Below, one piece after another: positions 1 through 35,859 of a stretch of DNA of 35,859 nucleotides. Source of the DNA: Candidatus Omnitrophota bacterium (GTDB lineage Bacteria > Omnitrophota > Gorgyraeia > JACQQV01); the NCBI GenBank assembly GCA_016206785.1, contig JACQQV010000031.1:1-35859 (forward strand), in the 5' to 3' direction. The position numbers were made by a program, and so were the translations under genes. The first letter of the stretch is position 1. The number at the start of each line of letters is the position of its first letter. A model generated the notes under the pieces. That model was not told where the DNA came from. It did no database searches and was given only the letters and a program-made list of their open reading frames with translations.

Positions 1-1586
1 AGTTCACAGACGAATTCATATTCGGTGGGCTGTCCAAAAAGAGGTTTAACGGCCGGCTGGCGGAGTCCCAAGACCGGCCAGGTGACCCAGTGATTGTTCA
101 GGTCGTAGCGCTCAAGGTAGGTTGTTCCGGGGATAAGGATATCGGCAAACTCCGCGGTCTCGCTCATCATGGTGTCGACACCAACGATGAACTCAAGTTT
201 TTTGAGCGCTTCTTCCACGGTCTTAGTCCCCACAACTTCCATAAGAAGATTCTGAAAGACGACCATGGCAATCTTCGGCTGATAGGGGCCTTCCCTTTTG
301 GCAAGCCGGTTCATGATTTCCGGATAAACGCCTGACTTGTGGAAATAGGGAAACCGTTCCTTCCCTTCATCAAACCGGGGCTGCGGGATTTTTGGTGCCT
401 CTACCTCGATATGTTTATTTCCCTTTTTCTCCGGTAAAACAAGGGTCCCAGGTTTTTCGACATTTCCGGTCAACACTGCCAACGCCCCGATCGCCCAGCC
501 GGCATAAACGCCGTTGGTGTGGTGGGTGCCGGACCAAACATCTACAAGAGCTGGCTTTGTGGTAGCAAATTCATGGGAGACCCGCTCGATCGTCTTGGCA
601 GGAACTGTTGTGATCTTTTCAGCCCATTGAGGCGTCTTATCTTTGACATATTCCCTGAATTCCTGGAATCCAACAGTCCACTCATCGATAAACGCCTGAT
701 CGTGAAGAGTGTCGCGCAGAATCACATGGGCCATCGCAAGTGCGAGTGCCCCGTCCGTGCCGGGTCGAAGAGGAATCCACTCCTGAGCCTTCGAAGCAGT
801 ATAGGAAAGATGGGGATCTACAATGACGAGTTTTGCCCCTCTTTCAATGCCGCGGGTGATAATCCGGGGGAGGTGCGCCCACTTCGTGGCCGAAAGCGGA
901 TTCCATCCGAAGATCAGCATATATTTCGAGTTGAGCGCGTCGATGAGAGGTCGTTCGTCTCCCATAAGGATTTTAAAAGAGGCTTTGCGTCCACTATCAC
1001 AATTGGACGAGTGCATGGAGTAATTGGGCGTTCCAAAGAGCTTGCAAAAGTCATCCTGAATATGTGTAAAGCAGTGATCTTCAGAAAACCAGAGAAGTTT
1101 GTGCGCCTCCCCCGCATCCCGGAGCGCTTTAAGGCGTGAGGTAATTTCTGTATAGGCCTCTTCCCAGGAAATTTCTCTCCATTTCGGATCTACGCCGATT
1201 CCTTTTCCCGGATTTGTCCGTCGGAGGGGCCGTTTCACACGATCCGGATCATAAAGGGCCATGATTCCGGCATTTCCCTTCGGGCAGATGACCGCCCCTT
1301 CCTTCTGGGCATTCGCAAAGAAATCGTCCGAAATATTCGTGAATCCGACGGGATTGTGGGTGTTCGGCTTGATCCGCACAAGCCGCCCGTCGACGACCTG
1401 ACACAGGATCCCGGTCGTCCCCCCGCACATATGACAGCAGGAGGGAACCCAGCTACCACCGTCATAGGGCCCTCGTGAAAGCTCCTGTTTGGCTAACGCA
1501 GTGATCGGCCGGAGCGCCCCATTCCCCAACAATCCGGCGGTTGCGATGCCCCCCAGCTTCAAGAAGTCTCGACGATTAAGTTCCAC
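1..1586 (-). CDS. Molybdopterin oxidoreductase catalytic subunit, Tat-exported (3' end outside window)
   Basis: The frame is open without a stop from the GTG at 1586 to the window edge: about 528 residues of a protein that usually exceeds 700, so the molybdopterin dinucleotide domain is missing. The start is set by AAGGAGG six bases upstream, and the first 11 bases overlap the NrfD gene. Residues 3-13 form a Tat motif (NRRDFLKLGG). Cys51-x2-Cys54 followed by Cys62 and C101PKG would bind the N-terminal 4Fe-4S cluster; the usual third Cys position is Thr58. Cys196 (HSSNCDSG) is in the place of the molybdenum ligand, as in PsrA/PhsA-type enzymes. With the FeS and NrfD subunits it should form a periplasm-facing quinone-linked oxidoreductase of the DMSO reductase superfamily. 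The substrate cannot be read from sequence; polysulfide, thiosulfate, tetrathionate or another oxyanion are possible. Confidence 0.9.
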   Translation of the reverse strand, partial: MELNRRDFLKLGGIATAGLLGNGALRPITALAKQELSRGPYDGGSWVPSCCHMCGGTTGILCQVVDGRLVRIKPNTHNPVGFTNISDDFFANAQKEGAVICPKGNAGIMALYDPDRVKRPLRRTNPGKGIGVDPKWREISWEEAYTEITSRLKALRDAGEAHKLLWFSEDHCFTHIQDDFCKLFGTPNYSMHSSNCDSGRKASFKILMGDERPLIDALNSKYMLIFGWNPLSATKWAHLPRIITRGIERGAKLVIVDPHLSYTASKAQEWIPLRPGTDGALALAMAHVILRDTLHDQAFIDEWTVGFQEFREYVKDKTPQWAEKITTVPAKTIERVSHEFATTKPALVDVWSGTHHTNGVYAGWAIGALAVLTGNVEKPGTLVLPEKKGNKHIEVEAPKIPQPRFDEGKERFPYFHKSGVYPEIMNRLAKREGPYQPKIAMVVFQNLLMEVVGTKTVEEALKKLEFIVGVDTMMSETAEFADILIPGTTYLERYDLNNHWVTWPVLGLRQPAVKPLFGQPTEYEFVCE

Positions 1587-2865
1587 CTTCGGCCTCCTTG
1601 GTCTCAATCGGCAAGACCTTTAGACCGATATAAAATAAAAGACACCCAAGTGCGACTGTACCGAGACTCGTGAGCCATTCAATCAGATTTGGGAAATAGA
1701 AACTTGAAATCCGCCAAGAATGATACGCACCGATATAGCCGGGAAGCGGTTCCTGCGTTAAGGGAGGAATAATAATGTTAAGCCGAACCCCAAAGATTCC
1801 AAGGAAGACCAAAAGACCCGCAAAGCCTAACCATAGGCAAGAGTTCTTGGTTTTTTGATGAAAGATAAGGGAGAGTGGCACAACGGCGCCCAACAACAAC
1901 TGAACAATCCAGAAGACCCACCAGAATGGCCCCCGGGCGATCGTCGCATAGGTCGCCATATGCTCGGGCACTTCCCCATAGAACCCAACGAGGAATTCAA
2001 TGAAGAGTAACGACAAATCGAGAATGAGAAATCCTGCAACAAGTCTGGCGAGGGAAACAAGCATCTGTTTATCCTCGACAGAGCAATGGCCTTTTAAGCA
2101 AAAGTAGACCTGAAGAAACAAAAGGAGCGCTCCACCTGACGCCAAGGCAGAAACAATGAACACAATCGGAAAAAGGGGCGAATACCAGTAGGGATGCGCC
2201 TTCACGACCGCAAAAATCGCTCCGGTTCCCCCATGAACTCCGACGGCAATCGGGATACCGAGGATCCCTAAGGCCTTTATCCATTTTCGGTCTCGAAGGA
2301 GCGAAGAGGTTGAGAGATCGCTATATCCGAGCGTGGCAAAATGGTAGAAGAGTCGGGGGAGTCCACTTTTCTTTTGACCGAGCACCACCAAATCAGGTCG
2401 CATCAAGAGATATAGTTCGGCAAGTAAAAGAACAATATAGAAATTGTAGATTTGAATTTCCCAAGCCAGAACCGAATTCCACTGAGGATAGCGAAAAACA
2501 TGCCAAAACCTCTCAGGATGCCCCAGGTCCATAAAGATGAAAAAGATTCCAATGAGGAGTGCCACCAATGCCTGCCAAACCGCTAGGCGGGCCATCGGTT
2601 CAAAGCGCTTCACCCCAAAAACAGTCACCAGCGTCGAAATCAAAAAACTTCCTGCCGAAAGTCCGATATAGTAAATGTAAAATGCAACCCACAACCCCCA
2701 CGGTACCATAGATCCCAATGCGGTAGCCTGCAAACCCTCCGTGAATCGCACCGCGATGGCCCACACCCCTGGAAGGAGTGTCACCAAGCAGGCAACAACA
2801 AAGGTGGGCTCAAGCCATGCGAGTTTACGATGAGACTCAGAGTAGGTAATAGACGTTTGGTTCAT
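1576..2865 (-). CDS. nrfD: NrfD/PsrC-type quinol-linked membrane subunit
   Basis: A 429-residue protein with about nine or ten hydrophobic segments across its length, matching the NrfD/PsrC family, which exchanges electrons between the quinone pool and an iron-sulfur partner. Family features include the glycine/serine-rich second helix region (GLSAGSFL) and the DLGHPERFW segment near residue 110, found in many NrfD proteins. An AGGAGG lies nine bases before the ATG. The start overlaps the upstream FeS gene by 29 bases and the end overlaps the molybdoenzyme start by 11, so the three subunits are translationally coupled. The symbol denotes the family, not nitrite reductase function. Confidence 0.92.
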   Translation of the reverse strand: MNQTSITYSESHRKLAWLEPTFVVACLVTLLPGVWAIAVRFTEGLQATALGSMVPWGLWVAFYIYYIGLSAGSFLISTLVTVFGVKRFEPMARLAVWQALVALLIGIFFIFMDLGHPERFWHVFRYPQWNSVLAWEIQIYNFYIVLLLAELYLLMRPDLVVLGQKKSGLPRLFYHFATLGYSDLSTSSLLRDRKWIKALGILGIPIAVGVHGGTGAIFAVVKAHPYWYSPLFPIVFIVSALASGGALLLFLQVYFCLKGHCSVEDKQMLVSLARLVAGFLILDLSLLFIEFLVGFYGEVPEHMATYATIARGPFWWVFWIVQLLLGAVVPLSLIFHQKTKNSCLWLGFAGLLVFLGIFGVRLNIIIPPLTQEPLPGYIGAYHSWRISSFYFPNLIEWLTSLGTVALGCLLFYIGLKVLPIETKEAEGGT

Positions 2866-3652
2866 TGCCCAACTCCTCCTTCAAACGTATCCATCGACGC
2901 CTTGTGATGAGTTCGTTCAAATCGCATCCATGGGCAATACATTTTCCGTCAACAAAATCACCAAAGTGAATTGCTTTCCCCATGCAGGTCTCGGCGCATG
3001 CCGGTGGCCTTGTATATTTTCCCTTAGCATCCTGAAGGTGAAGGCAAAAGGTACACTTACGGACATTTCCTACAGGGCTTTTCCCCTTCTGGCGTAATTC
3101 ATATTCTCCATGAAACTCTGGCGAAGGGATTTGGCCATACGCTGTCTCTTGGGCAGGATAGTTTTCCCCGAAATCAAAGTAGCGCGCTCCATAAGGACAG
3201 GCGGTGATGCAGTAGCGACATCCGATACATCGCTCATAATCGACAATCACAATGCCATCTTCCTTGCGTTTGTAAGTGGCTTTGACCGGACAGACTTTGA
3301 CGCAAGAAGGATTTTCGCAGTGAAAGCAGGGTTTCGGAAACCAGCGCCGCTGGACGTACGGATACTCCCCGAACTCTTCCTCAATGACAGGATTGTAAAC
3401 CACACCGGGAGGTGTTTTGTTTTCCAACTTACAGGCGACGGTACAAGCCTTACAGTTCACGCAGCGCAAAAGATCAATTGCCATCCCGTAGCGACGTTTG
3501 ACCGTAAGCTTTGGCTTGGCTGCTTCAAGTGTGGCAGAGAGATTTGCCGCGGCGACAGTAAAAATCCCGAGCCCGGTGAGTTTTAGAAATGTCCTCCGGC
3601 CAAGGATTCGTTCAACAAGTTGTTCAAGTGTTTCTTGCGTCTCCATCGGCAT
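2837..3652 (-). CDS. Four-cluster ferredoxin-like subunit (PsrB/DmsB/NrfC type), Tat signal
   Basis: About 271 residues. It starts with a twin-arginine signal (GRRTFLKLTG). Sixteen cluster cysteines are visible: CVNCKACTVAC, CFHCENPSCVKVCP, CIGCRYCITACP, and a CTFC plus CAETC pair, the pattern of electron-transfer subunits that carry four 4Fe-4S clusters between a molybdoenzyme and an NrfD subunit. A longer in-frame start exists at 3670, but AAGGAGG sits five bases before the ATG at 3652 and the porin stop is at 3667, so 3652 is preferred. It lies 14 bases after the porin gene in the same operon. A Tat signal on this subunit as well as the catalytic one is unusual but known; it may also act as an anchor. 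Confidence 0.93.
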   Translation of the reverse strand: MPMETQETLEQLVERILGRRTFLKLTGLGIFTVAAANLSATLEAAKPKLTVKRRYGMAIDLLRCVNCKACTVACKLENKTPPGVVYNPVIEEEFGEYPYVQRRWFPKPCFHCENPSCVKVCPVKATYKRKEDGIVIVDYERCIGCRYCITACPYGARYFDFGENYPAQETAYGQIPSPEFHGEYELRQKGKSPVGNVRKCTFCLHLQDAKGKYTRPPACAETCMGKAIHFGDFVDGKCIAHGCDLNELITRRRWIRLKEELGNEPNVYYLL

Positions 3653-3666
3653 CGTGGCCTCCTTGA

Positions 3667-4905
3667 TCAAAAGGCAACCTGTAATGCCCCAATCACCTGG
3701 TCATTGGATACTTCATCTTCTGTTTCTTCATTCTTGTGGATATAGTTAAGTTGCACCTTCGCATAATATTTGTCGATGAAATAGTTTAGGCCTACGGTTG
3801 TCTCTTCCACTTTATCATCAGAGGCTTCTTCATTAGGGTCATATCCTTCGTATTTAAGAACCCCCTGAAGTTTTGGAAGGAAATAATACCCAATTTGTCC
3901 ATAGTAACCATTTGCCAAGGTTCTATTTTCTGCATCGGTGTGGGCGGCTGTTCCCTGGCCGGTCATATACTCTCCTTTAAGGGAAAAATCTTTATACTCA
4001 TATCTCGCCTCATAGCCAAGACGCTTCTTGGCAAGCGTTGTTCCATGGGTAGGTCGGTGATAACCAGAAGCTCCCACTTCAAAACCCTTAAAGAGTTCCC
4101 AATCCTTTAGAGGCCTCACTACCACCCGACCGGCAACATCTTTCTGATCGTTGGCATCGGCCTGGTTCTGACCGCTTCCGTTGAAGACTCCGACATTGTA
4201 GTCGAGATAAGACCACTTGCCATTGAGTCGAACTCCGATGTCTCTCTGATCGCCAAAGGTCCTTGAAATAAATGCCCGCTCGATCGTGTCGATCTTTGTC
4301 GAGGAGCGGGTTCCTTCTTCGCCAATCCCGACTTTGTACTGACCGATGTCAAGGGTGTGATGGGGAATGTATCCTAAGGTAAAGAAGGCATCCTGAAGGA
4401 TACTTTTGCGAGCGGTGGCAGAAGAAGATTCGGTTACCTGTGAAGGATCGACCATGATCGTGTAGTCAATCGGTTCTTTCTCTGCGATTTTACCTTTTAG
4501 ACTAATCTCGGACCGTCGGATCCGAAACCGGTCATTGGCATCCTGATCATACACATACCAACCCTGGAAAAGCCCCCCCACCTTCATGGTTCCATGACCC
4601 ACTTGAATCGCACTTGGAAGGGCCTTTTCTACTTTGGCCACACGATCTTCGAGACCGGCCGGAGCTGCAGGGGCGGCGGGAACTCCTGCGGCTTCTTTGA
4701 GTTTGATAAGCCCCATTTGCCGCTTGAGTTCTGTATTTTCCGCTTCAAGATCTTTGACGCGTCCCTCAAGCGCCTTGAGTCGTTTCTCCCAGTCTCCTGG
4801 CGAGGGTCCCTCATCCGCCCCGAGAGGTAAAAGGGGCAAAGCACCCACGGTTAAGAAAAAGAAGGTGGTAAAAAAAATGGTTTTCTTAGAAAAGTTGCTG
4901 AACAT
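3667..4905 (-). CDS. Outer-membrane porin with N-terminal coiled coil (OprO/OprP-like)
   Basis: 412 residues with a signal peptide (hydrophobic residues about 9-30). A short charged heptad-rich coiled coil follows (about 38-68, WEKRLKALEGRVKDLEAEN), then a beta-barrel-like region ending in a terminal Phe, as outer-membrane proteins do. The layout resembles phosphate-selective porin O/P proteins, in which the coiled coil trimerises or binds peptidoglycan. AAGGAG lies seven bases before the ATG. It is first in the operon with the FeS, NrfD and molybdoenzyme genes, so it may admit an anionic substrate or electron acceptor for that complex. That link is inferred from position only. Confidence 0.85.
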   Translation of the reverse strand: MFSNFSKKTIFFTTFFFLTVGALPLLPLGADEGPSPGDWEKRLKALEGRVKDLEAENTELKRQMGLIKLKEAAGVPAAPAAPAGLEDRVAKVEKALPSAIQVGHGTMKVGGLFQGWYVYDQDANDRFRIRRSEISLKGKIAEKEPIDYTIMVDPSQVTESSSATARKSILQDAFFTLGYIPHHTLDIGQYKVGIGEEGTRSSTKIDTIERAFISRTFGDQRDIGVRLNGKWSYLDYNVGVFNGSGQNQADANDQKDVAGRVVVRPLKDWELFKGFEVGASGYHRPTHGTTLAKKRLGYEARYEYKDFSLKGEYMTGQGTAAHTDAENRTLANGYYGQIGYYFLPKLQGVLKYEGYDPNEEASDDKVEETTVGLNYFIDKYYAKVQLNYIHKNEETEDEVSNDQVIGALQVAF

Positions 4906-4981
4906 GTTTGGTCTCCTTAAATGCGTTTACCCCTCGCTAAGATCCCCTTCTCTAAAAAAATATGCCCGCTGATCTACTTTT

Positions 4982-5024
4982 ATGATACGCGACATACATC
5001 AGAGGATATATGATCTATATCATA
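4982..5024 (-). promoter_or_regulatory. FNR/CRP-like class II promoter of the porin-molybdoenzyme operon
   Basis: The dyad ATGAT-CTAT-ATCAT at 5010-5023 (16 bases with flanking T/A, 5009-5024) matches the TTGAT-N4-ATCAA type of FNR/Dnr boxes except for the outermost base. On the minus strand a -10-like TATCAT lies at 4987-4982, its centre 32 bases from the dyad centre, as expected when the dyad is at -41.5. The predicted transcript start is near 4975, leaving a leader of about 70 bases. The same motif and spacing recur at 20438-20480 and 21172-21213. Confidence 0.7.
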
Positions 5025-5044
5025 ATTTTGAAGAAAATCCAAAG

Positions 5045-5059
5045 TAATGAAATTCATTA
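5045..5059. repeat. 15-base palindrome in the porin promoter region
   Basis: Seven-base arms TAATGAA/TTCATTA around a single central base. It lies about 35 bases upstream of the FNR-like dyad, between the cupredoxin gene and the porin operon. It could be a second operator. No regulator can be assigned. The rest of the 4906-5098 gap holds only the promoter above and the leader. Confidence 0.4.
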
Positions 5060-5098
5060 GGCAAGCGGCTTTAATCTTGGGGTGGGGTCAGGTGAACC

Positions 5099-5698
5099 TC
5101 ACGATGAGGGAGAGAGAGTCAAATGAACTTCTAATACTTCTGTTCCTCCAACAGTTACCTCTTTAGATTGGGATTTCAGTTTTTTATGCCAGGTCTTAAG
5201 GGTATATGTCCCTTCCGGCACATTTTCAATCTTGAAATTTCCATTCTCATCCGTTACGGCAAAATAAGGATTCTCAAGCACAATGATCCATGCCTCCATC
5301 TCCGGATGGACATCACATAAGACAACGTGTTCCCCTGCCCGGTCAAACGTTCTTATGCGCGGTGTGGATGACTTTGGAATCGCTAAATTGAACAAAGACT
5401 CCCGTCCGAAATAAACATGCACATTGTGGAGAAGAAGATCGCTATTTATGAATTGAACCTTCTCCCCTTTAAGAAGTGGCAGGACATGGGGAATAAAAAC
5501 TTTCCCCCGCTGGTCCATCCCATGAGGTTCCTCAGATGGCGGAAATGCGCCTTTCACCCCCTCAAGATAGACAACCACATCCCGATGATCTTGCGGCCCT
5601 TTCCAGGTGACCGTCCCTGTAATGGTTGCAGCCGAGCTTGCGAGAGGAACTCCCAACAAGGCAACGAAGAAAAAAGCGAGACATTCTTTTTTACGCAT
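5099..5698 (-). CDS. Exported cupredoxin-like protein with carboxypeptidase-regulatory-like tail
   Basis: 199 residues with a signal peptide (about 1-23, ending LASSAA). A plastocyanin-like fold is suggested by His91 (or His94), Cys128-x2-His131-x2-Met134, the ligand order of type 1 copper proteins. Residues about 145-195 (TDENGNFKIENVPEGTYTL) form a small beta-sandwich of the CarboxypepD_reg type. Such fusions are often annotated as methylamine-utilisation or plastocyanin-like proteins; the role is probably periplasmic electron transfer or copper binding. The start overlaps the CcsA stop by 8 bases with no visible Shine-Dalgarno sequence, implying coupling to the cytochrome c maturation genes. 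Confidence 0.82.
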   Translation of the reverse strand: MRKKECLAFFFVALLGVPLASSAATITGTVTWKGPQDHRDVVVYLEGVKGAFPPSEEPHGMDQRGKVFIPHVLPLLKGEKVQFINSDLLLHNVHVYFGRESLFNLAIPKSSTPRIRTFDRAGEHVVLCDVHPEMEAWIIVLENPYFAVTDENGNFKIENVPEGTYTLKTWHKKLKSQSKEVTVGGTEVLEVHLTLSPSS

Positions 5699-6494
5699 AG
5701 CTGTGAAGACCGGAAAGTAGATAGTTCACACCAAGATAGGTAAAGACAACTGAGAGAAATCCGATGACGGACACCCAGGCAAGGCTCACCGCTCTCCACT
5801 TCCTTGTGGCACGAAGATGCAGATAAAGTCCGTAGATAAACCATGTAATCAAAGCCCACGTCTCCTTCGAATCCCAGCCCCAGTATCTTCCCCAGGAGCG
5901 GTTGCCCCAGACCGCACCCGTGATAATCCCAAGGGCGAGGAAGAAAAACCCAAAGACAATCGCCTTGTAACTTAAAAAATCGAGTTGTTGGAGGAGGTTG
6001 CCTTTGCGCTTCGTTCGCTGGAGGAAAAGGGTGCCCAGGCTCGTGATAAAGGCGATTGCAAAGGAGCCGTACCCGAGCATGCAGAACATGACATGAAACA
6101 CAAGCCAGTTACTCTGGAGGGCCGGCATGATCGGATGAATCGTTTTGTCGAAGGAGGTTGCGTAGGCCAGAACCGAAAGGGCGAAGAGGGAAATCCACAG
6201 GCCGAGTTCCCGTAGACGGTAGACCCTCTCAAAAACAAGATAGAGTAAGACAATAGACCAGGCTAAGAAGACCATCGATTCATGGGTATTGGTTAAGGGT
6301 GCGTGACCCGCCCGAATCCAGCGGAAACCCATTGAGACTGTGTGGGAGAGAAAACCCAGAAAAAGGAAGCATCGGGCAAAGAGAAAGAGATTCTTCTTCC
6401 AGGAAGCACTGACTGCATACAGAACTGCACCGACGAGATATTCCAAGAGTGCAAAATTCAAGGAGACGTTCATGAGATAAAGATCATCCGGCAT
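5691..6494 (-). CDS. ccsA: Cytochrome c biogenesis protein CcsA/CcsB (ResC), haem handling
   Basis: 267 residues with about eight hydrophobic segments. The tryptophan-rich WWD motif (WGRYWGWDSKETW, residues 201-213) identifies the haem-handling protein family of system II cytochrome c maturation. Conserved-type histidines include His64, His71 and His134. It pairs with ResB, which overlaps its start by 11 bases; together they export haem and ligate it to CXXCH motifs. The neighbouring monoheme cytochrome-porin gene is a likely client. Start: AAGGA three bases before the ATG at 6494; a second in-frame ATG lies seven codons in. Confidence 0.93.
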   Translation of the reverse strand: MPDDLYLMNVSLNFALLEYLVGAVLYAVSASWKKNLFLFARCFLFLGFLSHTVSMGFRWIRAGHAPLTNTHESMVFLAWSIVLLYLVFERVYRLRELGLWISLFALSVLAYATSFDKTIHPIMPALQSNWLVFHVMFCMLGYGSFAIAFITSLGTLFLQRTKRKGNLLQQLDFLSYKAIVFGFFFLALGIITGAVWGNRSWGRYWGWDSKETWALITWFIYGLYLHLRATRKWRAVSLAWVSVIGFLSVVFTYLGVNYLLSGLHSYA

Positions 6495-7167
6495 GATTCC
6501 TTAAGTTCGGTTTGACAAAGAAGACAAAAGAAAGTCCCAGAATCAATAAGACAAATCCGGTATAGACAATGGGGACGCCGGGATCCCGGACCACCTCGAG
6601 GAGTGTCTTTCTTGGATTTTCCTCATCATATCCGGACTGATAAAGAAGATACCCTTTCTCCTTCAGGGGACCATTTACCTCTATCTTGCCGGTGCGGAGG
6701 AGTTGATTTCCTTCCCGAAGCTCAACGGTGCTTCGAAATTCTTTGATATAGGGCTGACCCGGATAATAGTCGATGGAAAAATCCTTAAGCGCGATTTCGA
6801 AGGGAAGGGCATGGGTTCGATCTGCATCGTCGTAGAAGAGATCGGAAGATTGGCCTTCTTCAAGCTCTATGAAACCCCGCTCACCGAAAAATGCACTGAC
6901 CGCTCCTCCGATGAGGATCAGTACAACACAAGCATGGGTCAGGATGGACCCCAGGGATTTAAACCTAAATCGGAATCTAAAAAAAAGGGCGCATAAGAGA
7001 GAGATAGATAAAAACACCCAGAGAAGGAAAAAGAAAGGGCTTATATAGATATACTGCCACGCCGTCTCCGGCTTCAGTAGAGCTGCGATCATGAGGATCA
7101 GAGTAATGAGGAGCAAAAGGGTGAGTCCAAAACCATCGGACGCTAGAAACCGAAGGAGTCTCTGCAT
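6484..7167 (-). CDS. resB: Short ResB-type cytochrome c biogenesis protein
   Basis: 227 residues: hydrophobic segments near 12-31, 39-60 and 72-93, a periplasmic beta-rich domain (about 95-195), and a last helix near 199-220. This is the ResB/Ccs1 plan but about half the length of typical ResB. The compact form occurs in several anaerobic lineages (family knowledge). The overlap with ccsA supports the assignment. No Shine-Dalgarno sequence is evident before the ATG, and a terminator-like inverted repeat ends only about 18 bases upstream, so it is unclear how transcription enters this operon. Confidence 0.82.
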   Translation of the reverse strand: MQRLLRFLASDGFGLTLLLLITLILMIAALLKPETAWQYIYISPFFFLLWVFLSISLLCALFFRFRFRFKSLGSILTHACVVLILIGGAVSAFFGERGFIELEEGQSSDLFYDDADRTHALPFEIALKDFSIDYYPGQPYIKEFRSTVELREGNQLLRTGKIEVNGPLKEKGYLLYQSGYDEENPRKTLLEVVRDPGVPIVYTGFVLLILGLSFVFFVKPNLRNHAG

Positions 7168-7180
7168 GGAATCATTTCAT

Positions 7181-7269
7181 CAAAAAATCCCCAAAGACTC
7201 CTAGGCTTGAGCGAAACGCCTCCGCCAAGGTGGTGTCCACCTGCCAGACAGGTAGGTCTTTGGGGATTT
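7181..7269 (-). terminator. Long-loop inverted repeat, probable terminator after the 7299-8093 gene
   Basis: Perfect 14-base arms at 7185-7198 and 7256-7269 (AAATCCCCAAAGAC on the plus strand) enclose 57 bases that contain smaller hairpins, including ACCTG/CAGGT. Read on the minus strand the stem ends in a T run. It lies between the stop at 7299 and resB. It could equally be a palindromic genomic repeat or a leader structure of resB. Confidence 0.5.
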
Positions 7270-7298
7270 AAATTTTTCTGGCTTTGGACACCCTTAAT

Positions 7299-8093
7299 TC
7301 AGAGTTCGATATCGCCTCGTTGGATGAGCTCCCCGGCAAGAACCGTCACATCCGGTTTCTCAGAGAGCCACCCTAGCCAATGCGTAGAATCTGGAGGAAG
7401 CCATGAGATGTCATAGTCACCGATCGGAACCTCCTCGAAAAGATAGACCCCATCTTCTCCCGTGGTCGCTTCAACCGTCGTCGGACCAGGTGGGTCTTTT
7501 GACTTCCCGCCCAGGAGCCGAGTCAGTTCAGAACCTGGTCCCTCGATGGCCACAAGTCTCACCCGACAGCCTGCCAGGGGACGGCCGCTCTTAAACACAC
7601 GACCCGTGACACTACCGGTAAGAACGTTGCTTGATAAGGTGCGACCTTTTGTGCCTGTCGCAGCCAAACCTTCTTCTAAGCTGGGCGTTGCGATGGTCCT
7701 CGGTGAATATTCGACAGTTGTCGATAGAGAAGGGATAATTCTTTCTTTTGGAAGTGAGATCACCAAGTAATCCCCCTTATCCTCCCAAAGAATCTTTTTC
7801 TCTTTCCAAAGTTTGATCTCAGTCAGTGCCTCCCGCTTGATCATCTTGACCTCACCTTTGGGAATCTTCACAATAAAAGCATCCTCTCGCTCTCCGAGGA
7901 TCTCGACCTCATTTCCATCCTCACGCTCCACAAGGCGAAGTTGGTCGGCATGGCTTGTTTCAGAGATAAAACTCAGTAGACCCACCCATACCACCCCCAT
8001 GAATAGCCCAAACAAAATGTCCCAGCGTCTCCGAGGAAATCCCTCATGATGAAAAGAAACACTGGGACATTGAGAAAAATTTCTGGCTTTCAT
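7299..8093 (-). CDS. Exported protein of unknown function with carboxypeptidase-regulatory-like domain
   Basis: About 264 residues. A positively charged start is followed by one hydrophobic stretch (about 27-46) and a likely cleavage or exit site near SHADQ. Residues about 50-125 are charged and beta-rich; residues about 155-264 resemble a CarboxypepD_reg/Cna-B-like sandwich (GRVFKSGRPLAGCRVRL, then DGVYLFEEVPIGDYDISW). AAAGG lies six bases before the ATG at 8093; the in-frame GTG at 8099 would put the site too close. It follows the cytochrome-porin gene by 29 bases and may be a periplasmic partner of it. No function is recognised. Confidence 0.75.
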   Translation of the reverse strand: MKARNFSQCPSVSFHHEGFPRRRWDILFGLFMGVVWVGLLSFISETSHADQLRLVEREDGNEVEILGEREDAFIVKIPKGEVKMIKREALTEIKLWKEKKILWEDKGDYLVISLPKERIIPSLSTTVEYSPRTIATPSLEEGLAATGTKGRTLSSNVLTGSVTGRVFKSGRPLAGCRVRLVAIEGPGSELTRLLGGKSKDPPGPTTVEATTGEDGVYLFEEVPIGDYDISWLPPDSTHWLGWLSEKPDVTVLAGELIQRGDIEL

Positions 8094-8122
8094 GGACACC
8101 CTTTCGCCTGGTCGCGCGCGTC

Positions 8123-9457
8123 TTAAAACGCGTACGTCAGGTCAAAGAGTAATTGCGAGGCGCCGTCGCTATCCTCCGGGAAGACCTTTCCTTCGACGGT
8201 CGTCTTGATATTCGCCGCAGGCCAGGCAAAAAGGCTTGCGATAATCGCATCGGTATCGCGTTTGAAGGCCTTATCATACGTCACATTCTCGTAGCCCAAG
8301 GCGATCTGGAGCCAAGGGAAGATCACATAATCCGCCTGGGCAAACGAAGACAAGGTGTCAATCTCCCGATTCGTCGAGTCGGGCCGGTCATCCCGCCCTG
8401 CCACAACGGCACCATAAAGGTCAAGGTTTCCAAAGTTCACGCGCACATCGCCACCGACCCGCCAGAAAGGATTTTCAATCATAGGCGCCGTGGAGACCGT
8501 GGTGGTTCCCCAGTAGCCAAACTGCCCGACGGTGACAGCGTTATCGACCCAGTTATTGGTCTGACGAAGGCCTTCCTCATCACTGGCCCAATCCTGTCCA
8601 TCAAAGGAAAGCCCCCCATATTTGTAGGCTACACGGTAATAGAGATCTTTCGCGTCGTTATTATCCTCAACCCCGGCGGGAGTTCCCCCTGTGGTCAGAC
8701 CGTTCACGACCCCTGCGGCATACAAGAATCGATGACGGATGACGCCATTTGCTTCCACACCTGATTGAAGATCGCTAAAATCCCACTTCGTAGCCGCCGC
8801 AGAACCCACTTCATACGTATACGGGGCAGCCTTGTTGATCGTCCGACGGACGTTCAGCGGTATCAAGAGGGTTCCCACGTCAAGCCGTCCGATCCGCACA
8901 TTGAATGCATCCTCTGGCAACACCCCAAACTTTCCCCACCGCTCCTCGGAGAAGAGGTCGTTGAACCGGAAAAAAATCCGGTTGAGGGTGCTCGATTGCA
9001 GGTTATGCTCGCCCCAAAAAGAGTAGTTTTCTCCAAGCGTCCCACCGATAAACATTTTGAATTCATGCGGGAACTTAAAGTTAACCGCCGGGTCCTTATT
9101 CTCATCAATAAAGAGACGCTGATGCGCATAGAAGGAAACCGGTACAGTGGACGGGATTGCCCCCGGCCAGACCGCTTCAGGCCACACGCGCTTCCAGGCC
9201 TCCGCCCCGAGCGAGACCGGTTCTTCTTTGACAAGTGTCGCATTCTGCCCGCCAGGAATAACGTAGCCGTTCTGCCTGAAAGATTCGCCGAAGGGATTAA
9301 GTTTGAAGAACCCAATGTGGCAGGTTGTGCAACTCGTTCGGTATTTCCTAGCAAAGGTTGGAAGTGCATGCGCCTCATCAACGAATGTGAAGAACACCCC
9401 ACACGCGATCACCCCGATACTGAGGAAAGCCGCTAAAAGAATCCGTTGAGATTTCAT
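8123..9457 (-). CDS. Monoheme c-type cytochrome fused to a beta-barrel (Cyc2-like), outer membrane
   Basis: 444 residues. The signal peptide covers about 1-31, followed by a haem-binding C43TTCH47 inside FARKYRTSCTTCHIGF, then LNPFGESFRQNGY. This N-terminal pattern (a FAR-type start, CXXCH, then a proline, FG and F..NGY) is typical of Cyc2-type cytochrome-porin fusions. The remaining about 370 residues read as alternating beta strands with aromatic girdles and a terminal Phe. Cyc2 proteins accept electrons from extracellular Fe(II) in known iron oxidisers; donor and direction here are not known. AAGGAGG five bases before the ATG at 9457 sets the start (the GTG at 9463 overlaps the ribosome site). 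ResB/CcsA nearby could mature it. Confidence 0.8.
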   Translation of the reverse strand: MKSQRILLAAFLSIGVIACGVFFTFVDEAHALPTFARKYRTSCTTCHIGFFKLNPFGESFRQNGYVIPGGQNATLVKEEPVSLGAEAWKRVWPEAVWPGAIPSTVPVSFYAHQRLFIDENKDPAVNFKFPHEFKMFIGGTLGENYSFWGEHNLQSSTLNRIFFRFNDLFSEERWGKFGVLPEDAFNVRIGRLDVGTLLIPLNVRRTINKAAPYTYEVGSAAATKWDFSDLQSGVEANGVIRHRFLYAAGVVNGLTTGGTPAGVEDNNDAKDLYYRVAYKYGGLSFDGQDWASDEEGLRQTNNWVDNAVTVGQFGYWGTTTVSTAPMIENPFWRVGGDVRVNFGNLDLYGAVVAGRDDRPDSTNREIDTLSSFAQADYVIFPWLQIALGYENVTYDKAFKRDTDAIIASLFAWPAANIKTTVEGKVFPEDSDGASQLLFDLTYAF

Positions 9458-9533
9458 GGACACCTCCTTGTCGTCGTTATGACTAAAGACGCAATCAGTT
9501 TAGAGGTTGTCCATAAAGAAATGCTGAAGAATA

Positions 9534-9560
9534 GCTTAAATTTTCTTAAGCCAAGGGAAG
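9534..9560 (-). promoter_or_regulatory. Tandem TTAAG boxes upstream of the cytochrome-porin gene
   Basis: On the minus strand TTAAG occurs twice with a 10-base period (about 9549-9545 and 9539-9535). This resembles the direct-repeat operators of OmpR/PhoB regulators, and the same bases form a short dyad GCTTAA/TTAAGC. The boxes overlap the stop of the histidine kinase gene and lie about 80 bases before the cytochrome-porin start, so the regulator at 10937-11620 is the obvious candidate ligand. The repeats are short; chance is possible. Confidence 0.3.
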
Positions 9561-10940
9561 GGTAATGAGGAAGGTACTCCCTTTGCCCGGGGAGCTCTCA
9601 ACACGAAGGGTTCCGTGGTGGGCCTCGGCAATCCACTTGCAGATCGCAAGTCCCAGCCCGTAGCCGCCGTCTGTGCGATTACGAGACTCCTCGGCGCGAT
9701 AGAAGCGGTCGAAGATCCGTGGGAGATCTTTGGCTGCGATACCGACGCCGGTGTCAGCCACCTTTAGTTCGACCTGTCCATTCACAGAGCGAGAGCTTAG
9801 GGCGATCCGGCCGCCTGCTGGCGTATATTTCACCGCATTGTCGATCAGGTTGAGGAGGAGCTGCTTCAGCCGCATCTCATCGGCTTGAAGGACTGTATCG
9901 GATCCGTTGGTAAGCTCAACCTGAATATGCTTGGGTTCAGCCAAGATCCGCGCCTCCCCCGCCATCTCTTCAATGACCTGATTCAGATGGACCTGTTTGA
10001 AATCTAACACGACCTTTTCTGCATCTGCGTTAGAGAGAAAAAGGAGGGTCTCAACGAGGCGAGACATCCGACTGATCTCACCGGCACACGTCTCCAGGGT
10101 CTCCTGGGAGCGGTCCGGCAGGCGGTGGTGTTTCAATTCGAGCTCGACCTCCCCTTTGAGCACCGCCAGCGGGGTCCGCAACTCATGGGACGCATCTGAG
10201 ACAAATCGGCGCATCTGCTCGAAGGAGTGATGGAGTCGTTGGATCATCTCGTTAAAGGTCTCGGCGAGTGCCTGGACCTCATCGCCGGTCTTGGGTACGT
10301 GTAACTGCTGGTCGAAGTCTTTTGCTTGAATGGCCTGGGCGGCCCGAATGACCTTATGGAGGGGGGCCAAGGCCCGGTTCAGCAACCGCCAGGCCCCAAA
10401 ACTTGCAAGGATCATAACGAAGGGAACGACCACGATCAGGATAATAGATGTTTGGGTCAGGGCCTGCTGAACCCTCCGGAGTGGAATCGCCACATGCCCC
10501 ACATAGGCAAGCTGTCCATCTTCATACACCTGCCGTATGATCATGCGTCGGGGCTCGTCGTTAGGCAACTGGAGCGTTATGGGGCGATCCCCTGTTGTGC
10601 CGATGGTCGAACGAAGTCTCGTGACGATCTCTGTCGGTAAACCCGTTGATTCGTAGATCGGCTTGCCATGTCGATCGACCACTCGGACATAGAGGTCGGA
10701 ACCTAACGCCGTCAGCTCCGCCATCTCTCCGATAACCTCAGCAAGATCTACCTGTTTGTGCTGAGGCAGTAGCTCCACAAGGCAGGTCGTGTAGGTCGAA
10801 AGTCGCTCATCGAGTTCATGATAGAGTCTCGATGAGATTATCTGATAGAGACCCGTCGCCAGGATGAGATGGACGCATCCCAAGCTAAAGATGTACCAGG
10901 CAATCAACCGGAAGCGGATATTTTTGGGATTGATCTTCAT
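9546..10940 (-). CDS. Membrane sensor histidine kinase (HAMP, HisKA, HATPase)
   Basis: 464 residues. Transmembrane helices lie near 11-35 and 164-188, flanking a periplasmic domain of about 125 residues. HAMP follows (about 188-242), then HisKA with phospho-acceptor His252 in DASHELRTPLAV and an HATPase domain with DNAVKYTPAG, DTGVGIAAKD and GYGLGLAIC. This is the layout of CusS/heavy-metal or general OmpR-partner kinases. It overlaps the response regulator gene by four bases (ATGA). It is the last gene of the 11-gene operon and adjoins the cytochrome-porin gene. The periplasmic domain gives no clear signal identity. Confidence 0.93.
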   Translation of the reverse strand: MKINPKNIRFRLIAWYIFSLGCVHLILATGLYQIISSRLYHELDERLSTYTTCLVELLPQHKQVDLAEVIGEMAELTALGSDLYVRVVDRHGKPIYESTGLPTEIVTRLRSTIGTTGDRPITLQLPNDEPRRMIIRQVYEDGQLAYVGHVAIPLRRVQQALTQTSIILIVVVPFVMILASFGAWRLLNRALAPLHKVIRAAQAIQAKDFDQQLHVPKTGDEVQALAETFNEMIQRLHHSFEQMRRFVSDASHELRTPLAVLKGEVELELKHHRLPDRSQETLETCAGEISRMSRLVETLLFLSNADAEKVVLDFKQVHLNQVIEEMAGEARILAEPKHIQVELTNGSDTVLQADEMRLKQLLLNLIDNAVKYTPAGGRIALSSRSVNGQVELKVADTGVGIAAKDLPRIFDRFYRAEESRNRTDGGYGLGLAICKWIAEAHHGTLRVESSPGKGSTFLITLPLA

Positions 10941-11620
10941 CTTGGGACCGCAGATTGTTCGTTCAGAACATACCCTACGCTGCGCAATGTCTGAATGAGC
11001 GGAGGATGAAACCCTCGGTCGATCTTGTTACGGAGGTGGCTCATATGCACCTCCACAAGATTCGTGCCGCTGTCAAAGTCAAAGTTCCAGACGTGCTGTT
11101 CGATCATGGTCTTCGTGAGTACCTGACCCATATTGCGTATGAGATACTCTAAAAGCGCAAACTCTTTTGGAGTAAGATCGATCGGTTTGCCTGCGCGGGT
11201 CACACAATGGGTTGCGGCGTCAAGGATAAGATCACCGATCTGGAGTTTGGTTAACTGAGAGGTTCCCCGGCGAAGCAGCGACCGGACCCGCGCGATGAGC
11301 TCTGCGACCGCAAAGGGTTTGACGAGGTAGTCATCGCAGCCGGCGTTCAGTCCTGTGACGCGGTCGTGGATCGTGCCTTTTGCTGTAAGTGCCAAAACCG
11401 GAGTCGTCAGACCGCGATTGCGTAGGTTTTTCAGGAGGGAAAGGCCGTCGAGTTTCGGCAGCATCAGATCAAGGATGATCACATCATAACTAGCGGCCTG
11501 AGCAAAGTCCAAACCCTCCTCCCCATCGTAGACACAGTCCACCGCATAGCCAGCCTCGACGAGACTTCGCCTTGCGAAATTAGCGACCCGTTTCTCATCT
11601 TCAATCACTAACACCCGCAT
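10937..11620 (-). CDS. OmpR/PhoB-family response regulator
   Basis: 227 residues starting MRVLVIEDEKRVA: receiver domain with acidic pair Glu7/Asp8, phospho-acceptor Asp51, a threonine in LALTAKG and Lys in VKPFA, then a winged-helix DNA-binding domain ending VGYVLNEQS. A longer open frame runs to 11833, but it reads through the nitronate monooxygenase gene antisense to nothing sensible. Family homology begins at this ATG, and AAGGA lies eight bases upstream. The start overlaps the upstream gene by 20 bases. Cognate kinase downstream. A possible target site is at 9534-9560. Confidence 0.94.
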   Translation of the reverse strand: MRVLVIEDEKRVANFARRSLVEAGYAVDCVYDGEEGLDFAQAASYDVIILDLMLPKLDGLSLLKNLRNRGLTTPVLALTAKGTIHDRVTGLNAGCDDYLVKPFAVAELIARVRSLLRRGTSQLTKLQIGDLILDAATHCVTRAGKPIDLTPKEFALLEYLIRNMGQVLTKTMIEQHVWNFDFDSGTNLVEVHMSHLRNKIDRGFHPPLIQTLRSVGYVLNEQSAVPR

Positions 11621-13055
11621 TCCTGTTTTCCTTTTTTCCTTGGAGAAGGGTTTGAAGGACGTCGGCGGCGCTGTAGGAGGTTTCGTTCTTCTTGAGGAAC
11701 CGGGCGATTTTTTGAAGGTCATCCCCGGAAGTGACAATCGGCGGCTCAAGATAACCGTCCTTTTGGCGCTGAGAAAGACCGATCGTGGCAAGGAGTCCAT
11801 TGCACAAACATTTCCGACCGTATGTTTCCTCAATGCTTCCCCCCTTTTTCACATACGGTTCGACCGACTCCGCGGGGCAACGATACCCCAAGGAACCGTC
11901 TTTTTTCTTATACGGATGCCGCAAAAATCCTAAATCACATACCCTGGGCCTTGCCGCATACACTTCTGGTTCTGAGATTGAATTTTCCAATTGTACCACC
12001 TTAAACGGAAAACCGGCCGGGGAAGCGACCGGATCGGTAAACACTTTCCCTTCGCCACGCATCACTTTCTGGAGGAGCGCAGATTTGATCTCCTCTGCAA
12101 GACCCGACTCCCGGCAATAGGCAAAGGCGGTGCCGACTTGGATTCCGGAAGCGCCTAATTGAAGGGCATGTTTCAACTGTTCCGGACTTCCGTAAGAACC
12201 GGCCAACCAGAATGGGAGCCCCAACGCCTTGACCGCATCAAGATCCACTTCATCCTTCGGGCCATAGACCGGTTCGCCTTTATCACTCAGTTGGAGCGGC
12301 CCTCGCGGCGGCGCATTGTGTCCTCCGGAGGTCGGTCCTTCAATCACAAATCCATCGATCTTTCCGGTCGCCTTCTTGGCGAGTGCCGCTGCAAGTGTTG
12401 ACGAAGCGATAATCGGAAAAAAATACGGTCGCGGGAGTGGAGGGAGTTCGTGGGGAATCACCTGTTTCGGATTAAAGTGAAGTTGAAAGTCATCGATGGC
12501 GGATGCGCCTTCGACATGCAACGTGATGGAGACTTCCTGATGATGTGCTAGTCGATCAAGAACAGCCGGGATTTCCCGCGGGATGCCGGCCCCCATGAGC
12601 ACATAAGCAACGCCGCCCAGCATCGCTCCGTACAACGACGCCAAAAGAGGCAACTGAATTTTCTCGAGATAATTAACCCCCACCGCTCCTCCATGCCCTT
12701 CTTTGGCGAGAAAAACCTCTGCAAAATTCGCCACGATGGTTACGGCCTGATGCGTGATCCCCGGGGTTGCGGTGTACATGGGAAGCAGACGGAAAGGGGT
12801 CGACTGAGCCTTTCCCCCGGGGATAAAATAACTCTTCAAGATTTTTTGCGCGATCTCTTGAACGGGAAAGTGCGCGAGGGCCCGGCGGAGATGTTCTCCC
12901 GGGTCTCCGTTCTGCAGGCGTCTTACAAAGATGGTGTCGAGGGCTGTCCCGGAGACGACGCCCAATTGACCCATGCAGGAAACCGCTTTGGCGAGGACCC
13001 AGTGGGAGACACCCGCGCCCATTCCCCCCTGAATAATGAGGGGGTGATTTTTCAT
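11601..13055 (-). CDS. Nitronate monooxygenase/FabK-like FMN protein
   Basis: 484 residues, a TIM-barrel FMN protein of the 2-nitropropane dioxygenase family: QGGMGAGVSHWVLAKAV at the N-terminus, the glycine-rich GPTSGGHNAPPRG near 243-256 and LGASGIQVGTAF near 310. It is longer than usual, with a C-terminal extension containing RCPAE and GRKCLCNG cysteines, as in a subgroup related to PfaD. Family members oxidise nitronates or reduce enoyl-ACP; the substrate here is not deducible. It overlaps the neighbouring membrane protein by four bases and the response regulator by 20, so it is a fixed operon member. Confidence 0.85.
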   Translation of the reverse strand: MKNHPLIIQGGMGAGVSHWVLAKAVSCMGQLGVVSGTALDTIFVRRLQNGDPGEHLRRALAHFPVQEIAQKILKSYFIPGGKAQSTPFRLLPMYTATPGITHQAVTIVANFAEVFLAKEGHGGAVGVNYLEKIQLPLLASLYGAMLGGVAYVLMGAGIPREIPAVLDRLAHHQEVSITLHVEGASAIDDFQLHFNPKQVIPHELPPLPRPYFFPIIASSTLAAALAKKATGKIDGFVIEGPTSGGHNAPPRGPLQLSDKGEPVYGPKDEVDLDAVKALGLPFWLAGSYGSPEQLKHALQLGASGIQVGTAFAYCRESGLAEEIKSALLQKVMRGEGKVFTDPVASPAGFPFKVVQLENSISEPEVYAARPRVCDLGFLRHPYKKKDGSLGYRCPAESVEPYVKKGGSIEETYGRKCLCNGLLATIGLSQRQKDGYLEPPIVTSGDDLQKIARFLKKNETSYSAADVLQTLLQGKKENRNAGVSD

Positions 13056-13459
13056 AGAACCCTCAGATCAAGGAGGATGGCCACAACCAGCGCCAGCAAA
13101 GAGAGGATAAAAATCGCAAGGTAATTCGCCCATTCCTTCGAGGCTTGATTGCTCCAGAGGATGTAACTGAGGATTTCATAATCTTCTTCACTTAATGATT
13201 TCCTATTTTCGATCTTCTCGACAAGCTCGCGTCCCCGAACCAAGCGGAGCCGTCGTCTTGAAATTTTTCCGCGACGCCCGAAAAAAATCATGGAAAAGAT
13301 GACAGCCCCATACCAGGAGAGACGCCCCAAAAGAGGATCGACGTAATTGGCAATGGGAATGATGCGAAAAAAGATCACGGAGAGAAGCCCCATGACAAAA
13401 TAACCCCAAATCACCCATGGGCTTACCCTTTTTGGAATCGATATCGAGGCATTCGTCAT
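13052..13459 (-). CDS. Small membrane protein of unknown function
   Basis: 135 residues from the ATG at 13459, which overlaps the hemerythrin stop by four bases (ATGA). Hydrophobic segments lie near 13-32, 46-61 and 112-133, separated by a basic cytoplasmic-type loop (GRRGKISRRRLRLVRGR) and a charged region. A longer frame to 13495 would run inside the hemerythrin gene. No recognised family. Its end overlaps the nitronate monooxygenase-like gene by four bases, so it is co-translated with it. Confidence 0.75.
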   Translation of the reverse strand: MTNASISIPKRVSPWVIWGYFVMGLLSVIFFRIIPIANYVDPLLGRLSWYGAVIFSMIFFGRRGKISRRRLRLVRGRELVEKIENRKSLSEEDYEILSYILWSNQASKEWANYLAIFILSLLALVVAILLDLRVL

Positions 13460-13956
13460 TCTTTTGGACTCCCGGTTTCCTGATGTCCGCCACAACAGGA
13501 TCCAAGTTCTTCCCCACGGACTCCCTTCATCCTCCGAAAGACAACCTCTCGGTCTTGGTCGCTCAAGAACTGGTCAATCGCCGGATAAAGGATCTTCTCC
13601 TCCTTTTGGTTATGGGCGCCCAAGACCTCAAGAAGCGCTGTTTCCTCTGCATCACTTCCTGGATCCTGCTTTGCGACCTTATGATGAATCGCCTCGAGCA
13701 AATTTTTGATCTGCCGATGTTCCTGCCGCATCACTTCCGTTGGGCCCATTCCTTTCATCCCTGCTTTTTCTTCAAACAGAGGGAAAAGAATTTCTTCCTC
13801 CCAGATGATGTGCCGTTGAAGACCGATCTTAAATTCACGGAAGGACTCCTTTGCCTTCGAAAAATCGGACCGTTTAGAGGATTGAAAATTCCGGAACAAC
13901 CCATCCAGCCGGTCATGATCCGCTTCGTAATAAGGTGCAATTAATTGTTTATCCAT
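13456..13956 (-). CDS. Hemerythrin-like di-iron protein with C-terminal CCGG
   Basis: 166 residues forming a four-helix HHE domain. Probable iron ligands: His14 (ADHDRL), His49 and Glu53 (RHIIWEEEIL), His80 (RQEHRQI), His115 and Glu119/120 (GAHNQKEEKILYP). Such domains bind O2 or NO, or act in iron and oxidative stress responses. A short tail holds Cys154-Cys155-Gly-Gly-His, a potential metal or redox site not part of the core fold. The gene starts three bases after the AhbD-like gene with no separate Shine-Dalgarno sequence. Its presence among tetrapyrrole and CRP/FNR genes suggests gas sensing or protection. Confidence 0.88.
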   Translation of the reverse strand: MDKQLIAPYYEADHDRLDGLFRNFQSSKRSDFSKAKESFREFKIGLQRHIIWEEEILFPLFEEKAGMKGMGPTEVMRQEHRQIKNLLEAIHHKVAKQDPGSDAEETALLEVLGAHNQKEEKILYPAIDQFLSDQDREVVFRRMKGVRGEELGSCCGGHQETGSPKE

Positions 13957-13959
13957 TTT

Positions 13960-15039
13960 CTATGTTTGAAATTCGGCAAATGCCCTTTTGGGTTGATACA
14001 GGCAAAGGGGCTCTGGCCCCAGATAATTTCCGTCTTGGGAATAGGCCCGGGCACGACATCCGAGACAGATATTTCTATATTCGCAAATGCCGCATTTTCC
14101 TTCAAGAAATTCAGGAACCCTCAGTTGATTCAAAATGGCCGATGTGCACCAAATTTCCCGAAACGGTTTTTCTCGGACATTGCCGCAGACAAGAGGGAGA
14201 TACCCGCAAGGAAAAATTTCTCCTTTATGAGAGATAAAAACGACCCCTGTCCCGGCTAGACACCCTTTGGTCATGGAAGACATTCCACTTTTTCTCAAAT
14301 CAAGTCTACGTCCCTCTGCCTTCGCTCGCTGATGGATCACCCGGAAATAGTGCGGTGCACAGGTGGCTCGGACATGGGGACAGGCTCTTTTTGATTTTTC
14401 ATAAAGCCAGCCTAAGACTTCTTCGTATTCCTCTGCAGAGAGTATCACCTGACTTGAAAGGCTTGCGCCGCATCCGACAGGAACCAGCATAAAGATGTGG
14501 AGGGCATCGATGCCGAGTGTAAGGGCGAGATCGTAGATTTCTTCCTTTTGATAAATATTATGCCGAGCAAGGGTACAGTTCATTTGAAGACTCATCCCTT
14601 TGCGCCTTAAGATATGAAAGGCATTGACCGCTTTTTGAAATGAGCCTTCTTGTCGACGAAACCCGTCATGAGTTTTGGCATCCGCACCGTCAAGGGAAAT
14701 GGCCACGCGCTGAACTCCTGAATATAAAATTTCTCGTGCCATCTCCTCATCGATGAGCGTGCCGTTCGAGGCCAGGGCGGTCCGGAGTCCCTTGGCATGG
14801 GCATGAAGGGCCAATTTAAAAAGATCGGGCCGGATCAAAGGTTCTCCCCCAGAAAAGACAAGGGTAAGGATCCCCATGCGAGAAAGTTCATCGATGAGAT
14901 AAAGCCCCTCTTCGGTTGTAAGATCCTCTTTTGAAAGTTCTCGACTGATCTCAAGTCTTCGGCAATGGCTACACTCTAAGTTGCAAGCCGCGGTTGTTTC
15001 CCAGAAGACGAGACGGAGTTCAGAATGTTGGTCCACCAT
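13960..15039 (-). CDS. AhbD/NirJ2-like radical SAM-SPASM enzyme, haem synthesis or modification
   Basis: 359 residues. The opening (LVFWETTAACNLECSHC) carries the radical SAM CX3CX2C at Cys19/23/26 and matches AhbD/NirJ2, which decarboxylates iron-coproporphyrin III to haem in the sirohaem-dependent route. SGGEPL is the SAM-binding GGE motif. A SPASM-like C-terminal region with CGICEYRNICLGCRARAY and a last Cys binds an auxiliary cluster. The AhbC-like gene two genes upstream is its expected partner. No ahbA/B or nirS gene is in the window, so haem b versus a modified haem cannot be settled. Confidence 0.75.
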   Translation of the reverse strand: MVDQHSELRLVFWETTAACNLECSHCRRLEISRELSKEDLTTEEGLYLIDELSRMGILTLVFSGGEPLIRPDLFKLALHAHAKGLRTALASNGTLIDEEMAREILYSGVQRVAISLDGADAKTHDGFRRQEGSFQKAVNAFHILRRKGMSLQMNCTLARHNIYQKEEIYDLALTLGIDALHIFMLVPVGCGASLSSQVILSAEEYEEVLGWLYEKSKRACPHVRATCAPHYFRVIHQRAKAEGRRLDLRKSGMSSMTKGCLAGTGVVFISHKGEIFPCGYLPLVCGNVREKPFREIWCTSAILNQLRVPEFLEGKCGICEYRNICLGCRARAYSQDGNYLGPEPLCLYQPKRAFAEFQT

Positions 15040-15051
15040 CTTTTTTACCTT

Positions 15052-16815
15052 TCAGACCCAGGCCTCAGACGGAGTGACCCACTTGATGAGCGAGGCGCTG
15101 GACCCTTGCCACGGCATCACGCGAAGCATCTGTTGATTGACTTCATAAAATGTAGGCGGCTCGTAGGTCTTGCCTTTCTTCAGGCGCCTATCCTCTCTGC
15201 GGAGCCTTGAGAAGACAAATGCCCCTCCCAACGGCGCAAGGAGTCGCGCCTTAAACCCAATCTCGCGCTTGATCTCATCCAATAGACCGGTCAACTTTTT
15301 TACAAGTTCCGGGTTCCTGTCGCGAAACCACCTTCGGGCGGCCCAGAGTGCGGCAGGATATGCTCCCGCGAGGATCCGCGCCTCCCATGCAAATCGATCC
15401 CGGATCCGCTGATCCAGGTGGTCCCTATACCGTTTCCACCCCTTTAGGGTGGTCCGTGCGATGCGCAACACACTCGGTCCGTTGACTTCAAAATCCCGCT
15501 TGAAGGCATCCAGAACAAATTGTGTCTCCTGCCCTTCCCTAATATGGGGATGCTGGTGTCTGAACATGAACTGTCCGTGCATATCCGCCTCCTGATACGT
15601 TGCCGGATCCCGCAGCGTCCCCTCAGCCAGATGCTCGGCATAGAGGGGGGTCCCGGGAAGGGGGGTATAGAGCATAAACTGATGAAAGTCAGCCTCATGG
15701 CTGACGGCATACTCGATGGCGTCGCGGATGTTCTCAGGCGTGTGCTCATCAAGCCCGATGATGCTGGAACCCAAAACCCGGATCCCGTGCGCCTGGAGTG
15801 TGCGGACGAGTGAAAAAGTATCGATGCCGGAAAGTTTTGCGTACCGGCTGTTTTTGCCTTCAAGCCCCATCCAGACCCACGAGATCCCGAGACGGACCAA
15901 CTGCTCCATGCTGTAAGACTGAAGCACCCTCCCCGAGCTAAAGACGTACAGCGACCATGACTTGCCATACTGCTCGATCAGTTCCAGAAGCCGAAGGGCT
16001 CGCTTTCGGTGGAGCAGGAAGTTCTCATCCATCACAAAAAATGATCGGACCTCCATGGTCTTCTCAAGACCGCACATGATGCTGAATAATTCATCCCCGG
16101 TCTCGTAAAAATCAATAAATTTGCCCTTTCCCCCAAACATCGCGGAGGTTGCACAAAAATTGCACCCCACCGGACAGCCGACCGAGGGGAGCAAAGTGGC
16201 GGCCGTGTCGCCTCCCTTATTCCTTACACCGATCCCCATCATCCGGGTTGCTCCGACGGCGGAGGAGACCTGCGGATGCCGGATGGGCTGCCCGACATCC
16301 TCACCTAGAAACTTTCGGAACCAGCGTACCCCTTCACCCCGGACGATGTGGTCCACCTCAATATAGTGGCTTAAACCGGGCATGTTGGCGACATGGCCCC
16401 CGACCACAATCGTGGCATGAGGGAGATATTCCCGTACCAGACTACACATCTTCTTGACCTTTTCAATATTGGTGAGGATTGAGCTGATGCCCACGATGTC
16501 ATACGAATGTGTTCGGATTTCCTGGATAAAGCGGTCCAGCATCGGAAAATCCAAGAGGGTACAAGGGGCACTGATATTGGCATGAATCAACATGATGCCC
16601 CACGAACGATGGAACATCCGCAAGGAGAACGGCCCCTCCGCCCGCGTCACCTGATTCTGATAGAGCTCCATCGGATTGATGGCCCGGCCCCCATAGACAT
16701 CATCCTGCGCATACGGTCCGAAGACGCTGGTCAGGAGAATCCTGGCGCGGGATCCAAGGGGATGGACCGGTGCTGTCTTATGGGTCGTCTGGGTTATGCT
16801 ATGCTCTGCACTCAT
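15052..16815 (-). CDS. B12-binding-domain radical SAM protein
   Basis: 587 residues from the ATG at 16815. A longer frame to 16908 overlaps the AhbC-like gene; this start leaves a 31-base gap and has AGGA just upstream. Residues about 24-170 resemble a cobalamin-binding Rossmann domain (VGISSILTNIEKV, IVVGGHVANMPG), although the classic DxHxxG is not clear. The radical SAM core follows with C214PVGCNFC221 (CX3CX2C) and a TIM barrel to about 440. The C-terminal about 140 residues are helical and basic. Family members methylate or rearrange unactivated carbons, for example in tetrapyrrole or hopanoid synthesis. Lying between AhbC- and AhbD-like genes, it may alter a porphyrin side chain; that is inference. 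Confidence 0.82.
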   Translation of the reverse strand: MSAEHSITQTTHKTAPVHPLGSRARILLTSVFGPYAQDDVYGGRAINPMELYQNQVTRAEGPFSLRMFHRSWGIMLIHANISAPCTLLDFPMLDRFIQEIRTHSYDIVGISSILTNIEKVKKMCSLVREYLPHATIVVGGHVANMPGLSHYIEVDHIVRGEGVRWFRKFLGEDVGQPIRHPQVSSAVGATRMMGIGVRNKGGDTAATLLPSVGCPVGCNFCATSAMFGGKGKFIDFYETGDELFSIMCGLEKTMEVRSFFVMDENFLLHRKRALRLLELIEQYGKSWSLYVFSSGRVLQSYSMEQLVRLGISWVWMGLEGKNSRYAKLSGIDTFSLVRTLQAHGIRVLGSSIIGLDEHTPENIRDAIEYAVSHEADFHQFMLYTPLPGTPLYAEHLAEGTLRDPATYQEADMHGQFMFRHQHPHIREGQETQFVLDAFKRDFEVNGPSVLRIARTTLKGWKRYRDHLDQRIRDRFAWEARILAGAYPAALWAARRWFRDRNPELVKKLTGLLDEIKREIGFKARLLAPLGGAFVFSRLRREDRRLKKGKTYEPPTFYEVNQQMLRVMPWQGSSASLIKWVTPSEAWV

Positions 16816-16846
16816 TTTCCTGCCGCCGTTTTCAGAAGGAGCTTCC

Positions 16847-18061
16847 TCATGCCTCGCCCCGCTCTTCCAAAAGGACCTTCTCTTTCGGCTCCAGTCCGAT
16901 TTCCTCATCCGTCAGATAACAGGCGGGATCCGACGCCCAGGGATCCTTGTAGAGGAGGTCCGCTCTCGCTCGGAAGGATCCTCCACACATCCTGAGGAAC
17001 TTACAGAAGCGGCAGCGCCCCTTGAGGAAATAGGCGCGGTGCCGCAGTCCATACAAAAGGGGATCTCTGTCATCCTGCCAGATTTCGCTAAACTTCCGCT
17101 CTCGGATATTTCCAAGCGTATAATGCATCCAGAATTGATCCGGATGGACATTTCCCTGGAAATCAATATCGGCAATCCCAATGCCTGAACTGTAAAGCCC
17201 TCCGCCATTCCATTCGAGAAGTTTTCTCACCTTCTCCGCCCGTTCAGAATCCTCTTGAAGTAATTTGAGATAAAGGTAAACACCATCGACATGGTTATCG
17301 ACGGTGAGAACCTCCCGAGGGAAACCGTTTTCCGAAAAGGCCTTTGTCCTTTTCAAAATGACTTCCATCGCCTGACGACTTTCCTCCGGTCTTAAATCCC
17401 AGTTTGAGAGAGCACCTCCCCGTCCGGAATAAACAAGGTGATAGAAGCAGGCGCGGTGAATTCCCTCTTCCTCAATGAAATCAAAAATACGGTCGAGGTC
17501 CCGGATGGTGTGGCGTGTGAGCGTCATCCGAAGACCCACTTTTTGACCAACGGTCACACAACTTCGGAATCCACGGACCGCCGCCCGGAAAGCCCCTTCT
17601 CTTCCCCGGAAATGATCATTGGTCACACCGATACCATCTAGAGATATTCCAACATAGACGAATCCCGATTTTTTGATCTGCCAGGCCACCTCTTCGGTAA
17701 TGAGTGTTCCATTCGTCGAAAGGGTGCACCGTAAGCCGACTGTTCTGGCGTACGAGGCGAGTTCAAAAAGATCTCCCCGGGTGAGGGGCTCCCCACCAGA
17801 GAGAAGGAGCGCCGGGATCTTGAAATCGGAAAGATCCTCAAGGAGTCTTCTCCCTTCCGCCGTCGTCAATTCCCCTGCATATCGTTTTGCCTCGGAATCG
17901 GTGTAACAATGAATGCAGCGTAAGTTACAGCTTTTGGTGACATTCCAGACAACGACAGGTCTTCGCTCTTGTGCGGAAGAAGGGGCCTCTTTCCCTTCTC
18001 CATATCGAAGCGTGTCTGAATCGCTTAAGTGACCGCAATACAGTTTGGAAATATTAATCAT
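16847..18061 (-). CDS. AhbC/NirJ1-like radical SAM-SPASM enzyme
   Basis: 404 residues. The start MINISKLYCG, then RRPVVVWNVTKSCNLRCIHC with CX3CX2C at Cys45/49/52, is the signature of AhbC/NirJ1. AhbC removes acetate side chains of 12,18-didecarboxysirohaem; NirJ does the related step in haem d1 synthesis. LSGGEPL binds SAM, and a SPASM region near 355-385 (CRFCKFLRMCGG) plus a late Cys binds a second cluster. The start overlaps the response regulator stop by four bases (ATGA), which ties tetrapyrrole synthesis to the two-component pair upstream. Confidence 0.78.
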   Translation of the reverse strand: MINISKLYCGHLSDSDTLRYGEGKEAPSSAQERRPVVVWNVTKSCNLRCIHCYTDSEAKRYAGELTTAEGRRLLEDLSDFKIPALLLSGGEPLTRGDLFELASYARTVGLRCTLSTNGTLITEEVAWQIKKSGFVYVGISLDGIGVTNDHFRGREGAFRAAVRGFRSCVTVGQKVGLRMTLTRHTIRDLDRIFDFIEEEGIHRACFYHLVYSGRGGALSNWDLRPEESRQAMEVILKRTKAFSENGFPREVLTVDNHVDGVYLYLKLLQEDSERAEKVRKLLEWNGGGLYSSGIGIADIDFQGNVHPDQFWMHYTLGNIRERKFSEIWQDDRDPLLYGLRHRAYFLKGRCRFCKFLRMCGGSFRARADLLYKDPWASDPACYLTDEEIGLEPKEKVLLEERGEA

Positions 18062-18471
18062 GATTTGAAATCCTTGGGCGTAAGGTGTATTCCCTTCTCC
18101 TTGTAGAAGAGGGCGGTTTGCACCAGTTTCAGGATTTCTTCTTTCTTGACAGGTTTGTTCACATATTCAAAGACATTTTTCTCCATTGCCTCCTGATAGG
18201 TATCCCAATCTCCAAATGCCGTGATGATAATCACAGGGAGTGTGGAATTTCCCTTCTTGATCTCAGCCAAGACCTCGAGACCCTTCTTCTTCGGCATCGA
18301 TAAGTCGGTAATCACAAGGTCAAAGACCTTTTTTCTGAACACTTCCACGGCCTCTTCACCGTTAGAGACGCCGGTCACAAGATACCCCGCCTTTTCCAAA
18401 GTTTTGGTCAGGGCGGTTTGGAGTTCCTGATCGTCCTCGGCCAACAGAATGCTATATTTTTTCCCTGACAT
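18058..18471 (-). CDS. Stand-alone receiver-domain response regulator
   Basis: 137 residues, a CheY-like receiver with Asp13/Asp14 (AEDDQE), phospho-acceptor Asp56 (VITDLSMP), Thr in IIITAFGD and Lys in VNKPVKK. There is no output domain, so it must act through protein contact. It overlaps the histidine kinase stop by 20 bases and AhbC by four; the kinase is the expected donor. Confidence 0.92.
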   Translation of the reverse strand: MSGKKYSILLAEDDQELQTALTKTLEKAGYLVTGVSNGEEAVEVFRKKVFDLVITDLSMPKKKGLEVLAEIKKGNSTLPVIIITAFGDWDTYQEAMEKNVFEYVNKPVKKEEILKLVQTALFYKEKGIHLTPKDFKS

Positions 18472-19765
18472 TCTCTTCGCCTCCCTTTACCCATTTTTCT
18501 CTTTGGAGGGGTAATCGGATCAAAAATCGGCTTCCCTGACCCAACGCACTCTCACAGGAAATCTCCCCTCCATGCTCCTGGATAATTTGGAGAGTGGCGG
18601 TGAGCCCCAAACCAGTCCCGTAGGTCTTGGTGCTAAAAAAAGGTTCGAAGATATGGGAGCGCTGTTCTTCCGTTATCCCCAATCCGGTATCGGAAATGAC
18701 AAGTCGGACTACCTCTCCCACCCTCTCGGCTTCAAGGGTGAGGACGCCTCCCTTTTCCATCGCCTCGAATGAATTCTTGACAAGATTCAAAAGGGCCTGG
18801 TGAATTTGTTCCCTATCTAAAGAAAGATGAGGAAGGCGCTTCTCCACTTTTTTCTCGACTCGAATCCCTCGTCGCATCGCTTCTCCATGAATCACCTGTG
18901 AAAGGTGGTTGATGATCTCTTCGGCCGAAGTGGGTCTTACAACCGGTTTTGGAAAACGCGCAAAATGGAGATAGGCATCGGTAATATGGGCCATCCGCTC
19001 CACCTCCCCCATAATGGCGTGGAGGAGCTCGTTGGTTTCCCTTTGAGACCCATTGGTGGCCGGCGCCAACTCCTCTTCCAAGAGTTCCACATTAAGGCTA
19101 ATGGACCCCAGGGGATTTTTGATCTCATGGGCAAAGAGACTCGACATCTTCCCCATCGCAGCAAGCCGCTCGGAACGGATGAGTTCCTGCTCAAGTTTCT
19201 TCCGCGAGCGCAAATCGATCTCAACCCCCATATAGCCGATTTTCCTCCTCCCATCGAAGATGGGGGTGATGGAAAGCCAAATGGGGATTTCCTCCCCGCT
19301 TTTAGCCTGATTCACAATCTCCCCCTTCCATTCCCCCTTGGCATAAATCGAGCGCCACATCTCCCGATAAAATTCAGGGGTAGATTGGCGACTCTTCAAA
19401 AGGTTCGTATTCCGCCCGATTAATTCCTGACGGCTATATCCAAAAAGGTCGGCAAAGGCACGATTGACTTCGATAATTCTTGCAGAAAGGTCTGTGAGGA
19501 CGATGGCATCGGTGGAATGCCGGAAGGCCTGCTGGTAAAGGTGGCTCCGTTTCATCTGGCGATACAAAAGCCAGACGGCGATGGCGGAGGTGAGTGTTGC
19601 ACCGATGCCACCCCGCACGAGGTGATAGAGGCGCATCGTCTCCTTATCGAGGTCCGGAAAATAGCGGGTTTCCATGAAATCGAGGAAGACGAAAATAAAG
19701 ACCACGCAGAGAGACCAGATCCAGGCCAGCCTCCAGAACTGTCTCTTTTGTTCAATCCTCATCAC
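18452..19765 (-). CDS. PAS-domain sensor histidine kinase
   Basis: 437 residues: two hydrophobic segments near 13-31 and 50-68 with almost no periplasmic part, a PAS domain (about 75-188, STDAIVLTDLSARIIEVN), HisKA with His203 (FAHEIKNPLG), and HATPase with NLVKNSFEAMEKGG, DTGLGI and GTGLGL. The NtrB-like core suggests sensing by the cytosolic PAS domain. It begins at an ATGA overlap with the CRP/FNR gene and overlaps the receiver gene by 20 bases, so sensor, regulator and tetrapyrrole enzymes are made together. Confidence 0.93.
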   Translation of the reverse strand: MMRIEQKRQFWRLAWIWSLCVVFIFVFLDFMETRYFPDLDKETMRLYHLVRGGIGATLTSAIAVWLLYRQMKRSHLYQQAFRHSTDAIVLTDLSARIIEVNRAFADLFGYSRQELIGRNTNLLKSRQSTPEFYREMWRSIYAKGEWKGEIVNQAKSGEEIPIWLSITPIFDGRRKIGYMGVEIDLRSRKKLEQELIRSERLAAMGKMSSLFAHEIKNPLGSISLNVELLEEELAPATNGSQRETNELLHAIMGEVERMAHITDAYLHFARFPKPVVRPTSAEEIINHLSQVIHGEAMRRGIRVEKKVEKRLPHLSLDREQIHQALLNLVKNSFEAMEKGGVLTLEAERVGEVVRLVISDTGLGITEEQRSHIFEPFFSTKTYGTGLGLTATLQIIQEHGGEISCESALGQGSRFLIRLPLQREKWVKGGEENVREKI

Positions 19766-20412
19766 AGGCCTACCACTTTCTTAAGTTCCGCCCGCTTTAA
19801 AATAGAAATCTCCCCTCGCTTCACGGTGAGCCAACCTTTCCGTTTCATCTTGCTCAAGACCCGGATGGAGGTTTCCAAGGCTGTCCCCCCCATCTCCGAA
19901 ATTTCTCTGTGGGTGAAAGGAAGGATATTTCCGAAATCATCCGAAAGCCGCAAAAGGACATGCGCAATCCGTCGATCCACACGGTCATAAGCGGTCGCAT
20001 AGGAGAGAATCATTTCCTGGATCCGCTTACAGCAGATTTCGATGACCCTTTTGGAAAAAGAGGGATATTTTTCCAAAAGATTCAAAAAAAGGTCGCGAGG
20101 AATTCTTACCACCTTTACCTTTGTTGCTGCAATGGCAGTCGCAGTGTAGGTCCCCAAGACAAGGGCAGAAACACCACAGATCGGCTCTTTAGGGGTCATC
20201 ACGAAAATGGTGACAGGACGACCCTGGGGAGATTGCCGAACCAACCGGACCCATCCTGAAAGGATGAACCAGACCGCCTCGGCAGGCTCTCTTTCCTTAA
20301 AGAGAACCCCTTTCTTTTGAAACTCCAAGAGGGAACCTTCCTGGCGAAGGAGAAGGTGTTCTTCTTCTGAAAGGTTACGGAAAAGCTCGGACTGGAGCAA
20401 CTCATTTCCCAT
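19762..20412 (-). CDS. CRP/FNR-family regulator, first gene of the tetrapyrrole/hemerythrin operon
   Basis: 216 residues: cyclic-nucleotide-binding-type barrel (about 8-125), dimer helix, then winged helix with recognition helix GGTALETSIRVL. The Glu and Arg spaced as in FNR/CRP (E...R) fit a TGA half-site, matching the ATGAT-N4-ATCAT dyad 54 bases upstream, so self-regulation is likely. There is no N-terminal cysteine cluster, so it is not an O2-sensing FNR of the E. coli kind; a Dnr/NnrR-like haem or NO sensor is possible. Only a weak AAGG (12 bases from the ATG) could bind ribosomes, and an inverted repeat abuts the start. Confidence 0.9.
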   Translation of the reverse strand: MGNELLQSELFRNLSEEEHLLLRQEGSLLEFQKKGVLFKEREPAEAVWFILSGWVRLVRQSPQGRPVTIFVMTPKEPICGVSALVLGTYTATAIAATKVKVVRIPRDLFLNLLEKYPSFSKRVIEICCKRIQEMILSYATAYDRVDRRIAHVLLRLSDDFGNILPFTHREISEMGGTALETSIRVLSKMKRKGWLTVKRGEISILKRAELKKVVGL

Positions 20413-20449
20413 TTTCGGTAGATGCCTTCATATAAAAAATCTACCGAAA
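20413..20449. repeat. 11-base perfect inverted repeat abutting the CRP/FNR start codon
   Basis: Arms TTTCGGTAGAT (20413-20423) and ATCTACCGAAA (20439-20449) with a 15-base spacer. The repeat spans the predicted -10 (20443-20438) and the leader, ending one base before the ATG. It could be the operator of another dimeric regulator or an RNA hairpin over the ribosome site if transcription starts farther upstream. Confidence 0.55.
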
Positions 20450-20480
20450 GAGGGAAGATTTATCTATGATTCAAATCATA
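20438..20480 (-). promoter_or_regulatory. FNR/CRP-like class II promoter of the 11-gene operon
   Basis: The dyad ATGAT-TCAA-ATCAT at 20466-20479 (flanked T/A) has the same half-sites as that at 5010-5023. On the minus strand a TAGATT -10-like hexamer lies at 20443-20438, centre 32 bases from the dyad centre. The predicted start is near 20431, giving a leader of about 19 bases. The dyad begins one base beyond the stop of the second CRP/FNR gene. Confidence 0.65.
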
Positions 20481-21149
20481 CTATAGGGAATTAAGGTAGG
20501 CGGAAAGCTTTTCGGTGTCCACCTTGAGGGATTTTTTTCCTTCCGAGGCAATCAATCTTTTCTTCTTAAGGAGGGAGGTCATGCGGATTGCGGTCTCTAC
20601 GGTGACACCGGAGAGCTCTGCAATTTCTTCCCTTGTGAGGGGAATTTCTCGTCCAAATTTTTTTTCAAGCATAAGAAGCGTGCTCACCACACGCCTCTCC
20701 GCAGACTCGTAGGTCTGACACCCTCCTCTTGCCTCTACCTCCCGCAAGCGGCTGCAGAAAAAGGAAAGCGCCCGCTGGGAAAAGGAAGGATATTTGGCCA
20801 TGAGTTCTGAAAAGAGTTGAGAGGGAATTCCGACGACCTTGCTTTCCGTCTTGGCCACCGCTGTGGCAGGATAACTTTTTCGGTCCAGGGCAGGAAGACA
20901 GCAGAAGAGCTCCCCCTCCGCCATGACGCAGTTCGTGGAGACCTTTCCGCCCGGATGGAAATTTTCAAGATGCACCCTCCCTTTCTTCACAATCCAGACC
21001 GTGTGGGAGGCGGTTCCTTCAAGGAAAACCGTCTCCCCCTTCTGGAAATCCTTTTCAAAGGAAAGTTCCGCCACCCGGCCCATCTCCTCAGGAGGGAGGG
21101 TGTCAAAGGGGACGACGGTTCTCAAAAACCGCTCACGTTCATTTTTCAT
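20481..21149 (-). CDS. Second CRP/FNR-family regulator
   Basis: 222 residues: effector barrel (about 10-125), dimer helix and a winged helix with recognition sequence GVTVETAIRMTS, again Glu and Arg in FNR-like positions. It resembles the regulator at 19762-20412 over its length, suggesting paralogues with overlapping DNA targets. No N-terminal Fe-S cysteine set is seen. On the minus strand TATAAT lies eight bases before the ATG and no Shine-Dalgarno sequence exists, so the transcript may be leaderless. An FNR-like dyad overlaps the promoter between -35 and -10, a position that would repress. Confidence 0.9.
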   Translation of the reverse strand: MKNERERFLRTVVPFDTLPPEEMGRVAELSFEKDFQKGETVFLEGTASHTVWIVKKGRVHLENFHPGGKVSTNCVMAEGELFCCLPALDRKSYPATAVAKTESKVVGIPSQLFSELMAKYPSFSQRALSFFCSRLREVEARGGCQTYESAERRVVSTLLMLEKKFGREIPLTREEIAELSGVTVETAIRMTSLLKKKRLIASEGKKSLKVDTEKLSAYLNSL

Positions 21150-21157
21150 GAATTTAA

Positions 21158-21186
21158 ATTATACCTTAAAAATGACCGAAATCATA
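21158..21186 (-). promoter_or_regulatory. Promoter of the second CRP/FNR gene, overlapped by an FNR-like dyad
   Basis: The minus strand has a consensus TATAAT at 21163-21158. At 17 bases upstream the -35 position is poor (TATGAT). The dyad at 21172-21185 fills the spacer and -35 region. Predicted start 21151-21149, at or next to the ATG. Confidence 0.45.
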
Positions 21187-21213
21187 TCCTTTTATCTTTG
21201 CATCTCTTAGAAT
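21172..21213 (+). promoter_or_regulatory. FNR/CRP-like class II promoter of the RiPP-like cluster
   Basis: The dyad ATGAC-CGAA-ATCAT at 21172-21185 has one mismatch to the motif of the other two sites. On the plus strand TAGAAT (21208-21213) has its centre 32 bases from the dyad centre. The predicted start, near 21220, leaves about three bases before the ATG at 21223, where no ribosome site is visible. Confidence 0.6.
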
Positions 21214-21222
21214 AAAAAGTCT

Positions 21223-22353
21223 ATGGAGACAGAAAAAGGAAAATTTCAAAGGATTCGAGAAGGGCGTTTCCCTCTCTGGGGGAGCCTGGAGGTGACCCAC
21301 CGCTGTAATCTCCGATGCCAGCACTGTTATGTGAATCTTCCTGCTTCCGACAAGGCGGCGAAGAATAAAGAACTTTCCTCCGAGGAAATTTTCCGAGTCA
21401 TTGATGAGGCTGCGGAGTGTGGACTTCTTTCCCTTCTTCTGACAGGCGGAGAACCCCTGCTGCGGCACGACTTTAAAGAGATCTATCGTTACTGCAAAAG
21501 AAAAGGGATTTTCATAACACTTTATACAAACGGGACCCTCATTGATTCTGAGATGGGCGATTTTCTTGCGGAGTGGCCTCCCACTTTGGTCCAGATCTCT
21601 CTCTATGGTGCCACCGCACAGACCTACGAGGCGGTGACAGGGATTCGGGGTTCCTTTAGGCGTTGCATGGAAGGGATTGAGCGGCTTATTGAACGGAAAA
21701 TCCCTTTAAGATTAAAAGCCATCGTGATGACGCTCAATCATCAAGAATTAAAAGAGATGGAAAAACTGGCAAAAACCTTTGGCTCTCCCCTCCGATATGG
21801 CACCTATGGCACCTTCCTGAGTCCTCGCCTCGATGGCAGAAAAGATCCTTTAAGATTTAGGCTCTCACCCGAACAGGTCCTCGCCATCGACTTAGAAAGG
21901 CCGACACGAATGAGAGAATATCGGAAAAGATGTTTGGATTGCCCGGCCTCGACCTCCAGAGCCCTCTATCCCTGTGAGGCGGGGAAAAGAACGTTCAACA
22001 TCGATCCTACCGGAAAACTGACTGTTTGTATGCTCTCGCGGAGGTGGCCGTATGATCTCCGCTCAGGGAATTTTAAAGAAGCATGGCTTGAATGGATCCC
22101 CAAAAGGGTCCTTTCTCAAAAAAGGGATCCTCTCCCCTGTGACCGTTGTAATATCCGGCACCTCTGCTCGAATCATTGCCCCGCACTTTCAGAGTTAGAG
22201 ATGGGAAAAAGTGGGGAGATCGTCCCCTATTTGTGCGAATGGGCACACCGACTGGCCGGGGCGTTTGGGCTTCGGCCGAATACCCCTGTGTTTCAAACAA
22301 AGGAGGACGGAAATGGAAAAAAGATGCAAGAAGAACACGAAGAAAAAATATAA
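21223..22353 (+). CDS. Radical SAM-SPASM peptide-modifying enzyme (RiPP maturase candidate)
   Basis: 376 residues. LEVTHRCNLRCQHCYVN carries CX3CX2C at Cys28/32/35; LLTGGEPLL is the SAM motif. The C-terminal region has a full SPASM pattern: a Cys in YPCEAGKRTF, GKLTVC, then CDRCNIRHLCSNHC (CX2CX5CX3C) and a last Cys (PYLCEW), binding two auxiliary clusters. This is the plan of enzymes that form thioether or C-C crosslinks in ribosomal peptides. Its 3' end contains the start of a 44-codon peptide gene, the probable substrate. No PqqD/RRE domain is visible in it. Start at 21223: no Shine-Dalgarno sequence, possibly leaderless. Confidence 0.88.
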   Translation: METEKGKFQRIREGRFPLWGSLEVTHRCNLRCQHCYVNLPASDKAAKNKELSSEEIFRVIDEAAECGLLSLLLTGGEPLLRHDFKEIYRYCKRKGIFITLYTNGTLIDSEMGDFLAEWPPTLVQISLYGATAQTYEAVTGIRGSFRRCMEGIERLIERKIPLRLKAIVMTLNHQELKEMEKLAKTFGSPLRYGTYGTFLSPRLDGRKDPLRFRLSPEQVLAIDLERPTRMREYRKRCLDCPASTSRALYPCEAGKRTFNIDPTGKLTVCMLSRRWPYDLRSGNFKEAWLEWIPKRVLSQKRDPLPCDRCNIRHLCSNHCPALSELEMGKSGEIVPYLCEWAHRLAGAFGLRPNTPVFQTKEDGNGKKMQEEHEEKI

Positions 22354-22447
22354 GAAGCCCGAACTCCAAAAAGTGACTCTTTATGTGGGGATAAAAACAA
22401 TATGTTCTCCAGAGTGCCCCCCACAAGGGGCCTCGCCGTGCGGGTAG
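22313..22447 (+). CDS. Probable RiPP precursor peptide, 44 residues
   Basis: A small gene with a strong AAGGAGG six bases before the ATG, overlapping the last 41 bases of the maturase in another frame and ending one base before the kinase start. The first about 20 residues are Lys-rich and include YKKPELQKVTLY, the kind of leader motif seen in precursors modified by radical SAM-SPASM enzymes. The likely core is the C-terminus, TICSPECPPQGASPCG, with Cys31, Cys35 and Cys43, Ser32, Ser41 and three prolines. Thioether bonds from the cysteines, or phosphorylation of a serine by the next gene product, are possible. The longer frame from 22211 lacks a ribosome site. Confidence 0.8.
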   Translation: MEKRCKKNTKKKYKKPELQKVTLYVGIKTICSPECPPQGASPCG

Positions 22448-22448
22448 G

Positions 22449-23339
22449 ATGCCGGAAGAATTTCCTTTAGAAATCGGGGGATGTTCCATTCTCCTCCAAC
22501 TCCCTCAAGAGGGCGAAGTCCCTGAGAGACTCCTTCCTTTCCGAAATCACTACCCTTTCGAAGACCCCTGCTGCATCCTTCGCACTTCCTTGAAACCTCC
22601 CCTATTCCAAAGAGGAAAGATCTTTTATGGTAAGGGAAAGGTTCTTCAGTTTTCATGCGGTCCGAAAGGGCTTTTGATTGAAATGTTTCTTAATCCCCCC
22701 TTGGACTTCTCCCCCTGGGCACTCCTTCTCAAACGAGAATGCACCCAAGGAATTCTTTATTTAAAAAAAGAGACGACAATTCTTTCTTCTCTCATATGGG
22801 CCGTTTTTTTAATTGTCTATTACCTTTTGATAAAACAAGGCGGCATTTTTGCCCATGCCAGTGGGGTCATTGACCGAAGAAAAGGGTTTCTGTTCGTCGG
22901 GCCTTCTGGGGCAGGAAAAAGTACGTTGGCTTCCCTTTGTCAAGAAGAAAAAGATTCAGTTGTTCTCAACGACGACCAAATCATTGTTCGAAAAAATGGG
23001 AGAACCTTTTGGCTCTTTGGTACACCGTGGCACGGTCCCTGCAAAAGCATCTCCTCACAGTCTGCCCCTCTTACCGCAATCTTTTTCCTCTCCCATGGGA
23101 AACAAAACCGCCTGATCCCTCTTTCTCCCAAAGAGGCGCTTAAAAGATTTCTTCCGGAACTCTACATCCCCCCATGGGATCCCAACGGACGTCCGACTCT
23201 TCTTTCCTTGGCACTTGAAGTCTGCGCAAAGATACCCTCCTATTCACTCGCCTTTACCCCTCAAAAGGAGGTGGTCCCCTTTTTGAGGGACTTCTTCAAG
23301 AATTATGACAAAAATCATACAAAAAAGACCTTCCCTTAA
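22449..23339 (+). CDS. HPr-kinase-like P-loop protein of the RiPP-like cluster
   Basis: 296 residues. The C-terminal half carries FAHASGVI, Walker A G151PSGAGKST, and NDD (174-176) as in HprK/PEP-carboxykinase-fold serine kinases. The N-terminal about 110 residues are unrecognised, and residues about 113-128 are hydrophobic. HprK homologues occur in lasso-peptide clusters, where they phosphorylate the precursor's terminal serine, and in the radical SAM SynChlorMet cassette (ScmC). It starts one base after the peptide stop. A general HPr kinase is unlikely because no PTS gene is near and the N-terminus differs. Confidence 0.82.
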   Translation: MPEEFPLEIGGCSILLQLPQEGEVPERLLPFRNHYPFEDPCCILRTSLKPPLFQRGKIFYGKGKVLQFSCGPKGLLIEMFLNPPLDFSPWALLLKRECTQGILYLKKETTILSSLIWAVFLIVYYLLIKQGGIFAHASGVIDRRKGFLFVGPSGAGKSTLASLCQEEKDSVVLNDDQIIVRKNGRTFWLFGTPWHGPCKSISSQSAPLTAIFFLSHGKQNRLIPLSPKEALKRFLPELYIPPWDPNGRPTLLSLALEVCAKIPSYSLAFTPQKEVVPFLRDFFKNYDKNHTKKTFP

Positions 23340-23368
23340 GGTACACTTTGCCTATATAAGGAACTCCC

Positions 23369-24595
23369 ATGCCTTCTGACAAACGGCTCAATCCGTGCGA
23401 ACTCGAAATTGACCTTTTCTGTAAAGGCGCGAAGATTGATCCTGCCCTCTCTCCTGAAGCGCTTCCCGCCCTTCACCGCACCCGGGCAGGGCTCGGGAGT
23501 GGGCTTGAGCTCATCCTTCCAGGGCCCCTCAAAAATATCTGGGTCAATGTCCCGGTGGAAGAGTCTTTTGCGAAAAGTTCCCCCTACCTTTTAACCAAAG
23601 CGAATGGTTCTTTCCATCTTCTTCACGAACCTTCCGAATTTGTCTATCCCGTTAAAATTCCTCCGGAACCGAGTTGGTATTCCCAAAAAACAAGCAAGGG
23701 AACGCTCATGAGCCGGGTGGGCATCCTTCAGGGAACCTATTTAGGCATTTATCTCTCCAACACCTGCCATTTCTGGTATAGCAGACCTGCCCCCACGAAC
23801 TGCGGTTTCTGCACCACTGGAAAAAATGTAGGAATCAACGAGGAGAGGACGAAAGATCTTGACGATATTGTCGAGGTGTGTGAGGCCGCCAAGAAGGAAT
23901 CGGGGGTCACGTTTGTCCACTTTAATACCGGATACCATACCCAAGGACGCGAACTGGACCTCATCGCCCCTTTTGTGAAGGGGGTAAAAGAAAAAGTGGG
24001 GCTTTTGATTGGAGTTCAGGCCACCCCTACTTCAGAGCTTTGGAAATATGACTGGCTTCGAGATCTGGGAGCGGACCATTTTTCCTTCTGTTATGAATTC
24101 CAGAATCCCGCCTATTTTGAGAAGTTTTGTCCTGGGAAATTTGAGAAGATCGGACAAGAAACCTTTTTTAAGGCGTTGGAATACACAACGAAGAAATTGG
24201 GAAAGGGGAGTTGTTCGGGCGAAATCATCGCAGGGGTTGAACCACTCGAGGATACCCTCAAAGCGATCGACTACATTACCTCTATAGGGGCCTTCCCCAC
24301 CGTCTGTATCTTCCGACCTCTTACCGGCGCAGATATGGAGAAATTTCCTTCTCCCTCTTATGAAGAGATGGTCATTGTGATGCGGCATATGTATGAGGCG
24401 TGCATGAAACGCAAGATTCCGATCGGGGTCGCTCCCAATATTGAAGTGAGCCTCGTTGTCCAGCCCGACGACGCCCAATACCTCGTGGAAAAAAGTTGGT
24501 CCCACCGCGCCTATCGCCTGTGGCTTAAAAGCCTCAAGTTTCTTTCAAAACCATATTTTACAAGGAAACTTATTCCACACCCTATTCACGCTTGA
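23369..24595 (+). CDS. Radical SAM-like protein with unusual CX11CX2C motif
   Basis: 408 residues. The only candidate cluster motif is Cys133-x11-Cys145-Gly-Phe-Cys148 (TCHFWYSRPAPTNCGFC), not the usual CX3CX2C; the aromatic residue before the last Cys fits the family. Downstream strands (TFVHFNTGYHTQGRELD, LLIGVQATP, CSGEIIAGVEP, TVCIFRPLTGAD) read as a TIM barrel with a radical SAM-like GxIxGxxE-type segment. AAGGA six bases before the ATG and a 29-base gap after the kinase gene place it in the cluster. It may be a second modifying enzyme or act on another small molecule. Function unknown. Confidence 0.75.
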   Translation: MPSDKRLNPCELEIDLFCKGAKIDPALSPEALPALHRTRAGLGSGLELILPGPLKNIWVNVPVEESFAKSSPYLLTKANGSFHLLHEPSEFVYPVKIPPEPSWYSQKTSKGTLMSRVGILQGTYLGIYLSNTCHFWYSRPAPTNCGFCTTGKNVGINEERTKDLDDIVEVCEAAKKESGVTFVHFNTGYHTQGRELDLIAPFVKGVKEKVGLLIGVQATPTSELWKYDWLRDLGADHFSFCYEFQNPAYFEKFCPGKFEKIGQETFFKALEYTTKKLGKGSCSGEIIAGVEPLEDTLKAIDYITSIGAFPTVCIFRPLTGADMEKFPSPSYEEMVIVMRHMYEACMKRKIPIGVAPNIEVSLVVQPDDAQYLVEKSWSHRAYRLWLKSLKFLSKPYFTRKLIPHPIHA

Positions 24596-24611
24596 CTGCA
24601 GGACGACTCCA

Positions 24612-24652
24612 TAAAATAAAGACGCCCCTGACATCAAAGATGTCAAGGGCGT
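24612..24652 (-). terminator. Intrinsic terminator of the tRNA-Phe gene
   Basis: A 14-pair stem, ACGCCCTTGACATC with GATGTCAGGGGCGT around TTT on the minus strand, is followed by CTTTATTTT. One position pairs G-U only in the minus-strand RNA (a C/A mismatch on the other strand), so it acts for the tRNA. It may also slow plus-strand transcription after the radical SAM gene. Confidence 0.88.
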
Positions 24653-24680
24653 TTCTCGCTACGATAGGCTATAAGCCAAC

Positions 24681-24756
24681 TGGTGCCGGGAGAGAGACTT
24701 GCACTCCCCACGCCCAGATTTTCAGTCTGGCGCTCTACTACCTGAGCTATCCCGGC
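24681..24756 (-). tRNA. tRNA-Phe (GAA), CCA encoded
   Basis: 76 bases that fold as a cloverleaf: acceptor GCCGGGA/TCCCGGC with discriminator A and encoded CCA, D stem GCTC/GAGC, anticodon stem CCAGA/TCTGG with loop CTGAAAA (GAA), T stem GGGAG/CTCTC. Two invariant positions differ: the T loop is TGCAAGT, so position 55 is G instead of U, and the D loop is AGGTAGTA, putting A at 18 if aligned by length. These two positions normally pair. All stems are intact and a terminator follows, so it looks like a real gene. Confidence 0.95.
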
Positions 24757-24836
24757 AAAAAGAAATTTGAACTTTATCTTACCACACAACCCACAATTCC
24801 TTGGAAAAAATTTTGCGGGTATGGTATCTTTATCCC

Positions 24837-26213
24837 ATGGCCTTTGAAGAGCTTCAAAAAGCGATCCAGGGAAAAATCCTGACCGATCCGAAAAGTCTTG
24901 AAGAGGCGAGTAGCGATTTCGGGCGGATGATCGTAAAAATTCCTACCTGTGTGGTCCAACCCAAAACGACAGAAGATGTGGCAACCGTTGTCCGATGGGT
25001 ACGGGAAACAAAAACGGCGCTTGGGATCCGGGGAAACGCCCATACCCAAACCGGGCAGGGTTTAAGTGAAGGGGGCATCCTCCTCGATCTCAAATCCCTC
25101 GATCGCGTCCTTGCCATCGACCCGGCGGCGAAACAGGCGACCTGCCAAGCAGGGGTGAAATGGCGCGATCTTGTCAACCAAACTGTCGCGCAGGGACTTA
25201 TCCCGAGAGTCCTCACCAATAATCTTGACGTCACCCTTGGCGGAACCCTTTCGGTGGCGGGGCTCGGCATCAGTTCCTTCCAATATGGGACACAGGGGGA
25301 TAACTGCTTAGAACTTGAAGTCGTGACCGGGAAGGGAGAGATCGTCACCTGTTCTCCTCAAAAAAATAGTGAACTTTTCTTCTGTAGTCTCGCAGGACTC
25401 GGACGATTTGCCATCATCACGCGGGCAACGATTCAACTCCGTGACGCGCTTCCCAAGACACGGACCTACTATCTTCTCTATGAGGGGCTTAAAACCTTCA
25501 TGGCCGATGCCCAGTCTCTCATGACCGAAGGGCGTTTCCACTTTTTAGAATCGTGGTGCGTTCCTTGCCCTCAAGGATTCCGGAAGGTGAATGGGATTCC
25601 GCAACTTTTTGCCCGGTGGTTTTATCCCCTTCATGCCACAGTTGAATTTGATGAGAAAAATCCACCGGACGATGAAAAACTACTGAAAGGTCTTTCCTTT
25701 CACGAACTCGTTCATAGAGAGGACCGCTCCACCCTGGAATTCGCCAACCGACTTGAACCCCTTTTTGAACTCTGGAAAAGATCGGGCTACTGGGCCCATG
25801 CGCACCCCTGGATGGAAACCATCCTTCCTTGGGACACGGCCTTTCCTTACATCAATCAGGTCCTTTCGAATCTTCCCCCGCAGGCTCTCGGAGGAGGCCA
25901 TATTCTTCTTTGGCCTTCCCGGGGGTCCGTGTCACACCTTCCACTCTTTAAACACCCTGCCACGGAGTGCGTCATGGGATTCGGCATCCTTCCCGGACTC
26001 CCAAAAGAATTCCTTCCCCAATCGATTGCGATGCTGAATGTCTTAAGCGACCTGAGTATCAAGGCGGGAGGAAAGCGCTATCTCTCGGGCCTCATCCAAT
26101 TCGACGAGGCCCGCTGGAAGCACCACTATGGAGAAACCTGGGAGGCGATGAAGGGGTGGAAGGCAAAATATGACCCGGACCGGATCCTCAACCCAGGATT
26201 TCTCCCGCTGTAA
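24837..26213 (+). CDS. FAD-binding oxidase of the PCMH/VAO family (cytokinin dehydrogenase-like)
   Basis: 458 residues from MAFEELQKAI. The N-terminal PCMH FAD domain (about 25-205) shows CVVQPKTTEDVATVV, LGIRGNAHTQTGQGLS (the FAD loop), NNLDVTLGGTLSVAGLG and GLGRFAIITRATI. The C-terminal half (FHFLESW..., then a KYDPDRILNPG ending) matches the substrate domain of cytokinin dehydrogenase-like and related flavin oxidases. The substrate is probably a small amine or alcohol, not determinable here. No Shine-Dalgarno sequence precedes the ATG; weak TTGGAA and TATCTT boxes end seven bases upstream, so a leaderless start is possible. Monocistronic between tRNA-Phe and a terminator. Confidence 0.83.
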   Translation: MAFEELQKAIQGKILTDPKSLEEASSDFGRMIVKIPTCVVQPKTTEDVATVVRWVRETKTALGIRGNAHTQTGQGLSEGGILLDLKSLDRVLAIDPAAKQATCQAGVKWRDLVNQTVAQGLIPRVLTNNLDVTLGGTLSVAGLGISSFQYGTQGDNCLELEVVTGKGEIVTCSPQKNSELFFCSLAGLGRFAIITRATIQLRDALPKTRTYYLLYEGLKTFMADAQSLMTEGRFHFLESWCVPCPQGFRKVNGIPQLFARWFYPLHATVEFDEKNPPDDEKLLKGLSFHELVHREDRSTLEFANRLEPLFELWKRSGYWAHAHPWMETILPWDTAFPYINQVLSNLPPQALGGGHILLWPSRGSVSHLPLFKHPATECVMGFGILPGLPKEFLPQSIAMLNVLSDLSIKAGGKRYLSGLIQFDEARWKHHYGETWEAMKGWKAKYDPDRILNPGFLPL

Positions 26214-26216
26214 TTC

Positions 26217-26248
26217 ACCCCGTTAGAAATGGCCATTTCTAACGGGGT
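26217..26248. terminator. Bidirectional terminator between convergent genes
   Basis: A perfect 32-base palindrome (CCCCGTTAGAAATGG and its complement, flanked by A/T) fills the gap between the FAD oxidase stop (26213) and the response regulator stop (26249). Neither side has a strong T run. Confidence 0.8.
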
Positions 26249-26611
26249 TCATAAAAAGAGCCGCTTCACGAGGATATTCGTTTCAAGATAATCCAGATCA
26301 ATCGGCTTGGTGATGTAGCCGTCCGCTCCGAGTTGGAGCGTCTTTTTCGCCACTTGCTCGTCCCGAAGAGCAGTGACCATAATGACGCTGATTTCCCGGT
26401 CGATCTCCTTAATCTCTTTAAGAAGGATGACCCCGTCCTTCTCAGGCATCCGGACATCCACAAGCACCATGTGCGGCCGCGCTTCCTTGATGCACTGCAA
26501 GGCACTCGAGGCGCTTGTCGCTGTCAGCACTTCGTAATTTTTCTTCGTGAGAAACTCCTGAAGAAAATCGCATACCTCCTGCTCATCATCAACCACAAGA
26601 ATCCGGATCAT
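26249..26611 (-). CDS. Stand-alone receiver-domain response regulator
   Basis: 120 residues, CheY-like: Asp8/Asp9, phospho-acceptor Asp52 (VLVDVRMPEKDG), Thr in MVTALRD, Lys in ITKPIDL. No output domain. It overlaps the histidine kinase stop by four bases and is the last gene of the riboswitch-controlled operon. Confidence 0.92.
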   Translation of the reverse strand: MIRILVVDDEQEVCDFLQEFLTKKNYEVLTATSASSALQCIKEARPHMVLVDVRMPEKDGVILLKEIKEIDREISVIMVTALRDEQVAKKTLQLGADGYITKPIDLDYLETNILVKRLFL

Positions 26612-28239
26612 GTTTCACCTCCCTTAGCCAAAGGCATCGTCAAAATAAAAGTAGAGCCTTTACCGACCTGACTGTGAATCTTCAAGGTCCCTCCATGATT
26701 ATCCACAATGCCATGGACAATGGAAAGCCCTAACCCTGTTCCACGGCTTTTTGTTGTAAAGAAAGGAATAAAAATTTTCGATAGGTGGTCGGGAGGGATG
26801 CCGCATCCTGTATCAGTAAAGGAAATTTCAACGGTCTCCTTTTCTTGCCGGGTCGCCACAGTGAACCGGCCCCCTTTCGGCATCGCCTGCACCGCATTCA
26901 AGGCAAGATTGACAAAGACCTCTTCCAATTGTTCGGCATCCCCCAGGATGGAAGGAGAGGAGGCCTCGAATTTCTTTTCAAGGCGGACCTGCTGTAAGGT
27001 AAACTGATCTTCCAGGGTCTCTAAAAATTGGTCGAGAAGCTCATGAAGCGAAATCGGACGAAGATGAGGGGGTCTCTGCCTCGCAAAACTTAAAAGTTTT
27101 TCCGTAATGGAGCTGGCTCGATCGACCTGCTCCCGAATGACGCGGGCCGCCTTCGATACTTCCGCGTCCTCACCTTTTTCAAAAAGGAGGAGCTGTGCAC
27201 GACCCGAAATAATATTGAGGGGATTATTGATCTCGTGAATGAGCCCTGCCGTCATTTCCCCGATGGCAGAAAGTTTTTCCGCATTCGCCATCTCGCGCTC
27301 CAGTGTCCGCTTCTCAGTGACATCATCCAGGGCTACAAGGATTCCTTTCCGAACCAATCCCTCTCTCAGAGGAATGATATTGACTTGCAGAAGAATCGAT
27401 TTCTCCACATCCCCACAAGCCACCTCCCCAAGTGTGACCCCTTTTCCTTCCTGAAGGGCGGGCGTCATAAGGCCCAACAAGGCTCTGAAAAGACCTCCCT
27501 CAAAAAAGGTTTGGTAGGGATGGCCCAGGCATTCGGTGCCGGTGACCTCAAAGAGTTTCATCGCTTGAGGATTCACAAAGGAGATGGCCCCCTCTTCGTC
27601 AATGGAGATAATGGCAAGCGTCAATGCATTTAAGATCCCCTCGATCCGCTTTCTCTCTTCACTCAGTCGATGAACAAGATCGATATTCTCAAGGGCAACC
27701 GCCGTTTGGTTGGCAATTCCAGAAACAAGGGTGAGTTCCTCTTTCGAAAAACTCCCTGCCTGGAGACGGCTGTCGACATAGAGAAGCCCCAGCGTGCGAT
27801 GCTGACTCTCGAGAGGGACACACATACAACTCCGAATGCTCTGAATCTGAATGCTCTGGGAGCCTTTAAACCGCTCATCCATCATGGCGTCGAGACTTAA
27901 GACCGATTTCCGCTCCCGCATGACGAGCTCGGTCACGGCGTTACTCAGAATGACTTCGTTTCCTTTCGTACCCGCCTGTCGTGCCCGCCAAACATGCGGC
28001 ATGAGTTTCCCTGTTTTTCCATCGACGAGAAAAATGGCACCTCTCTCAGCTTTGACGAGGCCGAAAACGACATTCATCGCTTCATTGAGCAGTTTCTCCT
28101 TATCCAGAAGCCTCGAGACCGCGTTGGCAAATCCGTAAAGGATAAGAAGCTTCTGATGGTCACCCAGGAGGCGTTGAAGATCCTCCTGCCCGAGTGTCTC
28201 AACAATCGTCTCTTCGCGAGGGACTTTCCCTTCTGTCAT
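26608..28239 (-). CDS. Soluble GAF-PAS histidine kinase
   Basis: 543 residues with no membrane segment: GAF domain (about 28-188), PAS (about 205-310, ISIDEEGAISFVNPQAM), HisKA with His335 (AGLIHEINNPLN), HATPase with NLALNAVQAMPKGG, DTGCGIPPD, FFTTKSRGTGLGLSIV. GAF domains bind small ligands, including cyclic nucleotides; the ligand here is unknown. Four-base overlaps with the kinase gene upstream and the receiver gene downstream show co-translation. Confidence 0.93.
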   Translation of the reverse strand: MTEGKVPREETIVETLGQEDLQRLLGDHQKLLILYGFANAVSRLLDKEKLLNEAMNVVFGLVKAERGAIFLVDGKTGKLMPHVWRARQAGTKGNEVILSNAVTELVMRERKSVLSLDAMMDERFKGSQSIQIQSIRSCMCVPLESQHRTLGLLYVDSRLQAGSFSKEELTLVSGIANQTAVALENIDLVHRLSEERKRIEGILNALTLAIISIDEEGAISFVNPQAMKLFEVTGTECLGHPYQTFFEGGLFRALLGLMTPALQEGKGVTLGEVACGDVEKSILLQVNIIPLREGLVRKGILVALDDVTEKRTLEREMANAEKLSAIGEMTAGLIHEINNPLNIISGRAQLLLFEKGEDAEVSKAARVIREQVDRASSITEKLLSFARQRPPHLRPISLHELLDQFLETLEDQFTLQQVRLEKKFEASSPSILGDAEQLEEVFVNLALNAVQAMPKGGRFTVATRQEKETVEISFTDTGCGIPPDHLSKIFIPFFTTKSRGTGLGLSIVHGIVDNHGGTLKIHSQVGKGSTFILTMPLAKGGET

Positions 28240-31200
28240 CTTCGCATCAACCTTTCTACCGCCTGCAACACGTCACTCGTCTTGAGGCTATAGAGTTTCT
28301 CAAGATACTGCGTAATCTCTGTCGTATTCGAAAGGGCCGGTTCAATCCGGCATCCGGTTATGCTCTCCAACTCCTTTAAGAGACTCAAAGTCGGTGGAAC
28401 CGCAAAACTGACGAGTAGAAAATTTCCGATCTGGTCCACAGGGAAAGCCACATGTTCTTTAACCTGATTGAATGGAATAAGGTGTGCGACTTTTGGTGAA
28501 ACAGAGGTAGAAGTCAAACGGAGATAGCGCATCCCTGAAAAAAGGGCCATCCGGTAGGTTATCTTTTCTTCCGCCATTCCCTCTTCCTGAAGGAATTGCC
28601 TCAAGGAGATGTTGGAATTCCTTCGTTGAAATGCCTCCCATTTCTCTTTAGAAAGGTGTCCTATCGAAACCAGAAATTCCCCAAAAGATTTCTCCACGCT
28701 TTCTCCTGCCTCCAAAAAGTGGCCAGAGCCCACTTTTTCTCTGATCTTCAACACTTCTTGGGCCTCGGGGGTGTAAAAATGGGAGAGGGATTGGATTACC
28801 GCCTCCTGAAATTCCTTGGAACCTTTTCCTAAACAGGAAACGATGAGGAAGTAAGCTTCATCCCCTTTTGTTTTCTCCAAGACCGCAAGTGCCCATTTTT
28901 GGACTTCAACATCTGTGTGACGCAGAGGATAGAGGAGAAAAGGAGATACCTCCTCCGTCGCGATTTCCCGAAGCGCCTCCAGGAGATTGATAATCATTTT
29001 TTCCTCTTTGACGGAGGAAAGACGTCTTGCGATCGCGGGGGGTGCTTCTGGAAATTGTTTCAATACGGCAAAGAGCCGTTTTTTAAGTTGGAACCCGTCC
29101 AAAGGGTCCATTTTCAGAAGTTCCACGCTTCCCAGTAGATCCACCAGGTGCGGAAGGGAACTTTCACCCAAGGCGACCAAAAGCTCATCGGCGGTGCGAT
29201 CTTGTTGCGGCGTCGTTGTGAGGTCTTGAACAAGTCTTGTAATGACTTCGTGCCGCGCGATTCTCACAAATGAATCGCGAATGAGCGTTTCCTTTTCAGA
29301 CTTTGCATCTCCTTCCAACTCCCGACGGAAAACTTTAAGAATTTTAACGGCGTAAGGAAATTGTTTTGTGGTGAGGAGTCTGTCCAACAGGCCATCCAAC
29401 GTTTTGGCAAGAGGGGCTGTCACATCCGGTTCTCCCTCTACCAATTGGGTCAGGAAGAAATCAATGCACTCATACAAAAGGAATTCTCCCTCCGGTACAG
29501 AAAGAACGGAAACGAGCGCTTGGCTTGCGGAGGCAACCTTCTGCCGGATCTCCAAAGAAGGATCGCGGAGCCCTGTCAGGAGGGTGTGGACAATCTCGCG
29601 TACCGATTCTCCCCGATCCATTGCCAGAAGATCTGGGAGGAAAGGAAAGAGATAGTCTTCAAGACCGATCCAGACATAAAGGGGAAGGGCTTGGTGCAGG
29701 AGTTCCGCTTCCTTTTCTTGAAGGGAAAGTTCTGCCCAATTCTTCGAAGACAAGAGCCACTGAAGGGCCTTCTCGTCAATGCCCGCTTGAAGGAGTCGCT
29801 CTTTCAACGCAGGAATCAGTTTTTCTCTTCGAGCAGGGTCTGAAAGGAGCCTTTCTATCAATTGGCGCAGCGCAAATCCCGTCGAGGAACCCCGCGCTTC
29901 CGCTTCCAGAAGATCCAAAATCGCTTCATCCGAAAAGAGTTGGACCGCCTCGTCAAAGATGCCGCTTCCCGACTGACCGGAGATCAATTCATAATGAAGG
30001 ACTTGGGAACGGAGTTGGGGATCCATGGCGAGAATGACCTCCACAAGGTGTGTGCGGAACTCTTGCCAATCTTCCTTGGAGAAATCGTGAAATTGTTCTG
30101 CGAGATGCTGGATCTCCGAGGAAACGCGCTCGGCCTGTGTCTTCTCCCCTTCCCCTGAGGCGGAGACCTCTTCCAAAATCTCTGCCACCTCTTTGGGGCT
30201 CTCCGACATGATCTTCAGAAGCCCTGACTGCCCCACCCAATTCGGAAAGCGGTTTTTCAGATACCCAGAAAGAATAAACTCTGAGAGATCCGACGTCGGA
30301 CCTTTGTGAGGGGCCCCCTTTGAAATCTTTTCGTAACGGACTTCGTCCAACTTGATATGTCGAATATTTCCTTCCAACAAAAAGCGGGAAAGGGCTCCTT
30401 CTTCTTGAAGGAGATCCTTTTTGGAGACCAAGAGGCGCAAAAAACTCTCCAATTCCTCAAGGGTGAGGCCGCGACAGAAGGTAAGCGTTGCGACTTTCCA
30501 GCTCACAAGGTTTTGCGCAAAATCAGCCGCTCGTTTTTCCTCTTTATCGATCAGTATCCCTTCCACCACGAGACGTCCTCCTGATTCACTCACAGAAATC
30601 GATTCATGGGACCCAAGCAACTTCTCCAAGATGGAAAAGTAGTGGGACACGGAGGAGACTGCTTGGGGATGTCCTTGGGGAAACATCCTGAGCACTTTAA
30701 GTGCCACATCCTGCTGTGTCAGAAATTCTCGAATCACCTTGGGAAGTTCCTGTTTCTCGACGGTGGGGAGTACCTCTTGTTCTTGAGAACTTCTCTTAAG
30801 GGAAATTCCTTTTTCAAACTTGTCCAAGTCATCCAACAGTTGACGTGCAGAGTGGTACCGCTGCGTTCGTTCCTTGGCCATCGCATGGAGGATAATTTCT
30901 TCAAGCTCTGACGAAATATCGGAAAGGAGAATCTTGGGACGGCGGGGAGTCTTTTCGATGACATTCCGGATAACTCTTAAATTAGAGTCCGCCTCAAAGG
31001 GATTGACCCCTGTCACCATTTCATACAGCACAACCCCTAACGAATAAATGTCTGTTTTCGCATCAACCACTTCTCCTCTCGCCTGTTCAGGGGACATATA
31101 GAGGGGGGTCCCCATCACTTGGCCCGTTCGTGTGAGCCGCGGCTCCTCCACCAGTTTCACCAATCCAAAGTCTGTCACAGTGACACCGTCTCCCGTAGAA

Positions 31201-31673
31201 AGGAGAATATTCCCTGGCTTAATGTCTCGGTGGATCACCTGGTGGTCATGGGCATAGGCAAGTGCCTCTGCGACTTTTCGCGTGATGCGGAGGGCCTCTG
31301 AAACAGGGAGTCTTTTTTCGCGGGCGAGTTTCGTTTCAAGCGTCATCCCCTCGATGAGCTCCATCACAAAATAATGGAGATCGCGGTCAATGCCGGTCTC
31401 ATAGACGCGGATAATATTCGGATGATCAAGGGAGGCTTGCGATTTGGCCTCCCGGTCAAACCGCTCAATAATGGTTTGGTCGGTGAGGAGGCTCGCCGGC
31501 AGGACCTTGATCGCAACAGGCTTTCCCGATTCAGGCTTTGCTTCATACACAATCGCCATCCCCCCGCGGCCTAATTCGCGTAGGATTTCGTAGCGACCCA
31601 GGCGCTTCCCGAGAAGGCCCTGTCGGAAACTTTCAAGTTCCTTATGCTGAGACAGCATGTCATTTTGGCTCAT
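28236..31673 (-). CDS. Ser/Thr protein kinase with long helical middle and C-terminal GspE-N/MshEN-like domain
   Basis: 1145 residues. Kinase domain at about 28-292: GRGGMAIVYEA, Lys56, HRD with Asp150 (HRDIKPGNIL), DFG Asp168, MGTPLYMSPEQ; all catalytic residues are present. Residues about 300-960 are helical and HEAT-like (repeats such as VQKWALAVLEKTKGDEAYFLI), including the VVEGILIDKEEKR block seen in HEAT-repeat proteins. Residues about 996-1133 resemble the GspE N-terminal/MshEN domain: two half-repeats (SFGEFLVSIGHLSKEKW, then SLRQFLQEEG), followed by FLLVSFAVPP and an ITGCRIEPALS segment. MshEN domains can bind c-di-GMP; here the Arg of each RLG motif is replaced. No transmembrane helix or PASTA repeat. 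The operon leader holds GEMM-I riboswitches. Confidence 0.88.
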   Translation of the reverse strand: MSQNDMLSQHKELESFRQGLLGKRLGRYEILRELGRGGMAIVYEAKPESGKPVAIKVLPASLLTDQTIIERFDREAKSQASLDHPNIIRVYETGIDRDLHYFVMELIEGMTLETKLAREKRLPVSEALRITRKVAEALAYAHDHQVIHRDIKPGNILLSTGDGVTVTDFGLVKLVEEPRLTRTGQVMGTPLYMSPEQARGEVVDAKTDIYSLGVVLYEMVTGVNPFEADSNLRVIRNVIEKTPRRPKILLSDISSELEEIILHAMAKERTQRYHSARQLLDDLDKFEKGISLKRSSQEQEVLPTVEKQELPKVIREFLTQQDVALKVLRMFPQGHPQAVSSVSHYFSILEKLLGSHESISVSESGGRLVVEGILIDKEEKRAADFAQNLVSWKVATLTFCRGLTLEELESFLRLLVSKKDLLQEEGALSRFLLEGNIRHIKLDEVRYEKISKGAPHKGPTSDLSEFILSGYLKNRFPNWVGQSGLLKIMSESPKEVAEILEEVSASGEGEKTQAERVSSEIQHLAEQFHDFSKEDWQEFRTHLVEVILAMDPQLRSQVLHYELISGQSGSGIFDEAVQLFSDEAILDLLEAEARGSSTGFALRQLIERLLSDPARREKLIPALKERLLQAGIDEKALQWLLSSKNWAELSLQEKEAELLHQALPLYVWIGLEDYLFPFLPDLLAMDRGESVREIVHTLLTGLRDPSLEIRQKVASASQALVSVLSVPEGEFLLYECIDFFLTQLVEGEPDVTAPLAKTLDGLLDRLLTTKQFPYAVKILKVFRRELEGDAKSEKETLIRDSFVRIARHEVITRLVQDLTTTPQQDRTADELLVALGESSLPHLVDLLGSVELLKMDPLDGFQLKKRLFAVLKQFPEAPPAIARRLSSVKEEKMIINLLEALREIATEEVSPFLLYPLRHTDVEVQKWALAVLEKTKGDEAYFLIVSCLGKGSKEFQEAVIQSLSHFYTPEAQEVLKIREKVGSGHFLEAGESVEKSFGEFLVSIGHLSKEKWEAFQRRNSNISLRQFLQEEGMAEEKITYRMALFSGMRYLRLTSTSVSPKVAHLIPFNQVKEHVAFPVDQIGNFLLVSFAVPPTLSLLKELESITGCRIEPALSNTTEITQYLEKLYSLKTSDVLQAVERLMRR

Positions 31674-31685
31674 GAAAACGACCTC

Positions 31686-31892
31686 TTAAGAATGTTGCAA
31701 AGAATCGTACGTTTTAGGGAGATTCGTTCGGGACCGGATAAATGCCTCCAGATCTTCGGGGGCGATGCGCCACCTTCCGATTTTTGTGGCCCGGATCTCC
31801 TTATCCCGAATGAGTTCCCGAATTCTCCGCTCGGTTAGTTCAATCCTCTGGGCAACTTCTTTGACCGTCATATACGCTCTTATGTTTATCAT
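31686..31892 (-). CDS. Small helix-turn-helix protein (MerR/excisionase type, HTH_17)
   Basis: 68 residues. MTVKEVAQRIELTERRIRELIRDKEIRATKIG... followed by WRIAPEDLEAFI is the compact winged-helix pattern of excisionase-like HTH_17 proteins. It starts at the ATG at 31892, or eight codons later where AAGAG gives better ribosome spacing. It lies 12 bases before the kinase gene and 53 after the response regulator. Two GGTAGGAAAT repeats sit at its start; it may bind there. No phage or integrase gene is near, so a recombination role is unlikely. Confidence 0.82.
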   Translation of the reverse strand: MINIRAYMTVKEVAQRIELTERRIRELIRDKEIRATKIGRWRIAPEDLEAFIRSRTNLPKTYDSLQHS

Positions 31893-31920
31893 TTCCTACC
31901 GAATCCTCTTATTTCCTACC
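31891..31920 (-). promoter_or_regulatory. Two direct repeats GGTAGGAAAT, 20-base period
   Basis: Identical 10-base copies at 31891-31900 and 31911-31920, two helical turns apart, placed in the 53-base gap between the response regulator and HTH genes; the first reaches the HTH start codon. It may be an operator or supply the ribosome site (GGTAGGAAATG). Confidence 0.45.
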
Positions 31921-31945
31921 ATACGACATTTCAGTACAAAAATTT

Positions 31946-32341
31946 TTAATGAGCGGGTCCTTGCAAAATATGTTGTTCCAGTTTTCTTAAATCAAGAGGT
32001 TTCACCAAAATCTCCGATGCCCCTGCTTGTGCCGCTTTGGCAAGGGCGTCACGACTCGGATAAGCGGTCATCATGAGAACCGGAAGGTCCGGATGGAGCT
32101 GTTTCATCTGGCGGAGGGTCTCAAGCCCGCTCATCTCAGGAAGGAGATAATCCAAAAGGACCAAGGTCGGTGTCTGGGAATGCGCATAACGTATCGCTTC
32201 TTCACCGTTCGCCACGGCAGTCACATGTTCACAGCCGATTAACTTGAAAAAGCGGACAAGAAGGTCCCGGCTCCCGGCATCGTCATCGACGATCAGGATC
32301 TCTCCATTCCCCAACGATTTCGTAATGGCGTCTCTATCCAT
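31946..32341 (-). CDS. Receiver-domain response regulator, first gene of the riboswitch operon
   Basis: 131 residues: a CheY-like receiver with DDD (19-21), phospho-acceptor Asp64 (VLLDYLLPEMSG), Thr in MMTAYPSRD, Lys in VKPLDLR. No output domain. The ATG lies 17 bases after the U-run of a riboswitch terminator, with GAGG nearly touching the ATG. It begins the series HTH, Ser/Thr kinase, histidine kinase, receiver. Confidence 0.92.
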   Translation of the reverse strand: MDRDAITKSLGNGEILIVDDDAGSRDLLVRFFKLIGCEHVTAVANGEEAIRYAHSQTPTLVLLDYLLPEMSGLETLRQMKQLHPDLPVLMMTAYPSRDALAKAAQAGASEILVKPLDLRKLEQHILQGPAH

Positions 32342-32352
32342 ACCTCAATCCC

Positions 32353-32385
32353 AAAATAAAAAACCCATCCTTTGAAAGGATGGGT
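32353..32385 (-). terminator. Intrinsic terminator of riboswitch 2
   Basis: Minus-strand stem ACCCATCCTTT/AAAGGATGGGT (32385-32363) followed by TTTTTTATTTT. It stands just before the response regulator start, so termination here would switch off the signalling operon. Confidence 0.92.
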
Positions 32386-32520
32386 CACTTTTATCGGCAG
32401 CCAGGCTACCTTACCTCTCGGTGTAGGCCCTTTGGCTTTGCCCGCCTACGCGCTTTCGCGCTTCGGCGGGTCCGCCATTCTTTTTGGCGGACGCCCTATC
32501 CTTTCGAATAGTTTGCCTTT
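32386..32520 (-). promoter_or_regulatory. GEMM-I (c-di-GMP type) riboswitch 2, with an insertion
   Basis: Minus strand: AAAGGCAAAC, stem CTATTC-GAAA-GGATAG, then GCAAAGCC, GGGCCTACACC-GAGA-GGT, and AAGGTAGCCTGGCTGCCGA. These are the GEMM-I landmarks, with G at the position that separates c-di-GMP (G20) from cGAMP aptamers. Between the GAAA hairpin and GCAAAGCC the usual GAC is replaced by about 50 bases that fold into two hairpins: GTCCGCC/GGCGGAC, and CCGCC/GGCGG around GCGC-GAAA-GCGC. The base that normally intercalates into the ligand (A47) is therefore lost or displaced. It lies in the leader of the signalling operon. Confidence 0.82.
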
Positions 32521-32542
32521 TTCGATTTGTAAATCTGTCAAA

Positions 32543-32571
32543 AGTATACCACAGGAACGGCTGAAAAACAA
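32543..32571 (-). promoter_or_regulatory. Promoter of riboswitch 2 and the signalling operon
   Basis: The minus strand has TTGTTT (32571-32566), a 17-base spacer and TATACT (32548-32543). Predicted start near 32536, about 16 bases before the aptamer. The same TATACT follows a full TTGACA before riboswitch 1. Confidence 0.7.
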
Positions 32572-32576
32572 GGGGG

Positions 32577-32613
32577 CAAAAAAACAAACCCACCGGCGCT
32601 TTCGCACCGGTGG
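32577..32613 (-). terminator. Strong intrinsic terminator between the two riboswitches
   Basis: Minus-strand stem CCACCGGTGC-GAAA-GCGCCGGTGG followed by GTTTGTTTTTTT. It separates riboswitch 1 from promoter 2. Upstream, AAGCAAGCCC (32628-32619) can pair with GGGCTTGCTT in riboswitch 1's tail (32671-32662), giving alternative structures. Confidence 0.88.
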
Positions 32614-32635
32614 ATTCCGGGCTTGCTTGTTATGA

Positions 32636-32826
32636 AAAATAAAAAGAGCCGATTTCCCCAGAAGCAAGCCCTGGTTTTGCTTCGGCAACCCAGCCGCCCT
32701 GTTCCGCCGTTACAATTTTACCATTTTACCCTGGCTCCTCACACCCAGGGGCGTCTCATAACCGGCGAAGTGTAGGCCTGTGGCTTTGCGTCCCCGCCTT
32801 TCGGCGGGTTTGCCTTTATCGGCTCT
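32636..32826 (-). promoter_or_regulatory. GEMM-I (c-di-GMP type) riboswitch 1 with enlarged P2
   Basis: Minus strand: AAAGGCAAAC, stem CCGCC-GAAA-GGCGG, GGACGCAAAGCC, ACAGGCCTA, and later GGCGGCTGGGTTGCC, the GEMM-I core with the uninterrupted GACGCAAAGCC. Between GGCCTA and the last element lies about 75 bases with a CCCTGG/CCAGGG hairpin, longer than usual. The ends close as AGAGCCGAT (32826-32818) with ATCGGCTCT (32653-32645), whose 3' strand runs into TTTTATTTTT, so P1 itself may form a terminator when ligand is bound. No gene lies between it and promoter 2. Confidence 0.88.
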
Positions 32827-32834
32827 AAAGGCGA

Positions 32835-32863
32835 AGTATACCCTACGTTTCCGTCGCTGTCAA
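32835..32863 (-). promoter_or_regulatory. Consensus sigma70-type promoter of riboswitch 1
   Basis: Minus-strand TTGACA (32863-32858), a 17-base spacer and TATACT (32840-32835), immediately after the sucD stop. Predicted start near 32828, at the first base of the riboswitch P1 stem. Confidence 0.88.
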
Positions 32864-32866
32864 GAC

Positions 32867-33748
32867 CTAACGACATGATTTCTTGAGAAGCTGGGAAACG
32901 GTTTGTCCAATGTGACCCGGACTTTCAGCCACCAAAACGCCGCCTGCCCGCAGGGTGGCGATTTTTTCTTCAGCGGTTCCAGTCGATCCGGCAATAATTG
33001 CACCGGCATGGCCCATCCGTTTTCCAGGAGGAGCGGTCCGGCCCGCAATAAAGGCAGCGACCGGTTTTCTAAATTCTGCTTGAATAAATCGGGTGGCCTC
33101 CTCTTCCGCCATTCCACCAATCTCTCCAATTAAAAGAAGGGCCTCGGTCTCATCATCCTTTGCAAAAAGTTTAAGAAGATCGACAAAGTCGCTCCCAAGG
33201 ACTGGGTCACCTCCAATGCCGATGCAGGTCGACTGACCCAACCCAAGTTTTGTCAGTTGCCAGACCGCTTCATACGTTAAGGTGCCGCTCCGGGAAAGGA
33301 CACCGATCGAACCCTTCTTATGAATATAGCCAGGCATAATCCCGATTTTGCATGCGTCGGGAGTCACGAGCCCAGGACAGTTAGGGCCGATAAGCCGCAC
33401 CCTTTTGGGCTTCAGCTCCTCTTTGACACGGATCATGTCGAGCGTCGGAATTCCTTCCGTAATGCAAACGATGAGGCGAATGCCTCCTGCCGCGGATTCC
33501 CGAATCGCCTCCAGGCAAGATTGAGCAGGGACAAAAATAACCGAGGCATCCGCCCCTGTCTGTTGGACCGCCTCCTGAACGGTATTAAAAACAGGGGCCC
33601 CCTCGCAGGTTGTTCCCCCTTTCCCCGGCGTTACTCCTCCAACAACTTGTGTGCCGTACTCAAGCATCTTCTGCGTATGAAAACGACCCGCATTTCCGGT
33701 AATCCCCTGAACAATCACGCGTGTATTCTTGTTGACAAGAATTGACAT
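32867..33748 (-). CDS. sucD: Succinyl-CoA synthetase alpha subunit
   Basis: 293 residues from [15 protein letters not shown], the usual SucD start; the upstream TTG frame to 33766 reads through a repeat. CoA-binding domain with [14 protein letters not shown], then [11 protein letters not shown] and the phosphohistidine segment [21 protein letters not shown]. Together with SucC it interconverts succinyl-CoA and succinate with nucleotide formation in the TCA cycle, in either direction. No ribosome site is visible before the ATG, which follows a 139-base gap occupied by a fold-back repeat, unlike the tight mdh-sucC junction. Confidence 0.96.
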
Positions 33749-33762
33749 GGGTAGTGAAAATT

Positions 33763-33890
33763 CCAATTACCAAATTACAAACACCAAACAAATTCCAAGT
33801 CTTCAATAACCAATTGACCAAGCATAAGTTTGGTCATTGGAATTTAGAAAATTGGTTATTGTTTGTATCTTGGAATTTGGTGATTGGTTA
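33763..33890. repeat. AT-rich imperfect fold-back element between sucC and sucD
   Basis: About 60-base arms rich in CCAATTACCAAATT and TTGGAATTTGG type words are imperfect reverse complements around the loop GCATAAG (33822-33828); the best paired part is TTGACCAA/TTGGTCA at the centre. The right end includes the sucC stop codon. It looks like a MITE-like or other interspersed palindromic repeat; it carries no gene. Confidence 0.7.
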
Positions 33891-35060
33891 TTTCCCATCT
33901 CCTTTTGCTGCACGCACCACTTTCATGGCGGCATCATCCATGGTATCTGCTGGAATGATTTTGAGCCCAGACTCCGCGATGATTTTCTTTCCGATCTCCA
34001 CGTTCGTCCCTTCAAGACGCACCACCAGAGGCACCCGCAAGGGTGCCTCCTTAAGCGCGCCGAGAATCCCTTGGGCAATCACGTCACATTTCATGATCCC
34101 GCCAAAGATATTGACGAGGACGGCTTTAATCTTTTCATCCGATAAAAGAATTTTGAACGCCTCGCGCACCTGATGCTGGTCTGCCCCCCCTCCCACATCG
34201 AGGAAATTGGCTGGTGAGCCCCCATACAACTTGATGACATCCATGGTGGCCATCGCCAGACCCGCCCCATTCACAAGGCAACCGATATTTCCGTCAAGAG
34301 GAATGTAACTAATCCCCACCTCCTGGGCCAAGAGCTCTTTGGGGTGCTCTTCCTCCCGATCGCGCAACGTTGCAAGTTCCGGATGACGGAAGAGGGCATT
34401 GTCGTCGACGGACATCTTGCAGTCGAGTGCTACCAGGGTATTTGCCTGAGTGAGCACAAAGGGATTAATTTCAAGAAGTGAAAGATCCTTCTCAAAAAAA
34501 ATGTTGGAAAGTAAAGAAAGGAGGGAATGAAACGGCCCCTCTAAAGAAGAAACGAGTCCTAAGTGGCGTGCGACCCCCTTGGATTGAGAGGGAGTCGGGC
34601 CACTGCGAGGATCCATCGCTTCCTTTAAAAGCGCGGAAGGGTCTCTCTTGGCGATCTCTTCAATGTCCACGCCTCCTGTGGCACTTGCCAAAACAACGGG
34701 TAGAGAGAGGCTCCGATCGATCACGATGCCCAAATAAAATTCTTTCGCAATCGGCGTCTCCTGCTCGACGAGAATCCGCCGAGCGATCACCCCTTGGGGG
34801 CCTGTCTGGGCTGTGACAAGACGTTTCCCGATGAGATCAAAGGCGGCGTCGAGGAATTCCTCCCGCGTCCCGACCCGTTTGACGCCGCCCGCTTTTCCCC
34901 GGCCCCCCACATGCACCTGAGCTTTTAAAACAGCCCGACCCCCTCCTAAGCGATGAAAGAGGTCTTCTGCTTCTTTCAGGGTAGAGGCCACCGCTCCCTT
35001 CGGAACAGGGATCCCATAAGAGGCAAGAATCGATTTTGCCTGAAATTCGTGGAGTTTCAT
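33888..35060 (-). CDS. sucC: Succinyl-CoA synthetase beta subunit (ADP-forming type)
   Basis: 390 residues. The start MKLHEFQAKSILASYGIPVPKG is diagnostic. ATP-grasp domain with KAQVHVGGRGKAGGVK, LEINPFVLT and LDCKMSVDDNA, then the CoA-ligase domain with GNIGCLVNGAGLAMATMD and NFLDVGGGA. Partner of SucD. It overlaps the mdh stop by four bases (ATGA), so the two are co-translated. Its own stop lies inside a repeat element. Confidence 0.97.
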   Translation of the reverse strand: MKLHEFQAKSILASYGIPVPKGAVASTLKEAEDLFHRLGGGRAVLKAQVHVGGRGKAGGVKRVGTREEFLDAAFDLIGKRLVTAQTGPQGVIARRILVEQETPIAKEFYLGIVIDRSLSLPVVLASATGGVDIEEIAKRDPSALLKEAMDPRSGPTPSQSKGVARHLGLVSSLEGPFHSLLSLLSNIFFEKDLSLLEINPFVLTQANTLVALDCKMSVDDNALFRHPELATLRDREEEHPKELLAQEVGISYIPLDGNIGCLVNGAGLAMATMDVIKLYGGSPANFLDVGGGADQHQVREAFKILLSDEKIKAVLVNIFGGIMKCDVIAQGILGALKEAPLRVPLVVRLEGTNVEIGKKIIAESGLKIIPADTMDDAAMKVVRAAKGDGK

Positions 35061-35859
35061 GAGGAGAGGAGAGAAGAGAGTTCTTGAACGCCTTGCCGCA
35101 CACTCTCTGCAGATTTGGAAAGGGCCTTTTTTTCCTCGTCGGTGAGTTTGAGTTCAACGACTTCCAAAACCCCTTTGCGGCCCAACCGGCAGGGCACCCC
35201 GCAGAAAACGCCCTTGAGTCCATACTCTCCCTCAAGAAGGGTACAGCATGGAAGGATCTCGCGCTCATCCAGAAGAATGCTTTTGACCATTTGCGTGACA
35301 GAAGAAGCGGGGGCATAGTAGGCACTTCCCTGTTTGAGAAGTGATACAATCTCTGCCCCTCCATTCCGTGTTCGTGTAATCAGGGCGTCCAACTCATCCT
35401 GTGAAAGGAGTTTTGAGATCGGTGTGGAATTGACCGTGGTGTAATTTGGAAGAGGAACCATATCATCCCCATGGCCGCCGAGTACCATCGCATTGACATC
35501 TTTGACGCTTACCTTCAGTTTTTCAGCGATAAAATAACGGAATCGGGCGCTGTCTAAAACCCCTGCCATCCCCATCACCCTCTGCTTCGGAAATCGAGTG
35601 ATTTGATGGACAAGACTCGTCATGACATCCAAAGGATTTGTCACCATGATGAGAATGGACTGAGAGGCGTATTGAAGAACCTTCTCCGCTACACCCTTCA
35701 CAATTTGAGCATTCGTTTTCAAAAGGTCCATCCGGCTCATCCCAGGCTTCCGGGAAACGCCAGCGGTCACGACGACAATCTCTGAGCCGACGATCTCTGA
35801 ATAATCATTGGTTCCAATAACTTTTGCGTCGTGCTTTTCAAGGGGAGCGGCTTCCATGA
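35057..35859 (-). CDS. mdh: Malate dehydrogenase, LDH-like type (5' end outside window)
   Basis: The last about 267 residues of a protein of about 310; the NAD-binding GxGxxG is beyond the window edge. Visible: VVTAGVSRKPGMSRMDL (substrate-loop arginines typical of LDH-like malate dehydrogenase), MVTNPLDVMT, GVLDSARFR and the catalytic His in VLGGHGDDMVP. It oxidises malate to oxaloacetate with NAD. It leads the mdh-sucC-sucD TCA operon with a four-base overlap into sucC. Confidence 0.95.
   Translation of the reverse strand, partial: MEAAPLEKHDAKVIGTNDYSEIVGSEIVVVTAGVSRKPGMSRMDLLKTNAQIVKGVAEKVLQYASQSILIMVTNPLDVMTSLVHQITRFPKQRVMGMAGVLDSARFRYFIAEKLKVSVKDVNAMVLGGHGDDMVPLPNYTTVNSTPISKLLSQDELDALITRTRNGGAEIVSLLKQGSAYYAPASSVTQMVKSILLDEREILPCCTLLEGEYGLKGVFCGVPCRLGRKGVLEVVELKLTDEEKKALSKSAESVRQGVQELSSLLSS

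What the first reader, a model, noticed from the sequence alone, without database searches (positions are those of the whole stretch)
21172..24595. RiPP-like cluster: SPASM maturase, unannotated Cys peptide, HprK-like kinase, odd radical SAM protein
Four adjacent genes form one unit: a SPASM radical SAM enzyme, a 44-residue peptide with a Lys-rich leader and the core TICSPECPPQGASPCG, an HPr-kinase-like protein and a radical SAM-like protein with CX11CX2C. The peptide overlaps the maturase, has a perfect ribosome site and would be missed by standard gene calling. It recalls the SynChlorMet cassette and lasso-peptide kinases, but no PqqD/RRE gene or lasso protease is present, so the combination may be new. 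Crosslinking plus phosphorylation of one small peptide is the inferred chemistry.
Basis: partly seen in the sequence, partly recalled or inferred. Interest (0 to 1): 0.85.

Follow-up and report, generated by a model that had tools for sequence, protein, structure and literature searches.

The report
Radical-SAM and kinase peptide pathway
A tiny gene squeezed between a radical SAM enzyme and a kinase encodes a divergent member of a previously uncatalogued peptide-precursor family found in many mostly uncultured bacteria, a family predicted to be chemically altered by the radical enzyme and phosphorylated at its last amino acid.

Summary
In detail: SPASM radical SAM maturase (21223-22353), 44-aa peptide with a perfect Shine-Dalgarno (22313-22447) and HprK/PEPCK-fold kinase (22449-23339) form one unit. 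Homologous loci decide the matter. Of 104 kinase loci, 61 have a small ORF just upstream on the kinase strand with a Y-x-x-P-x-[LIVM] leader, against 3 on the opposite strand; 50 of the 61 directly follow the maturase. Typical members read YxKPx[IV]xxVxLxxEEAVLxxCK..C..C..GS and end in Ser/Thr (58/61; about 11% expected). Close relatives show purifying selection. The typical operon is PqqD, maturase, precursor, kinase, S26 peptidase, NTP_transf_5. The precursors match no Pfam or NCBIfam model. The nearest published system, the 2026 linear polyphosphorylated peptides of Bacillota, has no radical SAM gene.

Corrections: the 'odd' radical SAM protein (23369-24595) is a catalogued family absent from every other locus. 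PqqD, S26 and NTP_transf_5 homologues exist elsewhere in this genome. The kinase N-terminus is not an RRE. The window peptide is divergent: leader and three cysteines kept, C-terminal Ser lost, so phosphorylation here is less certain. In passing, two Omnitrophota genomes of 1.4-1.8 Mb carry at least 45 and 26 such precursor genes.

The parts
21223..22353 (+). SPASM radical SAM peptide maturase (376 aa)
   Evidence: 34-48% identical to 40 maturases that nearly all lie beside YxKP precursors; falls in a supported clade of 51 (99/92), 43 of them beside such precursors; model pLDDT 89, nearest folds SkfB and PqqE, then SuiB
22301..22306 (+). Shine-Dalgarno AGGAGG of the peptide gene, 6 nt before the ATG
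   Evidence: sequence
22313..22447 (+). RiPP precursor peptide, 44 aa: MEKRCKKNTKKKYKKPELQKVTLYVGIKTICSPECPPQGASPCG
   Evidence: same position and leader motif as 60 other loci; best HMM hit within the window (weak)
22349..22366 (+). Leader recognition motif YKKPEL (Y13-x-x-P16-x-L18)
   Evidence: YxxP is the characterised RRE-binding motif of lasso and LPP leaders (PMC13381572)
22397..22444 (+). Inferred core TICSPECPPQGASPCG with 3 Cys; leader/core border not shown; no C-terminal Ser
   Evidence: sequence; 3 Cys downstream of the motif in 47 of 61 precursors
22449..23339 (+). HprK/PEPCK-fold peptide kinase (296 aa)
   Evidence: AlphaFold2 pLDDT 92; Foldseek PEPCK and HprK/P, probability 1.00
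23369..24595 (+). Variant radical SAM protein (NF045502): adjacent, not part of the conserved system
21173..21184 (.). FNR/CRP-type palindrome TGACCGAAATCA between the divergent CRP-family regulator gene and the maturase (possible operator)
   Evidence: 10 such sites in the window, 2.2 expected
23306..23317 (.). FNR/CRP-type palindrome TGACAAAAATCA at the kinase 3' end, 51 bp before the variant radical SAM start codon (possible separate promoter)

Best explanation
This is a divergent member of a widespread family of RiPP operons. A short precursor carries a YxxPx[LIV] leader that a PqqD-type RRE protein, here probably supplied from another contig, is expected to bind. The SPASM radical SAM enzyme is expected to modify the Cys-containing core, most likely by forming Cys thioether or other cross-links. 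The HprK-like kinase phosphorylates a hydroxyl residue of the peptide, in most relatives the C-terminal Ser/Thr. In relatives an S26 signal-peptidase-like enzyme then removes the leader and an NTP_transf_5 protein may elaborate the phosphate. Shown here: gene content, the conserved precursor and its coding constraint in relatives, the terminal Ser/Thr rule, the predicted folds, and intact catalytic motifs. Inferred from related systems: RRE binding, chemistry, processing and order of steps. For the window copy, phosphorylation is the least certain step, because its peptide ends in Gly.
For: Small YxxP ORF upstream of the kinase in 61/104 loci against 3/104 on the opposite strand; 50/61 directly after the maturase, PqqD within 4 kb in 41/45 testable loci, S26 in 27/42 and NTP_transf_5 in 23/42. 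Purifying selection in relatives, dN/dS 0-0.74. C-terminal Ser/Thr 58/61, background 11%. Two more kinase loci in the same genome, each with a small Y-x-x-P ORF just upstream. The window maturase belongs with the precursor-linked maturases. Kinase fold and active site. [quoted passage not shown] the LPP kinase, RRE and SpI were shown experimentally (PMC13381572).
Against: The window peptide matches the family HMM only in the leader (E 0.07-0.19) and lacks the C-terminal Ser. There is no PqqD, S26 or NTP_transf_5 gene beside this locus. No close relative of this locus is held, so codon conservation of this very peptide could not be tested. No expression or product data.
Confidence: 0.8

Rival explanations
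1. Chance ORF: the peptide is not translated, and maturase and kinase act on another substrate, for example the C42 precursor of the same genome.
For: Weak HMM score, no terminal Ser, no codon-conservation test possible for this copy.
Against: Perfect SD, one-base spacing to the kinase ATG, right position, YKKPEL leader and three Cys; YxxP ORFs are 1.2% of control ORFs.
Confidence: 0.08
2. Degenerate cluster: a once canonical operon that lost PqqD, peptidase and terminal Ser and is decaying.
For: Missing neighbours; kinase Arg177 (54/58 in the family) is Gln here and non-basic in all three kinases of this genome.
Against: All ORFs open; catalytic residues of kinase and maturase intact; PqqD, S26 and NTP_transf_5 homologues elsewhere in the genome.
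Confidence: 0.12
3. The four-gene unit of the first reader, with the CX11CX2C radical SAM protein adding a second radical modification to the peptide.
For: Same strand, 29 bp between kinase stop and its start codon.
Against: Never near the kinase in the other loci; its homologues in two other genomes lie beside a UbiA-like gene and genes that look like cytochrome-biogenesis genes (read by eye); an FNR-type site lies just upstream of it.
Confidence: 0.06

Closest known systems
Linear polyphosphorylated peptides (LPP), Popov et al. 2026, PMC13381572
   Same: HprK-like kinase, YxxP leader; in relatives also discrete RRE, archaeal-type signal peptidase, NTP transferase and ABC transporter
   Different: A SPASM radical SAM maturase and Cys core; C-terminal Ser instead of LPP core Ser3; leader consensus differs (YxKPxIxxVxLxxEEAVLxxC against YxxPxVLxHQxIxFETxxS); found in Omnitrophota, Aminicenantes, Desulfobacterota, Nitrospirota, Chloroflexota and Acidobacteriota, whereas LPPs are described as restricted to Bacillota
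Paeninodin/pseudomycoidin-type phosphorylated lasso peptides (PMC8498205)
   Same: [Y/W]xxP leader, HprK-homologue kinase, C-terminal Ser in relatives, nucleotidyltransferase
   Different: No match to a lasso macrolactam synthetase or B2 protease among the operon proteins scanned; radical SAM maturase instead
SynChlorMet cassette (NCBIfam ScmC/D/E/F)
   Same: Kinase-like ScmC, PqqD-like ScmD and SPASM proteins are the same broad kinds
   Different: All scores far below the equivalog cut-offs (ScmC 18-34 against 125, ScmE 83-104 against 400, ScmD 30 against 100)
SkfB, PqqE, SuiB (SPASM peptide maturases)
   Same: Nearest solved folds of the maturase
   Different: About 15-22% identity; different substrates; no kinase known to me in those pathways

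Membership tests
RiPP pathway (general) | Genetically encoded precursor with conserved leader next to a modifying enzyme | tested here: met
RiPP pathway (general) | Leader-binding RRE (PqqD) | tested here: inconclusive
   41/45 relatives have it within 4 kb; absent from the window contig, present on C42 and C13
RiPP pathway (general) | Modified product | not testable with these tools
   needs mass spectrometry
LPP | HprK-like kinase | tested here: met
LPP | YxxPxVLxHQxIxFETxxS precursor motif | tested here: not met
   only YxxPx[LIV] is shared
LPP | Archaeal-type SpI and NTP transferase in the cluster | tested here: not met
   absent beside the window locus; present in 27/42 and 23/42 relatives; homologues on C42 of the same genome
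LPP | No core maturase (linear product) | tested here: not met
   SPASM maturase directly upstream in 50/61 precursor loci
Lasso peptide | Asn-synthetase-like macrolactam cyclase and B2 protease | tested here: not met
   no such Pfam or NCBIfam match among the window neighbours scanned
Lasso-type peptide kinase | C-terminal Ser substrate | tested here: not met
   window peptide ends in Gly; met in 54/61 of the family (Ser; 58/61 with Thr)
SynChlorMet | ScmC/D/E/F equivalog scores | tested here: not met
Sactipeptide/ranthipeptide | Cys-to-carbon thioether cross-links | not testable with these tools
   fold nearest SkfB; chemistry unknown
SPASM maturase | CX3CX2C and auxiliary-cluster cysteines | tested here: met

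The most novel reading that the evidence does not exclude
A distinct RiPP class in which one small peptide is both radical-SAM modified and phosphorylated on its C-terminal Ser/Thr, spread over at least six phyla, and expanded in some small Omnitrophota genomes into libraries of dozens of hypervariable cores; the window copy is a branch that lost the terminal Ser.
Probability: 0.6. Interest if true: 0.85.

Novelty: new variant of a known kind. Interest (0 to 1): 0.74.

Why it matters
It supplies a precursor family for operons whose enzymes are recognisable but whose substrates have no model in Pfam or NCBIfam. It joins two tailoring chemistries so far described in separate RiPP families and makes a sharp prediction: phosphorylation of the terminal Ser/Thr. 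That can be tested in a cultured relative, Herpetosiphon aurantiacus DSM 785 (CP000875.1, peptide at about 5936819-5936989, complement). Some Omnitrophota genomes devote dozens of genes to it, which points to an important ecological role.

Tried and rejected
RRE in the kinase N-terminus: rejected, beta-rich domain of PEPCK/HprK type. Variant radical SAM protein as a partner: rejected. SynChlorMet membership: rejected on scores. Lipoprotein reading of LxxC: considered and dropped, no hydrophobic signal segment. First kinase alignment too diverse for a collection scan; a closer subset worked. A sequence profile of the kinase against PDB chains found only P-loop matches, which is why the fold was predicted. 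Phage records: no match to the peptide. Literature on SynChlorMet, on HPr kinase with radical SAM and PqqD, and on Omnitrophota precursor peptides: no paper in the held library. An exact DNA pattern for LxxE[EQ]A[VIM]LxxC misses members that differ by a residue (0-1 hit in most genomes that the profile finds), so its counts are lower bounds.

Full report
What is there. On the + strand, 21223-22353 encodes a radical SAM protein with the SPASM cysteine pattern, 22313-22447 a 44-residue Lys-rich peptide, 22449-23339 a kinase and 23369-24595 a variant radical SAM protein. The peptide has AGGAGG six bases before its ATG, overlaps the maturase by 41 bases and ends one base before the kinase ATG. A CRP-family regulator gene lies divergently upstream and a tRNA-Phe gene follows. 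The genome (1.6 Mb, 50 contigs) has no held relative closer than its class; the loci of class-mates L004, L005, L006 and L008 match records named Candidatus Omnitrophota (L042, L044, L045, L073), so the organism is taken to be an omnitrophote (inference).

The same genome has two more kinases. On contig C42 a larger cluster holds PqqD genes, two SPASM proteins, a 63-aa precursor with a YETPKI leader and Cys core, the kinase and a third radical SAM protein. On C13, PqqD, a 42-aa YKKPTL peptide without Cys and the kinase follow each other. PqqD genes are found on C42 and C13, none on the window contig. An NTP_transf_5 protein that by eye also carries an S26-type domain is encoded beside the C42 cluster.

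Homologous loci. The kinase was found in 27 of 99 genomes of the class and in 80 named loci from a scan of public genomes (175 stretches confirmed, the best 80 kept): Omnitrophota, Aminicenantes, Desulfobacterota, Nitrospirota, Nitrospinota, Chloroflexota, Acidobacteriota and others, among them four Herpetosiphon species including the cultured H. aurantiacus. Counting only small ORFs with a Shine-Dalgarno and Y-x-x-P-x-[LIVM] near the start, 61 of 104 kinase loci have one just upstream on the kinase strand; 3 of 104 have one on the opposite strand; among distant ORFs the rate is 26/2254. The two strands do not hold equal numbers of candidate ORFs (289 and 160), which does not explain the difference. 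50 of 61 follow the maturase directly; PqqD is within 4 kb in 41 of 45 testable loci; an S26-type peptidase is in 27 and NTP_transf_5 in 23 of 42. The gene order is PqqD, maturase, precursor, kinase, peptidase, nucleotidyltransferase, sometimes with an ABC transporter.

The precursor. The consensus is KKxYxKPx[IV]xxVxLxxEEAVLxxCK, then usually two more Cys, then GS. The members scanned match no Pfam or NCBIfam model at E 1. Aligned pairs show purifying selection (dN/dS 0-0.74; Herpetosiphon geysericola against llansteffanensis 13 synonymous and 0 nonsynonymous changes). The last residue is Ser in 54 and Thr in 4 of 61, against 7.9% Ser and 3.1% Thr in long ORFs of the same loci. The exceptions are the window peptide (Gly), its C13 paralogue (Pro) and L014 (Tyr). 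Some kinase loci without a YxxP precursor carry ORFs with F or W in place of Y (FxPxITRVKLNPEQAVLxCxC), mostly ending in Ser.

The enzymes. The window maturase is 34-48% identical to 40 family members and falls in a supported clade of 51, 43 of them beside YxxP precursors. Its predicted fold (pLDDT 89) is nearest SkfB and PqqE, with SuiB further down. The kinase model (pLDDT 92) matches PEPCK and HprK/P with probability 1.00, although the TM-scores over the whole kinase are modest (0.33-0.46). H136, the Walker A Gly156-Lys157, Thr159 and Asp175 are invariant in 58 kinases. Arg177 is present in 54 of 58; the only non-basic residues there are in the three kinases of this genome, two of which sit beside peptides without a terminal Ser. 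Three kinases of one genome are too few to prove a link.

The fourth gene. It scores 194.9 bits to NF045502 (cut-off 125), is absent from all other kinase loci and is found in two other genomes of the class, in other surroundings. I leave it out of the system.

Comparison. The closest published system is the LPP family (PMC13381572): RRE, HprK-like kinase, archaeal-type signal peptidase and NTP transferase, with a YxxP leader. There the kinase adds phosphates to core Ser3, the peptidase removes the leader with RRE help, and the authors describe the product as linear and the family as restricted to Bacillota; the text does not mention radical SAM. Paeninodin-type lasso kinases phosphorylate the C-terminal Ser (PMC8498205). 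The family here has the LPP tailoring set, the lasso-kinase terminal Ser, and a SPASM maturase. SynChlorMet models score far below cut-off. The literature library is open-access only and holds no preprints, so priority elsewhere cannot be excluded.

Verdict.

Noticed in passing
G243 (L182-L186, L190, L191), G088 (L172-L181), G111 (L187-L189): Genomes of 1.3-1.8 Mb with many precursor genes: exact pattern 45 in G243 and 26 in G088 (read-backwards control 0), 13 profile hits in G111; cores differ widely, the last residue is Ser in 15/15, 25/26 and 2/2 of those read.
   Followed up: partly
window 20467-20478, 21173-21184, 23306-23317: FNR/CRP-type palindromes TGAYNNNNRTCA: 10 in the window against 2.2 expected (0 of 100 shuffles reach 10), three of them around this locus, which has two CRP-family regulator genes upstream.
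   Followed up: partly
L031, L069, L077, L089, L091, L098, L107, L110, L116: Second leader type in Omnitrophota and Saganbacteria loci, F/W for Y and NPEQAVLxC, mostly with terminal Ser, often in multi-maturase clusters.
   Followed up: partly
L032 1050-1178 (G000 C13): PqqD, 42-aa YKKPTL peptide without Cys (ends IGP) and kinase, with no maturase found in the 12 kb fetched; near a contig end.
   Followed up: no
window 16847-18061 (-): SPASM protein scoring 536 bits to NirJ1 and 504 to AhbC, both below the 650 cut-offs: a heme-pathway relative near the RiPP locus.
   Followed up: no
window 22977-22979 (kinase residue 177): Arg in 54/58 kinases, Gln/Tyr/Thr in the three kinases of this genome; possible tie to the loss of the terminal Ser.
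   Followed up: partly
L152 1492-1665 (-): Another precursor ending in Gly (STASG), a precedent for the Gly end of the window peptide.
   Followed up: no
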